From Burkholderia sp. Bp8992 (GTDB taxonomy: Bacteria > Pseudomonadota > Gammaproteobacteria > Burkholderiales > Burkholderiaceae), in NCBI RefSeq assembly GCF_003853705.1, contig NZ_QTQI01000026.1, positions 1-64,000 of the forward strand: 64,000 nucleotides of DNA, given 5' to 3'. The position numbers and the translations under genes were made by a program. The notes below the pieces were generated by a model. The model did no database searches, was not told the DNA's origin, and worked only from the letters and a program-made list of their open reading frames with translations. Positions 1-64,000 of this stretch are shown here, one piece after another; position 1 is the first letter of the stretch; each line of letters begins with the position of its first letter.

Positions 1-240
1 GTGCCGGAAGTACCCGACGTACCGGAAGTACCCGAAGTACCCGAAGTCCCCGACGTACCGGAGGTGCCAGAGGTACCGGAAGTGCCCGACGTACCGGAGG
101 TGCCCGAGGTGCCGGAAGTCCCCGACGTACCAGAGGTACCCGAAGTAGTCCCCGACGTGCCGGAAGTCCCCGAGCTGCCCGAACTACCCGACGTCCCCGA
201 ACTACCGGAAGTCCCCGAAGTCCCCGAGCTGCCGCCCGTC
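1..240 (-). repeat. Tandem 9-bp coding repeat (Ser-Gly-Thr/Ser units)
   Basis: About 25 degenerate 9-bp units run from the left edge to about 240. On the minus strand each reads Ser-Gly-Thr or Ser-Gly-Ser, with one interrupting Thr-Thr. Third positions vary (gta, gtc, gtg on the plus strand) while the minus-strand residues stay almost constant, so selection appears to act on the minus-strand protein. Such arrays change length easily by slippage. The array runs off the window, so its full length is unknown. Confidence 0.85.
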
Positions 241-362
241 CCGGACGTGCTCGGCTTGATCGTCGGCGGGGTCGTCGGTCCATCGACCGAGCCGCAGCCG
301 TACAGCGCGAGCAGTGACGAGACGGCCATCGTTACCGTCGTCTTCTTGAAGAATTTATGCAT
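1..362 (-). CDS. Ser/Gly/Thr-repeat lipoprotein, C-terminus beyond window
   Basis: Partial gene on the minus strand; only the N-terminal 120 or so residues are present. It begins MHKFFKKTT, continues with a hydrophobic stretch and ends the signal with the lipobox L-Y-G-C near residues 22-25, so the mature protein should be a lipid-anchored envelope or surface protein. After a short Pro/Thr linker the protein becomes a run of Ser-Gly-Thr triplets, a low-complexity spacer or surface stalk. Any functional domain after the repeats is out of view. The start at 362 was chosen because it gives the lipoprotein signal directly, with a weak purine-rich site upstream. The opposite strand is also open here as a Pro-Glu-Val repeat, but it has no signal and no domain. 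Function is unknown. Confidence 0.75.
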   Translation of the reverse strand, partial: MHKFFKKTTVTMAVSSLLALYGCGSVDGPTTPPTIKPSTSGTGGSSGTSGTSGSSGTSGSSGSSGTSGTSGTTSGTSGTSGTSGTSGTSGTSGTSGTSGTSGTSGTSGTSGTSGTSGTSG

Positions 363-722
363 GTTGGCCTCGACATTGGAAGTGTGTCCAAGCCTCCTCT
401 GCAAATTCCGCGCCACGAAAGGTTTAGCGAAACGGTGTCGCGCTTTGTTGCGAAAATCGGGAATATCGACGCGATTTAAACGGAGTAATGGCGGTTTCCC
501 GCGACGGGCACGTACGGTGCGCGGGCGAGGCCGTCGCGATGTTCCCGTCAGTCGACGTAACGCACGGTGCGATGTTACGTAGCGTCCGACATAGCGGGAC
601 ACGGGCGGCCGCGAACCGAGGGCCGCGTCTTTGACGAAACGCGCGGGGCCCGGGAACATGGCCGGACAACGCCCGGCTGCCGGCGAAGCCGAAGCGGCCA
701 CGACTTCAACCAGGACACGGAC
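363..722. other. Intergenic region between divergent genes
   Basis: This 360-base gap separates the minus-strand lipoprotein from the plus-strand decarboxylase-family gene and should hold both promoters. The only structure seen is the inverted repeat at 555-580, listed separately. Short open frames here lack ribosome sites and recognisable products. Confidence 0.5.
555..580. promoter_or_regulatory. Inverted repeat, possible operator
   Basis: Perfect 7-bp arms ACGTAAC and GTTACGT flank a 12-base spacer, about 145 bases upstream of the decarboxylase-family start. Size and symmetry fit a dimeric regulator, but no regulator gene is adjacent, so the assignment is tentative. Confidence 0.35.
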
Positions 723-1121
723 ATGAGCGAACAGGACAGGGAATCCGGCAAGGCGCGGCGGATCGACGTGATGGGCGAGGCATTCGTCGAGCGCGCGATG
801 CGCGACCTCGACGGATTTTCGCGTCCGTTGCAGAACTGGCTGAACGAACATGCGTGGGGCAGCACGTGGCAGCGGGGCGGGATCGACCTGAAGACGCGCA
901 GCCTGTGTACGTGCGCGATGCTGGCGGCGCTCGGCCGCAGCACGGAACTGAAGGGCCACATTCGCGGCGCGCTCAACAACGGCGCGAGCCTCGTCGAGAT
1001 CCGCGAGGTGCTGCTGCACAGCGCGCTCTATGCAGGCGCGCCGGCTGCCGTCGAGGCATTCCGCAGCGCGCGCGAGGTGATCTCGGATCTCGGGCTGTCG
1101 GTGCCCGACGACGAAGCCTGA
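723..1121 (+). CDS. Carboxymuconolactone decarboxylase family protein
   Basis: The 132-residue protein belongs to the AhpD/CMD-like fold. The core around residues 60-115 reads KTRSLCTCAMLAALGR, then LKGHIRGALNNGAS, EIREVLLHSALYAGAPAAVEAF. This is the usual pattern of 4-carboxymuconolactone decarboxylase (PcaC) and relatives. PcaC acts in the protocatechuate branch of the beta-ketoadipate pathway, but no pca gene is nearby, so the substrate is open. The CxC pair of peroxidase-type AhpD is absent (TCAM here), which argues against a thiol peroxidase. The start at 723 is where family similarity begins; longer upstream frames add unconserved residues. The gene stands alone and converges on the hydrolase at 1180. 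Confidence 0.8.
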   Translation: MSEQDRESGKARRIDVMGEAFVERAMRDLDGFSRPLQNWLNEHAWGSTWQRGGIDLKTRSLCTCAMLAALGRSTELKGHIRGALNNGASLVEIREVLLHSALYAGAPAAVEAFRSAREVISDLGLSVPDDEA

Positions 1122-1159
1122 TTCCGCCCGCGGCGTTGGTTGCCGGGCACGGAATCAGG
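1117..1159. terminator. Long hairpin between convergent genes
   Basis: Perfect 10-bp arms CCTGATTCCG (1117-1126) and CGGAATCAGG (1150-1159) enclose an inner CCCG/CGGG pair. The left arm overlaps the stop codon of the decarboxylase-family gene. There is no clear T run on either side, so this may be a bidirectional hairpin barrier for the two converging genes. Confidence 0.5.
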
Positions 1160-1179
1160 CGTTGCCGTGCGGTCGCGGC

Positions 1180-2163
1180 TTACGCGATGCGTACCGTCGG
1201 CGCGGCTTCCTCGGCCGGTGCTGCGGCGACCTCGAGCAGCCAGTCGGCCGTCGCATCGGGAATCGTGACCGGCAGCATGTGGCCGCCCTCGACGACCTTC
1301 AGCCGCACGCGCGCCGACTTCTTCGCGAGCGCGTCGCCGTGCTCGCGCCAGTTCAGGATCGGATCGGCGCGGCCGTACAGCACGTCGACCGGCAGCGCGA
1401 GATCCGCGTAGCGGCGCTCCATCGCGGGCAGGTCGGCGGGTGCCGACAGCAGGTCCGTCGCCGTCGCGTAGAACACGTGCGGGCGCATCCCGAGCAGGCC
1501 GCCGCCCTTGACCGGGAAGTCGCGCGGCACATCTTCCGGCGCGAACACCTGGCGCACGGCCTTGCGGCCGGTCAGGATCGTGAGCGGGATCGCGAAGGTC
1601 CACGACACGAAGCGGTGCACGAGCGGCGACGGCAGCATCAGCGGCCGGAACGGTGCGGGCGGCTCGGTTTGCTCGTGCGACAGCGGCGCGATCAGCGCGA
1701 GCCGGCTCACGCGGTCCGCATGGTTGAGCCCGACCGCCAGCGCGATCGCGCCGCCGAGCGAATGGCCGACCAGCACGGGCTTGTCGAGGTGCAGCGCGTC
1801 GATGAACGCGGCGACCGTGCGGGCCTGCGCGTACACGTTCGCCTGCGAGCTCGCGCCGCGCAGCGAGCGGCCTGCGCCCGGCCGGTCGATGAGGATCACG
1901 CGATGCTGCTGCGCGAGCCGCGTGAGCGGCAGGTACGCGAAGTTGCGCCAATTCCCCGCGAGCCCGTGAACGAACACGATCGGCGGGCCGTTGCCGTATT
2001 CGACGTAATGGATGCGGTCGCCGCCGATGTCGACGAAGCGGCCTTCGGGCGGAAACGCGCGCGTCACGCGCCGGGCCACGTAAGCGGTGAACAGCGCGAG
2101 CGCGGCGAGTACCGCGACGACGCCGAGCAGTACGTTCTGGATCAGATGGAGCACGGGGGTCAT
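1180..2163 (-). CDS. Alpha/beta hydrolase, N-terminally membrane-anchored
   Basis: This 327-residue alpha/beta-fold hydrolase starts with one hydrophobic segment (about residues 5-28), so it is probably anchored in the inner membrane. The oxyanion motif HG is at 66-67, the nucleophile elbow GHSLGG at 133-138 (Ser135), the acid is probably Asp267 in YGRADP, and the catalytic His is His295 in GGHML. It is the last gene of a three-gene operon: its ATG lies only 7 bases after the stop of the monooxygenase. In that context it may hydrolyse the ester or lactone made by the upstream Baeyer-Villiger enzyme. The substrate is not identifiable from sequence. Confidence 0.85.
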   Translation of the reverse strand: MTPVLHLIQNVLLGVVAVLAALALFTAYVARRVTRAFPPEGRFVDIGGDRIHYVEYGNGPPIVFVHGLAGNWRNFAYLPLTRLAQQHRVILIDRPGAGRSLRGASSQANVYAQARTVAAFIDALHLDKPVLVGHSLGGAIALAVGLNHADRVSRLALIAPLSHEQTEPPAPFRPLMLPSPLVHRFVSWTFAIPLTILTGRKAVRQVFAPEDVPRDFPVKGGGLLGMRPHVFYATATDLLSAPADLPAMERRYADLALPVDVLYGRADPILNWREHGDALAKKSARVRLKVVEGGHMLPVTIPDATADWLLEVAAAPAEEAAPTVRIA

Positions 2164-2170
2164 GTCGGCC

Positions 2171-3763
2171 TCAACGGGTTTCGAGTGCGGGTTCGGCGAC
2201 CTGCGTGGTGGTGGCCGGGCCGGCTTTCGCGCGGCGTTCGAAATGCATCGCCGAATCGGCGAGCGCGCTGAATTTCAGCGAGGCGAGATCGCGCACGTAG
2301 TTCTGGTGGAATTTCCACGGCTTGTGACGGCCTTGTTTCGGCAGGATGCCGGCCGCGCGCTGGATGTAGCCCGAGCTCAGGTTGACGGCCGGCACGTCGC
2401 CGAGTTCGCCGGCACCGAGCCGCGGCACGCACGTGTCGTAGTCGTTCGCGCGCATGTGGTTGAGCAGCCGGCACACGTAGCGCGCGATCAGCTCGGCCTT
2501 CAGCGTCCACGACGCGTTCGTGTAGCCGAACGACGACGCGAGGTTCGGCACGTCGCTGTACATCATCCCCTTGTACGACACGGTCTCCGGCAGGTCGACC
2601 ACGCGGCCGTCGACCGTGACGCGCGCACCGCCGAGCATCTTCACCTTCAGCCCGGTCGCGGTGACGATCACGTCCGCGTCGAGCTGCTGGCCGCTCTTCA
2701 GCTTGAGTCCGGTCGGCGTGAAGCGCTCGATCTCGTCGGTGACGATCGACGCGCGGCCCGCGCGGATCGACTTGAACAGGTCGCCGTTCGGCACGAGGCA
2801 CACGCGCTGGTCCCACGGCATGTAGCGCGGCGTCAGGTGCTTCGCGACGTCGAAGTCGGGGCCGAGCTGCTTGCTGGCCGCGCGGATGATGAACTTCTTC
2901 GTCTGGTCGGGCTTGCGGCGCGACACGTTGTACAGGTAGATCGTCAGCAGTACGTTCTTCACGCGCACGAGCCGGTGCGCGAGCCGCGACGGCAGCACGC
3001 GGCGCAATGCATTCGCGATCTTGTCGCGCGCGGGCAGCGACACGATGTAGGTCGGCGAGCGCTGCAGCATCGTCACGTGCTGCGCATCGGCCGCCATCGA
3101 CGGCACGAGCGTGACGGCCGTCGCGCCGCTGCCGATCACGACGACGCGCCGGTTCGCGTACGACAGGTCCTTCGGCCAGTGCTGCGGATGCACGAGCTTG
3201 CCTTCGAACGTCTCCATGCCGGGCCAGTCGGGCCGGTAGCCGGCATCGTAGTCGTAGTAGCCGCTGCACATGAACAGGAAGCGGCAGGTGTAGACGAGCG
3301 TGTCGGTCGCGCCGTCCTGCGTGCGCTCGATGCGTACCGTCCAGCGTGCGCGGTTCGAATCCCAGTCGGCCGCGACGACCTTCTGCCCGTAGCGGATCGT
3401 CTTGTCGATGCCATGCGCGCGCGCGGTGTCTCGGATGTAGTCGAGAATCGTCTGGCCGTCGGAGATCGCCTTGTCGCTGTGCCACGGGCGGAAGCTGTAG
3501 CCGAGCGTGAACATGTCGGAATCCGAACGGACGCCCGGATAGCGGAACAGGTCCCAGGTGCCGCCGATCGCGTCGCGCGCTTCGACGATCGCCACGCTCG
3601 CATGCGGGCAGCGCTGCTTCAGGTGATACGCGGCGCCGATGCCGGACAGGCCGGCGCCGACGATCAGCACGTCGAGGTCGCGATTGTCGCGATTATCGCC
3701 GCTGTCGCGGCGGGCGGCGGGGGCGGGCGGCGCATCGCGCCGGTCGGTCGTCGTCGAGGTCAT
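2171..3763 (-). CDS. Flavin-binding Baeyer-Villiger-type monooxygenase
   Basis: The 530-residue NAD(P)H- and FAD-dependent monooxygenase has a first Rossmann motif GAGLSG (residues 36-41), GGTWD at 67-71, the Baeyer-Villiger fingerprint F-x-G-x-x-x-H-x-x-x-W-P at 186-197, and a second nucleotide motif GSGATA at 211-216. Family members insert oxygen next to a carbonyl to make esters or lactones, or oxygenate heteroatoms. The first 30 residues are a charged, low-complexity tail. The start ATG overlaps the stop of the upstream SDR by four bases (ATGA), which supports both translational coupling and this start over the longer open frame. Its partners suggest oxidation of a secondary alcohol by way of a ketone to an ester. 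The substrate is unknown. Confidence 0.9.
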   Translation of the reverse strand: MTSTTTDRRDAPPAPAARRDSGDNRDNRDLDVLIVGAGLSGIGAAYHLKQRCPHASVAIVEARDAIGGTWDLFRYPGVRSDSDMFTLGYSFRPWHSDKAISDGQTILDYIRDTARAHGIDKTIRYGQKVVAADWDSNRARWTVRIERTQDGATDTLVYTCRFLFMCSGYYDYDAGYRPDWPGMETFEGKLVHPQHWPKDLSYANRRVVVIGSGATAVTLVPSMAADAQHVTMLQRSPTYIVSLPARDKIANALRRVLPSRLAHRLVRVKNVLLTIYLYNVSRRKPDQTKKFIIRAASKQLGPDFDVAKHLTPRYMPWDQRVCLVPNGDLFKSIRAGRASIVTDEIERFTPTGLKLKSGQQLDADVIVTATGLKVKMLGGARVTVDGRVVDLPETVSYKGMMYSDVPNLASSFGYTNASWTLKAELIARYVCRLLNHMRANDYDTCVPRLGAGELGDVPAVNLSSGYIQRAAGILPKQGRHKPWKFHQNYVRDLASLKFSALADSAMHFERRAKAGPATTTQVAEPALETR

Positions 3764-4662
3764 GCGGGTTCCTTGGCGGGCGTGGTCGGGCGCGTGGCCG
3801 GGGTGTGCGCGCGGTCGAGGTTGCGTGCGCGGGCGCGGCGCACGTGGCGCAGCATCAGCCACTGGTAGCCGGCGCCGAGCAGGCGCGCGATCCGGTCGAG
3901 CCGGCGCGCGTCGGCGCCGACGAGCACGCGGCGCGCATTGCGCTCGACGCCCGCGAGGATTTGCCGCGCGGCGTCGTCGGCCGTCGTCGCGTTGATCAGC
4001 CGGTTCGCCTGGCGGCGGTGGGTTGCTTCGTCCTGGCCCGTCAGCGCGTGGATGCTGGTGTCGACGCGGCCCGCGTCGACGATGCCGGTCGCGACGCCGC
4101 CCGGATGCACGCAGGTCGCGCTCACCGGCGCGCCGTCGAGTTCGAGTTCCATCCGCAGCGCCTCGGTGAAGCCGCGCACCGCGAACTTGGTGGCGTTGTA
4201 TGCGCTTTGCGTCGGCATCGCGATGAGGCCGAACAGGCTCGACGTGTTGACGATGTGACCGTCGCCCGACGCGCGCAGGTGCGGCAGGAACGCCTGCGTG
4301 CCGTGCACGACGCCCCAGAAGTTGATGCCGACGATCCATTCGAGATCGGCGAGGCGCGCGGTCTCGGCGCTGGCGGCCAGCGACACGCCTGCGTTGTTGA
4401 AGATCAGGTTGACCTTGCCGTGCTCGGCGCGCACGAAATCGGCCCATGCGAACACCGCGTCGCGGTCGGCGACGTCGAGTCGCCGCGTGCTCACGTGCAC
4501 GCCGTGCTGCGCGCACGCGGCCGCCGTGCCGGCGAGCCCGGTTTCGTTGACGTCGGCGAGCGCGACCTCGCAGCCGCGCCGCGCGAGCTCGACCGCGAGG
4601 CTGCGGCCCATGCCCGAACCGGCGCCCGTGATCGCGGCGACCTTCCCGGAAAACCCCTTCAT
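3760..4662 (-). CDS. Short-chain dehydrogenase/reductase
   Basis: Classical SDR of 300 residues. The cofactor motif TGAGSGMG is at 12-19, NNAG at 89-92, and the catalytic Ser142, Tyr155 and Lys159 (YNATK) are in place. An acidic residue after beta-2 (ADVNE) suggests preference for NAD(H). The C-terminal 50 residues are Arg- and Ala-rich and longer than in typical 250-residue SDRs. It is the first gene of the SDR-monooxygenase-hydrolase operon and sits divergently from the TetR regulator at 4751. A role oxidising an alcohol to the ketone used by the monooxygenase is inferred from order. Confidence 0.88.
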   Translation of the reverse strand: MKGFSGKVAAITGAGSGMGRSLAVELARRGCEVALADVNETGLAGTAAACAQHGVHVSTRRLDVADRDAVFAWADFVRAEHGKVNLIFNNAGVSLAASAETARLADLEWIVGINFWGVVHGTQAFLPHLRASGDGHIVNTSSLFGLIAMPTQSAYNATKFAVRGFTEALRMELELDGAPVSATCVHPGGVATGIVDAGRVDTSIHALTGQDEATHRRQANRLINATTADDAARQILAGVERNARRVLVGADARRLDRIARLLGAGYQWLMLRHVRRARARNLDRAHTPATRPTTPAKEPA

Positions 4663-4710
4663 CCGTCGTTCCTCCCGTTCCGCTTGCGCTGCACCGGCGG
4701 CGCGCCTATT

Positions 4711-4730
4711 GTGGTGTTTGTCGTCACCAC
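4711..4730. promoter_or_regulatory. Palindrome, probable TetR operator
   Basis: GTGGTG and CACCAC form perfect 6-bp arms around an 8-base spacer. The site lies in the 88-base gap between the divergent SDR operon and the TetR gene, the usual place for an operator that controls both directions. Assignment to the neighbouring TetR protein is by position. Confidence 0.55.
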
Positions 4731-4750
4731 TTTAGTTTTCGGGTGTCCTG

Positions 4751-5407
4751 ATGTCAAATAGCGGAATGGAGAAAGCACTCGAAACGGAAAAAAGGGGCCG
4801 GTCGTATGGCGGCGTGGCGCCCGAGGTACGGGCTGCCGAGCGGCGCGACGCGCTGATCCGCGCGGCGACGCGCGTGTTCGGCACGGTGGGTTTTCGCAAG
4901 GCGACCGTGCGGTCGATCTGCCAGGAAGCGAAGCTGAACGATCGCTATTTCTACGCGGCGTTCGACAGCACCGAGGATTTGCTGCGCTGCACCTACCTGC
5001 ACCACGCGCAGCAACTGCATGACGCGGTCGCGCAGGCGGTCGCCGCGCGCGGCGGCGATCTGCGCGAGAGCGTCGACGCGGGGCTCGCCGCGTTCTTCGC
5101 ATTCCTGCGCGACCCGTGCGCGGCGCGCGTGCTGCTGCTCGAGGTGATGGGCGTGAGCGCGGATACCGACATGACGTACCAGCGCATGCTGATCGATTTC
5201 GGCAAGCTGATCATGGCGATCGGCGCGCCGCATGAAGCGGCGACGCCCGCGGAGCGCACCGAGCAGCGGCTGATCGGGCTAGCGCTCGTCGGCGCGATGA
5301 CGAACGTCGGCGCGGCGTGGCTGCTGACCGAATATCGCGATCCGGAGGCGCAGATGATCTCCAGTTGCAGGAAGGTGTTGCTGGGGACGTTGGGAACGGG
5401 CAGGTAG
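4751..5407 (+). CDS. TetR/AcrR family transcriptional regulator
   Basis: The 218-residue regulator has an N-terminal TetR DNA-binding domain at about residues 32-80 (RDALIRAATRVFGTVGFRKA, then SICQEAKLNDRYFYAAF) and a helical ligand-binding domain. The first 25 residues are a charged extension; a later start is possible, but the ATG at 4751 is the first reasonable one. It is divergent from the SDR-monooxygenase-hydrolase operon with a palindrome between them, so it most likely represses that operon until a substrate or intermediate binds. The effector is unknown. Confidence 0.88.
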   Translation: MSNSGMEKALETEKRGRSYGGVAPEVRAAERRDALIRAATRVFGTVGFRKATVRSICQEAKLNDRYFYAAFDSTEDLLRCTYLHHAQQLHDAVAQAVAARGGDLRESVDAGLAAFFAFLRDPCAARVLLLEVMGVSADTDMTYQRMLIDFGKLIMAIGAPHEAATPAERTEQRLIGLALVGAMTNVGAAWLLTEYRDPEAQMISSCRKVLLGTLGTGR

Positions 5408-5608
5408 CTGGCGCCGGAAACTGTGGCTCGGGCATGAATCCGTCGAAACGACTCAGGCATATTTGCACGCGCATCGAGCCATGAAGGGGGGCAACGCCTG
5501 CGTCTCGATGTTCTGCCGATCGTCGAGCGGCGTGGCAGCGCTACATCCGATGGAAAGAGACATCATGATGCCCAGCGTCATCATCAAGGATCTGTCCATG
5601 CTTCGACC

Positions 5609-6112
5609 TCACTGAATACGTTTCGCCAAGCTGCAACTGCTAAAAACAACTTTGCACGACGCGTCTTCACACAGGCCTATCACGGATTTCTCCGCCTCTG
5701 GCCGAGTCAGGCTAGTTGCAACGCTATAGTGAGTATCGGCCTTCGCTACCGCCACGCACCTGTTGGAGTAAGCGGAGACCAATTCGCACTTCCTGGAGCC
5801 CAGGTCGAGACAATTTTTCATGGCGATCTGCTCCGCCTCGGATCGGCTTGCTTTGTCATGCGACGCGCCAATGTTGTGGGTTTCCTGGGCGTCCAACGCG
5901 ACCGCGCCCCAACGCTCGATATAAGTGACGTTGAGCGGTGCGCCCGGTATGGCCTGATTCCCCGGCTGGCCATAACCAGGGATAGGGCGGCAAGAGGTCG
6001 TTCCTTGCCCACCTTGTGGAACCGTGCCAGGAGGACAGCCGCCCTCTGCATAGGCGTGAGTACAGAATGAGAATGCAGTGACCATGAAAGCCAAGGCGAG
6101 TTTGCTTTTCAT
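5609..6112 (-). CDS. Secreted DUF4189 protein
   Basis: The 167-residue exported protein has a signal peptide ending in THAYA near residue 22. After a Gly/Pro-rich linker comes a DUF4189 domain from about residue 68: WGAVALD, then EAEQIAMKNC, KCELVSAYSNRCVAVA, and a final CSL near the end. Six or more cysteines in the mature part suggest periplasmic disulfides. Two more DUF4189 genes lie at 7638 and 8152. The family has no firm function; members are small secreted proteins often found in accessory regions. It is transcribed in the same direction as the LprI-like gene at 6191, with 78 bases between. Confidence 0.8.
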   Translation of the reverse strand: MKSKLALAFMVTAFSFCTHAYAEGGCPPGTVPQGGQGTTSCRPIPGYGQPGNQAIPGAPLNVTYIERWGAVALDAQETHNIGASHDKASRSEAEQIAMKNCLDLGSRKCELVSAYSNRCVAVAKADTHYSVATSLTRPEAEKSVIGLCEDASCKVVFSSCSLAKRIQ

Positions 6113-6190
6113 CGGAGTATCGACCTCAAGAAGTCACCGGGACGTGTCGGTGAGGGGAGATGACGTAGGGTAGAAAACGCGATCGGCCTT

Positions 6191-7042
6191 TCAATGCGCC
6201 GCACCGGCACTCTGCGGGTAGCGGCTGTCCGTCAGGCAGGCGTGCAGCCAGGCGGTATCTTCGGCGCCAAGCTCGACTTCGGCATCCAGCTTGGGCAGCG
6301 CCTTGGGCGCCAGCGCGGGGCGGCCCGGGTGAAGATTCCAGCCTGCGCTCGCTTTGCGCGCCTCGTCCACGGTGTCCGGGCACGGGCTGCCGCCTTCTGA
6401 ACCGTCGCCGCATGCCGCCACGGTTTCCAGCCGGCCCTGAACGACGTTGCCCACCAGGCGTGTCTGGTAGTAGCCGCCGCTCGCCCAGTCATCCATCAAC
6501 GTGCAGACCCGGTCTCGGTTCTGGTAGCGGCGTGCGCTGAAGCAGCCGTAGTTCAGTTCCTGACCGCCCGGCAGGAAATCGCATCCTGTCTCGAAACCTG
6601 CGAATGCCCCACCCGTGAATTGCGCCAGGAACTTGCGCTGCTGCAGCGCCGTTTCCAGCAAGCGCGGCGTGGCGCGGTTGGCCTTGCCGGGCTCGCTCAG
6701 TGTCTCGGTGCGCTGACGGATCGCTTTGAGCAGACTCGCGCGTAGGGCCTTGCCGTTCGGCGCGCCGGCGAAATCCTGTGGATTCGCGAAACGCTGGTCA
6801 CGCGCTTCGATCCAGCGCTTCTGGCCGCGGACGAGCATCGCGCGCAGATCTGCGTCGTTGCCGGCCTGCTGCATGACAATCGCGTAGGCTTTACCCATCT
6901 CGGCATCGGCGGCCTTGAGCTTCTCGTCGGCGCAGATCGTACGTTCGACAGGATTGCTGGCCTTTTTGCAGTCGATCGCGTGGGCAGCGGCGGTGCTGGC
7001 AAGCAGCGCGATGCAGGCGGCGTATCTGAGGAGGGCTTTCAT
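6191..7042 (-). CDS. Secreted LprI/DUF1311-domain protein
   Basis: The 283-residue protein has a signal peptide ending AAAHA (about residue 22) and then a DUF1311 (lysozyme-inhibitor LprI type) domain: DCKKASNPVERTICADEKLKAADAEM and QKRWIEARDQ. Its typical two cysteines are at about residues 25 and 37. The rest, about residues 110-283, is a Cys-containing region (GCDFLPGG, YGCFSARRY, VCTLMDDW, ACGDG, HACLTD) without a recognised family. Some LprI relatives inhibit lysozyme in the periplasm; that role here is only a family-level guess. It clusters with three DUF4189 genes and another secreted protein. Confidence 0.75.
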   Translation of the reverse strand: MKALLRYAACIALLASTAAAHAIDCKKASNPVERTICADEKLKAADAEMGKAYAIVMQQAGNDADLRAMLVRGQKRWIEARDQRFANPQDFAGAPNGKALRASLLKAIRQRTETLSEPGKANRATPRLLETALQQRKFLAQFTGGAFAGFETGCDFLPGGQELNYGCFSARRYQNRDRVCTLMDDWASGGYYQTRLVGNVVQGRLETVAACGDGSEGGSPCPDTVDEARKASAGWNLHPGRPALAPKALPKLDAEVELGAEDTAWLHACLTDSRYPQSAGAAH

Positions 7043-7637
7043 GTTGGCTTCCGGGCTCGTTCCGTGAGTCAGGGTGCGGGATGCAAAAAAGTCGGGGTTG
7101 TGTCATGACGATTCATGTTTACGCGCGTAACTGTGCGGACCCGTCACGGCGATGTCATGTCGAAAATGCCGCTTGGCGGCGTCGTGCGAAAGAGCGCGCG
7201 ATGGGTGAATCCAACAGCGTCGTCGACGGGCGAGCCATGCGTGTGAGACTCGGGCTTACTTCAAAAAAATATTAAGCAACGGAAATAAATCAGCGGTTGT
7301 CTCGCTGCACGTATCTCCTGATTCTGCGGAATTCTAGTCAAAGTAGATAGACTGGTATACATTGGCTGGGCGCTGTGTGGATTCGACGGTTGACAGACAT
7401 ATCAGTGACATCTTCGTAAGCCGATCGCTGGAGCTGGACCTCGCTAATACGAGGTGGATGCGCTTCGCGATTGGGATTTCGCGCGCCGGTTGATGGCGAT
7501 GCAGTTGCCGAAATGCGCGAATCGAACGACTGGCGAGTCAACGAACATTGAGCCGTGAACAGAATGCGATTGCGTGCCGTTCGGCCTGTGACCTTCCTCA
7601 ACGCATCTTATTGCGCTGTAGCGCCCCGACATCACCT
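7043..7637. other. Intergenic region, nearly 600 bases
   Basis: It separates the minus-strand LprI-like gene from the plus-strand DUF4189 gene and contains AT-richer stretches around 7255-7345. Open frames in it have no signal, no good ribosome site and no recognisable family. It probably holds divergent promoters; no clear operator was seen. Confidence 0.5.
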
Positions 7638-8120
7638 ATGAACGTCATCCGACTGCTTGTCCTGCTGACGCTGCTTGGCGTTGCATCGCTCAGTCACGCT
7701 CAAGTCGCCTGCCCCCCGGGCTGGATTCCCTACAGCGCGAGTGACTGCGGTCCAGATAACCGACAGCAAGGTACTAACGGGGTTCAGCCTCAACGCCAAA
7801 TTCGCTGGGCCTCGCGTTGGGGTGCGGTTGTATCCAGTCAAGGTGCGTTCGGCATCGTGTCCGACATGCCGGATAAAGACAGCGCGATTTCTGCCGCGCA
7901 GCGGGAATGCCAGGCCCGCGGAGGTGTGAACTGTTCCGTCAACAACGTGTACGCGAATTCATGTGTCGCGGTCATGGCCAACGGGCAGATCATCTGGACG
8001 GAAAATGCAGGCACGTCGGAAGAGGCGAGCAGTATGGGCATGAAGAATTGCGCTTCAAAAGGGGCGGCGAAATGTTGGGTTTACTACGCCGGATGTAGTT
8101 TGCCCCAGCGACTGGAATAA
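7638..8120 (+). CDS. Secreted DUF4189 protein, first of a tandem pair
   Basis: This 160-residue protein has a signal peptide MNVIRLLVLLTLLGVASLSHA, cleaved just before QVACPPGWIPYSA. The DUF4189 domain follows: WASRWGAVVSS, AISAAQRECQARGG, CSVNNVYANSCVAVM, then GCSLPQRLE at the end. It shares the post-signal motif ACPxGWIPYSAxxCGP with the next gene, 31 bases downstream, so the two are tandem paralogues. The start at 7638 is set by the signal peptide; the open frame upstream adds unrelated sequence. Function is unknown. Confidence 0.82.
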   Translation: MNVIRLLVLLTLLGVASLSHAQVACPPGWIPYSASDCGPDNRQQGTNGVQPQRQIRWASRWGAVVSSQGAFGIVSDMPDKDSAISAAQRECQARGGVNCSVNNVYANSCVAVMANGQIIWTENAGTSEEASSMGMKNCASKGAAKCWVYYAGCSLPQRLE

Positions 8121-8151
8121 CACGAAAAGCGCTAGACGCGTTACAGAGAAC

Positions 8152-8634
8152 ATGCGATCCAAAATCCTTTCAATCGCTTGCCTGGTCAGTATCAGTATCA
8201 CCGCGCACGCCCAGGTGGCATGTCCGTCAGGCTGGATTCCCTATAGCGCGACGTCTTGTGGCCCGGCCCCCCGCGCGCAGGCGGCACCCACACAGCAGGC
8301 GCCCACGTTCAGTTTGGCGACGACGTGGGGAGCGATCGCGACCGATGGTGTAAAGGGCGTACTCGGCACGGCCGTCGGCGGGGAAAGCGAACGCGGAGCC
8401 GCGCGCACGGCGATGGCAGATTGCCAGGCCAAGGGAGGGGCTACCTGCAAAGTTCAGTTGACCTACTCCAACGGCTGCGGAGCCATGATCGTTGGAAGCA
8501 AAGGATTCAGTACGGCCGGTGCTGGCACCAAGGAAGAAGCCATACAGAAAGGCATGGCGATCTGCCAGACGGATGGCGATACCGCGTGCCGTCTCTATTA
8601 CACCGATTGCAGCCTGCCAAAAAGCGCTCACTAG
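8152..8634 (+). CDS. Secreted DUF4189 protein, second of a tandem pair
   Basis: This 160-residue paralogue of the preceding gene has a signal peptide ending ITAHA, the motif ACPSGWIPYSATSCGP, a short Gln/Pro linker, and a DUF4189 domain (TTWGAIATDG, ARTAMADCQAKGGATC, YSNGCGAMI, final CSLPKSAH). The sequences have diverged well beyond a recent duplication, which suggests an old tandem pair kept under selection. It is probably co-transcribed with the genes at 7638 and 8689. Function is unknown. Confidence 0.82.
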   Translation: MRSKILSIACLVSISITAHAQVACPSGWIPYSATSCGPAPRAQAAPTQQAPTFSLATTWGAIATDGVKGVLGTAVGGESERGAARTAMADCQAKGGATCKVQLTYSNGCGAMIVGSKGFSTAGAGTKEEAIQKGMAICQTDGDTACRLYYTDCSLPKSAH

Positions 8635-8688
8635 CGGGCAATTGCCGACCCGGAGCTGGCGCTCGGGCATATGCGGGAACCTCAAAAC

Positions 8689-9129
8689 ATGAAGCACTTC
8701 AACACCCGCCTTCTCCTGTTGAGCGTTGCGACGTCGTTTGCATCGTCCGTTTCCGCGAGCGGCCATTTGCCGCCGGTGGATATGCCGCCGCAATCGTTCG
8801 CCAGCTTCGACGCGTGCGTGGAGCATCTTCGTCAGTTGTACGCGGACGACCTGGCCGGCGCGAAACAGGGCCCTCAACAGATCGAGGGCGGCGCGACGCG
8901 CGAGGCCGTTGTCGATACCAAGGGCGTCGTAACCAACGAACGCGATGAAGCGCATTACGACGCCGAATTGGGTTGGTCGATTCGCAAGCCCGGCGGTGAT
9001 GCCGTCGGCAATCGCTGGATCCAGACGAACTACAACTTCGAGCGCTGGAGCCGGACCTGTCGGGGCGCTTCGTTGACCGGCACAATGGAAAGCGGCTTCA
9101 CGTCACCGTCGGTCGAGCCGTTACGTTAG
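8689..9129 (+). CDS. Small secreted protein of unknown function
   Basis: The 146-residue protein has a signal peptide starting MKHFNTRLLLLS and cleaved after the Ala/Ser stretch near residue 24. The mature part has two cysteines (FDACVEHL and SRTCRGAS) and a repeating polar pattern but no family I recognise. The start at 8689 was chosen over one 18 bases earlier because the signal peptide begins there. It follows the DUF4189 pair on the same strand after a 54-base gap and probably belongs to the same transcription unit. Confidence 0.65.
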   Translation: MKHFNTRLLLLSVATSFASSVSASGHLPPVDMPPQSFASFDACVEHLRQLYADDLAGAKQGPQQIEGGATREAVVDTKGVVTNERDEAHYDAELGWSIRKPGGDAVGNRWIQTNYNFERWSRTCRGASLTGTMESGFTSPSVEPLR

Positions 9130-9265
9130 GGTGTCGGCCCTTCCAAATAGGCATCTACGGCGTTTCACTTGAATGTGTATCGTGGCCGGTGTCGAAGTCG
9201 TTGCTCATGAGAAGACCCATGCAGGCGTATTGAGCGCCGCTCTCCGCGTTTCTTCGTTTTTTCCG

Positions 9266-10207
9266 CTACTTCGACCGTGAGCGCCTTGTCGTAGGCGCCG
9301 CCGGCATCTCCCCCAGCCTCACCTTCATCGCCTCGACAAACGCCCGCACCTTCGGCGACGGCAGCCGCGTCGACGGATACACCGCATGGATCCCGGCCGG
9401 CGCCGTATGCCAGCCCGGCAGCAGCCGCACGAGCCGGCCGGTCGCGACGTCGTCCGCGGTCGAGAAATCCGTCAGCAGCCCGAAGCCACCGCCCGCGAGC
9501 ACGATCGCGCGGCACGCGGTCGCGGTGTTCGACACGACCGGCGCGACGCAGCGCACCGACGCGCGGCCGCCCCGCGCGTTGTCGAGCTCGAGCGTATGCG
9601 GGCGCGGCAGCGACGACAGCATCACGTACGGCAGCGCGGCGAGCGCATCGGGATCGCGCGGCAGCCCGTGTCGCGCGACGAACGCCGGGCTCGCGACCAG
9701 CCATTTCTCGTAGGTGCCGAGCTGCACCGCGCGATAGTTCGAATCGGCGAGGCGGCCGATGCGGATCGCGACGTCGAGGTTGTCCGCGACGAGATCGACG
9801 ACGCGGTCGTTCGCGACCAGTTCGACGTCGAGCGCCGGATGCCGGTCGCGCAGCGCGACGACGGCCGGCGCGACGACCAGCGCGCCATAGTCGATCGGCA
9901 CGCTCACGCGCAGCGTGCCGCGCAGCGGCCCGGCGTCGGACGACACCGCGTCGAGCGCGGCTTCGGTGGCGCGCACGATGTCGCGGCACGCGTCGTAGAA
10001 CGCGCGCCCCGCATCGGTCACGCTCAGCCGCCGCGTCGTGCGTACCAGCAGGTTCGCGCCGACCTCGGATTCGAGGCGCTGCATGTGCGTGCTGACGACC
10101 GTCTTCGCGAGGCCGAGCCGCTCGGCCGCGGCCGTCAGCGAGCCGGCCTCGACCACCGCGACGAAGATCGCCAGCCGGTTCAGGTTCACGTCGCGCAGAT
10201 CGGCCAT
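9266..10207 (-). CDS. LysR-type transcriptional regulator
   Basis: The 313-residue LysR regulator has a winged-helix domain at residues 8-66 (LNRLAIFVAVVEAGSLTAAAERLGLAKTVVSTHMQRLE) and a substrate-binding domain at about 95-295. It is divergent from a GST and a flavin/iron-sulfur oxidoreductase, with a strong dyad in the gap at 10228-10252, so it most likely controls those genes and itself. The C-terminus ends in a basic Arg/Ser tail. The inducer is unknown. Confidence 0.88.
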   Translation of the reverse strand: MADLRDVNLNRLAIFVAVVEAGSLTAAAERLGLAKTVVSTHMQRLESEVGANLLVRTTRRLSVTDAGRAFYDACRDIVRATEAALDAVSSDAGPLRGTLRVSVPIDYGALVVAPAVVALRDRHPALDVELVANDRVVDLVADNLDVAIRIGRLADSNYRAVQLGTYEKWLVASPAFVARHGLPRDPDALAALPYVMLSSLPRPHTLELDNARGGRASVRCVAPVVSNTATACRAIVLAGGGFGLLTDFSTADDVATGRLVRLLPGWHTAPAGIHAVYPSTRLPSPKVRAFVEAMKVRLGEMPAAPTTRRSRSK

Positions 10208-10227
10208 CGTCGATTGTCCTATGAAAG

Positions 10228-10252
10228 CGGATAATGTTTCCTCGATTATCCG
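10228..10252. promoter_or_regulatory. Dyad operator between LysR gene and GST operon
   Basis: Perfect 8-bp arms CGGATAAT and ATTATCCG surround a 9-base spacer, 20 bases before the LysR start and 82 before the GST start. This is the strongest dyad in the gap and sits where a LysR regulator normally binds. Confidence 0.6.
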
Positions 10253-10334
10253 TCTTCTGGCGATGAACGGCGAGCGCTACGCTGGAGCCGTTCGTCGCCG
10301 ACTCCCGGCGGCGCGAGATTCCGGAGTGTTTTCC

Positions 10335-10979
10335 ATGTCTGCCGCCAGCAAGCCTGCCTCGCCGATCCGCGTCTATTCGTTCCTGCTCTCGGGGCACGCG
10401 CATCGCGTCCGGTTGTTCCTGTCGCTGCTCGGCCTGCCGTCCGAGATCGTCGACGTCGATCTCGCGGCCGGCGCGCAGCGCGAACCGGCGTTCCTCGCGC
10501 TCAATCCGCTCGGGCAAGTGCCGGTGATCGACGACGGCGGCACCGTGATCGCCGATTCGAACGCAATCCTCGTGTACATCGCGAAGCGCTACGGCGATGC
10601 ACACTGGCTGCCCGACGATCCGGCCGGCGCGGCCGTGGTGCAGCGCTGGCTGTCGTATGCGGCCGGCCCGATCGCGTCGGGGCCGGCCGCCGCACGGCTC
10701 GTGACCGTGTTCGGCGCGCCGCTCGACCCGGAGGCAGCCAAGCGCACGGCCGCGAAGGTGCTCGACGTGATCGATCGCGAGCTGGCCGGCAAGCCGTTCG
10801 CGGCCGGCGCGCAGCCGACCATCGCGGACATCGCCGCGTACACCTACATCGCGCACGCACCGGAAGGCGGCGTGTCGCTCGAGCCGTATCCGCACGTGCG
10901 TGCCTGGCTGGCGCGTGTCGAGGCGCTGCCGGGCTTCGTCGGCATGCCGGCGACGCGCGCGGGCCTGCTCGCCGCGTAA
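10335..10979 (+). CDS. Glutathione S-transferase family protein
   Basis: A 214-residue GST. The N-terminal thioredoxin-like domain (residues 10-85) has SGHAHRVRLFLSLLG, the cis-Pro motif NPLGQVPVIDDGG, and the glutathione-binding ADSNAILVYIAKRYG. The C-terminal helical domain carries the conserved ADIAAYTYI capping motif. The start at 10335 matches the beginning of the GST fold; the long frame upstream overlaps the LysR gene. It is followed after 36 bases by the oxidoreductase fusion and is probably co-transcribed with it. A role in detoxifying an electrophile is likely, with the specific substrate unknown. Confidence 0.88.
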   Translation: MSAASKPASPIRVYSFLLSGHAHRVRLFLSLLGLPSEIVDVDLAAGAQREPAFLALNPLGQVPVIDDGGTVIADSNAILVYIAKRYGDAHWLPDDPAGAAVVQRWLSYAAGPIASGPAAARLVTVFGAPLDPEAAKRTAAKVLDVIDRELAGKPFAAGAQPTIADIAAYTYIAHAPEGGVSLEPYPHVRAWLARVEALPGFVGMPATRAGLLAA

Positions 10980-11015
10980 CGCCCACCGAAGCCGCGCCTG
11001 TTCAGGGAGAACGCG

Positions 11016-13082
11016 ATGAACGCGCCGACCGCCGTCGTACCGGGTTGGGAACTCGACACCGCGCCGTTTCACGCGGGCGAACTCGCCGTGCAGCAGCGCG
11101 CGGGCGTGACGGAGGCCGCGGGCGCGGCCGGCCGGCGCGGGATCCGGCGCTTCATGCCGGACCAGCACCGGGCGTTCTTCGAGCAACTGCCGTTCTTCGT
11201 GCTCGGCGGCGTCGATGCGCACGGCCAGCCGTGGGCGACGCTGCGCGCCGGCGAGCCGGGTTTCGTCACGTCGCCGGACGCCCGCACGCTGCGCATCGCG
11301 GCGCGGCCGTTGCCGGGCGATCCGCTGGCCGGCGCCTGGCAGCCGGGCGCGGCGCTCGGCGGGCTCGGGATCGAATTCGATACGCGCCGGCGCAATCGCG
11401 TGAATGGCGTCGTGCGTGCGGTCGACGGCGACGCGCTGACGATCGCGGTCGAGCAAAGCTTCGGCAACTGCGCGAAGTACATCCAGGGTCGCAAGCCCGC
11501 TTTCGTGGCACGTGAAGTCGATCCCTCGGTCGCGCCCGACGTGTCGGACGCATTGAGCGACGCCGATCGCGCGCTCCTCGCGCAGGCCGACACGTTCTTC
11601 GTTGCGAGTGCGAACACGTCGGCGGACGCGGGCGCGGCGCGCGGCGCGGACGTGTCGCATCGCGGCGGGATGCCGGGCTTCGTGCGCGTCGACGATGCGC
11701 ACACGCTGACGACGCCGGATTTCAGCGGCAACCGCTTCTTCAACACGCTCGGCAACCTGCAGCACGATCCGCGCGCGGGGCTGCTGTTCATCGATTTCGA
11801 CAGCGGTGACCTGCTGGTCGTGGCCGCGCGTGCGGAAATCGTCTGGGACGGGCCGCTCGTCGCGTCGTTCGACGGCGCGCAGCGCGTCGTGCGGTTCCAT
11901 GTGCGGGAAGTGCGGCGCCTGCGCGCGGTACTGCCGTTCCGGTGGTCAGAGGTCGAGCGCGCGCCGCAGTTCGCGGCGATGGCGGCGCGTGCGGGCGCAG
12001 CGGCGACGGTGGCGCCTGCGCCGGTGTCGTCCGTATCCGCACCCGCCTTGGCCCCCGCATGGCGGCCGTTGCGTATCGCGAAGATCGTCGACGAAGCGCG
12101 CGCGATTCGCTCGCTTCATTTCGAGCCGGCGGATGGCGGCGCGCTGCCCACGTACGAAGCCGGGCAGCACCTGACGTTGCGCGTCGCGCTGCCGGGCAGC
12201 GAGGCGCCGTCGATTCGCAGCTACACGCTGTCCGATGCGCCGGGCGGCACCGATTACCGGATCACGGTGAAGCGCGAAGGGCGCGTGTCGGCGTGGCTGC
12301 ACGATCACGCGCGGGCAGGCATGACGCTCGACGCGCAGATGCCGCGCGGCCGCTTCACGTTCGACGTCGAGAGCCCGCGTCCGGCCGTGCTCGTGTCGGC
12401 CGGCATCGGCATTACGCCGATGGTCGCGATGCTGCGCCGCGCGCTGGCCGACGACAAGCCGTCGCGCCGCGTCGTGTTCGTGCACGGCGCACGTGAAGCG
12501 GCCGACCGGCCGTTCGCGACGGAACTGACGCGCATCGCGGCCGCCGATCCACGCCTGTCGCTTCACCGGTTCGACAGTCATCCTGACGAAGGCTCGGCCG
12601 CACGGGCCGGCCGCATCGACATCGCCCAGTTGAAGCGAATCCTGCCGTTCGACGACTACGACTTCTACCTGTGCGGGCCTGCGGCGTTCATGCGCGACCT
12701 GTACGACGGGCTGCGCGCGCTGAACGTGCCGGACGAACGCATCCGCTTCGAGGCGTTCGGACCGTCGAGCGTCGCGCGCAGCGCGACCCGCGCGTCCGCG
12801 ACGCCGCCGGCGGCGAGCGTGCCGGTCGTGTTCCGGCGCACGGCGCGCGAAGCCGCATGGACGCCGGCCGACGGCCCGCTGCTCGAATTCGCCGAGGGGC
12901 AGGGGATTGCCGTGCCGTCCGAATGCCGCTCCGGCTCGTGCGGCACGTGCGCGACGCGCGTGCTGTCCGGTGCGGTCGACTATGAGCAAACGCCCGACGC
13001 ACCGGTCGAACCGGGCTGTGCGCTGCTGTGCGTCGCGCGGCCCGCGAAGGGCGCCGCGGAGCCGCTCGTGCTCGACCGCTGA
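11016..13082 (+). CDS. PNPOx-like / ferredoxin-reductase / 2Fe-2S fusion oxidoreductase
   Basis: This 688-residue three-part flavoprotein starts with a pyridoxamine-phosphate-oxidase-like FMN domain at about 40-330 (QLPFFVLGGVDAHGQPWATLRAG; FSGNRFFNTLGNL). A ferredoxin-reductase module follows at about 350-590, with the flavin motif RSYTLSD near 400, the NAD(P) motif AGIGITPM near 461 and FYLCGPAAFM. The C-terminus is a plant-type 2Fe-2S domain with C-x4-C-x2-C in ECRSGSCGTC near 636-644 and a final Cys in LLCVARP. Electrons probably flow from NAD(P)H through flavin and iron-sulfur centres. Whether the N-terminal domain is the terminal acceptor is unclear. It pairs with a GST and a divergent LysR regulator. 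The substrate is unknown. Confidence 0.85.
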   Translation: MNAPTAVVPGWELDTAPFHAGELAVQQRAGVTEAAGAAGRRGIRRFMPDQHRAFFEQLPFFVLGGVDAHGQPWATLRAGEPGFVTSPDARTLRIAARPLPGDPLAGAWQPGAALGGLGIEFDTRRRNRVNGVVRAVDGDALTIAVEQSFGNCAKYIQGRKPAFVAREVDPSVAPDVSDALSDADRALLAQADTFFVASANTSADAGAARGADVSHRGGMPGFVRVDDAHTLTTPDFSGNRFFNTLGNLQHDPRAGLLFIDFDSGDLLVVAARAEIVWDGPLVASFDGAQRVVRFHVREVRRLRAVLPFRWSEVERAPQFAAMAARAGAAATVAPAPVSSVSAPALAPAWRPLRIAKIVDEARAIRSLHFEPADGGALPTYEAGQHLTLRVALPGSEAPSIRSYTLSDAPGGTDYRITVKREGRVSAWLHDHARAGMTLDAQMPRGRFTFDVESPRPAVLVSAGIGITPMVAMLRRALADDKPSRRVVFVHGAREAADRPFATELTRIAAADPRLSLHRFDSHPDEGSAARAGRIDIAQLKRILPFDDYDFYLCGPAAFMRDLYDGLRALNVPDERIRFEAFGPSSVARSATRASATPPAASVPVVFRRTAREAAWTPADGPLLEFAEGQGIAVPSECRSGSCGTCATRVLSGAVDYEQTPDAPVEPGCALLCVARPAKGAAEPLVLDR

Positions 13083-13204
13083 CGGACCCTGCGACATGCC
13101 GCCGCAGACGGCCTGCTGCGCGAAAAGCGCGCGCAACTGCTTCTTTTTTCGAATGCCGTCCGGATCGACGATAGCGTCAACCGATTCGATGAAAGGAGCC
13201 CATC

Positions 13205-13408
13205 ATGAAACTGCTCGCCATGGTTCGCCTGGTCCTGTGGAGTTTCTTCGGCGTGCGCAACAGCAAGGCGCACGCGACCGATCTCGCGAACACCAACTTC
13301 ACGTTGCTGCCGTTCGTCGCGATCTTGCTGGCGGTGCTGGTCGGCGCGGTGATCTACGGCGTCGTGCATCTCGTCGTCGATCCGACCGTGACGATGCAGG
13401 GGTTCTGA
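13205..13408 (+). CDS. Small membrane protein, DUF2970 family
   Basis: A 67-residue protein with the DUF2970 pattern: an N-terminal VRLVLWSFFGVRNSKAH segment followed by one transmembrane helix at about residues 35-58 (LLPFVAILLAVLVGAVIYGVV). A good ribosome site, GAAAGGAG, lies about 8 bases before the ATG. The family is common in beta-proteobacteria and has no known function. It lies 122 bases after the oxidoreductase and may have its own promoter. Confidence 0.8.
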   Translation: MKLLAMVRLVLWSFFGVRNSKAHATDLANTNFTLLPFVAILLAVLVGAVIYGVVHLVVDPTVTMQGF

Positions 13409-14008
13409 GCGACAGGTGAACCGATGGCGGGCCGTCATGCCCGCTCCGGTTTCCGTCCGTTCGACCGGCGCACGACTGCACCGGTTGTCGCGGGTGCAGC
13501 ACACGACGCGCATCGCGATCGCATCGCCGCCGTGGTCGCACGACCCGAAGCGTATTTCCCCCGTCCCGCCGTTCCCGCCTCCCGTTCCATCCGATTCCAC
13601 GGCCCTCCGTCCCGCAAGGGGTAAAATGCGCGCCACGCCGCGTTGTCGCGCGCGACGGGCAGGCCGCCGTTCCAACGAACGGCCGGCGCAAGCGCCCGCC
13701 GCCTGCGCCGGGGCGTTCGAAGCGTCCCCCGCATGACACGACCGCGCGATGCCGCCGGCCGCCCGCCCGCTCCCGACGAACCCGTCGGCCGCTGCGTCGG
13801 TGCCCGGTACGTCACCTGAATCCGATGTCCCATCCTGCGTCTTCCTGACCGACCGGCATGCGTGCATGCCGTACCGTCCGATTCGTCTGATGGATGTCGT
13901 GTCGTTGCATGCGTCCGGTCGTGGTGCGGATTTCGTCGGCGGGTGCACGCTTCGCAGCTTCGTAACGTGTTTCGACAGGGTCGAGTGGCGAGTTTTCCAT
14001 CCAGAACA
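13409..14008. other. 600-base leader region before the TonB receptor
   Basis: No credible gene was found here. I looked for TPP, cobalamin and FMN riboswitch consensus segments and for a Fur box, and saw none. A long open frame on the minus strand is the shadow of high GC. The region is expected to hold the promoter for the receptor-permease-kinase genes. Confidence 0.5.
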
Positions 14009-16240
14009 ATGACGGTGAATAGAACAACAGCGACATCCGCACGGCGGCGTCGCACGAAGGTCGGGCTCGGAGTCGGCCTCGGCATCACGCTTTTCGCGGC
14101 GCAGGCCGCCGCGGCACCGGGCGACGCGCCCGTACCGGAGGCCGACGCGGCCGGCACCGCGACGCTGCCCGCGATCACGGTGAGCGGCGAGCGCGGCAGC
14201 ACGCTGCGCGCGCGCGAAGCGTCGGTCGCAGGGCTCGACGACGCGCCGCTGCGCGACACGCCGGCGTCGGTGAACGTCATCACGCGCGCGCTGATCGACG
14301 ACCAGCAGGCAAAGCGCCTGAGCGATGTCGTGCGCAACGACGCGTCGGTCGTCAACGACTATGCGCCGGTCGGCTATTTCGAAGGATTTGCGATCCGCGG
14401 CTTTCCGGTCGATCTCGCGAGCGCGATCCGCATCGACGGGATGACGGTGTCCGGCGAGCAGAACGTGCCGCTGGAGAACAAGGAGCGCGTCGAGATCCTG
14501 AAGGGGCTCGCGGGCATCGACAGCGGCGTCGTCGCGCCGGGCGGCGTGATCAACTTCGTGACCAAGCGCTCCGCCAACGTCGCGAGCGTGACGGGCGGCG
14601 TCGACAGCCGCGGCTCGACGTCGGCGGCCGTCGATCTCGGCCGCCGCTTCGGCCCCGACCATCAGTTCGGCTTCCGGATCAATGCCGCGAAGGAGAACAT
14701 GCACTCCTACATCGACGGCACGAACGGGCGGCGCACGTTCGGTTCGATCGCCGCCGACTGGGACATCAGCCCGCGCGCTAGCTTGCAGCTCAACGCCGAA
14801 TTCCAGCAGTGGATCCAGCGCTCGGCGCCCGGCTACCAGTTGCTCGGCGGCACCGTCGTGCCGTCGGTCAAGACGACGTCGAAGGCGCTCGGCACGCAGC
14901 CGTGGGCGAAGCCGGTGACGACAGATGCGCTGAACCTGAACGCGCGTTTCGACTATCAGTTCAACGACGACTGGAAGGCCTACATCGCCGCCGGCCGCAG
15001 CCGCACGATGATCGACGACAACAGCGCGTTCGCGTACGGTTGCTCGTACGCGGCGAGCTGCACGGCCGGCGCGACGTCGCCGTTCTTTTTCGGCGCGAAC
15101 GGCGACTACGACGTCTACGATTTCCGCAGCCCCGGCGAATACCGGCGCAACGACGACCTGCGCGCCGTCACGACCGGCAAGTTCGCGACGGGGCCGCTGC
15201 GGCACGAGCTGACGCTCGGCGTGAGCGTGCAGCGCCGCGTCGTGCACATGGCGACCGCCGTGTACGACTATGTCGGCAGCGAGAACATCTACGGACCCGA
15301 CGTCGCGTTTGCACCGTCGCCGAACACGCCCGGGCCGTCGTATCCGCAGCTCGATTCGTGGCAGTACGGCGTGTTCGGGCTCGACCGCATCAGCATCGGC
15401 GAACACTGGCAGGTGCTCGCGGGCGGCAAGGAAGTGCTGCTGCGCCAGCGCAGCTGGAGCAGCCTCGACGGCGACACGACGCACACCGATCGCTCGGTGT
15501 TCCTGCCGCAGGTCGCGCTCGTCTACAAGCCGGTGAACGTGCTGTCGCTGTATGCGTCGTACAGCAAGGCGCTGTCGCTCGGCGACCAGGCGCCCGTGCG
15601 TGCGACCAATGCGTATGCGTTCCTGCCGCCGGTCGAATCGCACCAGATCGAAGTCGGCGCGAAATACGACTGGCTTGACCGGTTGAGCCTCACGGCCGCC
15701 GTGTTCTCGATCAGCAAGCCGTTCCAGTTCGCCGACCCCGACCCGTCGGGCACGTCCTACACGTTCGTGCAGCGCGGCACCCAGCGCCACCAGGGGATCG
15801 AGCTCGGCGCGGCCGGGCGCGTGACCGAGCGGCTGGGGCTGACGGCCAGCGTCGCGGCGATTCGCGCTCGCGCGGTCGACTCGGGTTCGCCGGCATATGA
15901 AGGGCACCAGATCATCAACGTGCCGGCGCTGCGTGCGTCGCTGTATGCGGACTACGCGGTGCCGGGCGTCGCGGGCCTGAACGTGCTCGGCGGCGTCGAG
16001 TACAGCGCGGCGCGCAACGCGAACGAAGAAGGCACCGCACGCGTGCCGTCGTGGTTCGTGTTCAACCTCGGCGCGCGCTATACGACGAAGATCGGCGGCC
16101 ATCGCACGGTGCTGCGCGTGTCGGTCGACAACCTGTTCAACAAGTTCTACTGGCGCGACGCGGGCGAGCAGCAGGGCGATGCGTACCTGTTCCCGGGTGC
16201 GCCGCGCACCGCGCGTGTATCGTTGACCTATGATTTCTGA
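14009..16240 (+). CDS. TonB-dependent outer-membrane receptor
   Basis: A 743-residue receptor with a long basic signal peptide (MTVNRTTATSARRRRTKVG) and a hydrophobic core to about residue 35. A TonB-box-like LPAITVSGE follows, then a plug domain at about 70-180 (DTPASVNVITRALID; RVEILKGLAGIDSGVVAPGGVINFVTK) and a C-terminal beta-barrel ending in the outer-membrane signature Phe (SLTYDF). It is annotated in style as a siderophore receptor, but no Fur box precedes it and the next two genes are a PnuC-type permease and an APH-type kinase, so a vitamin or nucleoside ligand is at least as likely. The start is placed where the signal peptide begins; an in-frame ATG 147 bases upstream would spoil it. 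Confidence 0.85.
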   Translation: MTVNRTTATSARRRRTKVGLGVGLGITLFAAQAAAAPGDAPVPEADAAGTATLPAITVSGERGSTLRAREASVAGLDDAPLRDTPASVNVITRALIDDQQAKRLSDVVRNDASVVNDYAPVGYFEGFAIRGFPVDLASAIRIDGMTVSGEQNVPLENKERVEILKGLAGIDSGVVAPGGVINFVTKRSANVASVTGGVDSRGSTSAAVDLGRRFGPDHQFGFRINAAKENMHSYIDGTNGRRTFGSIAADWDISPRASLQLNAEFQQWIQRSAPGYQLLGGTVVPSVKTTSKALGTQPWAKPVTTDALNLNARFDYQFNDDWKAYIAAGRSRTMIDDNSAFAYGCSYAASCTAGATSPFFFGANGDYDVYDFRSPGEYRRNDDLRAVTTGKFATGPLRHELTLGVSVQRRVVHMATAVYDYVGSENIYGPDVAFAPSPNTPGPSYPQLDSWQYGVFGLDRISIGEHWQVLAGGKEVLLRQRSWSSLDGDTTHTDRSVFLPQVALVYKPVNVLSLYASYSKALSLGDQAPVRATNAYAFLPPVESHQIEVGAKYDWLDRLSLTAAVFSISKPFQFADPDPSGTSYTFVQRGTQRHQGIELGAAGRVTERLGLTASVAAIRARAVDSGSPAYEGHQIINVPALRASLYADYAVPGVAGLNVLGGVEYSAARNANEEGTARVPSWFVFNLGARYTTKIGGHRTVLRVSVDNLFNKFYWRDAGEQQGDAYLFPGAPRTARVSLTYDF

Positions 16241-16299
16241 TCGTCGGGACCCGGCCGCGTGACGCGCGGCCCCGGCAGCCAACCAGGAGAGCACAGACG

Positions 16300-16932
16300 A
16301 TGTCCCCACTCGAAATCGCCGGCGTGATCGTCAGCGCGCTCGCGATCTGGCTGACCGCGAAGCGCCGCATGCTGTGCTGGCCGGTCGGGCTCGCGTCGGT
16401 CGCGCTGTACGGCTGGATCTTCTTCGATGCGAAGCTGTATTCGGACATGCTGCTGCAGGGCGCGTTCGCGGTGCTGCAGGTGTACGGCTGGCAGCGCTGG
16501 CTCGCGCAGCGTGCGAGCGAAGCCGATGGCGGCGCGGCGCCGGCCGGCGACGTCGCGCCCGTTACCGGCGTGCGGCCGCTCAAGATGCTGCCCGACCTGA
16601 TCGCGGCCGTCATCGGCAGCGCGCTGCTCGGCGGCATGATGGCGCGCTGGACCGACGCGGCGCTGCCGTTCGTCGATGCGTCGCTGACCGCGTTCAGCCT
16701 CGTCGCGCAATACTGGACCGCGCGGCGCTACATCGCGTCGTGGGGGCTGTGGATCGTCGTGAACGTCGTGTACGTCGGGATGTTCGTGTTCAAGGAACTG
16801 TATCTGACGGCCGGACTCTATGCGCTGTTCATCGGGCTGGCCGTCATCGGCTGGCGCGACTGGAGCCGCACGGCCGCTGCGTTGCGCGCGGCGGCCGGCG
16901 GCGCGCTGGCGTCGGGCGGCAGCGCGCGCTGA
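16300..16932 (+). CDS. PnuC-family vitamin/nucleoside permease
   Basis: A 210-residue integral membrane protein of the PnuC family. Conserved stretches are WPVGLASVALYGWIFFDAKLYSDM, LQVYGWQRW, and the C-terminal QYWTARRYIASWGLW and VVYVGMFVFKELYLTAGLYALF. About seven membrane helices are seen. PnuC proteins move nicotinamide riboside; relatives PnuT and PnuX carry thiamine and riboflavin by facilitated diffusion, with uptake driven by later phosphorylation. The next gene encodes a kinase of the APH fold, which fits that trapping logic. It follows the TonB receptor by 59 bases. Substrate cannot be assigned from sequence alone. Confidence 0.85.
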   Translation: MSPLEIAGVIVSALAIWLTAKRRMLCWPVGLASVALYGWIFFDAKLYSDMLLQGAFAVLQVYGWQRWLAQRASEADGGAAPAGDVAPVTGVRPLKMLPDLIAAVIGSALLGGMMARWTDAALPFVDASLTAFSLVAQYWTARRYIASWGLWIVVNVVYVGMFVFKELYLTAGLYALFIGLAVIGWRDWSRTAAALRAAAGGALASGGSAR

Positions 16933-16968
16933 TTCACGCACGGATTCAACCACGGAGCAACGTCGTTC

Positions 16969-18159
16969 ATGTCATTCCCACTCGAGCCGGACGGCCCCTT
17001 GTCGCGTGACGTCGCGCCGCCTCAATTCGGCGTGGACGGCGAGCAGGCCGAACGCGACTGGCCATTGATGACGCACGACGAGGTGGCGGCCGTACTCGCG
17101 CGGATCGACGGCGCGGGCGAACCGGTGCGGCTGACGTGGCACAGCCCGCGGCAGTTCGCGGCGGCCGTGCTCGTGCGGATGGCGGACGGGCGCGGGCTGT
17201 TCGTCAAGCGTCACCACGCGAGCCTGCGCGATGTCGCGGGGCTCGAGGAAGAGCATCGTTTCATCGCGCATCTGCGCGAACGCGGCATCCCCGTGGTGGA
17301 CGTGCTGGCCGATCGCCACGGCGCGACCGCGTTTGCGTCCGGCGAGTGGACGTACGAGGTGCACGTGCTCGCGCCCGGCGTCGACCCGTATCGCGGCGTG
17401 ATGTCGTGGCAGCCGTTCACGCATCCTTCGCACGCGTACTCGGCCGGCCGCGCGCTGGCCGAACTCCATCGCGCGTCGGCCGGCTACGACGCACCCGCGC
17501 GGCCCGTGCGCACGCTGCTGTCGAGTTTTCGCGTGCTGTCGTCCACCGATCTGGCGGGTGCGCTCGAACGCTGGGTCGAAGCGCAGCCGCTGCTCGTGCG
17601 TGCGCTCGGCTCGCGCGACTGGCGCGGCGACGTGGCCGAGGCGATCGGCCCGTATCACGCGCGTCTCGTGCCGCTGCTGCCTGCGTTGCCGCCGCTGTGG
17701 ACGCACGGCGACTGGCATGCGTCGAACCTGCTTTGGACCGATGCGGAGCCCGGCGCGCAGGTGCGGACCGTGCTCGATTTCGGCTTGTCGGATCGCACCT
17801 GTGCGGTGATGGATCTCGCGCTCGCGATCGAGCGCAATACGGTCGACTGGATGGCGCCGGCCGAGGCGCGACGCATCGAGTACGCCCAGATCGACGCGCT
17901 GCTCGACGGCTATGAATCGGTCGAACCGCTGGGCGACGACGCGTACGCGGCACTCGTCGCGCTGCTGCCGATCGTGCATACGGAGTTCGCGCTGTCGGAG
18001 GTTGCGTATTTCGGCTGCATCATCGATGCGCCGGCGATCGTCGACATTGCGTACGACGGCTACCTGATCGGGCACGCGCGCTGGTTCGGCGAGCGCGACG
18101 GGCGGCAACTGCTCGACTGGCTTGTGCAGCGGCGGCGGGGGAAGCAAGGGCGCGCTTGA
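16969..18159 (+). CDS. APH-family small-molecule kinase
   Basis: This 396-residue protein has the aminoglycoside-phosphotransferase fold. The N-lobe nucleotide region includes GRGLFVKRHH (putative ATP-binding Lys). The catalytic loop is THGDWHASNLLW near residues 245-256, and the metal-binding segment is VLDFGLSDRTCAVMDLA near 268-284. Family members phosphorylate antibiotics, choline, homoserine or thiamine. Its place 36 bases after a PnuC-type permease suggests phosphorylation of the imported vitamin or nucleoside to trap it in the cell. Resistance function is not supported by the context. The likely ligand classes are thiamine, nicotinamide riboside or a related precursor. Confidence 0.82.
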   Translation: MSFPLEPDGPLSRDVAPPQFGVDGEQAERDWPLMTHDEVAAVLARIDGAGEPVRLTWHSPRQFAAAVLVRMADGRGLFVKRHHASLRDVAGLEEEHRFIAHLRERGIPVVDVLADRHGATAFASGEWTYEVHVLAPGVDPYRGVMSWQPFTHPSHAYSAGRALAELHRASAGYDAPARPVRTLLSSFRVLSSTDLAGALERWVEAQPLLVRALGSRDWRGDVAEAIGPYHARLVPLLPALPPLWTHGDWHASNLLWTDAEPGAQVRTVLDFGLSDRTCAVMDLALAIERNTVDWMAPAEARRIEYAQIDALLDGYESVEPLGDDAYAALVALLPIVHTEFALSEVAYFGCIIDAPAIVDIAYDGYLIGHARWFGERDGRQLLDWLVQRRRGKQGRA

Positions 18160-18322
18160 TTCTCGAGAATGCGCGGATAGTTTCCCGGGTTCGGTGATCG
18201 ACATATCGCTCGAATCGAACATCGAGATCTCGTTCGGATGGATTCGATGGACCGGCGCACGCGAGCGTTGGAGGTACACGGGTCAACGCAAGCGCGGCGG
18301 CGGTAAATGAGCCGACTGCATG

Positions 18323-18772
18323 TCAATGGCTGGTACAGCAGTTGTCGAGGCAGCCGGGACTCACTTGGATGGTGACTTCACGTGTTTCCGACGTCGATCC
18401 GGCTGCGCTGCCGGCTGGATAAATTTGCGTTTTTATCTGAAGCGGTGCGTTTATCAGACCGTCGTCTATGACGACTTTCGCCGTCGCGGAAGCTCGTTTC
18501 GTTGCAAGTCGTTCCGAATCGTCCTCAATCTTGGAAGCGCTCCCAATTATAGTGATCCAGTTTTGAATTGGATGCTCGGAATTCATTGCTGAAACCCATT
18601 GTCCAATTCGTATTTTTTCGGATTCGGATATCTCGTGGCTGTTGTGGGGGAAGGCTACGAAAAATTGCTGTGACGGCAGATTCTGTGCTCCCTGGCATTC
18701 TGCCGCAGAGCTTGCCGGTAAAAGGAGTGACGTTACGATAGGAAAGATCAGTGACGTGATAAAAATTCTCAT
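18323..18772 (-). CDS. Small periplasmic OmpA-like protein
   Basis: A 149-residue protein with a signal peptide (MRIFITSLIFPIVTSLLLPASSAAE, cleavage near residue 24). The mature part resembles a short OmpA C-terminal fold: FFVAFPHNSHEISESEKIRIGQWVSAM, then ITIIGSASKIEDDSERLATKRASATAKVVID. The usual peptidoglycan-contact residues of OmpA domains are not clearly kept. It ends with a Cys pair, CLDNCC. Base composition is visibly more AT-rich than the flanks. It starts 15 bases after the M35-like gene stops, so the two are probably one unit; a role as a partner or protector for the protease is an inference. Confidence 0.6.
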   Translation of the reverse strand: MRIFITSLIFPIVTSLLLPASSAAECQGAQNLPSQQFFVAFPHNSHEISESEKIRIGQWVSAMNSEHPIQNWITIIGSASKIEDDSERLATKRASATAKVVIDDGLINAPLQIKTQIYPAGSAAGSTSETREVTIQVSPGCLDNCCTSH

Positions 18773-18787
18773 GGTGAATTCGGCTCC

Positions 18788-19504
18788 TTAATCCGCAAAC
18801 AATTCTTCACCGTAGATCACGAACCCTGTGAGGGTATCCGCGTTCCTTAATGCTTGGTCAGGATTGGCCCTTGCCCATGCGGCCGCCGTGGGATCGAGCC
18901 CGTAACGAGGATCGCCGCTACCGAAGGTGTCGACGAAGTGAGTGACTTCGTGAATGAGCGTGGATAGGCGGGAATCTCCGAACATATTCTGATCGCGTAA
19001 GCCGGTACAAAACTTCATCGCAATACTGATAAGCCTGCGCTCCGTATTGGGCCCGCAAACGTGAGCGGCTTCATTCTCGATATCGATCATGTTCGGAACG
19101 CAACCTAACATTCTATCGAGATTCGGATCGCTTCGAACGAAATGGTGTGGTGTTAGCGTTTTTAGAACCGAGAGATGTCGTGAGAAGCCGTCGAGAAGGT
19201 ATTGTCGTGTTTCTTCATCGCATCGATTGAACCAATGGATCATTCTGTCTTGAGTCGTTTTGTCATACCGCTTCAGGTCATTGATTCTGCGTTCAATTAG
19301 AATTATGGACCATTTAAGCAGTCGCGACACCATAATTCTAAATTCTCGATTGGTCATGTTGGGGCAAATGGGTGTTGTGTTGATGTAAACATCAACCATT
19401 GATCCCGGGTTTGTGTTGGTGACGGCTCCGGAGTGAACGAGAAACCATTCTTTGTCTTCGCCAGTGTCAAAGTCATACTCGTTGTGATCGAAGAGGTTTT
19501 TCAT
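18788..19504 (-). CDS. M35 aspzincin-like metallopeptidase domain protein
   Basis: The 238-residue protein lacks a signal peptide. The C-terminal half carries HEVTH (about residues 185-189), followed by GSGDPRYG, which matches the HExxH plus GTxDxxYG signature of M35 aspzincin metallo-endopeptidases, where the second Asp completes zinc binding. Upstream are CGPNTERRLISIAMKFC and the N-terminal half without a clear family. Family members are secreted toxins or, in several Burkholderia-like genomes, polymorphic or type VI secreted effector domains. No VgrG, PAAR or Hcp gene is in the window. Low-GC sequence and lack of a signal suggest an acquired effector-like gene paired with the small periplasmic protein downstream. 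Confidence 0.7.
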   Translation of the reverse strand: MKNLFDHNEYDFDTGEDKEWFLVHSGAVTNTNPGSMVDVYINTTPICPNMTNREFRIMVSRLLKWSIILIERRINDLKRYDKTTQDRMIHWFNRCDEETRQYLLDGFSRHLSVLKTLTPHHFVRSDPNLDRMLGCVPNMIDIENEAAHVCGPNTERRLISIAMKFCTGLRDQNMFGDSRLSTLIHEVTHFVDTFGSGDPRYGLDPTAAAWARANPDQALRNADTLTGFVIYGEELFAD

Positions 19505-19627
19505 TGATTTAAAGTCTCGATTCGTAGGTTTTCAAGGAGGCAGCACGACCTTGAGGTCATAAAGCAGCATGATTTCGTTCGTGTTGCCGGAGCCTTGAAC
19601 AGTCATCTTTTCGAGCGACTACGTCTA

Positions 19628-19641
19628 TAGAACTAGTTCTA
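19628..19641. promoter_or_regulatory. 14-bp perfect palindrome
   Basis: TAGAACTAGTTCTA is fully self-complementary and lies 124 bases upstream of the M35-like start. It may be an operator for the insert's own genes. No cognate regulator is evident. Confidence 0.4.
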
Positions 19642-19721
19642 AATTTCGAAACATATTTTTATTCTGACGTGATCGTCCGAGCAGATATGCACGTCGAATC
19701 GGCGAGTACACCGCGCCCAAC

Positions 19722-19737
19722 ATGACGGAAATATCAT
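19722..19737. promoter_or_regulatory. CusR-like box upstream of metal efflux operon
   Basis: ATGACGGAAATATCAT has the ATGA-N8-TCAT symmetry and 16-base length of the heavy-metal response-regulator boxes seen four more times in this window. It lies 69 bases before the CzcC-like start, a fitting place for activation by the response regulator encoded at the end of the same operon. Confidence 0.55.
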
Positions 19738-19805
19738 CTTCGCCTCATGTTCGCACTGCGGCCCGACCGTAGCATCGGTCGCAAACCGTTACCGCAGAAC
19801 CGAAC

Positions 19806-21119
19806 ATGCTCAAGCTCTCTCTCGCCGTGGCCGTCGCCTTCGCGACGGCCGCGACGGCTTATGCGCAGCCGTCGCTGTCGCCGGGGCCGACCGCGGCTGC
19901 CGCGGGCCCCGCCGCACCGGTCGGCGAATCGCCATCCAATGCGCTCTCTGCGTCGTCATTGACGCTTCCCGATGCGCTCGCCGTCGCGGCCCGCAACAAT
20001 CCGGCGCTGCGCGGTGCACGCGCGGACGTCGATGCCTCGGCCGGCGCGCTGATGCAGGCCGGCGCGCGGCCCAATCCCGAAGTGTCGTTCCTGCAGGAAG
20101 GCTTCAGCCGCGCCGAGCGCACGTCGACCGCGCTGATCAACCAGACCATCGAACTCGGCGGCAAGCGCCGCGCGCGGCTCGACGTCGCGTCGTACGGCCG
20201 CGAGTCGGCCAGCGCATCGCTCGACGAACAGGGCGCCGTCGTGCGCGCGGACGTGATCGCCGCGTTCTACGGGCTGCTCGCCGCGCAGCGACAGCTCCAG
20301 GTCACCGAGGAATCGGCTGCGATCGCCGCGCGCTCCGCGGATCTTGCGGCACGTCGTGCACAGGCCGGCAAGGTGTCGCCGGTCGAGGCGACGAAGGCGC
20401 AGGTGGCGGCGGCCGGCGTGCAGATCGAAGTCGTGACCGCGCGCGGCCGTGTCGAGGTCGCGCGCGAGAAGCTCAACGCGGTGATGGGCGAAGCGCGCGG
20501 CGGCCGGCTCGCGGTGCTCGGCGACCTGGAAGCCGTGCCGCCGGTCGAGCCGCTTGCCGCGCTGGCCGCGCAGCTCGACGATTCGCCGCTCGCGCGGATC
20601 GCGCGCGCCGAGATGCTGCGCTCGAATGCGGCGGTGTCGCTCGAACGTGCACGGCGCATGCCGGACGTGACGGTCAGCGCGGGCGTGAAGCGCGTGACGA
20701 CGGGCGGCGTGCCCGACAACCAGGCCGTGGTCGGCGTATCGATCCCGATTCCGCTGTTCAACACGAACAAGGGCGCGCTGCTCGAGGCGACGCACAAGGC
20801 CGAGCGCGCGAACGCCGATCTCGATCGCGAACGCACGCGCCTGCGGCTGGAACTCACGCAGGCCTACGCGAATTTCGAGGCCGCCGAGCAGGAAGCACAG
20901 CGGTTGAAGTCCGACATCCTGCCGGCCGCGCGCCTCGCGCTCGACGCGATGTCGCGCGGCTACGAACTCGGGAAGTTCAGCTTCCTCGACGTACTCGACG
21001 CACAGCGCACGCTGTTCCAGGGGCAGTCGCAATACGTACGCGCGCTCGCCGACGCCCATTCGGCCCGCGCCGATATCGGCCGGCTCGTCGGCACGCCGCT
21101 CGCGGCCGTCGCGCAATGA
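19806..21119 (+). CDS. czcC: CzcC-like outer-membrane efflux protein
   Basis: The 437-residue outer-membrane factor of an RND heavy-metal pump has a signal peptide ending AYAQP, then two repeats typical of TolC-fold metal channels (LTLPDALAVAARNNPALRGARADVDASAG; ARPNPEVSFLQEG; ETIELGGKR-like QTIELGGKRRARL). The C-terminal half has GVSIPIPLFNTNKG and GYELGKFSFLDVLDAQRTL, a hallmark of CzcC/NccC proteins. It forms the exit duct for the CzcB- and CzcA-like partners downstream. It is the first gene of the operon, preceded by a CusR-like box. The symbol reflects family, not proven metal range. Confidence 0.85.
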   Translation: MLKLSLAVAVAFATAATAYAQPSLSPGPTAAAAGPAAPVGESPSNALSASSLTLPDALAVAARNNPALRGARADVDASAGALMQAGARPNPEVSFLQEGFSRAERTSTALINQTIELGGKRRARLDVASYGRESASASLDEQGAVVRADVIAAFYGLLAAQRQLQVTEESAAIAARSADLAARRAQAGKVSPVEATKAQVAAAGVQIEVVTARGRVEVAREKLNAVMGEARGGRLAVLGDLEAVPPVEPLAALAAQLDDSPLARIARAEMLRSNAAVSLERARRMPDVTVSAGVKRVTTGGVPDNQAVVGVSIPIPLFNTNKGALLEATHKAERANADLDRERTRLRLELTQAYANFEAAEQEAQRLKSDILPAARLALDAMSRGYELGKFSFLDVLDAQRTLFQGQSQYVRALADAHSARADIGRLVGTPLAAVAQ

Positions 21120-21145
21120 GCGCCCCTCTTACCTGAAGGATCATC

Positions 21146-22615
21146 ATGTCACGCAGCAGAATCTTCGTTATCGCGGCGGCCTTGCTCGGCGGCGCAGGGA
21201 TCGTGATCGGCGCGCTCGCCGTTACCCGGAGCGGGAGCAACGCCTCGGCGCCCGCGGGCGCGGAAGCCGCGCAGCCGGCCGACGGCGCCGGCGCGCACGG
21301 CGGTGTCGTGCTCAAGCGCGGCAAGCTGTCCGTCGAGATCGTGATGACGGAAAAGCCCGGCGACGCGCGGCTCGTCGTCTATCCGTTCGTCGACGGCAAG
21401 CCGGCGACCAGGGACATGACCGTCTCCGGCACGCTGGTGCGGTACGACCGCACGCACGAGCCGCTGCGTTTCGACGCGTCCGGCCAGAAGTTCGTGTCCG
21501 CGCAGTCGATCGCGAAGCCGCACGTGTTCGACGCGACGATCGACGTGAAGGCCGGCAACGACGCCGCCTCATTCCCGTTCGCACGCACCGACGGTGCGAT
21601 CGCGCTGACCGATGCGCAACTGGCGACCTCGAAGATCGCACTCGCGAAGGCCGGCCCCGCGCAGATCGCGACGCCGTTCCAGCTGCCGGGCGAGATCAAG
21701 TTCAACGAGGACCGCACCGCGCACGTGGTGCCGCGCGTGGCCGGCATCGTCGAGCAGGTGTCGGTGTCGCTCGGGCAGAACATCGCGAAGGGGCAGGTGC
21801 TCGCCGTGATCGCGAGCACCGATCTCGCCGACCGCCGCAGCGAACTGCTGACCGCCGAGCGCCGGCTGTCCGGCGCGCGTGCGACCTACGAGCGTGAACG
21901 TACGCTGTGGAAGGAGCGCATCTCGGCCGAGCAGGATTACCAGCAGGCGCAGGTGCAGTTGCGCGAGGCCGAGATCGCCGTGCAGAACGCGCGGCAGAAG
22001 CTCGCCGCGCTGAACGCGCCGGTCGGCGCGGGCGCGCTGAACCGCTACGAGCTGCGCGCGCCGTTCGCGGGCACGATCGTCGAGAAGCATGCGACGCCGG
22101 GCGAGGCGATCGCCGCCGATGCGAGCATGTTCGTGATCTCCGACCTGTCGACCGTGTGGGCCGAGATGGCCGTGCCGGCTCAGCGGTTGAACGACGTGCG
22201 CGTCGGCCGCGACGCAACCGTGATCGCGACCGCGTTCGAATCGCGTTCGAGCGGCCCGATCGCATACGTCGGCTCGCTGCTCGGCGAACAGACGCGCACC
22301 GCGCCGGCGCGCGTCGTGTTGCCGAACCCGGACGGCGTGTGGCGTCCGGGGATGTTCGTGAACGTGTCGGTCGACGCGGGCAAGCAGGGCGTGCCGCTGG
22401 CGGTGGCGAGCGACGCGCTGCAGGACGTCGACGGCGCGCCTTCCGTGTTCGTGCGTTCGCCGAAGGGGTTCGTCGCGCAGGCGGTCGAAACGGGGCGGCG
22501 CGACGAGCGCGCGACCGAGGTGCTGAAGGGGCTCAAGCCGGGCCAGGAGTACGCGGCGTCGAACAGCTTCGTGCTGAAGGCCGAGCTCGGCAAGGGGAGC
22601 GCGGAACATGAATGA
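21146..22615 (+). CDS. czcB: CzcB-like membrane fusion protein
   Basis: This 489-residue periplasmic adaptor has an N-terminal membrane anchor or signal at residues 5-27, followed by an extra N-terminal domain that includes GAHGGVVLKRGKLSVEIVM. The lipoyl/barrel halves are at about 190-360 (PGEIKFNEDRTAHVVPRVAGIVEQVSVSLGQNIAKGQ; YELRAPFAGTIVEKHATPGEAI), with an intervening alpha-hairpin (AERRLSGARATYERERTLWKE). It links the inner-membrane CzcA-like pump to the outer-membrane channel. No His-rich metal stretch as in some CzcB proteins is present. It starts 26 bases after the CzcC-like gene. Confidence 0.87.
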   Translation: MSRSRIFVIAAALLGGAGIVIGALAVTRSGSNASAPAGAEAAQPADGAGAHGGVVLKRGKLSVEIVMTEKPGDARLVVYPFVDGKPATRDMTVSGTLVRYDRTHEPLRFDASGQKFVSAQSIAKPHVFDATIDVKAGNDAASFPFARTDGAIALTDAQLATSKIALAKAGPAQIATPFQLPGEIKFNEDRTAHVVPRVAGIVEQVSVSLGQNIAKGQVLAVIASTDLADRRSELLTAERRLSGARATYERERTLWKERISAEQDYQQAQVQLREAEIAVQNARQKLAALNAPVGAGALNRYELRAPFAGTIVEKHATPGEAIAADASMFVISDLSTVWAEMAVPAQRLNDVRVGRDATVIATAFESRSSGPIAYVGSLLGEQTRTAPARVVLPNPDGVWRPGMFVNVSVDAGKQGVPLAVASDALQDVDGAPSVFVRSPKGFVAQAVETGRRDERATEVLKGLKPGQEYAASNSFVLKAELGKGSAEHE

Positions 22616-22683
22616 GTGTGACGTATGCGCCGTCGCGCGATTTGCAGCCCGGCTCGCGGCCCGCTTTCCGGCCCGCCGTGTGA

Positions 22684-25952
<3,269 letters not shown>

Positions 25953-25953
<1 letters not shown>

Positions 25954-26636
25954 TGCGAATTCTGATTGTCGAGGATGAACCGAAGACGGGCGCGTACCTG
26001 CGCAAGGGCCTCACCGAGGCCGGCTACGTCGTCGACTGGGTCGAGGACGGCATCACGGGCCAGCACCAGGCCGAGACCGAGGAGTACGACCTGCTCGTGC
26101 TCGACGTGATGCTGCCGGGGCAGGACGGCTGGACGCTGCTGCAGAACCTGCGGCGCAGCAAGTCGACGCCCGTGCTGTTCCTCACCGCGCGCGACGACGT
26201 CGGCGATCGCGTGAAGGGGCTCGAGCTCGGCGCCGACGACTATCTCGCGAAGCCGTTCGACTTCGTCGAACTCACCGCGCGCATCAAGTCGATCCTGCGG
26301 CGCGGCCAGCCGCGCGACTCGAACACGCTGCGCGTGGCCGATCTCGAACTCGACCTGACGCGCCGCAAGGCCACCCGGCAGGGCGACACGATCCTGCTGA
26401 CCGCGAAGGAATTCGCATTGCTGTGGCTGCTGATGCGCCGCGAAGGCGAGATCCTGCCGCGCGCGACGATCGCGTCGCAGGTATGGGACATGAACTTCAA
26501 CAGCGACACGAACGTCGTCGATTCGGCGATCCGGCGACTGCGCTCGAAGATCGACGACGCGTACGAACCGAAGCTGATCCACACGGTGCGCGGGATGGGC
26601 TACGTGCTCGAAGCGCGCGGCGGCGCGGCTGCATGA
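25953..26636 (+). CDS. Heavy-metal response regulator (OmpR/PhoB type)
   Basis: A 227-residue regulator. The receiver domain has the acidic pair ED at 7-8, phospho-acceptor Asp51 in VLDVMLPG, Thr79 in LTARD and Lys101 in AKPFD. The C-terminal winged helix (about 127-224) contains [34 protein letters not shown] and ends with [11 protein letters not shown]. It matches the heavy-metal group that includes CusR, CzcR and IrlR. A GTG three bases earlier could also start translation; the ATG is preferred. Its target box is probably the ATGAC-N6-GTCAT dyad found upstream of several genes here. Confidence 0.9.
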
Positions 26637-28069
26637 TCGCGCGCCTGCTGCCGCGCACGCTGCGTGGACGCCTGACCACGCTGATCGTCCTGTCGACGTC
26701 GGTGATCCTCGCGTCGAGCGGTGTCGCACTCTACGAAGCGCTGAGCAATCGCGTCGAGACGACGGCGGCCGAACAGATGGCCGGCATTTCCGCCGCATTG
26801 GGTGCGCACCTGGCCGAGGCGCGCACGACGGCCGATGTCGCGCGCAACCCCGACATCTGGATCGACCAGTTGCACGGCCATCCGAACATGGATCTCGCGA
26901 TCTTCGACGCCACGGGCACGCGCCTCGTCGGCACGCCCGGCTTCCGCCCGTATGCGCCGCTGATGTCGCTGAATGCAGGGCGCGTGCCGGTCGGCGTCGC
27001 GCCGCCCGGCGCACGGCATCAGTATCTGGTGACGACCGTGCCGCTCGCCGGCGGCAGCGGCGGCGCCGGCGCGCCCGCGGTGCGCGTCGCGGTGCAGTAC
27101 GACCGCAGCGCCGACGTCCTGCTGCTGCGCACGCATGCTTATACGATCGTCGTGATCGAGGTGTTCGGCGTGGTGCTCGCGGCCGCGATCGCGTATGGCA
27201 TCGCGGCGCTCGGGCTGAGCCCGCTGCGGCGCTTCGCGGCGCGCGCCGAGCAGATGTCGACGAGCCGGCTGGCCCATCCGCTGCCGGAACTCGATACGTC
27301 GGGCGAGCTGAAGGAGCTCGAGCACGCATTCAACGGGATGCTCGAGCGGCTGAACGAGTCGTTTACGCGGCTGAGCCAGTTCTCGTCGAATCTCGCGCAC
27401 GACATGCGCACGCCGCTCACGAACCTGCAGGCCGCCGCGCAGGTCGTGCTGTCGCAGCCGCGCAGCGCGGATGAATACCGGAACGTGATCGAGTCGAGCA
27501 TCGACGAATACCAGCGCTTGTCGCGGATGATCGAGGACATGCTGTTTCTCGCGCGCTCGGAGCAAGCCGGCACGTCAATCGGCGTGCGGCGCCTGAATGC
27601 GGCGGAGGAGGCCGAGCGGGTGGCCGGCTACTACGAGTCGCTGGCGGAAGACGAAGGCGTGACGATGAAGGTCGACGGTCACGCGTGGGTCGATGCGGAC
27701 CTGACGTTGTACCAGCGCGCGCTGAGCAACCTGCTGTCGAATGCGCTGACCTATGCGCCGCGCGGCAGCGTCGTGACGATCGATTGCGTCGAGCAGCGCG
27801 GCGCGACGACGATCGCCGTGTCGGATACGGGGCCCGGCATTGCCGCGGAGCATGTCGGGCGGATCTTCGAGCGCTTCTACCGTGTCGATCCGTCGCGGCA
27901 CAATTCCGCGTCGGGCACGGGGCTCGGCCTCGCGATCGTCCGGTCGATCATGGACAATCACGGCGGCGAGTGCGGCGTCGACAGCGATCCCGGCCGGCGC
28001 ACGACGTTCTGGCTGCGCTTTCCGCGCCGGCCGGCCGAGCCGAACCGGCCGGCGGCCATCAGCACCTGA
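26633..28069 (+). CDS. Heavy-metal sensor histidine kinase
   Basis: This 478-residue membrane kinase has a first helix at about residues 13-33, a periplasmic sensor region of about 130 residues and a second helix at 170-193. Then come a HAMP domain, the H-box [15 protein letters not shown] with His256, and the ATPase boxes [17 protein letters not shown] and GTGLGLAIV. The layout and H-box are those of the CusS/CzcS/IrlS group. The ATG overlaps the stop of the response regulator by four bases (ATGA), so the two are translationally coupled. It probably senses periplasmic divalent metal and phosphorylates the partner regulator. Confidence 0.9.
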
Positions 28070-28148
28070 CATCGCGGGCGGGCACGCGCGCGCGTTCGCC
28101 ATGAGGCGGCCGCGCGCGGCGCGCTGCCCACGGTCGCGTGACCGAGCG

Positions 28149-28436
28149 TCATTGCCGCGCGGTCAGGTTGTCGTGGTTATCGGCCTGCGGCTTCTTCTCG
28201 CCGCCATGCACCGAAATCCCGTGAAGCTCCTTGTTGCGCGCGACCATTTCGCCGCTCGGCGGGTATTGCGTCTTGCCGGCCGGCACGACGCCGTCGTGCT
28301 GCGCCTGTTTCAGTTCGTTGACGACCTGCGTGCGGCTCTTGCCCTGCGTTTGCGTTTCCGCGAATGCGGCCTGCGCGGCCATGCCGAGCGACAGCGTGGC
28401 GGTGACGAACAGTGCTGCGAGTTTTGCCGTTTTCAT
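28149..28436 (-). CDS. Secreted DUF4148 protein
   Basis: A 95-residue exported protein with a signal peptide ending AAFAET near residue 27. The mature part has the DUF4148 pattern: GKSRTQVVNELKQAQHDGVVPAGKTQYPPSGEMVARNKELH. The family is frequent in Burkholderia and Ralstonia and lacks a known function. It converges on the sensor-kinase gene and reads away from two ATGAC-N6-GTCAT-type sites at 28521 and 28577, which suggests control by the metal two-component system. A second DUF4148 gene at 30650 has the same kind of site. Confidence 0.85.
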   Translation of the reverse strand: MKTAKLAALFVTATLSLGMAAQAAFAETQTQGKSRTQVVNELKQAQHDGVVPAGKTQYPPSGEMVARNKELHGISVHGGEKKPQADNHDNLTARQ

Positions 28437-28520
28437 CGAGTGCTCTCCTTGATCAGGTCGCCGGGTGGCGAACCATGGACCCAGTATGCGAAAGCAGCCG
28501 TGCGTGACCGTGATCGCGAG

Positions 28521-28536
28521 ATGAAAAAACCGTCAG
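28521..28536. promoter_or_regulatory. Degenerate CusR-like box
   Basis: ATGAAAAAACCGTCAG keeps the right half (CGTCA) and part of the left half of the repeated dyad. It lies 85 bases upstream of the DUF4148 start at 28436 and 56 bases from the perfect copy at 28577, close to five helical turns. Confidence 0.4.
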
Positions 28537-28576
28537 ATTGCGCAAGCAGGCAGCGTGTCGTTGGGACCTGACCGAC

Positions 28577-28592
28577 ATGACGCAACCGTCAT
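28577..28592. promoter_or_regulatory. Perfect CusR-like box
   Basis: ATGACGCAACCGTCAT has perfect 6-bp arms ATGACG/CGTCAT around CAAC. It has the ATGAC-N6-GTCAT geometry known for CusR-type heavy-metal response regulators. It sits between the divergent DUF4148 gene and the small lipoprotein gene and could serve both. Confidence 0.6.
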
Positions 28593-28732
28593 GTTCGCGT
28601 CACGGGCGCGATGAGCGGGAAGCGGAACATGAAGTCTGCCGTTGGCCGACAGCGCCGAAGGTATTCGTGCCGTCCGCGGCAGCAACATGGAAAGCGGGCG
28701 GCCCTGTTCAGACTCTCGTTCCGGATCGAAAA

Positions 28733-28972
28733 GTGGATTGTCCCGCCATCCGTCTAGCCTTGATCGCAGTCCTGATCGTCCCGCTGTTCGCGGGTTGCGC
28801 ATCGACACGTTCCGGCACCACCGCAGCCGCGCCGGCCGCTGCACGCAAGCCGATGCCGGTCGACCTGATGCCCGGCGAGCAGATCGACTATGCCGGCCAT
28901 CGCTGCGGCAATCCGAACCTGTATGTGAAAACGCATGCGTGCCTGTTCCCGCAACGCAATGCCGCACCGTGA
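28733..28972 (+). CDS. Small lipoprotein of unknown function
   Basis: A predicted 79-residue lipoprotein: hydrophobic signal RLALIAVLIVPLF ending in the lipobox F-A-G-C, then CASTRSGTTAAAPAAARKP and a short mature domain, DYAGHRCGNPNLYVKTHACLFPQ, with two Cys. The start is uncertain. I chose the GTG at 28733 because it gives a normal short signal; the open frame runs far upstream, and a TTG at 28760 is possible. No family recognised. It lies downstream of the perfect CusR-like box, within the suspected metal regulon. Confidence 0.55.
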   Translation: MDCPAIRLALIAVLIVPLFAGCASTRSGTTAAAPAAARKPMPVDLMPGEQIDYAGHRCGNPNLYVKTHACLFPQRNAAP

Positions 28973-28988
28973 TCGTCGGCCGTGCGAC

Positions 28989-29021
28989 AAAAAAAGGCCC
29001 GGTACTCGACGAGTCCGGGCC
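28989..29021 (-). terminator. Rho-independent terminator for the porin gene
   Basis: GGCCCGG (28996-29002) and CCGGGCC (29015-29021) form a 7-bp GC stem with extra pairing inside (ACTCG/CGAGT). Seven A residues precede it on the plus strand, which is a T run on the minus strand. It therefore ends minus-strand transcripts from the porin gene, whose stop is about 150 bases away. Confidence 0.75.
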
Positions 29022-29132
29022 TAACGCGTGATCGTCGCCGTGCGACAACGACCCGCTGCGTGGGTGGGAACGGGCATAGCCCGTTACCGTTCCGATCGTA
29101 GCGACATCACGCATCGCGAACCTGATCGCAAC

Positions 29133-29148
29133 ATGAAATTTTCGTCAC
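29133..29148. promoter_or_regulatory. Weak CusR-like box 3' of the porin
   Basis: ATGAAATTTTCGTCAC resembles the repeated dyad at the right half but lies just beyond the porin stop, with no gene start near. It may be fortuitous. Confidence 0.2.
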
Positions 29149-29174
29149 GCAGCGAGCCGGGCTGGCCGCTGCGC

Positions 29175-30335
29175 TCAGAACCGGTGGCGCAACCCGAGGT
29201 TGACGATGCCCTGCGTGCGTGTGCCGCCGTAGCCGTATGAGCCGATCGATGCCTGCGCCGTTTGCGTGCCGCCGTCGAGCGTGCGCTGTTCGCCGTTCGC
29301 GCGCTGCCACGCGCCGACCGCATAGAGATCGGTGCGCTTCGACAGCACGTAGTCGGCGCCGGCGGACACCTGATGGTAGGTCGCGCCCGTATCGCCGCGG
29401 GCGCGCGTGTAGCTGTAGCCGACGCCGACGAGCAGGCTGGGCGTTGCCTGATAGTTGAAGAAGCCGCGCGCGGTGTCGTACTTCTGCGTGCTGCGGAACG
29501 CGGACATCGCGTCGGCCTTGTACAGTGCATTGCTGTAGTCGATGCCCACCGCGAACGGCGCGAAGTTGTAGCGCAACGCACCGCGCGCGATGCCGATCGC
29601 TTTCGCGGAAATGTAGCCGCCGTTGACCAGCGATCCGTCGAACGTGCCGTCGGACGTGCCGTTCCAGCCGGTGCGGATGCCGTCGGCGAGCGCTGAACGG
29701 TTGGCCGCGTAATAGTAGCCGCCCGCGACGTCGACGGGGCCGTTGCTGTACGACAGGCCGGCCGACCAGGTCTGGCCCGCACCGCTCTTGCCGGCCACGC
29801 CGCCGAGCGCGTACATGCCGACGAACTGGAATCCGCCGATCACGGGTGACGTGTACTTCACCGCGTTGTCGGTGCGCGACGACGTGTCGTAGTTGTCGAC
29901 GTCGCCAGGTGTCGCGTACACGCTGCCGAAGTAGAAGTCGCCGGTGACCGGCCATGCGACGTCCGCCAGCGCGTCGTACTGGCGGCCGAGCGTCAGCGTG
30001 CCCCAGCGCGCGCTTTCGAGGCCGACGAACGCCTGCCGGCCGAACATCCGCTTGCCCTGGCCGAGTTCGCCGGTGTTCGGGTTGAAGCCGTTTTCCAGCG
30101 TGAAGATCGCTTTCAGCCCGCCGCCCAGGTCTTCCGCGCCTTTCACGCCGAAGCGGTTGCCGAGCAGATTGCCGTTGCCGAGGCCGACGAGATTCCTGCC
30201 GTCCGCGTTGGCGTTCCACACGTAGGTGAGCGACGTATCGAACAGGCCGTACAGCGTGACTTCCGACGCATGCGCCGCATGGGCGGCCGCGAGCAGCGTA
30301 CCCGACATCATGACGAGCCGAACTGGAGTTTTCAT
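29175..30335 (-). CDS. Gram-negative porin (OpcP/OmpC type)
   Basis: A 386-residue outer-membrane general porin of the Burkholderia/Neisseria type. The signal peptide MKTPVRLVMMSGTLLAAAHAAHA is followed by SEVTLYGLFDTSLTYV, the standard first strand. The FGVKGAEDLGGGLKAIFTLENGF segment and GRQAFVGLESARWGTLTLGRQYD are typical. It ends with GIVNLGLRHRF, the C-terminal Phe signature used for barrel assembly. The start at 30335 is set by the signal peptide. A CusR-like box lies 136 bases upstream, so metal-dependent expression is possible. A terminator is at 28989. Confidence 0.9.
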   Translation of the reverse strand: MKTPVRLVMMSGTLLAAAHAAHASEVTLYGLFDTSLTYVWNANADGRNLVGLGNGNLLGNRFGVKGAEDLGGGLKAIFTLENGFNPNTGELGQGKRMFGRQAFVGLESARWGTLTLGRQYDALADVAWPVTGDFYFGSVYATPGDVDNYDTSSRTDNAVKYTSPVIGGFQFVGMYALGGVAGKSGAGQTWSAGLSYSNGPVDVAGGYYYAANRSALADGIRTGWNGTSDGTFDGSLVNGGYISAKAIGIARGALRYNFAPFAVGIDYSNALYKADAMSAFRSTQKYDTARGFFNYQATPSLLVGVGYSYTRARGDTGATYHQVSAGADYVLSKRTDLYAVGAWQRANGEQRTLDGGTQTAQASIGSYGYGGTRTQGIVNLGLRHRF

Positions 30336-30470
30336 GGTGTGCCCCTGAAGTTCAAGAAGATCGTTTCGTGGATCGCTCGATGCCGGCGCGGAGCCTGTGG
30401 TGGCAGGCCGGAATATCGCGATCGCGCTGGCGATTCTGGAAAGCGTTCGGATCGTGGAGGTGAGCGACAA

Positions 30471-30486
30471 ATGAGAAAAATGTCAT
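30471..30486. promoter_or_regulatory. CusR-like box upstream of porin
   Basis: ATGAGAAAAATGTCAT matches the classical ATGACA/TGTCAT form at 11 of 12 arm positions. It is 136 bases before the porin start and 179 before the DUF4148 start. Confidence 0.5.
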
Positions 30487-30555
30487 CGCCGTGTCATGTG
30501 TGCTGCATCGAGCGATAAATTTCATTCGGACTGCGATGAAGGGGATGAGGGGGCG

Positions 30556-30571
30556 GTGACGAAACCGTCAT
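30556..30571. promoter_or_regulatory. CusR-like box upstream of DUF4148 gene
   Basis: GTGACGAAACCGTCAT differs from the perfect copy at 28577 only at the first base and within the spacer. It lies 79 bases before the ATG at 30650. Confidence 0.55.
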
Positions 30572-30649
30572 GCTGCGATCACGATTCCGCACCGGCGCCG
30601 GCTCAAAGTGAACGCTCCCGTCACGGATTTCCAGCAAGGAGCAAGCAAC

Positions 30650-30925
30650 ATGAACATTCCGCGCCCGGTGATCGCCGTCGCAGTTGCCGCACTATCGATT
30701 GCGGCCTTCTCACAGGCGGTGGCCGCCCAATCCAGGACTCGGCAGGAAGTGCGTCAGGAACTGGTGCGCGCGCGCCACGACGGCGTGATCCCGAGCCCGA
30801 ATCACGATTACCCGACGAGCCCGGCTGCTATCGCGCGGAATCAGGACATTCATCGCTCGACTGTTCACCGCGGCGAGCAGGCGCCGATGGTCGATGCGCA
30901 CGACAACCGTTTTGCGGTTCGTTGA
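30650..30925 (+). CDS. Secreted DUF4148 protein
   Basis: A 91-residue exported protein, paralogous to the one at 28149: signal peptide to about residue 25 (SQAVAAQ) and the DUF4148 pattern SRTRQEVRQELVRARHDGVIPSPNHDYPTSPAAIARNQDIH. A strong AAGGAGC ribosome site precedes the ATG at 30650, so the start 42 bases earlier is rejected. A CusR-like box lies 79 bases upstream. Function is unknown; the two copies flank the porin and lipoprotein genes and share the putative operator. Confidence 0.85.
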   Translation: MNIPRPVIAVAVAALSIAAFSQAVAAQSRTRQEVRQELVRARHDGVIPSPNHDYPTSPAAIARNQDIHRSTVHRGEQAPMVDAHDNRFAVR

Positions 30926-30991
30926 TCGTTCATTCACGGCCGGGCGGCGCGATGCGCGTCGGCCGTATCCATATGTGGAAAGGAGCGTGTC

Positions 30992-31495
30992 ATGCGCAAT
31001 ATCGCGAAAGGAATCGTGCTGGCGGCGTGTCTTATGTCGACGACGGCGATGGCGGCCGGCTGGCCGGAACGTGCGCTGTCGCACGCGCCCGCCCATGACG
31101 TCGGCAGCCGTGCGAACGAGCGGATGCGCTGCGAATTCGCGGCCGTGCCCGCCGGCGCGTGGACCGCGACGTTCACGCGAGGGCAATGCGAGGTCGGCAA
31201 CGGCCGGCTGACGTTCGTGCCGGCCGATGCCGGAAGCGAGTCGACGATGACGGAGAAGCGGATCGTGCTCGGCGATGTCCGTACCGCATCGCATCAGTCG
31301 CGCAAGCTGAAGGAACAGCTGCAGTTGACGACGCGCGATGAAGTCATCGCACTGAACGTGCTGACAGACGACGGCAGCCGCAAGTCGCGCGAACATGCGA
31401 TCGACCTGTGGGCCGCGTTGCGCAACGCGGGCGTCACGCCCGTGAACGGCATGCGTATCGTCGATACGTATCCGACGGGCGCGACGACGTGGTAG
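30992..31495 (+). CDS. Secreted protein of unknown function
   Basis: The 167-residue protein has a signal peptide, MRNIAKGIVLAACLMSTTAMA, and a mature part with two Cys (MRCEFAAV and RGQCEVGN). It ends with an alpha/beta stretch, SREHAIDLWAALRNAGVTPVNGMRIVDTYPTG, that looks like a small folded domain. No family recognised. It follows the DUF4148 gene by 66 bases with its own GGAAAGGAG ribosome site and is probably co-transcribed with it. It converges on the ZIP gene. Confidence 0.65.
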   Translation: MRNIAKGIVLAACLMSTTAMAAGWPERALSHAPAHDVGSRANERMRCEFAAVPAGAWTATFTRGQCEVGNGRLTFVPADAGSESTMTEKRIVLGDVRTASHQSRKLKEQLQLTTRDEVIALNVLTDDGSRKSREHAIDLWAALRNAGVTPVNGMRIVDTYPTGATTW

Positions 31496-31509
31496 CCGGC
31501 GCGTACGGC

Positions 31510-32235
31510 TTATCCGGCCTTCACCGACCCTTCGAGCAGGAAGAACACGATGAAGCCGATGAAGAACGCGGCCGTTGCGAACGGCGTTTCGGGCACCTCG
31601 TGGGCTTCGACCAGCAGTTCTTCGGTCACGAGGTACAGCAGCGCGACAGTGCCGAGCCCGAGCAGCGCCGCGTAGAGGTTCGCCGGCAGGCCGGCAAACG
31701 CGGCGTTGCCGGCCACGGCCGCGAGGCTCAGCAGCGCCGCGAGCCCGACCGGCACGGCAATGGATAACAGCCGGCCGATGCCTGCGGCGGCAAGCGCCGC
31801 GCTGACCGACAGCGCGAGGAACAGCACTTCGAGCGTCAGCGCGACGGTCAGGATGATGCCGCTTTCGTCGCTGGCCGAGAACGCGATGCCGAGCACGAGG
31901 CCGTCGACGACGAGGTCGATCGCGGTGACGACGATCAGGCTCACGGGCAGCCGCGTTTCCTCGAAGCGCGTCTCGATCGCGCCCGACAGCGCGCGGATCG
32001 CGAGCATCAGCGCGAGGCCGAGCACGAACCCGACGACGACCGGAAACAGCGCATGCGCGCGGTCTTGCGGCAGCAGTTCGAGCGCGGCGGCCGCGAACAC
32101 GATGCCGCCGGCGAAATGCTGGATGACGCTCGACGTCTTCGGGCCGGGCGCACGCCACGCGGCCGCGAGGGCGCCGAAACAGGCCGCCAGCACGGGCGGT
32201 AACGTGAGCAGCGCAAGCTTCGCGGTCGGTGTCAT
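31510..32235 (-). CDS. ZIP-family metal transporter
   Basis: A 241-residue membrane protein with about eight helices. ZIP signatures are HFAGGIVFAAAALELLP (helix 2), DLVVDGLVLGIAFSAS (helix 4, with the metal-site Asp/Asp in place of His/Asn) and EELLVEAHE near the C-terminal third. ZIP proteins move divalent metals, mainly zinc, into the cytoplasm. It sits close to the CzcCBA-like efflux genes and may take part in the same metal balance, though no shared operator was seen before it. The altered helix-4 residues mean metal specificity is uncertain. Confidence 0.8.
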   Translation of the reverse strand: MTPTAKLALLTLPPVLAACFGALAAAWRAPGPKTSSVIQHFAGGIVFAAAALELLPQDRAHALFPVVVGFVLGLALMLAIRALSGAIETRFEETRLPVSLIVVTAIDLVVDGLVLGIAFSASDESGIILTVALTLEVLFLALSVSAALAAAGIGRLLSIAVPVGLAALLSLAAVAGNAAFAGLPANLYAALLGLGTVALLYLVTEELLVEAHEVPETPFATAAFFIGFIVFFLLEGSVKAG

Positions 32236-32397
32236 GAGGCCCCTCGGCGGTTGGCGTGCCGCAGCGCAGGCTGCGTCGCACGATCGTACGCGCCGGGCGT
32301 CGCCCCGGCATCAACCGGCGATTGAACACCTTGAAGCCGCTTCAAGGTCAAGGCATTTGACGCGGGGCGCACCGGTCGGCCGGCACGCCCGTTCCGG

Positions 32398-33693
32398 TCA
32401 AAGCTGCGCGAGCGCCTGGTCGAGGTCGGCGAGCAGGTCGTCGATATGCTCGATGCCGATCGACAGCCGCACCGTTTCTTCCTTCACGCCGGCCTTCGCG
32501 AGTTCGGCCGGCGACAGCTGCCGGTGCGTCGTCGACGCGGGGTGCGTCGCGAGCGACTTCGTGTCGCCGATGTTGACGAGCCGCGTGAACAGCTTCAGCG
32601 CGTCCTGGAACTTCGCGCCGCCGTCGCGGCCGCCTTTCACGCCGAACGTCAGGATGCCCGGCGCGCGGCCCGACAGGTAGCGTGCGACGAGCGGATGGTC
32701 GGGGTGATCGGGCAGGCCCGCATAGTTCACCCACTCGACGTGCTCGTGGCGCGCGAGATGCTGCGCGATCTTCAGCGCGTTGTCGCTGATCCGCTCGATA
32801 CGCAATGCCAGCGTCTCGATGCCCTGCAGGATCTGGAACGCGTTGAACGGCGAGATCGCCGCGCCCATGTTGCGCAGCGGCACCACGCGCGCGCGGCCGA
32901 TGTAGGCGGCCGGCCCGAACGCTTCCGTATAGACGACGCCGTGGTAGCTGACGTCCGGCTCGTTCAGCCGCTTGAAGCGGTCGGCATGGTCGGCCCACGG
33001 GAACTTGCCGGAATCGACGATCGCGCCGCCGAGGCTCGTGCCGTGCCCGCCGAGATATTTCGTCAGCGAGTGCACGACGATGTCCGCGCCGTGCTCGAAC
33101 GGGCGCAGCAGGTACGGCGACGGCACCGTGTTGTCGACGATCAGCGGGATGCCGTGGCGATGCGCGACTTCCGCGAGCGCGGCGATGTCGGTGACGTTGC
33201 CGAGCGGGTTGCCGACCGATTCCGCGAAGATCGCCTTCGTGCGCGCATCGATCAGCGGTCCGAACGACGCGGGGTCGCGCGGATCGGCGAAGCGCGTGGT
33301 GATCCCGTACTGCGGCAGCGTGTGCGCGAACAGGTTGTAGGTGCCGCCGTACAGCGAACTCGCGGACACGATGTTGTCGCCGGCTTCGGCGATCGTCTGG
33401 ATCGCGTACGTGACGGCGGACTGGCCCGATGCCAGCGCCAGCGCGCCGATGCCGCCCTCGAGCGCGGCGATCCGCTGCTCGAGCACGTCCGTGGTCGGGT
33501 TCATGATCCGCGTATAGATGTTGCCCTGGACCTTCAGGTCGAACAGGTCGGCGCCGTGCTGCGTGTCGTCGAATGCGTATGCAACGGTCTGGTAGATCGG
33601 GACGGCGACCGCGCGCGTGGTCGGGTCGGGGCGATAACCGCCGTGCACGGCGATGGTTTCGAGACGCCAGTTCGGATTGGCCTGATCGGTCAT
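32398..33693 (-). CDS. metY: O-acetylhomoserine aminocarboxypropyltransferase (sulfhydrylase)
   Basis: This 431-residue PLP enzyme of the Cys/Met-metabolism family makes homocysteine from O-acetylhomoserine and sulfide in methionine synthesis. Features seen are ETIAVHGGYRPDPTTRAVAVPIYQTVAYAF at the N-terminus (the standard opening), SSLYGGTYNLF, DNTVPSPYLLRPFEHGADIVVHSLTKYLGGHG with the PLP-binding Lys near residue 210, and the C-terminal SIGIEHIDDLLADL. The 50-residue insert typical of MetY over MetB is present. It is divergent from a methyltransferase, with a short dyad between them at 33763. Confidence 0.92.
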   Translation of the reverse strand: MTDQANPNWRLETIAVHGGYRPDPTTRAVAVPIYQTVAYAFDDTQHGADLFDLKVQGNIYTRIMNPTTDVLEQRIAALEGGIGALALASGQSAVTYAIQTIAEAGDNIVSASSLYGGTYNLFAHTLPQYGITTRFADPRDPASFGPLIDARTKAIFAESVGNPLGNVTDIAALAEVAHRHGIPLIVDNTVPSPYLLRPFEHGADIVVHSLTKYLGGHGTSLGGAIVDSGKFPWADHADRFKRLNEPDVSYHGVVYTEAFGPAAYIGRARVVPLRNMGAAISPFNAFQILQGIETLALRIERISDNALKIAQHLARHEHVEWVNYAGLPDHPDHPLVARYLSGRAPGILTFGVKGGRDGGAKFQDALKLFTRLVNIGDTKSLATHPASTTHRQLSPAELAKAGVKEETVRLSIGIEHIDDLLADLDQALAQL

Positions 33694-33762
33694 GGGTGCT
33701 CCGTTTGTTGTTGTGAAGGTCGAGGGTCCTGCCGTCGGGCGATTATAGGAGCACGTGCGCTG

Positions 33763-33776
33763 CGTTCCTTAGAACG
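33763..33776. promoter_or_regulatory. Dyad between metY and O-methyltransferase genes
   Basis: CGTTC and GAACG are perfect 5-bp arms around CTTA, 70 bases before metY and 67 before the methyltransferase. The site could be a shared operator. The regulator is unknown. Confidence 0.35.
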
Positions 33777-33842
33777 AATGGTTGGTTGCTTATGGGGGCG
33801 TCGCGCATAGAATGCCCTTTTCCCGCAGACGAAAGGTGCGCG

Positions 33843-34511
33843 ATGGATCAGGACCAGTGGAACCAGGTGGATGCGTATTTCTCCGCGACGCTCGTGCCGT
33901 CCGACGATGCGCTCGACGCCGCGCTGGCGGCAAGCGACGCGGCCGGGCTGCCCGCGATCAACGTCGCGCCGAACCAGGGCAAGCTGCTGCAGCTGCTCGC
34001 GACGATCCGCGGCGCGCGCCGCATCCTCGAAGTCGGCACGCTCGGCGGCTACAGCACGATCTGGCTCGCGCGCGCATTGCCGCCCGGCGGCACGCTCGTG
34101 ACGCTCGAGCTGAATCCCGAGCATGCGAAGGTCGCGACGCGGAACATCGCGCACGCCGGGTTCGCAGAGGCGGTGTCGGTGGTAGTGGGCAGCGCGAAGG
34201 AGAGCCTCGCGCGGCTCGTCGACGCCGGGGAGGCACCGTTCGATTTCATCTTCATCGATGCGGACAAGGACAACAACGCGGTCTATCTCGACGCGGCGCT
34301 GAAGCTGTCGCGGCCCGGCACGGTGATCGTCGTCGACAACGTCGTGCGGGGCGGGCGCGTGGCCGATCCGGACAATCGCGAGCCCGACGTGGTCGGCGTG
34401 CGCGCCGGGTTCGCACGCCTCGTGGCTGAACCGGCGCTCACGACGACGGCCGTGCAGACGGTCGGACAGAAGGGCTGGGACGGGTTCTCGATCTCGATCG
34501 TCGGCGCGTGA
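33843..34511 (+). CDS. Class I SAM-dependent O-methyltransferase
   Basis: A 222-residue enzyme of the catechol/caffeoyl-CoA O-methyltransferase family. SAM motif I is ILEVGTLGGYSTIWLA near residue 60, the acidic motif TLELNPEHA follows, and the metal-binding FIDADKDNNAVYLD motif is near 138. It ends GWDGFSISIVGA. Members are metal-dependent and methylate catechol-like or other hydroxyls. The start at 33843 has a GAAAGG ribosome site; an upstream in-frame ATG would overlap the regulatory gap. It converges on the DUF1176 gene. Confidence 0.85.
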   Translation: MDQDQWNQVDAYFSATLVPSDDALDAALAASDAAGLPAINVAPNQGKLLQLLATIRGARRILEVGTLGGYSTIWLARALPPGGTLVTLELNPEHAKVATRNIAHAGFAEAVSVVVGSAKESLARLVDAGEAPFDFIFIDADKDNNAVYLDAALKLSRPGTVIVVDNVVRGGRVADPDNREPDVVGVRAGFARLVAEPALTTTAVQTVGQKGWDGFSISIVGA

Positions 34512-34520
34512 CCTGACGCG

Positions 34521-35672
34521 TCAGTGCGCGCTGGCGGCCGCGTCGGCGCGGCGGTACAGGCGCGGCCACTGGTCCTGGAACAGCCCGTTGCAGGTGCCGT
34601 GCGTCGCGATGTCGTCGAGCAGGAAGCGCCGACCGTCGAAGATCCACGACGCGGTCGAGCCGCAATCGCCGGCACTGCGCAACCGCACCTTGCTCGACAG
34701 CATCGCGCTGGCCGGATCGTAGCCGGCATCGGTCAGTTCGTTCGGGAACGATGCCGAATCGAGGCCTGCGTTCGCGTTCTCGCCGAAGTTCATCGCCGTC
34801 GGCGCGTACGGTGCGGTGCGCCGGATGCGATACCACAGGTCGGTGTGGTTATACATGCTGCTGGTCTGGCACGGGATCGCGACGAGCGCCTCGTCGGCCG
34901 AGATCGCGACGGCGCTCGACGCCTTCCTGCGATCGGCCGCGGACATTTCGTCTTCGACGTCGGCCGCGCATTGCTTCACGTCGGCGCCGAATTTTGCGAG
35001 CACCGCGTCGACGAGCGGACGCTGTTCGGCCGCCGACAGGTTCGCGACGGGCGGCGGCGCCGGCGTGACCGCGGGCGGCAGCGCCGGTGCGGGCGGCACC
35101 GACGACGCAGGCTTGGTGCCGGGGCGCAGCAGCGCGGTGACCGTGCCGATGCGGCCCTGCGTATCGTCGATCAGCAGCAGCGCGGCATTCAATCCCGACA
35201 ACGGCGTACGCGCGGTGTGCGCCGATGCCGGATCGCCGAAGCTCAGCGCTTGTGCGTTGCGCGACGCGGAGAGCCAGGCGGCCACCGTCGCCGGATCGTT
35301 CGTGCGGACCCGGAACGGGTGTGCCTGGTCGTCGCTCTTGTCGCCGAACGCATGCCATTGCGCCGGCACCGCGTCGAACGGGCGGCCGTCGACGCGTGCG
35401 GTACGCAGGTCCAGCGGCGCCGACGCGTAGAGGTCGAGCGACGGTTGCGCATCGGGGCCGGCATCGCGCGTCAAGCGCAGGATGAGCGTGGGGCGGGCAT
35501 CGTCGATATCGTCCGCATGGCTTTCGGCCACGCAGCGATTGCCGTTGTCGCAGACGACCGACCAGCTCTTGAAATCGCGCTCCACCGGCGGCCGCGCGAG
35601 CGGGCGGGCCTGTGCAGCGATCGGGAAAACGGCGAGGAGGACGGCGAGGGCAAGCGGAAAACGGTGCGGCAT
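34521..35672 (-). CDS. Periplasmic DUF1176 protein
   Basis: A 383-residue exported protein with a signal peptide, MPHRFPLALAVLLAVFPIAAQA. The DUF1176 pattern follows: ERDFKSWSVVCDNGNRCVAES near residues 32-52, a middle Pro/Ala linker near 200-220, and a C-terminal WIFDGRRFLLDDIATHGTCNGL with conserved Cys. The family is a predicted periplasmic or outer-membrane-associated protein with unknown role. The start at 35672 is defined by the signal peptide; longer upstream frames are shadow. It stands alone between the methyltransferase and the RNA-repair operon. Confidence 0.78.
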   Translation of the reverse strand: MPHRFPLALAVLLAVFPIAAQARPLARPPVERDFKSWSVVCDNGNRCVAESHADDIDDARPTLILRLTRDAGPDAQPSLDLYASAPLDLRTARVDGRPFDAVPAQWHAFGDKSDDQAHPFRVRTNDPATVAAWLSASRNAQALSFGDPASAHTARTPLSGLNAALLLIDDTQGRIGTVTALLRPGTKPASSVPPAPALPPAVTPAPPPVANLSAAEQRPLVDAVLAKFGADVKQCAADVEDEMSAADRRKASSAVAISADEALVAIPCQTSSMYNHTDLWYRIRRTAPYAPTAMNFGENANAGLDSASFPNELTDAGYDPASAMLSSKVRLRSAGDCGSTASWIFDGRRFLLDDIATHGTCNGLFQDQWPRLYRRADAAASAH

Positions 35673-35906
35673 GACGGTTCGTATCGACGGTGAAAGGGCG
35701 GGCGGAAGATGCCGGACTGCAAGCGCATCGTCAGCAAGCGGTGCAGGTCGAGTGCAACGACGCGAACGGCAACAAGTATACCGCTGCCGCGAAGTGCGAT
35801 CGATGTCACGACCCGTCGCAGGCGGGTACGCGTGTTGCCGGCCGGCCGGCAACAGCGGCAGATGGACCGACGGCGCGATGCCCGCAGGCACCGCGCCGTC
35901 CGTCTT

Positions 35907-36722
35907 TCAGCGACAGTCGACCACGTCGCGCAGGAACGTGTCGAGCATCGCCACGTCGCCCCACGGCCGCTTGTATTCGCGGTCGTGTTCGGCATCGGCA
36001 AGCATCGACTCGACGAGCGCGTGGATCGCGGGCCGGCGCGGCCCGTACTCGCTTTCGTTCGCGCGCATCTTCAGCGCGAGCAACGCATCGAGTTCCATGC
36101 GCACCGCCAGCTCGTGCACGGTGCCATCGACGAGATCGGCGAAGCGCATCGGCGGCATGCCGAGCCCCATGTCGATCCAGCGCACCGCGAGCAGCGGCCG
36201 CAGCACGTACAGGTACTTCTTGTAACGCACGGTGTCGCCTTGCAGATAGCCGCGAAAGTTCTTCTTCGCCATCGCGAGGTAGTGATGGCGCCCGCGCACC
36301 GGCGAGAAGAATGCCGCCGCCAGCGACCGGAGCCGCGGCGCCCAGCGTGCATCTTCGCGATACACGACCGGCGAGTCGAGCCATTCGAGCAGCGTCGGGT
36401 TCGAGCGGCGCAGCAGTTGCAAGGCCTTGCGCAGCTCCCAGCCGCTCACGTCGAGCTCGTCGTCGAGCGGCCGCTCGATCACGTCGCGTTGCGCTTCGAC
36501 GCTCAGGTACCAGTCGCGCCGATGCACGTACACGAAGCGCACGTCGTAGTCGCTGTCCGGTGACGCGAAGCCCCAGCCGCGGCTGCCCGATTCGCACGCG
36601 AACAGCACGCTCACGTCGTGGCGGCGCTCGACTTCCGCGAGTTCCGCCATCACGCGCGCCCGCACGGCCGGGGCGACCGGATGCGCGCTGCGCACGGGCG
36701 TCATGGTGTTTTCCGTTTTCAT
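35907..36722 (-). CDS. RlaP-type nucleotidyltransferase (RNA-repair associated)
   Basis: A 271-residue member of the DNA-polymerase-beta-like nucleotidyltransferase fold. The catalytic GSRGWG is at 46-51, followed by SPDSDYDVRFVYV with the metal-binding Asp pair near 58-60. The rest matches the RlaP group (WYLSVEAQRDVIERPLDDELDVSGWELRKALQLL; GRHHYLAMAKKNFRGYL), which recurs next to RtcB in RNA-repair operons. It probably adds nucleotides to RNA ends. It is the last gene of the slipin-rtcB-nucleotidyltransferase operon, 55 bases after rtcB. The start at 36722 is preferred over the GTG/ATG forms further out; MTPV at 36704 is a weaker alternative. Confidence 0.82.
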   Translation of the reverse strand: MKTENTMTPVRSAHPVAPAVRARVMAELAEVERRHDVSVLFACESGSRGWGFASPDSDYDVRFVYVHRRDWYLSVEAQRDVIERPLDDELDVSGWELRKALQLLRRSNPTLLEWLDSPVVYREDARWAPRLRSLAAAFFSPVRGRHHYLAMAKKNFRGYLQGDTVRYKKYLYVLRPLLAVRWIDMGLGMPPMRFADLVDGTVHELAVRMELDALLALKMRANESEYGPRRPAIHALVESMLADAEHDREYKRPWGDVAMLDTFLRDVVDCR

Positions 36723-36777
36723 GGTTGTCGTTTCCCTTTCTTCGCGCGCGGCCGCCGGCCATCGGCCGCGCACCGCG

Positions 36778-38001
36778 CTATCCCTTCACGCACACCACCT
36801 GGCGCAGCGTGTACACCACTTCGACGAGGCTGCGCTGGGCCGCCATCACCGCGTCGATGTCCTTGTAGGCCATCGGGATTTCGTCGACGACGCCCGCGTC
36901 CTTCCGGCATTCGACGCCCTGCGTGGCCTTCACCTGGTCGTCGGCCGTGAAGCGGCGCTTCGCTTCGGTGCGGCTCATCGTCCGGCCCGCGCCGTGGCTG
37001 CACGAGCAGAAGCTTTCCGGGTTGCCGAGCCCGCGCACGATGAAGCTCTTCGCGCCCATCGAGCCCGGAATGATCCCCAGCTGCCCCTTCTGCGCGGACA
37101 CCGCACCCTTGCGCGTCACGAGTACGTCTTCGCCGAAGTGGCGTTCGCGCTGCACGTAGTTGTGGTGGCAGTTCACCGCGTGCTCGTCGACCGCGAACGG
37201 CTTCGCGATCACGCCGCGCGCCGCAGCGATCACCGCGTCCATCATGGCCTGCCGGTTGCGCCGTGCGTAGTCCTGCGCCCAGCCGACCGCTTCGACGTAA
37301 TCGTCGAAGTGCCGGCTGCCTTCGGTGAAATACGCGAGGTTGCGGTCCGGCAGGTTCGCGATGTGCTGGCGCATGTCGGCCTGCGCGAGTTCGATGAACA
37401 GGCTGCCGATCGCATTGCCGACGCCGCGCGAGCCGCTGTGCAGCATGAACCACACGTGGTCCGCTTCGTCGACGCACACTTCGATGAAGTGGTTGCCGGT
37501 GCCGAGCGTGCCGAGATGCGCGTAGTGGTTGGTCTTTTCCAGCCTCGGATACTTGTCGACGATCCGCTGGAAGCCCGGCTGCAGCGACTTCCACGATTCG
37601 GTCACGGCGGCCGGCGTGCGATCGCCCCACGCGCCCGGATCCCGGCGGCCCGGCGCGCGGCCGTGCGGCACCGCGCGTTCGATCGCGCTGCGCAGCCCGC
37701 CCAGCGAATCCGGCAGGTCGGACGCCGTCAGCGTCGTGCGTGCGGCCATCATCCCGCAGCCGATGTCGACGCCGACCGCGGCCGGGATGATCGCGCCCTT
37801 CGTCGGAATCACGCTGCCGATCGTCGAGCCCTTGCCGAGGTGGACGTCCGGCATCACCGCGATGTGGCTGAAGACGAACGGCATCTGCGCGGTGTTGCGC
37901 AGCTGCGCGCGCGCTTCGTCCTCGACGGCGACGCCTTGCGTCCACATCTTCACCGGCTTGCCGTTCGCCAGTTCCATTACCTGATAATCCATGCGATTCA
38001 T
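36778..38001 (-). CDS. rtcB: RNA-splicing ligase RtcB
   Basis: A 407-residue RtcB ligase that joins 2',3'-cyclic phosphate or 3'-phosphate RNA ends to 5'-OH ends using GTP and Mn2+. Conserved motifs seen are MPDVHLGKGSTIGSVIPT, GVDIGCGMMA (metal ligands Asp and Cys), LGTGNHFIEV, HSGSRGVGN, CHHNYVQ, and CSHGAGRTMSR, whose His accepts GMP. The length is that of E. coli RtcB. A ribosome site, AGGTGAG, precedes the ATG. It is the middle gene of the operon controlled by RtcR. RtcA cyclase, the usual partner, is absent from the window. Confidence 0.93.
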   Translation of the reverse strand: MNRMDYQVMELANGKPVKMWTQGVAVEDEARAQLRNTAQMPFVFSHIAVMPDVHLGKGSTIGSVIPTKGAIIPAAVGVDIGCGMMAARTTLTASDLPDSLGGLRSAIERAVPHGRAPGRRDPGAWGDRTPAAVTESWKSLQPGFQRIVDKYPRLEKTNHYAHLGTLGTGNHFIEVCVDEADHVWFMLHSGSRGVGNAIGSLFIELAQADMRQHIANLPDRNLAYFTEGSRHFDDYVEAVGWAQDYARRNRQAMMDAVIAAARGVIAKPFAVDEHAVNCHHNYVQRERHFGEDVLVTRKGAVSAQKGQLGIIPGSMGAKSFIVRGLGNPESFCSCSHGAGRTMSRTEAKRRFTADDQVKATQGVECRKDAGVVDEIPMAYKDIDAVMAAQRSLVEVVYTLRQVVCVKG

Positions 38002-38062
38002 TTGCTCACCTGATTCATTCGATCGTCCGGCGCGACACGCGTGTGCCGCGCCGGGTCCTGCA

Positions 38063-39202
38063 TTACGCGCCCTTGATGCTGACGAGTCCGTTCAGCACCT
38101 GGTCGAGGCCGCCGAACACCGAGATGCGATCGATCCGTTCCGCGACGCGCTCGAGCGTTTCCAGCTCCTTGAGCCGTAGCGCGGTCGGGTTTTCTTCCAT
38201 CACCTTCGCGGTGTTCAGCAGCGAACGCGTCGCCGCCGTTTCCTCGCGGCGGCGAATCACGTTCGCCTGCGCGGACTTCTCCGCCTCGACCACCTGCGCG
38301 AGGATCGTCTTCATGTCGCCCGGCAGCACGATATCCTTCACGCCGACGCTGCGCACGTCCACGCCCGAATCGCCGAGACGGGCACGCACCTGCGCGATCA
38401 CGACCTCGTCGATCGACTGCTTGTCCTCCAGCAGCTCGTCGAGCGAGCGCGTGCCGACCGCCGAGCGCAGCGCGAACTGCAACTCGCGGTACAGGTGCTC
38501 GACCGGCTTCTGCAGCTGGCCGAACGCATGCAGCACGTCCGCATAGCACCACGTCGCCGACAGGTTCAGCCGCAGCGCGACCTTGTCGCGCGTCAGGATT
38601 TCCTGTCCGCCGACTTCGATCGCCTGCAGGCGCAGGTCGACGAGCTCGACCGCGACGTCGCGGTTGAAGCGCCAGAACGCCGAGGTACCCGCGTCCAGCA
38701 ACCGCTCGATCTTGCCGTCGATCTTCAGCACACCGACGTGGTACGCCGGCACCTGTGCCAGCAGCACGCCCGTCAGGCCCGCCACGCCGCGCGCCCGCAG
38801 CGCCGGTTGCGCGATGCGCTTCACGAGCGCGGCCGGCAGCAGGCTGTCCTGCGTGAGGTCGACGCGTTCGAGACGGTGCGCGGCCAGGCCGCGCCAGTAC
38901 AGCCGGCGCGTGCCGGGCGCCAGGATCTCGACGAGCACGTCGTCTTCATAGCGCAGGCCCGCTTCGTCGTCGGCGAGATCCATCGCGACGAAGTACCGCG
39001 CGAGCACGTCCGGTGCGTCGTGACGCAGGTAGTCGGCCAGCGCGGCGTCGGCGAGCGGCGCGTCGAGACGCGCGGTCTGCACCGACAGGCGCTTGAACGG
39101 ATCGAAGGCCTTGAACACGCCCGGTTCCAGCACCTTCACGAAATCGCCTTCGCTCATCAGCAGCGCGCGTTCGTTCTTTTTCACTACATGACGCATCCAC
39201 AT
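38063..39202 (-). CDS. Slipin (SPFH/band 7) protein of the rtc operon
   Basis: A 379-residue SPFH-domain protein. The first 130 residues (MWMRHVVKKNERALLMSEGDFVKVLEPGVFKAFDP) form an extension typical of RNA-repair-linked slipins. The SPFH core is at about 150-300 (VPAYHVGVLKIDGKIERLLDAGTSAFWRFNRDV; DVRSVGVKDIVLPGDMKTIL), followed by a coiled-coil region, AEKSAQANVIRRREETAATRSLLNTAKVMEENPTALRLKELE. No membrane helix is evident at the N-terminus, so its link to membranes is unclear. It is the first protein gene of the operon, after a leader of about 500 bases that holds tRNA-like RNAs. The partner role in RNA repair is not defined. Confidence 0.85.
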   Translation of the reverse strand: MWMRHVVKKNERALLMSEGDFVKVLEPGVFKAFDPFKRLSVQTARLDAPLADAALADYLRHDAPDVLARYFVAMDLADDEAGLRYEDDVLVEILAPGTRRLYWRGLAAHRLERVDLTQDSLLPAALVKRIAQPALRARGVAGLTGVLLAQVPAYHVGVLKIDGKIERLLDAGTSAFWRFNRDVAVELVDLRLQAIEVGGQEILTRDKVALRLNLSATWCYADVLHAFGQLQKPVEHLYRELQFALRSAVGTRSLDELLEDKQSIDEVVIAQVRARLGDSGVDVRSVGVKDIVLPGDMKTILAQVVEAEKSAQANVIRRREETAATRSLLNTAKVMEENPTALRLKELETLERVAERIDRISVFGGLDQVLNGLVSIKGA

Positions 39203-39460
39203 ATTCTTGTCCTTTTTTTCAATGACCGCCGGGTGACGCGCATCGTGCGGATCGCGGTGCGACGCAACCGGGCGGGCGGCGCGCCGGCCCGGCGTCGAAG
39301 TGCACGGCGACGCATCCTGCATCGCGTCGTCGTGCGCCTTCGCGCCGGCCGTGCGGCCGCCCGGCCGATCGCGCGGAACCGCAACCGGTCCGACGCGCGG
39401 CGGGCCTGTCGGCCCGCACCGGCGGGTACTGCTTTCATAACGAGACTGTCCTTGCGGACA
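39203..39460 (-). other. Leader between tRNA-like RNAs and slipin gene
   Basis: About 260 bases of very GC-rich sequence with many possible stems but no recognised RNA family and no credible gene. A ribosome site AAGGACA precedes the slipin ATG, and a run of seven T on the plus strand lies just before it. Processing of the transcript between the tRNA-like units and the coding part is possible. Confidence 0.4.
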
Positions 39461-39461
39461 G

Positions 39462-39532
39462 TGTTCGAGCGGGATTCGAACCCGCCACCGGCCGGCTTTC
39501 GCCGGCTGCTCCACCTGACTGAGCTTCCGAAC
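39462..39532 (-). ncRNA. tRNA-like RNA with anticodon arm replaced by GAAA hairpin
   Basis: Read on the minus strand: a 5' acceptor half GTTCGG pairs with TCGAAC near the 3' end (six pairs, one G-U). A D arm GCTC-AGTCAGGTG-GAGC with the conserved GG follows. Where the anticodon arm should be, there is GCCGGC-GAAA-GCCGGC, a six-pair stem closed by a GNRA tetraloop, so no anticodon exists. After a short variable stretch comes a perfect T arm, GCGGG-TTCGAAT-CCCGC. An A follows the acceptor as discriminator; no CCA is encoded. It resembles a tRNA mimic such as the tRNA-like part of YrlA RNAs. It lies in the 5' leader of the slipin-rtcB operon. Confidence 0.8.
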
Positions 39533-39534
39533 AA

Positions 39535-39582
39535 TGGGCGCTCCGGGATTCGAACCCGGACGAGGCATCCTGGCGCGCGCCC
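39535..39582 (-). ncRNA. tRNA-like acceptor/T-arm minihelix RNA
   Basis: On the minus strand, GGGCGC pairs perfectly with GCGCCC near the 3' end, forming a six-pair acceptor stem. The T arm, CCGGG-TTCGAAT-CCCGG plus an extra T-A pair, is canonical. The 16 bases between them replace the D and anticodon arms and can form only a tiny hairpin (AGG/CCT). An A follows the acceptor; no CCA is encoded. It directly precedes the other tRNA-like unit, with two bases between, in the same transcript. It looks like a reduced tRNA, a possible ligand or substrate of the repair system. Confidence 0.7.
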
Positions 39583-39696
39583 CTTTGCCTTCATCTGTCC
39601 ATGGCGGCATGCGCTGCCGCGACGAACGAGGTTCGGCGGCGGCGCACCAGCAGGGCTTGTTGAACCCTGGCTCGCGGGCCAGCGGGACATCCGGCG
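39583..39696 (-). other. Structured 5' leader with extra hairpins
   Basis: Between the predicted transcription start and the first tRNA-like unit two stems can be seen on the minus strand. One is CAGGG with CCCTG around the T-loop-like TTCAACAAG (39651-39669). The other is GCGGCA-GCGCA-TGCCGC (39604-39620). The first recalls a degenerate T arm. No protein gene is credible here. Confidence 0.45.
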
Positions 39697-39706
39697 TCTT
39701 CTATTT

Positions 39707-39722
39707 AGCGAGGAGCGTGCCA
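39707..39722 (-). promoter_or_regulatory. Sigma-54 (-24/-12) promoter of the rtc operon
   Basis: The minus strand reads TGGCACG-CTCC-TCGCT, matching the sigma-54 consensus TGGCACG-N4-TTGCW with one mismatch and correct spacing. It lies upstream of the tRNA-like units and slipin, divergent from the sigma-54 activator RtcR. Transcription should begin about a dozen bases downstream, near 39696. Confidence 0.8.
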
Positions 39723-39740
39723 GTGGGCGTGTTTGCGCGT

Positions 39741-39757
39741 TGAATATTTTTAATTCA
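39741..39757. promoter_or_regulatory. Inverted repeat upstream of the sigma-54 promoter
   Basis: TGAAT and ATTCA flank a 7-base AT-rich spacer, about 20 bases beyond the -24 element. It may be an RtcR or IHF contact; its closeness to the promoter makes a classic enhancer less likely. Confidence 0.35.
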
Positions 39758-39850
39758 TTGAAAGTAAAGGGGATTTTTCGAGGCGGGTTTCTTTGGGGCG
39801 ATGCTCTGTGGATATGTCATCCAGGGAATCCGATACAATGAGATCGCTTC

Positions 39851-39866
39851 TTATCCCATGAGATAA
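39851..39866. promoter_or_regulatory. Near-palindrome before rtcR, possible enhancer/autoregulatory site
   Basis: TTATCCCATGAGATAA is self-complementary at 14 of 16 positions and ends three bases before the rtcR ATG. At about 130 bases upstream of the -24/-12 promoter, it is at a normal enhancer distance for a sigma-54 activator. It could therefore serve as RtcR binding site for both genes. A -10-like TACAAT is at 39834. Confidence 0.45.
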
Positions 39867-39868
39867 AT

Positions 39869-41485
<1,617 letters not shown>

Positions 41486-41515
41486 CGAACGCGGTGGCGC
41501 GGCTGGCGCGATTGG

Positions 41516-42109
41516 TCAGGCTGCCGCAGTCGCCGCGTCGTGAAACGGTGCCAGGAATCCCCAATCCGGGTGAGCCGCCGCGATATCCGCAAGTCCGCTC
41601 GCGAACGCATGCGCCGGCAGCCACGGATATCCGAACGCCGCGTGCAGCGTGCCGAGCTTCAGTGACTGCGGATCGTCGACCGTATCCATCCGCGCGATAT
41701 GAATATGCAGCGCGGCAATTCGCGCGACGTCTTCGCTTGCGTCATCACCCGCGAACTGCCAGCGATACGTGCCATGCCCGATCCGCAGCGCGCCGCTGTC
41801 CTTCTGCCGCATCACGACGAGCCACGGCATGCGGCTGACGCCATGCGCGTCGACCTCCGGTTCCGTGCAGACGTAATAGGTCCGGCACTGCTCGAACCGC
41901 TCGCCGAATTCCTCGACCAGCGTGCGCGCAATGGCAGACGCGCCGGTCACGCGCGGCGGAAAATCGATATCGTCGCTCGCGAGCGAAAAGCTCAGCTCGG
42001 CATCGGCCGCGAAGCACTCGGCGATCAGTGGCGGATGGTTCAGGTCTTTCGCGCGCAGATAGCATTCGAGCAGCGCGCGAATCGTCGCGGGATGAAGCGG
42101 GAAGGGCAT
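41516..42109 (-). CDS. NTF2/SnoaL-like fold protein
   Basis: A 197-residue protein that looks like the SnoaL or nuclear-transport-factor-2-like fold: TIRALLECYLRAKDLNHPPLIAECFAADAELSFSLAS near residues 10-46, then beta strands with TYYVCTEPEVDAHG and MPWLVVMRQKDSGALRIGHGTYRW. Fold members include enzymes and ligand-binding proteins; catalytic residues cannot be assigned. The start at 42109 has a GGAGG ribosome site eight bases upstream, preferred over an earlier ATG. It stands alone, converging on rtcR and preceded by the methyltransferase. Confidence 0.7.
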   Translation of the reverse strand: MPFPLHPATIRALLECYLRAKDLNHPPLIAECFAADAELSFSLASDDIDFPPRVTGASAIARTLVEEFGERFEQCRTYYVCTEPEVDAHGVSRMPWLVVMRQKDSGALRIGHGTYRWQFAGDDASEDVARIAALHIHIARMDTVDDPQSLKLGTLHAAFGYPWLPAHAFASGLADIAAAHPDWGFLAPFHDAATAAA

Positions 42110-42212
42110 GGTCGAACCTCCAGTGTCGGAAAATCGGGCCGCACGATCCGGCATGCGTATGCGGTGGATACGCTGCCTGTCGTGGGCTGATGCGTGCTGG
42201 ATAAAAGCGCCG

Positions 42213-42965
42213 TCACGCGCGGCAGATCGCGATGATCTCCGCGCTGGTCGCTTCGTCGAACGGTGCGCGTTGCCAGTTGCCGCACCACTCGGCCGACGCG
42301 AAACCGGCTGCCGCCACGCGTGCGAGCAGTTCGGGTTGCGCGATGAAACGCAGCCGGCTCGTGTTCGTCAGGAGCGTGTCGTCGCGGCGGAAGCGGTAGT
42401 GCGTGTCGAACGTCACGATCGCGCCGTCCACCGCACGCACCGCGTGATGGAGATCGACGCGTCCGAAGTCGTGCGATTCGACGCTGCTTGCCGACTGCGA
42501 GGGCGTCCATGCACGCCACGGCTCGACGCGCGGATTGCGGGTGTCGAACAGGAAGCGGCCGCCATCGGCGAGCACGCGTCGCACGCCATGCAGCGTCGCG
42601 TCGATTTCATCGTCTGTCAGCAGGCACTGGAACGCGTGCCCGGTCATCACGACCGCATCGAACGGCGCGCCGGGCGGCAGGCTGCCGAGTTCGCATGCGA
42701 GCCAGCGCACGGTGTCGGCGCCCGCTTGGCGTCGTGCGTACTCGATCATCGCCGGCGCCGGGTCGATCGCGATAACGTCATGCCCGGCCGCCGCGAGCCG
42801 GCGCGCGAACGTGCCGGTGCCGCAGCCGAGATCGAGGATGCGCCGCGGCGCGGCGCCGATCACGGCGGCATAGAACGCGAAGTCCTGATCGCCCGCGTTG
42901 AACAGGTCGTAGACCGAGACGAGGCGCGGGTCGGTGTAGAGGCGGTCCGGGTCTGCGGGCGTCAT
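42213..42965 (-). CDS. SAM-dependent methyltransferase
   Basis: A 250-residue class I methyltransferase with the SAM motif ILDLGCGTGTFARRLAAAGHDVIAIDPAPAMIEYAR near residues 43-78, VVMTGHAFQCLLTDDE (post I region) and GRFLFDTRNP. The C-terminal part has the small beta domain common in Methyltransf_11/25 enzymes. It follows a LysE-type exporter by 13 bases and is probably co-transcribed with it. The substrate is unknown. The start at 42965 was chosen over one 36 bases earlier because the earlier frame overlaps the exporter. Confidence 0.82.
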   Translation of the reverse strand: MTPADPDRLYTDPRLVSVYDLFNAGDQDFAFYAAVIGAAPRRILDLGCGTGTFARRLAAAGHDVIAIDPAPAMIEYARRQAGADTVRWLACELGSLPPGAPFDAVVMTGHAFQCLLTDDEIDATLHGVRRVLADGGRFLFDTRNPRVEPWRAWTPSQSASSVESHDFGRVDLHHAVRAVDGAIVTFDTHYRFRRDDTLLTNTSRLRFIAQPELLARVAAAGFASAEWCGNWQRAPFDEATSAEIIAICRA

Positions 42966-42978
42966 GCGGCCGCGCGGA

Positions 42979-43605
42979 TCAGCGCTGCTGCACGGCCACA
43001 CGCAGCCCGAGCGCGATGAAGATCGAGCCGATGATCTTGCCCTGCCAGCGCGTGAGCCACGTGAGCCGCTTCACGATGCGGCCGAGCGGGCGGATCGAGC
43101 ACGCGATCAGCGTCGTATAGAGCGAGCTGAGCACGACGAAGATCAGCCCGAGCACCGCGAACTGCACGAACGTCGAGCCGCGCTCGGGGTGGACGAACTG
43201 CGGCATGAACGCGAGGAAGAACAGCGCGGTCTTCGGATTCAGCACTTCGGCGGGAATCGCCTGTAGGTACGCCTTGAGCGGCGTGACGGGCGACACTTGC
43301 GGCAGCGACGGATCGGACGCCTTCTCCAGCAGCGCGCGCACGCCGAGATAGATCAGGTAGGCGGCGCCGACCAGCTTCACGACGTTGAACGCGAGCGCCG
43401 ACGTCATCAGCAGCGCGGACAGCCCGACGGCCGCGAACAGCGTGTGCACGAAGTCGCCGCTGGCGACGCCCAGGCCGGTCAGGATGCCGGTCTTGCGCCC
43501 GCCCTGCACGGTGCGGCTCAGCACGAGCAGCACGGCGGGGCCGGGGATCAGGAACAGGCCCAGGACGACGGCCGTGAAGGTGGTCAGCGTGGTCAGGTCG
43601 AACAT
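42979..43605 (-). CDS. LysE-family amino-acid exporter
   Basis: A 208-residue membrane protein with six helices of the LysE/RhtB family. The N-terminus reads FTAVVLGLFLIPGPAVLLVLSRTVQGGRKTGILTGLGVASGDFVHTLFAAVG, which holds the family PGP and G-x3-G-D motifs. NPKTALFFLAFMPQFV follows in the middle. Such proteins export amino acids or homoserine lactone-like compounds. It is divergent from an AraC regulator at 43775 and is followed by a methyltransferase. The start at 43605 begins directly with the first helix. The exported compound is unknown. Confidence 0.87.
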   Translation of the reverse strand: MFDLTTLTTFTAVVLGLFLIPGPAVLLVLSRTVQGGRKTGILTGLGVASGDFVHTLFAAVGLSALLMTSALAFNVVKLVGAAYLIYLGVRALLEKASDPSLPQVSPVTPLKAYLQAIPAEVLNPKTALFFLAFMPQFVHPERGSTFVQFAVLGLIFVVLSSLYTTLIACSIRPLGRIVKRLTWLTRWQGKIIGSIFIALGLRVAVQQR

Positions 43606-43774
43606 GGCGGCTCCGGCAGGTTGGCGCGGCGGCGGGGATCGGGGCATTGTATTCGGTTCGGCGTGCGGCTGCCGACGCGGCGCCCGAACGGCCCGACCAT
43701 GCCCGCGCCTTTCTGGTATAAGCACGAAACGACGCGCGGCACGGCGTCCGGCTTCTTCCACCGCCTACCGTTCC

Positions 43775-44575
43775 ATGCGCGAGCTTCCACCGACTACCGA
43801 TCCTGCCGCGGACGCCGAGATCTATCATGTGCCGCGTCCGCTCGTCGTGTTCGGCGGCTCGGTCGTCGAACCCGAATGGCGGCTGGAGCGGCACCGCCAT
43901 CGCCAGGCGCAACTGCTCTATACGCTGTCGGGTGTCGTCTATTGCGAGATCGACGGCGGCGTGTGGAGCGCGCCACCCCAATGCACGGTATGGATTCCCG
44001 GCGACGTCCCGCATGCGGCGCGCGGCTCGGCCGGCGCGACCTACTACGCGGTGCTGGTCGAACCCGATGCCGCGCTCGACCTGCCCGCGCACTGCTGCAC
44101 GCTGTCCGTGTCGCCGCTGCTGCGCGAACTGCTGCTGAAGGCCGCGAGCTTCCCGAACCTGTACGACGTCGACGGGCCGCAAGGGCGGCTGATGGCGACG
44201 CTGCTCGACGAACTCGCCGCGGCGCCGGTCGAGGACCTGTACCTGCCGATGCCGGCCGATCGCCGGCTGCGCAAGCTGATCGACCATCTGCTCGACGATC
44301 CGGCCGACAGGTCGCCGCTGCCCGAACTCGCGCGGCGCGCGGGCATCAGCGAGCGCAGCCTCACACGGCTCGCGGCGAAGGAGCTTGGAATGAGCCTCGG
44401 CGACTGGCGCCGGCGGCTGCACGTCGCGCTGTCGCTGCGGATGCTGACGACCGGCCGCCGTGTGCACCAGATCGCGATCGACCTCGGCTACGAGAGCGCG
44501 AGCAGCTTCGTGACGATGTTCCGCAAGGCGACCGGCAAGTCGCCGACGCAGTTCCTGACCGATCGGCAACGCTGA
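43775..44575 (+). CDS. AraC-family transcriptional regulator
   Basis: A 266-residue regulator with an N-terminal cupin-like sensor domain (HVPRPLVVFGGSVVEPEWRLERHRHRQAQLLYTLSG; WIPGDVPHAARG) and a C-terminal pair of AraC helix-turn-helix motifs at about 165-262 (LPELARRAGISERSLTRLAAKELGMS; HQIAIDLGYESASSFVTMFRKATGKSP). It is divergent from the LysE exporter with a gap of 169 bases and probably regulates it. The start at 43775 matches the cupin fold; the long upstream frame overlaps the exporter on the other strand. Confidence 0.87.
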   Translation: MRELPPTTDPAADAEIYHVPRPLVVFGGSVVEPEWRLERHRHRQAQLLYTLSGVVYCEIDGGVWSAPPQCTVWIPGDVPHAARGSAGATYYAVLVEPDAALDLPAHCCTLSVSPLLRELLLKAASFPNLYDVDGPQGRLMATLLDELAAAPVEDLYLPMPADRRLRKLIDHLLDDPADRSPLPELARRAGISERSLTRLAAKELGMSLGDWRRRLHVALSLRMLTTGRRVHQIAIDLGYESASSFVTMFRKATGKSPTQFLTDRQR

Positions 44576-44670
44576 ACGACCGGGTCGCGCCGATGTCCAC
44601 GCGCGTTTGGCCGGATTGGAAAAGCAGTTGGCCGGGATGAGAAATGACGCGTTCGACCTCGATTCATAAA

Positions 44671-44687
44671 ATGAGAATCGTTCTCAT
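44671..44687. promoter_or_regulatory. Fur box
   Basis: ATGAGAA-TCG-TTCTCAT has perfect 7-bp arms and is a near-ideal Fur-type operator as seen in Burkholderia and Pseudomonas. It ends 12 bases before the ATG of the gene at 44700 and overlaps a -10-like TAAAAT (44667-44672). Iron-dependent repression of that gene is expected. Confidence 0.75.
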
Positions 44688-44699
44688 CTGGAGGTCGAC

Positions 44700-45119
44700 A
44701 TGCACATCAACACGACGGAATTCCCGTTTGTCTGGCTGCGTTACGGCGGTTCGACGCACCTCGAGCCCGTCCGACTGATCGCCGAACTCGACGCGTTGCT
44801 GGCGCGCGGCGAACGCTTCGTTCTTCTGACCGACGATGCGCCGTCCGGCGGCGATCGCGGCGACACCGACCACGAGATGCGCAAGCAGCTCGCGAGGTGG
44901 AGCAAGGCCCACCGCGCGCAGTCGCGCGAATGGATCCCCGCGATGATCGCGATCGAGCCCGATGCGGCACGGCGTGCAGCACTCGATGCATTTTCGGGGG
45001 CGTTCGAGAAGGTCTGGGGCTATCCGTTGAACGCGGCCGCGACCCGCGACGACGCGCTGGCGCTCGCGCAGCGGCTGCTCGCCGAACCCGCGCGCAGCAT
45101 GGCGGCGGCGAACGCCTGA
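44700..45119 (+). CDS. Fur-regulated protein of unknown function
   Basis: A 139-residue cytoplasmic-looking protein without signal or membrane helix. It starts MHINTTEFPFVWLRYG and has LEPVRLIAELDALLARGERFVLLTDDAPS, a helical DHEMRKQLARWSKAHRAQSREWIPAMIAIEP stretch, and FSGAFEKVWGYPLNAAATRDDALALAQRLL. I do not recognise the family with certainty. A GGAGG ribosome site lies just before the ATG, and a Fur box sits immediately upstream, so it should be made when iron is scarce. No siderophore gene is adjacent. It stands alone between AraC and LysR regulators. Confidence 0.75.
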   Translation: MHINTTEFPFVWLRYGGSTHLEPVRLIAELDALLARGERFVLLTDDAPSGGDRGDTDHEMRKQLARWSKAHRAQSREWIPAMIAIEPDAARRAALDAFSGAFEKVWGYPLNAAATRDDALALAQRLLAEPARSMAAANA

Positions 45120-45222
45120 ACCGGCCGCCGCGCGAGCCGCGCGGCTTTCATCGACATCGACACACATGCATGGCGCACGCACGCGCGCGCCGCGGCATGT
45201 CGCAACCACGCAGGGGTGACCG

Positions 45223-46227
45223 GTGGACAATCCGATCCGCGCGATGCGCATCTTCACGCGCATCGTCGAAATGAAGAGCTTTACACGCGCGGCGCTGGCG
45301 CTCGGCATCTCGCGCGCGACCGCGACGCGGACCGTGCAGGAACTCGAAGCGGCGCTCGGCACGCCGCTGCTGGTGCGTACGACGCGCGCGCTGCGGGCGA
45401 CGTCCGAAGGCGACGCGTATTACCGGCGCTGCGTGAGCATCACGGCGGACGTCGACGAGCTCGAAGCCAGCATTCGCGGCGCCGCGCGGCATCCGAGCGG
45501 GCCGCTGCGCGTCGAGGTGCCGGCGTCGGTGGCCGGCGCGATCGTGCTGCCTGCGCTCGACGCGTTTCATGCACGGCATCCCGATCTCGTGCTGATGCTG
45601 GGCGTGGCCGGGCGCGCGGGCGATCGCGATGCCGATGCGATCGACTGCGCCGTCCGGCTGGGCGCGCTGCCCGATTCGTCGCGCGTCGCGCGCCGGCTCG
45701 GCTCGCTCGAACGCGTGACGTGCGCGAGCCCCGCGTATCTCGATCGCTTCGGCGTGCCGCGCACACTCGACGCGCTCGAGGCCCACCGCGCGGTCGGCGG
45801 CGCGCTGGTGTCCGGCCAGCGCACGGCCGAACTCGATTTCATCGCGGACGACGTCGTGCGCAAGGTCCGGCTCCACAGCATCGTCAGCGTGGACGACGAG
45901 CAGGCGTATCTGGCCTGCGGCGTGCATGGACTCGGGTTGATCCAGCCCACGCGCATCGCCGCGCAGGCGCTGATCGATCGAGGGCAGCTGCGGGAAGTAC
46001 TGCCGCACTGGCAGCCCGAGGCGGCAGCCGTGTCGGCGGTCTACGTGAAGCGCCCGCATGTATCGCCCGGTGTGCGTGCGTTCGTCGACTGGATCGCCGA
46101 GCGTTTCGTGCAGGCCGCGCACGAACATGAAGGGATCGCGGCGGCGGGGGCGGTGGGGTGGCGGCCGGCGCTGCCGGGTGCAGCCGCTACCGGCGATCGC
46201 TACAGCGGGCTGGTGGCGGTGGCGTGA
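45223..46227 (+). CDS. LysR-type transcriptional regulator
   Basis: A 334-residue LysR regulator with a GTG start after AGGGGTGACC. The DNA-binding domain is at residues 8-66 (MRIFTRIVEMKSFTRAALALGISRATATRTVQELEAALG) and the effector domain at about 95-295. The C-terminal 40 residues (GIAAAGAVGWRPALPGAAATGDRYSG) extend past the normal fold and look disordered. An ATG 21 bases downstream is an alternative start. No divergent target gene is adjacent, so its regulon is unknown. Confidence 0.85.
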   Translation: MDNPIRAMRIFTRIVEMKSFTRAALALGISRATATRTVQELEAALGTPLLVRTTRALRATSEGDAYYRRCVSITADVDELEASIRGAARHPSGPLRVEVPASVAGAIVLPALDAFHARHPDLVLMLGVAGRAGDRDADAIDCAVRLGALPDSSRVARRLGSLERVTCASPAYLDRFGVPRTLDALEAHRAVGGALVSGQRTAELDFIADDVVRKVRLHSIVSVDDEQAYLACGVHGLGLIQPTRIAAQALIDRGQLREVLPHWQPEAAAVSAVYVKRPHVSPGVRAFVDWIAERFVQAAHEHEGIAAAGAVGWRPALPGAAATGDRYSGLVAVA

Positions 46228-46459
46228 CGGCAGCAGACCGACGGAAAGATCTCGAGCAGCGTTCGCGAGGCGGAACGCGCCGGCCATCCATCCGATCTGT
46301 ATCGAACGGTGTAAATATTTTGGCGATTTAGCACGAAATTCGCCGGAATATTTTCATCGGAGGCCGAACGGCCAGCAGTGCAGCCGTATAGGGCGAGTCG
46401 GGCTGTGCGCGTGCATCGCGCATCGACAGCCGACACACACGGCGTATGGAACGGGCGCG

Positions 46460-47392
46460 CTACACCGCCCTGAGGCGCCCCAATTCCTCCGCCAGAAAAT
46501 CGACGAACGCGCGAATCCGCGTGGACATCTGGTGACGCTGCGCGTACACCGCGTAGATGTCGGCGCTCGGCGTCTCGTGATCGGGCAGCACGACGACGAG
46601 CCGGCCGTCGGCGAGATAGTCGCGCAGGTCCCACTCCGCGCGCATCAGGATTCCGTGCCCGTCGAGCGCCCACTTCACGGCGATCTCGCCGTCGTTCGTC
46701 GTCAGGTTGCCGTTGATCCGCACGGCTTCCGTGTGGCGCGCCGAGCCGCGTCCGCTCGTCAGGCGCCAGACGCCGTAACCCTCGTCGCCTTGCCGGATGC
46801 CGATGCAGTTGTGCCGCGCGAGGTCGTGCGGCGTGCCGGGTGTGCCGTGGCGCGCGAGATACGCGGGCGCCGCGCACAGCAGCCGGCGGTTCGGCGCGAG
46901 CCGCCGCGCGACGACGCGCGTGTCGGGCGGCTCGCCGAAGCGGATGCACACGTCGAACGCGTCGTCGGTGAGCGGCGGCGGCATCACCGACAGCTGCAGC
47001 TGCACCGACACCTCCGGATAGCGCGCGACGAAGCGCGAGATCGCGGGGCCGATGTGGCTGCGCCCGAACCCGAGCGTCGCGTTCACGCGCAGCAGCCCTT
47101 TCGGCCGCTGCTTCGCGCTGCCGAGCAGTTCGCCGAGTTCGTCCATCTGGTCGAGGATCCGGCGCGCGTAGTCGAGGTACACGTCGCCTTCGGGCGTCAG
47201 CATCATCCGCCGCGTCGTGCGGTTGACGAGCGTCACGCCCGCGCGCCGCTCCATCTGGGTGAGCCGCTTGCTGACGGCCGCCGCGGTCAGTCCGAGTTCG
47301 CGTGCGGCCGCGCTCAGGCTGCCCGACGCGGCCAGCGTCGAGAAGAAGCCGAGATCGGCCGGCTGGACGGTATCCGTCATGACGGGATTCAT
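46460..47392 (-). CDS. LysR regulator of the tartrate/D-malate dehydrogenase gene
   Basis: A 310-residue LysR regulator with DNA-binding domain at 10-70 (ADLGFFSTLAASGSLSAAARELGLTAAAVSKRLTQMERRAG) and effector domain at 95-300. It is divergent from the tartrate/D-malate dehydrogenase gene, as E. coli DmlR is from dmlA, with a T-N11-A dyad between them at 47434. It probably activates dehydrogenase and transporter genes in response to D-malate or tartrate; the effector is inferred. A second in-frame ATG (47380) is possible. Confidence 0.85.
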   Translation of the reverse strand: MNPVMTDTVQPADLGFFSTLAASGSLSAAARELGLTAAAVSKRLTQMERRAGVTLVNRTTRRMMLTPEGDVYLDYARRILDQMDELGELLGSAKQRPKGLLRVNATLGFGRSHIGPAISRFVARYPEVSVQLQLSVMPPPLTDDAFDVCIRFGEPPDTRVVARRLAPNRRLLCAAPAYLARHGTPGTPHDLARHNCIGIRQGDEGYGVWRLTSGRGSARHTEAVRINGNLTTNDGEIAVKWALDGHGILMRAEWDLRDYLADGRLVVVLPDHETPSADIYAVYAQRHQMSTRIRAFVDFLAEELGRLRAV

Positions 47393-47433
47393 GAATTTTA
47401 GTTAAAGATGCTTTGAGTATAGCCCCGGTTTCT

Positions 47434-47456
47434 GCACTTCCGGTTCGGTAAAGTGC
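47434..47456. promoter_or_regulatory. LysR-type T-N11-A operator
   Basis: GCACTT and AAGTGC form perfect 6-bp arms separated by exactly 11 bases, giving the T-N11-A core of LysR sites. It is 33 bases before the dehydrogenase ATG and 42 before the divergent LysR start. Confidence 0.6.
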
Positions 47457-47488
47457 GGTCACGCTCACGATCAATCGAGGATGGCCGC

Positions 47489-48571
47489 ATGAAGACTTAC
47501 CGTATCGCAACGATTCCCGGCGACGGCATCGGCAAGGAAGTGGTGCCTGCGGCCAAGCAGGTGCTGGCAGCGCTGGCCCGCGGCAGCGACCGCTTTGCCT
47601 TCGAGTTCGAGGATTTCGACTGGGGGGCCGATTACTACCGCCAGCACGGCGCGATGATGCCGGCCGACGGCCTGGACGCACTGCGCGGCAAGGACGCGAT
47701 CCTGTTCGGCTCGGCGGGCGACCCCGGCGTGCCCGACCACGTGACGCTGTGGGGGCTGCGCCTGAAGATCTGCCAGGGCTTCGACCAGTACGCGAACGTG
47801 CGCCCGACGCGCATCCTGCCGGGCATCGATGCGCCGCTGAAGCGCTGCGGGCCGAATGACCTGAACTGGGTGATCGTCCGCGAGAACTCCGAAGGCGAAT
47901 ACGCGGGTGTCGGCGGCCGCGTGCACCAGGGCCATCCGATCGAGGCCGCGACCGACGTGTCGATCCTCACGCGCGCCGGCGTCGAACGCATCATGCGCTT
48001 CGCGTTCCGCCTCGCGCAGTCGCGTCCGCGCAAGCTGCTGACGGTGATCACGAAGAGCAACGCGCAGCGGCACGCGATGGTGATGTGGGACGAGATCGCG
48101 AAGCAGATCGCGCAGGAATTCCCGGACGTGACGTGGGACAAGGAGCTCGTCGATGCGGCGACCGCGCGCATGGTCAACCGCCCGGCGTCGCTCGACACGA
48201 TCGTCGCGACCAACCTGCATGCGGACATCCTCAGCGATCTCGCCGCCGCGCTCGCCGGCAGCCTCGGCATTGCGCCGACCGGCAACATCGATCCCGAGCG
48301 CCGCTATCCGTCGATGTTCGAGCCGATCCACGGCTCCGCGTTCGACATCATGGGCAAGGGGCTCGCGAATCCGGTCGGCACGTTCTGGTCGGTCGTGATG
48401 CTGCTCGAGCATCTCGGCGAAACGGATGCAGCCGCGCGCGTGATGCAGGCGATCGAGGCCGTGACGGCAGACCCGTCGCTGCATACGCGCGACCTCGGCG
48501 GCAACGCGACGACCGCGCAGGTGACGGCGGCCGTGTGCGAGCGCGTCGCACACGCGGCGGTCGCGGCCTGA
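47489..48571 (+). CDS. Tartrate/D-malate dehydrogenase (decarboxylating)
   Basis: A 360-residue enzyme of the isocitrate/isopropylmalate dehydrogenase family, of the TtuC/DmlA branch. It starts YRIATIPGDGIGKEVVPAA, continues with ILFGSAGDPGVPDHVTLWGLRLKICQGFDQYANVRP and VRENSEGEYAGVGGR, and has TKSNAQRHAMVMWDE, then ATNLHADILSDLAAALAGSLGIAPTGNI (metal-binding Asp). NAD+ and a divalent metal are used to oxidise D-malate or tartrate to pyruvate-type products or oxaloglycolate. The start at 47489 begins at the conserved MKTYRIATIPGDGIG. It precedes an MFS transporter and faces a LysR regulator. Confidence 0.9.
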   Translation: MKTYRIATIPGDGIGKEVVPAAKQVLAALARGSDRFAFEFEDFDWGADYYRQHGAMMPADGLDALRGKDAILFGSAGDPGVPDHVTLWGLRLKICQGFDQYANVRPTRILPGIDAPLKRCGPNDLNWVIVRENSEGEYAGVGGRVHQGHPIEAATDVSILTRAGVERIMRFAFRLAQSRPRKLLTVITKSNAQRHAMVMWDEIAKQIAQEFPDVTWDKELVDAATARMVNRPASLDTIVATNLHADILSDLAAALAGSLGIAPTGNIDPERRYPSMFEPIHGSAFDIMGKGLANPVGTFWSVVMLLEHLGETDAAARVMQAIEAVTADPSLHTRDLGGNATTAQVTAAVCERVAHAAVAA

Positions 48572-48750
48572 CGACCGGACGGCAAGCGTCGAACGGCAAT
48601 CGGCGCCCGCCCGTTCATCGCCCCGGATTTTTCTGCCCGAGACTCGCGCATCCGACGCGAGCCGGGCTCCCGTCGCTCGTCGCCCGTTTCAGCGCGGTGC
48701 TGCCGAGCATTCACGGACAGAGCACGGCTCGACCTCGAAGGAGGAGACAC

Positions 48751-50061
48751 ATGCAAGCGGATCTGGAAACGCGCGTCGCGCGGAAACTGATGTGGCGCAT
48801 CATTCCGTTCGTGATGCTGCTTTACTTCGTCAGCTTTCTCGATCGCGTCAACGTCGGCTTCGCCGCGATGACGATGAACAAGGCGATCGGCCTGTCGCCG
48901 ACTGCGTTCGGGTTCGGCGGCGGCCTGTTCTTCATCGGCTACTTTCTGTTCGAAGTACCGAGCAACCTGATCCTCCATCGCGTCGGCGCGCGCATCTGGA
49001 TCGCGCGCGTGATGATCACGTGGGGGATCGTGTCGGCCGTGTCCGCATTCGCGGCGGGGCCGACGAGCTTCTACGTGCTGCGCTTCCTGCTCGGCATGGC
49101 CGAAGCCGGATTCTTCCCCGGCATCATCCTGTACCTGAGCCTGTGGTTCCCCGCGAAGCAGCGCGCGGTGGCCGCCGCGTGGTTCATGGCGGCCGCGCCG
49201 ATCTCGACCGCGATCGGTTCGCCGCTGTCGGGCGCGATCATGCAGATGCCGCCGATGTTCGGGCTCGCGGACTGGCAGATGCTGTATATCGTCGAAGCGC
49301 TGCCGGCCGTCGTACTCGGCTTCGTCGTACTGAAGTGCCTGACCGATTCGCCGTCGAAGGCCGCGTGGCTGCGTGCCGACGAGCGCGACTGGCTGATCGC
49401 GAAGCTGAAGGCCGAGGCCGACGCGCGCCACACGCAAGCGCGGCACACGGCCGGTGCGTGGCAGGCACTGCGCGATCCGCGCGTGCTGGCGCTCGCGCTG
49501 ATCTACTTCGGCACGTCGGCGGGGCTCTATACGCTCGGACTGTGGGCGCCGCTGATGGTCAAGCAGTTCGGCTTCACCGCGCTGCAGACGGGCTTGCTGA
49601 CCGGCATCCCGAGCATCGCCGCCGTCGTCGCGATGATCGGGTGGGCGCGGCATTCGGATCGCACCGGCGAGCGCACGTGGCACGTCGTGATCCCGTGCGT
49701 GCTCGCATGCATCGGCTTCGTGTTCGCGGGGCAGGCGAGCACCGCGCTGCTGACCGTGCTCGCGCTGGTCGTCGTCAACATCGGGATCAGCGCCGCGAAA
49801 GCGCCGTTGTGGGCGATGCCGAGCGCGTTCCTGTCGGGGGCCGGCGCGGCGGCGGGCATCGCGATGATCAACTCGATCGGCAATCTCGGCGGATTCGTCG
49901 GGCCGTTCGCGATCGGCTGGCTGAAGCACGCGACAGGCGGGTATGCGGCGGGGCTGTATGTGGTGGCCGGCACGCTCGCGGTGTCGGCGGTTGTCACGCT
50001 GATGCTGAGCCGCAAGAGCGCACGGGAAGCAGTCGTGCCGGGGGTGCGGCATCCCTCGTAA
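48751..50061 (+). CDS. MFS transporter, probable tartrate/dicarboxylate type
   Basis: A 436-residue major-facilitator protein with 12 helices of the anion:cation symporter (phthalate/tartrate permease, TtuB-like) family. The N-terminus reads RIIPFVMLLYFVSFLDRVNVGFAAMTM, with the family D-R-x-N-V-G-F signature. A strong GAAGGAGGAGA ribosome site precedes the ATG at 48751. It lies 179 bases after the tartrate/D-malate dehydrogenase and probably brings in its substrate. The substrate assignment is from family and context. Confidence 0.85.
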   Translation: MQADLETRVARKLMWRIIPFVMLLYFVSFLDRVNVGFAAMTMNKAIGLSPTAFGFGGGLFFIGYFLFEVPSNLILHRVGARIWIARVMITWGIVSAVSAFAAGPTSFYVLRFLLGMAEAGFFPGIILYLSLWFPAKQRAVAAAWFMAAAPISTAIGSPLSGAIMQMPPMFGLADWQMLYIVEALPAVVLGFVVLKCLTDSPSKAAWLRADERDWLIAKLKAEADARHTQARHTAGAWQALRDPRVLALALIYFGTSAGLYTLGLWAPLMVKQFGFTALQTGLLTGIPSIAAVVAMIGWARHSDRTGERTWHVVIPCVLACIGFVFAGQASTALLTVLALVVVNIGISAAKAPLWAMPSAFLSGAGAAAGIAMINSIGNLGGFVGPFAIGWLKHATGGYAAGLYVVAGTLAVSAVVTLMLSRKSAREAVVPGVRHPS

Positions 50062-50145
50062 GCGCGGCACGTGCGCGGTGCAGGGCAGCCGGACGGACGC
50101 GTGGCGCATCCGTCCGGCTTCATGCATCGTGACGCGCGCTCAACT

Positions 50146-50940
50146 TCAGCTGTGCGTGAGCGTCAGCGCATAGAACTTCACGACGGTGCCGGGCGTCGTC
50201 AGCGGCGTGCCGGACACGGCCGTCTGGTCGTAGTCGCCTGCCTTGAAGTAGAAACTCTCGCCGTCGAAGCTCGAATCCATCGTGAAAGTCTTGGTCGTGC
50301 CGTTCGCGGTGACGGTGATCGTCGTGCCGCTCAGGCTCATTGCGTAGCTGAACTTCTTGCCGACGCCGACCGTCGTGATCGGCGTGGTCGTCGACTTGCC
50401 GCCCTGGTTGGTGCTTTCGAGCAGCAACTGTACGACGCCACCGGACGTGAATTGCAATTCGCACAGCGGCTTGCTCGGGCCGGTGCCCTGGAAGATCTGG
50501 CCGATCGTCGTGTGATCGGGCACCTGCGTGACGGCCACCGTCGCATTCAGGCGATTGGTGCCGGACGTCGACCAGATCGCGTTCTCGCGCAGCTCCGTGC
50601 GCGGATGCAGCGAGCCGGACGTCGTCCAGCCCTGCGTCGGGTCCATCATCACCATCGCGCCGTCGCTGCCGTCCGTGTAGAAATACGTCGGGTTCACGTA
50701 GCCGCCCGCGAGCGACGAACCGCTCACGGTGTCGACCTTGCCGGACGAGCCGGTCGGCAACTGCAGCGTGAACGGCGCAAGGTTGAAGTTCGAGCCGGGC
50801 GGGTTAGACGGACTGAGCGCCATCGCAGTGGCCTGCTGGCGTGCGGCCGCGGCCGGGCTGGCCGGGTCGTCACCGCCGCAGGCGGAAAGGAACGCAACGG
50901 ACAGTACGGCGACGACGCTCGGGATGATCCGGTTCTTCAT
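50146..50940 (-). CDS. PL7-type polysaccharide lyase lipoprotein, altered QIH motif
   Basis: A 264-residue lipoprotein with signal MKNRIIPSVVAVLSVAF and lipobox L-S-A-C. The mature part has the three markers of polysaccharide lyase family 7 (alginate lyase 2): RTELRE at 114-119, Q-I-x at 148-150 and YFKAGDYDQ at 231-239. In active alginate lyases the second motif is QIH or QVH with a catalytic His; here it reads Q-I-F, so the His is lost. The protein may be inactive, act with different chemistry, or bind rather than cut the polymer. It stands alone behind two LacI-like operators. Confidence 0.8.
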   Translation of the reverse strand: MKNRIIPSVVAVLSVAFLSACGGDDPASPAAAARQQATAMALSPSNPPGSNFNLAPFTLQLPTGSSGKVDTVSGSSLAGGYVNPTYFYTDGSDGAMVMMDPTQGWTTSGSLHPRTELRENAIWSTSGTNRLNATVAVTQVPDHTTIGQIFQGTGPSKPLCELQFTSGGVVQLLLESTNQGGKSTTTPITTVGVGKKFSYAMSLSGTTITVTANGTTKTFTMDSSFDGESFYFKAGDYDQTAVSGTPLTTPGTVVKFYALTLTHS

Positions 50941-50981
50941 GATGTCTCTCTCTGATGGTCCGTGGCGGGGCGCCACGTCGT

Positions 50982-50995
50982 GGATAACGTTTTCC
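50982..50995. promoter_or_regulatory. LacI-like operator, site 1
   Basis: GGATAACGTTTTCC is a palindrome centred on CG with one mismatch, 42 bases before the PL7-type start. The AACGTTTTCCTT core recurs at 51202. Confidence 0.5.
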
Positions 50996-51197
50996 TTTTT
51001 AGGCATTCGATCGCCATGCGGGTGATCGGTTGCCTGTAGAAAGCACTCCAAAATACAGAAAGCAGGTATGGCTCGAAGACGGCTGGGAAAATGGGAACGA
51101 AAAGCAGGAAATGCTGAAAAATCGTAATGCTTTCGATCGGCTTTCCGCGTGGCCTGGGCAGTCGATCGGAGACGATGCTAGCAAGAAGCCTTGAAAG

Positions 51198-51211
51198 AGT
51201 AAACGTTTTCC
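51198..51211. promoter_or_regulatory. LacI-like operator, site 2
   Basis: AGTAAACGTTTTCC shares the CG-centred AAACGTTTTCC core with site 1. The centres are 116 bases apart, about eleven helical turns, which would allow looping. No LacI-family gene is in the window. Confidence 0.4.
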
Positions 51212-51410
51212 TTCCGGGCGTGAAAGCACGGCTGGCTGCAAGGTCGCGGCACGGCAGCGCGTTCGCAACTTGCCATGACTGGCGCGACGGTACAGTGCCG
51301 TTGGTGCGTGACGCGGCGTGATGCGAATGCGGAGGGAAAGCGGAAAGGCGGGGAGAGGGGAAGCGGCAGGCCGTGTGCATGATGATGCGCCACACACGAC
51401 CTGCCCGACC

Positions 51411-51434
51411 GTGCCGCATCGAGCGATGCGGCAC
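51411..51434 (-). terminator. Hairpin after argG
   Basis: GTGCCGCAT and ATGCGGCAC form a perfect 9-bp stem around CGAGCG, 18 bases beyond the argG stop on the minus strand. No T run follows, so strength is uncertain. Confidence 0.5.
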
Positions 51435-51452
51435 GGCGTCGAGCGAAGCGAC

Positions 51453-53117
<1,665 letters not shown>

Positions 53118-54188
53118 TCAGATATTCCACGACTGCGCGGTATCCAGCAGCTTCTCGCGCAACTGATCGACTTCACCGGCCAGCTTGGCCGTGATCGACA
53201 CATAGCCGGACAGCTGCGGCGGCGGCGCGTCGTGCAGCGGGTCGACCGGCCGGCGGCGCGGCGCGAGCCGGCTCGGCGTGCCGAACTTGAGCGCGCGGCT
53301 CGCGCCGACCAGCGTGTCGCGGATGCGCCGGTTCAAGGTCTTCATCTCGACGCGCATGTATTCGCGGGCCACCACGTCGTCGCGGGCCGGCAGCGCGCTC
53401 GACAGGATCTCCAGATAGCCGATGCACAGGCGCAGGCTGCGCTGGATCGCCTCGAGCTGCATCATCGACGTCTCGCATTCCTTCGACACCGACGGCATCA
53501 GCGAGCGCAGCTGCACGAGCAGCGCGCTCAGCGCGGCCATTTCCTTCAGGTGCGCGTCGTCGCCGACCTGGCGGTCGCCCGCGAGCCGCGCATGCACGGC
53601 CGCGCACGCGCGCAGCGCGTCGGCGAGCTTGTAGCGCCACGAATAGGTCGCATAGAGCGGCAGCGCGAACGAGAACGCCAGCGCGATCGCGATGCCGGCC
53701 AGCACGTTCACCGCGCGCCACAGGCCGTCGACGATCTCGTTGTCGCCGTGCCCGGCGACGATCACCATCGTGATCGCCGACAGCAGCGCGATGTAGCCGG
53801 CCTTGCCGATCGCGTGATACGCGCAGACGCCGCACCAGACGGCCATCAGCAGGTAGATCGCGAACGGCGCGTGCAGGAACGAGTAGAGGAGGATCAGTCC
53901 GAGCCCGGCCAGTGCGCCGATCGACGTGCCGAGCGCGCGCTCGGCCGCCTTCTTGCGGATGTTGCCGTGGTGCTGCAGCCCGCCGACGACGATCAGCACG
54001 GTGATCGTCGACCACTCGCCGTGCGGGACGTGCAGGCCGGTGGACAGGGCGATCGACACGAGGACGGCGAGCGCGACGCGCGCCGCGTGGATCAGCTTCG
54101 CGTGCCGGTAGCGGCGGTACGGGTCGAGCAGCGGGCGGAGCGCGTTGCGCAGCAGGGGCGGCAGCCGGGTAGGGAGCGGGGTGGTCAT
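53118..54188 (-). CDS. FUSC-family inner-membrane protein
   Basis: A 356-residue membrane protein of the fusaric-acid-resistance-like (FUSC/YccS) family. Six helices lie between about 35 and 185 (LIHAARVALAVLVSIALSTGL; EWSTITVLIVVGG; KAAERALGTSIGALAGLGLIL), followed by a cytoplasmic helical domain. The G-T-x-x-G-A segment with charged KKAAER is typical. The family is linked to efflux of aromatic acids and cell-envelope stress, often with a membrane-fusion partner, which is missing here. It follows the diguanylate cyclase by 154 bases. Confidence 0.82.
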   Translation of the reverse strand: MTTPLPTRLPPLLRNALRPLLDPYRRYRHAKLIHAARVALAVLVSIALSTGLHVPHGEWSTITVLIVVGGLQHHGNIRKKAAERALGTSIGALAGLGLILLYSFLHAPFAIYLLMAVWCGVCAYHAIGKAGYIALLSAITMVIVAGHGDNEIVDGLWRAVNVLAGIAIALAFSFALPLYATYSWRYKLADALRACAAVHARLAGDRQVGDDAHLKEMAALSALLVQLRSLMPSVSKECETSMMQLEAIQRSLRLCIGYLEILSSALPARDDVVAREYMRVEMKTLNRRIRDTLVGASRALKFGTPSRLAPRRRPVDPLHDAPPPQLSGYVSITAKLAGEVDQLREKLLDTAQSWNI

Positions 54189-54290
54189 GACGGAGCGGGG
54201 GTGGCGGGAACGCGCACGGCGGCGTGCGCGGGCAGGCGCCGCGCCGCTTGCGCAGCAGACGTCACGCTAACCGAACACGCGCGGGCTGTC

Positions 54291-54320
54291 CACGGCGCGG
54301 GCGCGCACGGCGCGGGCGCG
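54291..54320. repeat. Two tandem copies of a 15-bp unit
   Basis: CACGGCGCGGGCGCG is repeated exactly at 54291-54305 and 54306-54320, in the gap between the FUSC and cyclase genes. It is likely a slippage product in GC-rich sequence. Confidence 0.8.
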
Positions 54321-54342
54321 CGCCCGGCCGCGACGCGGGACA

Positions 54343-55875
54343 TCACGCGTCGGCCGTGGCCGGCGGCGCGTCCAGCACGCGGTTGCGGCCGCCGGACTTC
54401 GCGCGGTACAGCGCTTCGTCGGCGCGCCGGAGCAGCGTCGCGGCGTTCAACCGGCCGTCGGCGGCGGTCGCCGTGCCGATGCTGGCCGTGACGCGCCCGT
54501 ACGGGCTCTTCACGTGCTCGATGCCGAGCCCCGCGATCGCGCGCCGGATGCCTTCGGCAACGGTGACCGCGCCTTGCGCGTCGGTGTCGGGCAGCGTGAC
54601 GACGAATTCCTCGCCGCCGTAGCGCGCGACGTGGTCGCCGTCGCGGCGCAGGCAGCCCGACGCGGATTGCGCGACGCGGCGCAGCACGTCGTCGCCGGCC
54701 GGGTGGCCGTAGTAGTCGTTGAACGCCTTGAAGTGATCGACATCGACGAACAGCACGGACAACGGCCGGCCGCTGCGCGCCGCGCGCTGCGCCTCCTTCG
54801 CGAGCACCGTGTCGAACGTGCCGCGGTTGTCGAGGCCCGTCAGCGCATCGGTGCGCGCGAGCCGGTACAGCTTCGATTCGGCGACCTGCCGCCGCTTCAG
54901 TTCGCGCGACAGCGCGAGCGAGCCCCACGCGATGAACCCGGTGAACAGGCACATCAGCACGACGGTCCAGACCGTGCGGTGGTGCCACGACGCGTAGATG
55001 TCGATCTCGGCCGGCGCGACGTCGACGACCAGCGGCAGGCCGGCGAGATGCTTGTAGACGTAGATGCGCCGGACGCCGTCGATCGCGCCGGTACCGGTCA
55101 GCTCGCCGGTGCGGCTGCGCTGCGACTCGATGAACAGCGGCGAGTCGTGCAGGTCGAGGCCGACCACGCGCGTGTCGTACGGCAGCCGCGACACGAGCGT
55201 GCCGTTGTCCTCGACGATCGCCGCGCTGCCGTGCCGGCCGACCGCGAGGCCGTCGAGCAGCGCACGGAAGTAGTCGATGCTGAGCGTGCCGACGACGATG
55301 CCGCCGAAACTGCCGTCGGACCGCGTGATCCGGCGGCTGAGCGCGATCGTCAGCGCGCCGCCGCGCAGCCGGGAAGCGTACGGCCGGCTGATGTAGAGGC
55401 CCTGCGCGAGCCGGTCGCGATGCACGGCGAAATAGTCGCGGTCGGCGAAATTGCCTTGCCGGGCCGGCGACGCAGTCGAATCGATCACGATATTGCCGTG
55501 CGGATCCATCACGAAAATCGAGCCGAGATACTCGCCGGTCGCCGCGCGGTCGAACAGCAGCCGGTGGCGCTGGCGCGGCGGCAATGTCATCAGTTCGGGA
55601 TCGGTAACGCCGTCGACGACGTTTTGCAGCGACAAATCGTAGAGTTCGATATTGCGCGCGATATCGCGTTCGATCAGCAGCATCAGGTTGCGCGCATTTT
55701 CGACCGCATGGTCATACGCATCGCGCCGTGCCTCGATTAATAGCGACGCGGAAAGTCCCCAACTGAACATCAGCAGCACGATGCCCGCAACGAGCACGCC
55801 GCGGGGCGAAAGAATGCGTGCCACGATCGACGCGGTATGGCGGCGCAGCGTGGCGGGCAGCGGGAGTGACTTCAT
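54343..55875 (-). CDS. Membrane diguanylate cyclase with dCache-type sensor
   Basis: A 510-residue GGDEF protein with a first membrane helix at residues 26-47. A periplasmic Cache-like sensor domain at about 50-300 includes GSIFVMDPHGNIVIDS, NFADRDYFAVHRD and GTLSIDYFRALLD. A second helix is near 308-328, followed by a GGDEF domain (LARTDALTGLDNRGTFD to the end). The active-site motif is GGEEF near 420-424, and the inhibitory I-site RDGD lies at the normal distance before it, so it should make cyclic di-GMP and be product-inhibited. The sensed signal is unknown. Confidence 0.9.
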   Translation of the reverse strand: MKSLPLPATLRRHTASIVARILSPRGVLVAGIVLLMFSWGLSASLLIEARRDAYDHAVENARNLMLLIERDIARNIELYDLSLQNVVDGVTDPELMTLPPRQRHRLLFDRAATGEYLGSIFVMDPHGNIVIDSTASPARQGNFADRDYFAVHRDRLAQGLYISRPYASRLRGGALTIALSRRITRSDGSFGGIVVGTLSIDYFRALLDGLAVGRHGSAAIVEDNGTLVSRLPYDTRVVGLDLHDSPLFIESQRSRTGELTGTGAIDGVRRIYVYKHLAGLPLVVDVAPAEIDIYASWHHRTVWTVVLMCLFTGFIAWGSLALSRELKRRQVAESKLYRLARTDALTGLDNRGTFDTVLAKEAQRAARSGRPLSVLFVDVDHFKAFNDYYGHPAGDDVLRRVAQSASGCLRRDGDHVARYGGEEFVVTLPDTDAQGAVTVAEGIRRAIAGLGIEHVKSPYGRVTASIGTATAADGRLNAATLLRRADEALYRAKSGGRNRVLDAPPATADA

Positions 55876-56462
55876 CCTCGGGCGTGGCGGGGGGCGGATA
55901 TTCGCGGGGGCTGGCGGTTCCGCGCGGATTATTTCGAATTAATCGGCATTATCTCGCGAATTCGTGATTTTCGCGTACGCATGCAAAACATGCATGCGGA
56001 AAGGTCGATTCTAAACGGTTACGCATCATTACCGCATCCAGCGCGGGGGATTTGATTTGAATCGATTATCAGTTTCGGTCTTTTTGTCTGATTAATGGCG
56101 TGAAGGCCGGTCGATATTACGCATCGGTGCGGTAATTGGCGGATTGAGACAGGCTTCGCCCGCGCATCGGCCGAAATGAAAAACCGCATGACCTCGAATA
56201 ATGCACGGTTCTTGTCCCGGCACGCAGTGGCGGCCGCGCCGACGCAGCCAACTCCTTGATTCTGCGAATTCTCTGCACGATGGCGGGCGTGCCGACCTGA
56301 GCTGCCCCGTTGGCGAATCAGGTAGAATCCGCGCTTCGCCGCAGGCGCCCGCCGCGCAATGCGTATCGGGGCCGCATCGAATGCATCGCTGGACGCGCAC
56401 CGCGCTCCGATACCGCATGCGCCGGCTACGGATGCCGGCCCGCTCAACGTTCGTCTGGTTTT
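55876..56462. other. 587-base gap before the amino-acid permease
   Basis: The region is AT-richer near 55920-56110 and contains an inverted repeat CGCATGC-N7-GCATGCG at 55978-55998. No lysine riboswitch or other RNA was recognised. Promoters for the cyclase (minus) and permease (plus) are expected here. Open frames are not convincing. Confidence 0.45.
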
Positions 56463-57998
56463 ATGTCCGCAATTCCGAATTCCGACCAACCCGGTTCGTC
56501 CGCGAACCCACCCAAGCTTCATCGCGCGCTGAAGGCGCGCCACCTGACGATGATCGCCATCGGCGGTTCGATCGGCACGGGCCTGTTCGTCGCGTCCGGC
56601 GCGTCGATCTCGCAGGCCGGCCCTTGCGGCGCGATGGTCGCGTACATGCTGATCGGCCTGATGGTGTACTTCCTGATGACGAGCCTCGGCGAGATGGCTG
56701 CGTTCATGCCGGTGTCGGGTTCGTTCGCGACCTACGGCGCGAAATACGTGGACGAAGGCTTCGGCTTCGCGCTCGGCTGGAACTACTGGTACAACTGGGC
56801 CGTGACGATCGCGGTGGAACTCGTCGCCGCGCAGCTCGTGATGCACTACTGGTTTCCGGACGTCCCGGGCGTGTGGTGGAGCGCGGCCTTCCTCGGCGTG
56901 ATGTTCCTGCTCAACGCGCTCACCGTGCGCGGGTTTGGCGAAGCCGAATACTGGTTCGCGCTGATCAAGGTCGTGACGGTGGTCGCCTTCATCGGCGTCG
57001 GCCTGCTGATGATCTTCGGCATTCTGAAGGGCGCGCCGAGCAACGGCTGGGGCAACCTGACGATCGGCGACGCGCCGTTCGCGGGCGGCCTGCCGGCGCT
57101 GATGGGCGTGGCGATGATCGCGGGCTTCTCGTTCCAGGGCACCGAGCTGATCGGCGTCGCGGCCGGTGAGTCGGAGAACCCGCGCACGACGATTCCGCGC
57201 GCGGTGCGCCAGGTGTTCTGGCGGATCCTGCTGTTCTACGTGTTCGCGATCTTCGTGATCGGCGTGCTGATTCCGTACACCGACCCGAACCTGCTGAAGA
57301 CGGACGTGACGGACATCGGCGTGAGCCCGTTCACGCTCGTGTTCCGCCACGCGGGCCTCGCGTTCGCGGCCGGCGTGATGAACGCGGTGATCCTGACGGC
57401 CGTGCTGTCGGCCGGCAACTCGGGCATGTACGCGTCGACGCGGATGCTCTATACCCTCGCGACCGAGGGTCGCGCACCGAAGATCTTCGCGAAGCTGTCG
57501 TCAGGCGGCGTGCCGCGCAACGCGCTGTATGCGACCACCGCCGTCGGCGCGCTGTGCTTCTTCACGTCGCTGTACGGCGACAAGACCGTGTACCTGTGGC
57601 TGCTGAACACGTCGGGCATGACGGGCTTCATCGCGTGGCTCGGCATCGCGGTCAGCCATTACCGCTTCCGCAAGGGCTACGTGAAGCAGGGCTACTCGCT
57701 CGACCAGCTGCCGTACCAGTCGAAGTGGTTCCCGTTCGGCCCGCTGTTCGCGTTCGTGCTGTGCCTCGTGATCGCGCTCGGCCAGGATTACCAGGCGTTC
57801 CTCGCGAACCGGATCGACTGGGCCGGCGTCGCCGCGACCTACGTCGGCATTCCGCTGTTCCTCGTCGTGTGGCTCGGCTTCCGGTTCCTGAAGAAGAGCC
57901 GCTTCGTGCGCTACGAAGACATGGAGATCGCGCCGTGGATCGCCGCGAGCCGCGGCGCGCAGCGGCAGCCGGTGGCGAACCGCGAAACCGCGGGCTGA
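56463..57998 (+). CDS. Amino-acid permease of the APC family, LysP-like
   Basis: A 511-residue transporter with 12 helices. It opens LHRALKARHLTMIAIGGSIGTGLFVASGASISQAGPCGAMVAY, the APC signature with the GSIGTGLF ligand loop, followed by LGEMAAFMPVSGSFATYGAKYVDEGFGFALGWNYWYNWA. This is the lysine/histidine-type branch (LysP-like). The start at 56463 follows from where family similarity begins. It ends with a clear terminator at 58036. Lysine is the likeliest substrate, but related amino acids are possible. Confidence 0.88.
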   Translation: MSAIPNSDQPGSSANPPKLHRALKARHLTMIAIGGSIGTGLFVASGASISQAGPCGAMVAYMLIGLMVYFLMTSLGEMAAFMPVSGSFATYGAKYVDEGFGFALGWNYWYNWAVTIAVELVAAQLVMHYWFPDVPGVWWSAAFLGVMFLLNALTVRGFGEAEYWFALIKVVTVVAFIGVGLLMIFGILKGAPSNGWGNLTIGDAPFAGGLPALMGVAMIAGFSFQGTELIGVAAGESENPRTTIPRAVRQVFWRILLFYVFAIFVIGVLIPYTDPNLLKTDVTDIGVSPFTLVFRHAGLAFAAGVMNAVILTAVLSAGNSGMYASTRMLYTLATEGRAPKIFAKLSSGGVPRNALYATTAVGALCFFTSLYGDKTVYLWLLNTSGMTGFIAWLGIAVSHYRFRKGYVKQGYSLDQLPYQSKWFPFGPLFAFVLCLVIALGQDYQAFLANRIDWAGVAATYVGIPLFLVVWLGFRFLKKSRFVRYEDMEIAPWIAASRGAQRQPVANRETAG

Positions 57999-58035
57999 CG
58001 CGGGCGCGGCAGGCAGCCGCGCGGCGGACGACGAA

Positions 58036-58065
58036 ACGGGAAGCCGCGTGCTTCCCGTTTTTTTT
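58036..58065 (+). terminator. Rho-independent terminator after the permease
   Basis: ACGGGAAGC and GCTTCCCGT form a 9-bp stem around CGCGT, followed by eight T residues. The stop codon is 38 bases upstream. The same stem recurs at 58551. Confidence 0.9.
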
Positions 58066-58262
58066 GCCCGGCTTTTGCCTGCACGGGGTCAAAGCCGGTT
58101 ATATTGCCCGACCCTACCGGGCCACGGCCCGGCCGGCGCGACAGGCGCAGCGCGGATCGGCATCCGGCGTGCGCGGCGCGCGGCGGCCGGCGGAATGCCC
58201 GGCGTTTTCATCGTTCCGTCCGGGCCGGCACGGCCCGCGGAGCGCGCAATCCAGAGGAATCC

Positions 58263-58508
58263 ATGAGCGCATCACCCGCCGAGCGGAAGGCCGGACCCGT
58301 TTCCATCGTGCGAATCGAAGCCGCGATCAACGCGTGGCGCGAAGTGTACCCGCCGGCGCCGGACGGCGAGGACGGCTACGCGCTGGACGCCGGCAGCAAC
58401 TGCCTCGCCGAACTGTACGGCACGATGATCTGCTACCAGTTGCCGGACGTGCCGCTCGACTCGCTGAGCCCCGAGCAGCGCGATGCGCTCTACGCGACCG
58501 AGGTGTGA
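58263..58508 (+). CDS. Small protein, DUF3717 family
   Basis: An 81-residue protein with the DUF3717 pattern: VSIVRIEAAINAWREVYPPAPDGEDGYALDAGSNCLAELYGTMICYQLPDVPLDSLSPEQRDALYA. It is Burkholderiales-specific and of unknown function. A ribosome site, AGAGGAAT, precedes the ATG at 58263. It stands between two terminators with nearly the same stem, so it is probably monocistronic. No signal or membrane segment. Confidence 0.82.
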   Translation: MSASPAERKAGPVSIVRIEAAINAWREVYPPAPDGEDGYALDAGSNCLAELYGTMICYQLPDVPLDSLSPEQRDALYATEV

Positions 58509-58550
58509 CGCGCGGTCGTGACGTCATCGTCACACGGCGTCGATGAAGCA

Positions 58551-58577
58551 ACGGGAAGCTCGCGGGCTTCCCGTTTT
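58551..58577 (+). terminator. Rho-independent terminator after DUF3717 gene
   Basis: ACGGGAAGC and GCTTCCCGT enclose a short loop, followed by TTTTGC. The stem is the same as at 58036; the shorter T run suggests weaker termination. Confidence 0.75.
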
Positions 58578-58674
58578 GCTTCGGGCCGCGCGTGGCGGCG
58601 GGCGCCGCCTGCGGTATCGTGACGACATCATCCGGCCGCGGTTGGCGCCGGAGCGCTGTCCGGGAGACATCAAA

Positions 58675-59592
58675 ATGGAGTTGAGACACCTCCGCTACTT
58701 CGTCGCGGTGGCCGAAGAGCGGAATTTCACGCGGGCGGCGGAGCGGCTGCATATCGCGCAGCCGCCGCTGAGCCGGCAGATCCAGCAGCTCGAGGAGGCG
58801 CTCGGCGTGCCGCTGTTCGAGCGCAACGCGCGGCCGCTGAAGCTGACCGACGCGGGCCGCTTCTTCTATTCGCACGCGGTGCAGCTGCTCGCGCAGACGA
58901 CCGAGCTCGAATCGATGACGAAGCGCGTCGGCAAGATCGAGCGCAGCATGTCGGTCGGCTTCGTCGGCTCGACGCTGTACGGGATGCTGCCGAAGATCAT
59001 CCGGCGCTTTCGCAGCGAGTATCCGGCCGTCGAGCTGAGCCTGCACGAGATGTCGACGATGGACCAGATCAAGGCGCTGAAGGAAGGGCGCATCGACGTC
59101 GGGTTCGGGCGCATTCGCCACGAGGATCCGAGCGTGCGGCGCGTCGTGCTGCGCGAGGAGCGGATGATCGTCGCGCTGCCGGTCGGCCACGTGCTCGACG
59201 CCGCGAAGCCCGTGCTGTCGCTGCACGATCTCGTGAACGACACGCTGATCATCTTCCCGAAGGCGCCGCGCCCGAGCTATGCGGACCAGGTGCTCGCGGC
59301 CTTTCACGATCGCGCGTTGCAGCCGCGCAGGATCTACGAGACGCGCGAGTTGCAGATCGCGCTCGGCCTCGTCGCGATGGGCGAGGGCGTGTCGGTCGTG
59401 CCGCACAGCGTGTACGGGCTGAAGCGCGACGACATCAGCTACAAGCCGCTCGACGATCCGAATCTCGTGTCGCCGATCATCATGAGCATGCGGATGCTCG
59501 ACGAATCGGAGGACATCCGCGCGATGCAGGCGCTGATCTACCGGCTGTACGACGAAGCGCAGATGGAGTACCTGCCGCCGCAGCCCGAATGA
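58675..59592 (+). CDS. LysR-type regulator (CatR/BenM-like)
   Basis: A 305-residue LysR regulator beginning MELRHLRYFVAVAEERNFTRAAERLHIAQPPLSRQIQQLEEALG, which is the BenM/CatM/CatR consensus. The effector domain is at about 92-290. Relatives respond to aromatic breakdown products such as muconate, yet no catabolic operon is adjacent; the next gene is an alpha/beta hydrolase. A CGGGAGA ribosome site lies 8 bases before the ATG. Its target is not evident. Confidence 0.87.
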   Translation: MELRHLRYFVAVAEERNFTRAAERLHIAQPPLSRQIQQLEEALGVPLFERNARPLKLTDAGRFFYSHAVQLLAQTTELESMTKRVGKIERSMSVGFVGSTLYGMLPKIIRRFRSEYPAVELSLHEMSTMDQIKALKEGRIDVGFGRIRHEDPSVRRVVLREERMIVALPVGHVLDAAKPVLSLHDLVNDTLIIFPKAPRPSYADQVLAAFHDRALQPRRIYETRELQIALGLVAMGEGVSVVPHSVYGLKRDDISYKPLDDPNLVSPIIMSMRMLDESEDIRAMQALIYRLYDEAQMEYLPPQPE

Positions 59593-59701
59593 ACGCGCGG
59601 GCCGTAGGGGCTTGCTTGACACCGTGTGCGCCGGCCGGTCACCCTGTCCCGATTCGATGCGGCCGCCGGTGTGCGGCCGCTTTCACGCCGCAGGCAGACA
59701 C

Positions 59702-60499
59702 ATGACCGATATCCTGACCGAGGAGACCGCCGTCGAGACGCCGCAAGGGCGCCTCCATACGAAACGCTGGCGTGCGCGTCCCGCGCGCGACGCGGCAGCG
59801 CCCATCGTGCTGCTGCACGATTCGCTCGGCTGCGTCGACCTCTGGCGTGACTTTCCCGAGCAACTCGCGCGGGCCGCGCAGCGCGACGTGATCGCCTACG
59901 ATCGCCTCGGTTTCGGCCGCTCGGATCGTCATCCGGGAACGCTCGGCACGACGTTCGTGCGCGACGAGGCCGATCATGCGTTCGCTGCGGTGCTCGAGCA
60001 ACTGGGTGTCGATGCGTTCGTCGCGTTCGGACACAGCGTCGGCGGCGGGATGGCGGTGGGCTGTGCCGCCGCGTATCCCGAGCGCTGCCGCGCGCTCGTG
60101 ACGGTCGCCGCACAGGCGTTCGTCGAGGATCGCACGCTGGACGGCATTCGCGAGGCGGGGCAGCAGTTCGACGAACCGGGGCAACTCGACCGGCTCGCGC
60201 GCTATCACGGCGACAAGGCCGAATGGGTGCTGCGCGCATGGGTCGACACGTGGCTGTCGCCGGCATTCCGCGACTGGAATCTCGACGACGACCTGCCGCG
60301 CGTGCAGTGCGCGACGCTCGCGATTCACGGCGAAGACGACGAGTACGGGTCCGACGTGCATCCGAAGCGGATCGCCGCACGCGTCGCGGGGCCGTCGTCG
60401 TTCCTGCTGCTCGCACGATGCGGACACATGCCGCACCGCGAGCGGACCGGCGACGTGCTGGCCGCCGTCGAGACGTTGCTGCGCGACGCGGGCGCCTGA
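59702..60499 (+). CDS. Alpha/beta hydrolase
   Basis: A 265-residue alpha/beta hydrolase without signal peptide. It has VLLHDSLGCVDLWRDFPEQLA (oxyanion region), AYDRLGFGRSDRH, the nucleophile elbow GHSVGGGMAVG with Ser near residue 105, Asp in HGEDDEYG near 215 and His in CGHMPHRE near 242. It follows the LysR gene by 109 bases on the same strand and may be controlled by it. Substrate unknown; relatives are esterases, epoxide or C-C hydrolases. Confidence 0.82.
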   Translation: MTDILTEETAVETPQGRLHTKRWRARPARDAAAPIVLLHDSLGCVDLWRDFPEQLARAAQRDVIAYDRLGFGRSDRHPGTLGTTFVRDEADHAFAAVLEQLGVDAFVAFGHSVGGGMAVGCAAAYPERCRALVTVAAQAFVEDRTLDGIREAGQQFDEPGQLDRLARYHGDKAEWVLRAWVDTWLSPAFRDWNLDDDLPRVQCATLAIHGEDDEYGSDVHPKRIAARVAGPSSFLLLARCGHMPHRERTGDVLAAVETLLRDAGA

Positions 60500-60534
60500 G
60501 CGCCGGACAACCGGCGGGCCGGGCCCGCCGGCCG

Positions 60535-60888
60535 TCAGAACGACAGCTGGATCGCGAGATCGATCGCAAGCAGTGCGATCGAGCAGCCGATGCCGAGGAT
60601 CACGTTCGGCAGCCGGTGCTCGAAGTCGCGATTGTCGCGGCGCATCGCGGCGCCGAGCAGGAAGATCGCCTCGACGACGATCTGCAGCCCGACGAACAGC
60701 AGCATCAGCAGATACTCGTAACCCATCTGCTTGAACGCGGCGAATTGCATCCCGTGATCGCGGATCCATTGGCCGACGCGCAGCAGTTCGTAGACGAACA
60801 GCAGGGCGGGGAACAGGTAACTGATGAAGTAGGTCGGCGCGGTGGCGTGCCGTAGTTCGAGGTGGAAGTGCTGATGCGTGGTGGCCAT
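60535..60888 (-). CDS. Small membrane protein of unknown function
   Basis: A 117-residue protein with four predicted helices at about 17-35, 56-80, and two in the C-terminal third (YLLMLLFVGLQIVVEAIFLLG; RLPNVILGIGCSIALLAIDLAIQLSF). It begins MATTHQHFHLELRHATAPTYF. The ATG at 60888 has an AGGAGG ribosome site at the right spacing, better than the GTG three bases earlier. No family recognised. It converges with the hydrolase and lies downstream of the TetR gene on the same strand after 193 bases. Confidence 0.7.
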   Translation of the reverse strand: MATTHQHFHLELRHATAPTYFISYLFPALLFVYELLRVGQWIRDHGMQFAAFKQMGYEYLLMLLFVGLQIVVEAIFLLGAAMRRDNRDFEHRLPNVILGIGCSIALLAIDLAIQLSF

Positions 60889-61081
60889 CACAACCCTCCT
60901 TGCAACGCGTGATTGCGGTCGCGACGGCGGCGCGATCGCGTGCGAACGAAGGGATTACCCGATGCACAATGCGCAGCCGTACGACGCCAGCATACTGCTG
61001 CGCGGGAAATTTGGCATGCGGTGCGTGCGATCGCCTTAAAAATGTGTGTGTGCCGTGCGACGCCGCGCAGGCGTGCACGCG

Positions 61082-61702
61082 TCAGCGTTTCGCTTCCGCG
61101 CCTTCGACAAACAGCTTCGCAACCGACTGGAACTCCCGTTTCAGCGACAACCCCGGCACGGTCAGCCAGCGCAGCATCGCCGCGAGATACAGGTGATGGA
61201 ACCAGGTCGCGAGCTGATCGGCCTGCAGCGTGCCGTTCAGTTCGCCGGCCTGCTGCCCGGCGACGATCAGTTGCTGCCACACCAGCGCGATATCGCTGCC
61301 GTTCTCTCCGCCGCTTTCCGGTTCGACCGCACCGATGCTCAGGAGCCGGTGCCGCAGGTACGCGAGCAGGTACGCGGGATGCGCCTCGCACCACGCGGCC
61401 GACGCGTCGAGCACGCAGCCGATGCGCGATGCGAAGGTCTTGCGCCGTGCGACGTCGCGCTGCAGATGCGCGAGATCGCGCGCGAGCTCGCCTTCGAGCC
61501 AGTGCGCGAGCACGGCTTCCTTCGTCGGAAAGTGGTTGTACAGCGTGCGCTTCGCGACATCGGCCTCTGCCGCGATCTGCTCCATCGTGACGGCATCGTA
61601 GCCGTGTGCATCGAACAGGCGCGCGCCGGTGGCGGCGAGATGCGCGAGCATCTGGATGCGTTTGCGCGCGCGGCGGCCCGGATCGTCGGTCGGAATCGGC
61701 AT
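61082..61702 (-). CDS. TetR-family transcriptional regulator
   Basis: A 206-residue TetR regulator with DNA-binding domain at about 15-62 (AATGARLFDAHGYDAVTMEQIAAEADVAKRTLYNHFPTKEAVL) and a ligand-binding domain including WFHHLYLAAMLRWL. It is divergent from the glycosyltransferase at 61794; an inverted repeat at 61717-61756 and a -35-like TTGACT lie in the 91-base gap. It most likely represses the glycosyltransferase gene until a toxic substrate is present. The effector is unknown. Confidence 0.88.
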   Translation of the reverse strand: MPIPTDDPGRRARKRIQMLAHLAATGARLFDAHGYDAVTMEQIAAEADVAKRTLYNHFPTKEAVLAHWLEGELARDLAHLQRDVARRKTFASRIGCVLDASAAWCEAHPAYLLAYLRHRLLSIGAVEPESGGENGSDIALVWQQLIVAGQQAGELNGTLQADQLATWFHHLYLAAMLRWLTVPGLSLKREFQSVAKLFVEGAEAKR

Positions 61703-61716
61703 GGCGGGGATTGACT

Positions 61717-61756
61717 AAAAATGTACGAATGGCATTAGTATACGACGTGCATTTTT
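61717..61756. promoter_or_regulatory. Inverted repeat between TetR and glycosyltransferase genes
   Basis: AAAAATGTACG (61717-61727) and CGTGCATTTTT (61746-61756) match as inverted arms at 10 of 11 positions, with an 18-base spacer. A TTGACT/TAGTAT promoter-like pair overlaps. It is a probable TetR operator. Confidence 0.5.
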
Positions 61757-61793
61757 TTGAATCCACCCGTTTCCATCGTGCGAGGAGTCGTGC

Positions 61794-63035
61794 ATGAAGC
61801 TTGTCATCGCCACCTACGGCACCGAAGGCGATACGCGTCCGCTCGCGGCGCTCGGCCGCGCGCTGCTGGACGCCGGCCATGAGGTCCGCCTGCTCGCCGA
61901 CGCGGCCACGCTCGGAGCGGCAGCCGCGCTCGGCGTGCCGTCGGCGCCGTTGTCTGGCGACATCCGCCGCGCGATTGCGCCGGACGGTGCGCTGGCCGAT
62001 GCGGTGCGCGGGCGCGGCGGCTTCAACGACACGTCGAAGGCGCTCGCGGCGATCGCGAATGCGAACACGGCGGCGTGGATGCGTGAAGTGGCGGACGCGT
62101 CGGATGGCTGCGATGCGCTCCTCGTGTCGGGGCTTGCGTCGTTCGTCGGGCTGTCGGTCGCCGAGTATCGCGGTGTGCCGGCGATCGGCACCGGCATGAT
62201 CCCGATCACGCCGACCGCCGAATTCGCTTCGCCGTTCCTGCCGCCGGGAAAGTTGCCGCGCTGGCTGAATCGTGCGAGCCACCGGTTCGTGAATGCGCTG
62301 TTGTGGCAGGCGTTCAGGCAGTCGACGAACGCCGCGCGCGCCGGCGTGTGCGGATTGCCGCCGCGCAAGCACGTGTGGTCCGATCATCCGATGCTGTACG
62401 GTGTGTCGCCGGCGCTGCTGTCCGGCCCGGCCGACTGGCCGTCGAATGTGCAGGCATGCGGCCAGTGGCGGATCGATGCGCGTGCGTGGGCGCCGCCGCC
62501 CGAATTGTCGGCGTTTCTCGAAGCGGGCGATCCGCCCGTGTACATCGGATTCGGCAGCATGGCCGGCTTCGACCGCGCCGCGATGGTCGACGCGCTGACC
62601 CATGCGCTCGCCGGCCGGCGCGCGCTGTTCTATCCGGGCTGGAGCGGTATCGACGCGTCGATGCTGTCCGCGCACGTCCGCATGATCGGCGACACGCCGC
62701 ACGACTGGCTGTTCCCGCGCGTGGCGATGGCGATTCATCACGGCGGATCGGGCACCACGCATTCGGCTGCACGGGCCGGCATTCCGTCGGTCGTCGTGCC
62801 GTTCGCGGGCGATCAGTTCTTCTGGGCGAACCGGTTGCAGCGGCTCGGTGTGGCCGATGCGCCGGTGGTCGGCCGGCGCGTGGAGGCGGCCGCGCTGGCG
62901 CGGGCCATCGCGTTTGCCGAGCGGGGCGAGACGAAGGCGCGTGCGACCGAACTCGGCACGCGCATCGCGCAAGAGGACGGTTTGACGCCGGCTGTGCGTG
63001 CGATCGAGCGATGGGGGCGAGGCGCGGCACGGTGA
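61794..63035 (+). CDS. GT1-family glycosyltransferase
   Basis: A 413-residue GT-B enzyme of the UDP-glycosyltransferase/MGT type. It begins MKLVIATYGTEGDTRPLAALGRALLDAGHEVRLLAD, the acceptor domain, and has the donor domain with PPVYIGFGSMAGFD, then HVRMIGDTPHDWLFPRVAMAIHHGGSGTTHSAARAGIPSVVVPFAGDQFFWANRL, the nucleotide-sugar-binding signature. Relatives glycosylate macrolides, flavonoids, sterols or lipids. The TetR regulator that faces it suggests a detoxifying or drug-modifying role. Donor and acceptor unknown. Confidence 0.88.
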   Translation: MKLVIATYGTEGDTRPLAALGRALLDAGHEVRLLADAATLGAAAALGVPSAPLSGDIRRAIAPDGALADAVRGRGGFNDTSKALAAIANANTAAWMREVADASDGCDALLVSGLASFVGLSVAEYRGVPAIGTGMIPITPTAEFASPFLPPGKLPRWLNRASHRFVNALLWQAFRQSTNAARAGVCGLPPRKHVWSDHPMLYGVSPALLSGPADWPSNVQACGQWRIDARAWAPPPELSAFLEAGDPPVYIGFGSMAGFDRAAMVDALTHALAGRRALFYPGWSGIDASMLSAHVRMIGDTPHDWLFPRVAMAIHHGGSGTTHSAARAGIPSVVVPFAGDQFFWANRLQRLGVADAPVVGRRVEAAALARAIAFAERGETKARATELGTRIAQEDGLTPAVRAIERWGRGAAR

Positions 63036-63050
63036 ACCCGCGCCGCGGCA

Positions 63051-63746
63051 TCAGAAATGCCCGGTGAACCGGTAGCGGCTGCCCGGGTGCCACAGATTGG
63101 CGACCGACGCGACCATCGCCTGCGACCACGTGCGCCGATGCAGCAGCAGGCACGGCTCGCGGTCGTCCATCGTCAGGTGGCGGCGCGTTTCGGCGTCGGG
63201 CATCGCGGCCTCGATCCGGTATTCGACGCGCTGCAGCGGCGCGACGCGCGTCAGGTACTGGTTCGGCGTCGTCGTCGTGAAGTCCTGCAGCGCATATTCG
63301 GGTGCGCAGGCCGGATTGACCCAGCGTTCCTCGAGCTGCACGGGCGTATCGTTCTCGAAATGCAGCACGCGCGAATGAAAGATCGGGCTGCCCGTATCGA
63401 GCTGCAGCTCGTCGGCGAGCTTCGCGTCGGCGACGGCCGCGCCGACCTGGAGCACCTGCGCGCGGTAGCCGTGGCCGCGCGCGGCGACTTCGTCCGAGAT
63501 GCTGCGGATCGCGACCAGCGTCGATTCGTATTTCGGCGAGGCGACATACGTGCCGGAGCCGCGCGTGCGCGTGAGCACCTGTTCGGCCGTCAGTTCGCGC
63601 AGCGCGCGGTTGACGGTCATCCGTGCGACGTTGAATTCGCGCGCGAGTTCGTTCTCCGACGGCACCTGGTCGCCTTCCGCCCACTCGCCGGCATGAATGC
63701 GGGCGAGGATGAAGTCCTTGATTTCCTGATAGATCGGTGTGGTCAT
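63051..63746 (-). CDS. GntR-family regulator, HutC type
   Basis: A 231-residue GntR regulator of the HutC subfamily. The winged helix is at residues 5-72 (IYQEIKDFILARIHAGEWAEGDQVPSENELAREFNVARMTVNRALRELTAEQVLTRTRGSGTYVA), followed by a UTRA ligand-binding domain ending in SRYRFTGHF. This end is characteristic of HutC, the histidine-utilization repressor that senses urocanate. However, no hut gene is in view on either side, so it could act elsewhere or on genes outside the window. The start at 63746 matches HutC length; the longer frame is extra. Confidence 0.82.
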   Translation of the reverse strand: MTTPIYQEIKDFILARIHAGEWAEGDQVPSENELAREFNVARMTVNRALRELTAEQVLTRTRGSGTYVASPKYESTLVAIRSISDEVAARGHGYRAQVLQVGAAVADAKLADELQLDTGSPIFHSRVLHFENDTPVQLEERWVNPACAPEYALQDFTTTTPNQYLTRVAPLQRVEYRIEAAMPDAETRRHLTMDDREPCLLLHRRTWSQAMVASVANLWHPGSRYRFTGHF

Positions 63747-63902
63747 GGGATCGCGATTCGAGAGTCGGCGGCGGCCCGCTGCCGAATGCCGATCCGGCGC
63801 GCGCCCGGCGCCGAGTGTACCGGTTTCGCGGGCGAGCGGGCCCGGATTCCCCGCATGATCCCTGTTCGGCCGGCGCGCGTCCATGCGGGATTGCACAGAG
63901 CG

Positions 63903-63922
63903 GCCGGCCTTGGACGGCCGGC
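63903..63922 (-). terminator. Hairpin after the edge porin gene
   Basis: GCCGGCC and GGCCGGC form a 7-bp stem around TTGGAC, just beyond the porin stop on the minus strand. There is no T run, so it is a weak call. Confidence 0.4.
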
Positions 63923-63928
63923 GTGCGG

Positions 63929-64000
63929 TCAGAACCGATGCCGGATGCCGACCGTCGCGACGACCTGCGTGCGGGTCGACGAAGCCGCGAGCCCCGTCAC
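63929..64000 (-). CDS. Porin, C-terminal end only
   Basis: The last 23 codons of a minus-strand gene that continues past the right edge. The protein end TQVVATVGIRHRF, with the terminal Phe after alternating residues, is the hallmark of Burkholderia general porins and is close to the end of the porin at 29175 (QGIVNLGLRHRF). Everything upstream is outside the window, so length and subtype are unknown. Confidence 0.7.
   Translation of the reverse strand: MTGLAASSTRTQVVATVGIRHRF

Follow-up and report, generated by a model that had tools for sequence, protein, structure and literature searches.

Tandem tRNA-like elements in the leader of a Burkholderia RNA-repair operon, and their association with rtc-type slipin genes

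We analysed a 64,000-nucleotide stretch of DNA from Burkholderia sp. Bp8992 (contig NZ_QTQI01000026.1, positions 1 to 64,000; hereafter the window) that carries an rtcR gene and, divergent from it, an operon encoding a slipin, RtcB and RlaP (Table 1). Many other RtcR loci have RtcA; by contrast, RtcB and RlaP are encoded here and no RtcA was seen beside them in 35907-39202. Two tRNA-like elements, A and B, lie in the leader of this operon, and the presence of RtcR, RtcB and RlaP places both in an RNA-repair (rtc) context. On the minus strand the order is a sigma-54 site, a module that we call M1, element A, element B, a GCAA-capped hairpin and then slipin. A preliminary description, made from the sequence without database searches, had placed the two elements on the minus strand between rtcR and slipin-rtcB; both are present there, and the gene matches to RtcR, slipin, RtcB and RlaP agree with that placement. 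The description had also put them just downstream of a sigma-54 promoter. The promoter site is there but does not adjoin the elements: the transcript is predicted to start near 39697, about 114 nt before A, and M1, which that description had missed, lies in the interval.

Table 1. Features of the rtcR-slipin locus, with positions in the window.
Feature	Position	Strand	Remarks
rtcR (CARF-sigma54 activator)	39869-41485	+	divergent from slipin operon; PF06956, 276 bits
sigma-54 promoter site TGGCACGCTCCTCGCT	39707-39722	-	matched by reading to the sigma-54 consensus; mean identity 0.994 among 39 relatives
module M1	39606-39672	-	96.6% of cells paired; excess of cells changed on both sides over shuffles
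element A	39535-39583	-	acceptor stem and T arm; covariation; best Rfam match mascRNA, below gathering
element B	39461-39533	-	cloverleaf; ARAGORN tRNA-???; covariation; orthologues in other genera
hairpin CTGTCC-GCAA-GGACAG	39446-39461	-	directly 3' of B; z -5.58 (39445-39462); mean identity 0.934 among 39 relatives
slipin (SPFH), rtc-type, without membrane hairpin	38063-39202	-	PF01145; maximum 19-residue hydropathy 1.38
RtcB RNA ligase	36778-38001	-	PF01139, 435 bits
RlaP nucleotidyltransferase	35907-36773	-	PF10127, 321 bits

Element B is a cloverleaf with a 7-bp acceptor stem (TGTTCGG/TCGAACA), a D arm (GCTC-AGTCAGGTG-GAGC), a 5-nt variable region and a T arm (GCGGG-TTCGAAT-CCCGC). A 6-bp stem capped by GAAA (GCCGGC-GAAA-GCCGGC) occupies the position of the anticodon arm, as previously read, and ARAGORN recognises a tRNA of undefined identity (tRNA-???). 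No CCA end is encoded after B in the window. Element A has a 6-bp acceptor stem (GGGCGC/GCGCCC), a 16-nt spacer and a T arm with a TTCGAAT loop on a 6-bp stem (a T-A pair plus CCGGG/CCCGG), giving a 12-bp acceptor/T helix (6 + 6) without a D or an anticodon arm. The absence of these arms and the acceptor stems of both elements had been described correctly; perfect 5-bp T stems had been attributed to both elements, which holds for B but not for the 6-bp stem of A. Only B combines acceptor, D and T arms, with the D and T stems paired in 35/35 sequences and the outermost acceptor pair open in 8/35. The earlier view that neither element can decode agrees with the 4-nt loop of B and the missing arm of A, where a tRNA would have a 7-nt decoding anticodon loop.

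We aligned the window with 40 related loci (L001-L040; 41 rows in all), which yielded 32 distinct rows for A (alignment A2) and 36 for B, L040 being omitted from alignment A1 (35 rows); a remnant in genome G043 (L041) was excluded from both alignments. Compensatory changes among homologues had been proposed as a check, and they were found in both elements, so that the finding survives. In A, four pairs are changed on both sides, a count as high in 0/500 shuffles, and the covariation score was likewise reached by 0/500; the measure of further pair types gave a weak excess (25/500). The predicted fold of A is no better than that of shuffled sequences (z -0.81), and the support for A consists of conservation and covariation. 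Element B folds better than its shuffles (z -2.57) and also has four pairs changed on both sides (2/500 shuffles as high), with a covariation score reached by 5/500 and a weak excess of further pair types (68/500). All four of these pairs belong to the stem standing in for the anticodon arm. The other stems of B (acceptor, D and T) are nearly invariant and are thus supported by conservation, not covariation. The replacing arm has a 4-nt loop in 34 of the 35 Burkholderia rows and a slightly larger one in L027, the caps are mostly GNRA, and none of the 35 rows keeps a tRNA anticodon arm. Mean identity to the window among 39 relatives is 0.934 for the arms of A, 0.886 for B and 0.95 for M1, beside 0.881 for rtcR coding DNA and 0.938 for slipin coding DNA, so that the leader is roughly as well conserved as the genes, B no more than they are; the spacer inside A (0.607) and the spacer before the promoter (0.610) are far more variable.

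Module M1 consists of a hairpin (AGGG-TTCAACAAG-CCCT) and a helix (GG-TGCGC/GCGCA-TG-CC). In an alignment of Proteobacteria plus one Clostridia record, 96.6% of cells are paired and 23 cells are changed on both sides, versus 8.6 in shuffles (0/500 as high), with two of five measures giving no clear excess (both-side pairs, 58/500; further pair types, 470/500). We considered the TTCAACAAG hairpin as a third T arm and rejected it because homologues show the hairpin of M1 instead. A leader peptide running across A and B was likewise discarded, since by eye indels in relatives break the frames. A covariance model of M1 (R2) recovered the 11 sources of its own alignment and, weakly, L186 (21.1 bits); further weak matches fell in two Ro-type loci (18.0 and 14.9 bits) and at a second place in the window (13.2 bits), and among 274 genomes R2 found G001, G459 and nine weak matches without a slipin match, one of them with a T arm on the opposite strand. 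Because R2 mostly recovers its own sources and otherwise gives weak matches, it yields no independent evidence, and we dropped M1 as a genome-wide marker. When a collection of named genomes was scanned by pattern, 26 stretches carried the M1 region, each of them titled Burkholderia (12 'sp.' and 14 with a species name, which we take to be members of the cepacia complex); no viral contig did.

We searched 200 related genomes, 65 of them of the same genus. The leader is present in 40/65 genus genomes, 39 with 83-98% identity and one (G045) divergent, in which A is clear but B can be recognised by its T arm only (14.6 bits). The same 40 genomes, and no others of the 65, have RtcR, and a slipin match accompanies all 40 leaders. 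None of the 25 genomes without a leader has an rtc-type slipin; any slipins there are ordinary ones, matching at 79-87 bits over the SPFH part. Eleven of the 25 keep RtcB, but their RtcB loci yielded no B, and in G025 a slipin fragment remains beside rtcB. In G043, decayed rtcR fragments and a leader remnant lie beside an intact rtcB, and the locus yielded neither slipin nor A nor B. Because leader, RtcR and slipin coincide, slipin and RtcR are indistinguishable as partners of the RNA within the genus. The absence of a Ro (rsr) gene, as previously reported, is probable: a TROVE search gave 0/61 other genus genomes with a model that missed 1/10 true Ro-like proteins at E 0.001.

Outside the genus the two candidate partners come apart. 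RtcR matches were found in 22/200 family genomes (13 of them same-genus), 15/369 class genomes (13 over the cut-off), 16/247 genomes of another order and 18/249 phylum genomes (17 over the cut-off), the family, class, order and phylum samples overlapping. We read the operon side of 37 outside RtcR loci, about 5-7.7 kb each, leaving weak or partial RtcR matches (G322, G359, G442, G708, G907, G1009) out of the T-arm reading; nine further RtcR loci (six of one genus, and G590, G702 and G865) showed no T arm within the 1.5 kb or less that was read. A strict T-arm motif occurred 60 times on the operon strand of the 37 loci and twice on the opposite strand, with 0.6 expected. All 16 slipin-bearing loci have a T arm no more than 600 nt upstream of slipin, including those in which another gene precedes slipin in the operon (L161, L168, L170, L183). 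T arms are also present in 10/10 Ro-type loci, in which Pfam confirmed the Ro-like proteins and three of which carry YrlA above gathering. By contrast, 9/10 loci with RtcB but without slipin and rsr have no T arms. The exception, G314, has a leader before rtcB and no rtc-type slipin; by eye its A has C54 and a mismatch in the T arm, and its B a mismatch in the arm. L169, in which no slipin, Ro or RtcB was seen, has one distant T arm.

We also started from the slipin, building a profile from rtc-type slipins alone and searching 274 class genomes with it. Sixteen matched, and 13 loci were tested after G001, G459 and one partial locus had been set aside. A strict T arm lies within 600 nt upstream in 11/13 loci, and a laxer motif raises this to 12/13, leaving L221 with none; two of the loci (G553, G381) were already known, and 9/11 new loci are positive (10 with the laxer motif). 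Nine of the 13 loci are in genomes without an RtcR match over the cut-off in the class search, and seven of these nine have a T arm (eight with the laxer motif). Seven ordinary slipin loci in plasmid records had no T arm by either motif. Counting the window, which shows the arrangement too, 30/31 leaders have one or more T arms immediately before an rtc-type slipin on the same strand; the miss is L221, and L193 lacks a slipin. In Photobacterium sp. GJ3 slipin-RtcB follows two mimics, and in Subdoligranulum variabile (Clostridia) M1 and a T arm, with a second by eye, precede slipin-RtcB-RlaP in a stretch without an RtcR match. Thus, with T arms present at slipin loci without RtcR and lacking at RtcR loci without slipin and rsr, the RNA follows the rtc-type slipin more than it follows RtcR, as YrlA follows Rsr, a link that the preliminary description had missed. 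Exceptions are the T-arm-less slipin of L221, the slipin-less leader of G314 and G045 with its reduced B, and the loci share ancestry, so that the counts are not independent events. An SPFH gene has also been noted in the rtc locus of P. aeruginosa (PMC13086221).

These distributions weigh against the proposal that the elements are ligands or autoregulators of RtcR made by the operon itself. The elements do follow the RtcR promoter closely, leader and RtcR coincide perfectly within the genus, and in Salmonella RtcR binds tRNA fragments (PMC7790460). However, the loss of the elements from nearly all slipin-less, rsr-less RtcR loci and their persistence beside slipins in genomes without RtcR do not fit such a role, and the elements have no anticodon loop to yield the cyclic-phosphate 5' halves that RtcR binds. 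We consequently rejected an RtcR ligand as the general role and as the leading idea, and consider it very improbable.

A main role as RtcB substrate, also suggested before, was weakened by a set of smaller operons. C. freundii (L200) and E. coli (L201, L238, L239) have slipin-RlaP operons with M1-like sequence and a reduced leader, in which strict and laxer T-arm motifs both fail and one 4-bp T arm can be made out by eye. Their annotated stretches contain no rtcB, although this reduced element is kept. In C. freundii rtcR adjoins the operon; the E. coli 042 operon has no adjacent rtcR. The E. coli stretches that we read have a strong sigma-54 site and place the operon beside yjbD, and an E. 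coli query matched in 1,624/5,426 complete genomes, with at least 80% of the leader-slipin query covered in 1,621. The slipin-RlaP operon of E. coli appears to be a second target of the RtcR type, in this case lacking rtcB.

Clear orthologues of B outside the genus (L181 and L184, 76.5 bits; G314, 80.7 bits) differ chiefly in the anticodon arm, which ends in GNRA, UUCG or a 7-nt loop without U33; L181 and L184 carry a full tRNA-like element at the position of A, so that A of the window looks like a shortened form. Among 46 parsed leader elements the loop had 7 nt and U33 in 8, 7 nt but no U33 in 7 and another size in 17, and the remaining 14 were incomplete cloverleaves, the fraction of normal loops being uncertain because the parser recognised a 7-nt U33 loop in only 11/22 control tRNAs (2 without the motif). 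By eye, normal loops outside Burkholderia are more numerous than the parser reports, and many elements are thus not non-decoding; an earlier greedy D-arm pattern overcounts missing arms. In L218, L219, L220, L223 and L224 we observed by eye a recurrent shape, in which the second T arm follows a short tetraloop-capped hairpin replacing the D and anticodon arms. A conserved motif, approximately GCAAGCNGGATGCTCCC, was seen by eye between pairing arms in the interval from the mimics to slipin at L165, L173, L175, L177, L178 and L202, and no equivalent was identified by eye in Burkholderia.

Two further readings were considered. The mimics might be decoys that engage anticodon nucleases or other toxins directed at tRNA yet escape cleavage, shielding real tRNAs, for which the damage-induced promoter, the loss of the cleavable loop in Burkholderia and its reshaping in many other elements would be suitable. 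Known anticodon nucleases, however, often require the anticodon, normal loops persist in some elements, and the tie to slipin is left unexplained. We consider decoys improbable, although the same idea has been put forward for YrlA (PMC7790460). Slightly less probable still is that the operon once supplied spare tRNAs in place of cut ones and that the mimics are their decayed copies. The L183 element is an ordinary-looking tRNA within a tRNA cluster, and ordinary-looking tRNAs or arrays beside slipin at L183 and L224 would suit such an origin, as would the Anabaena regulator TrcR, which represses a tRNA operon and rtcB and in whose mutant a slipin gene is up (PMC10272220). Decay, however, would not preserve compensatory changes in the stem found in place of the anticodon arm, nor keep the remaining parts alike across genera. 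The arrays around slipin at L224 (G564, 490-3867) and L183 (G1031) recall the Anabaena trn operon.

The slipins also differ from ordinary ones. Rtc-type slipins have a highest 19-residue hydropathy of 1.0-1.54 (n = 10), versus 2.56-3.25 in 5/7 ordinary controls measured, and thus lack the membrane hairpin found in the ordinary slipins. Residues ~159-370 match solved chains of stomatin, QmcA and HflK/C (E up to 0.05), and the N-terminal part has no match to solved chains at the E 0.05 level. An AlphaFold model built from a shallow alignment had a pLDDT of 38 and was set aside. To our knowledge, slipins and other SPFH proteins have no known RNA partner. The open literature that we searched contains no earlier report of tRNA-like RNAs in slipin-rtc operons; a relevant comparative study (Burroughs and Aravind 2016) lies outside that search.

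Our tentative reading, to which we give close to an even chance, is that the leader belongs to an undescribed family of structured RNAs with one to three tRNA mimics, whose partner is the soluble slipin encoded next. From the structure, conservation and genomic linkage of the leader we infer the transcription, processing, slipin binding and function of the mimic RNA as follows. tRNA cutting would cause RtcR to open the sigma-54 promoter, as others have shown in Salmonella, and the resulting transcript would start with M1, A and B. The mimics would retain features that are read by proteins binding the tRNA body, namely the 12-bp acceptor/T helix and, in B, also D- and T-loop contacts; having lost the anticodon loop, they would neither decode nor be cut there. 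tRNA-processing enzymes may trim the mimics out of the transcript, and the mimics may then dock on a slipin oligomer. The slipin-RNA particle might collect or sort damaged tRNA on behalf of RtcB and RlaP, in a manner similar to that in which YrlA works with the Rsr ring.

The chief rival to such a slipin-RNA particle is a cis role in slipin expression, in which A and B are landing sites for RNase P and RNase Z (or RNase E), or a folded 5' UTR, that determine how the slipin mRNA is processed, how stable it is or how it is translated, the freed pieces having no job. The RNA does lie directly 5' of slipin on the same strand, even when slipin is not the first gene, and A is the acceptor-plus-T-arm minimum seen in mascRNA. 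Two tandem mimics and M1 would nevertheless be excessive for a processing site, G314 retains the leader before rtcB without a slipin, and the comparable RNA of Ro operons is described as acting with a protein (PMC8394870). We consider a cis role somewhat unlikely.

The slipin-RNA particle can be taken further, to a bacterial SPFH ribonucleoprotein induced by tRNA damage, in which soluble slipin rings or cages surround tRNA-mimic RNAs. Such a particle would parallel Ro-Y RNA and, more distantly, the eukaryotic vault, and the permuted form of YrlA would descend from the place where two tandem mimics of this family meet. The vault combines MVP, which has an SPFH-like shoulder, with TEP1, which has a TROVE domain, and a small vault RNA. 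At the A-B junction of the window a T arm, acceptor strands and the next D arm stand in YrlA order. We regard this extension as unlikely.

An Rfam search of positions 36000-43000 gave nothing at or above gathering, the top matches being mascRNA and YrlA. The mammalian mascRNA/menRNA (RF01684), from MALAT1/MEN-beta, resembles A in having an acceptor and T arm without a usable anticodon arm, but the match reaches 23.6 bits against a gathering threshold of 42.5. The tRNA-like domain of tmRNA is a similar case of acceptor/T-arm mimicry without an anticodon; here the T arms alone match it, at 15.8 and 12.7 bits (gathering 47). E. coli tmRNA was the most frequent RtcB target in PMC9650030. In Anabaena, a single stress regulon under TrcR links the tRNA-type genes of the trn operon with rtcB and a slipin gene; the trn genes are full tRNA genes on a megaplasmid, with no RtcR, and no mimic is described in the accessible part of the source (PMC10272220). 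YrlA (RF02553) differs from the window elements in three respects. The window scores 22.4 and 18.6 bits, and other slipin leaders 25.7-34 bits, against a gathering threshold of 69; YrlA has a permuted order, T arm then D arm, while B has the normal tRNA order of D arm, central arm and T arm, a YrlA-like reading being possible in the window only across the A-B junction; and the partner gene is slipin, with no Ro/Rsr (TROVE) match in the genus genomes searched as above. YrlA is described as joining Rsr to PNPase (PMC8394870). The parallel with YrlA drawn in the preliminary description is nonetheless real, since both are tRNA-like RNAs encoded in an RNA-repair operon controlled by RtcR (rsr-yrlBA-rtcBA in the case of YrlA with Rsr/Ro60); both are tRNA mimics beside the gene of a specific partner protein, with T arm and D arm kept and no decoding. 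If our reading is correct, RNA-repair operons would exist in two RNA-bearing forms, one with Ro and YrlA and the other with slipin and tandem tRNA mimics, and comparing the two would make the role of both RNAs testable.
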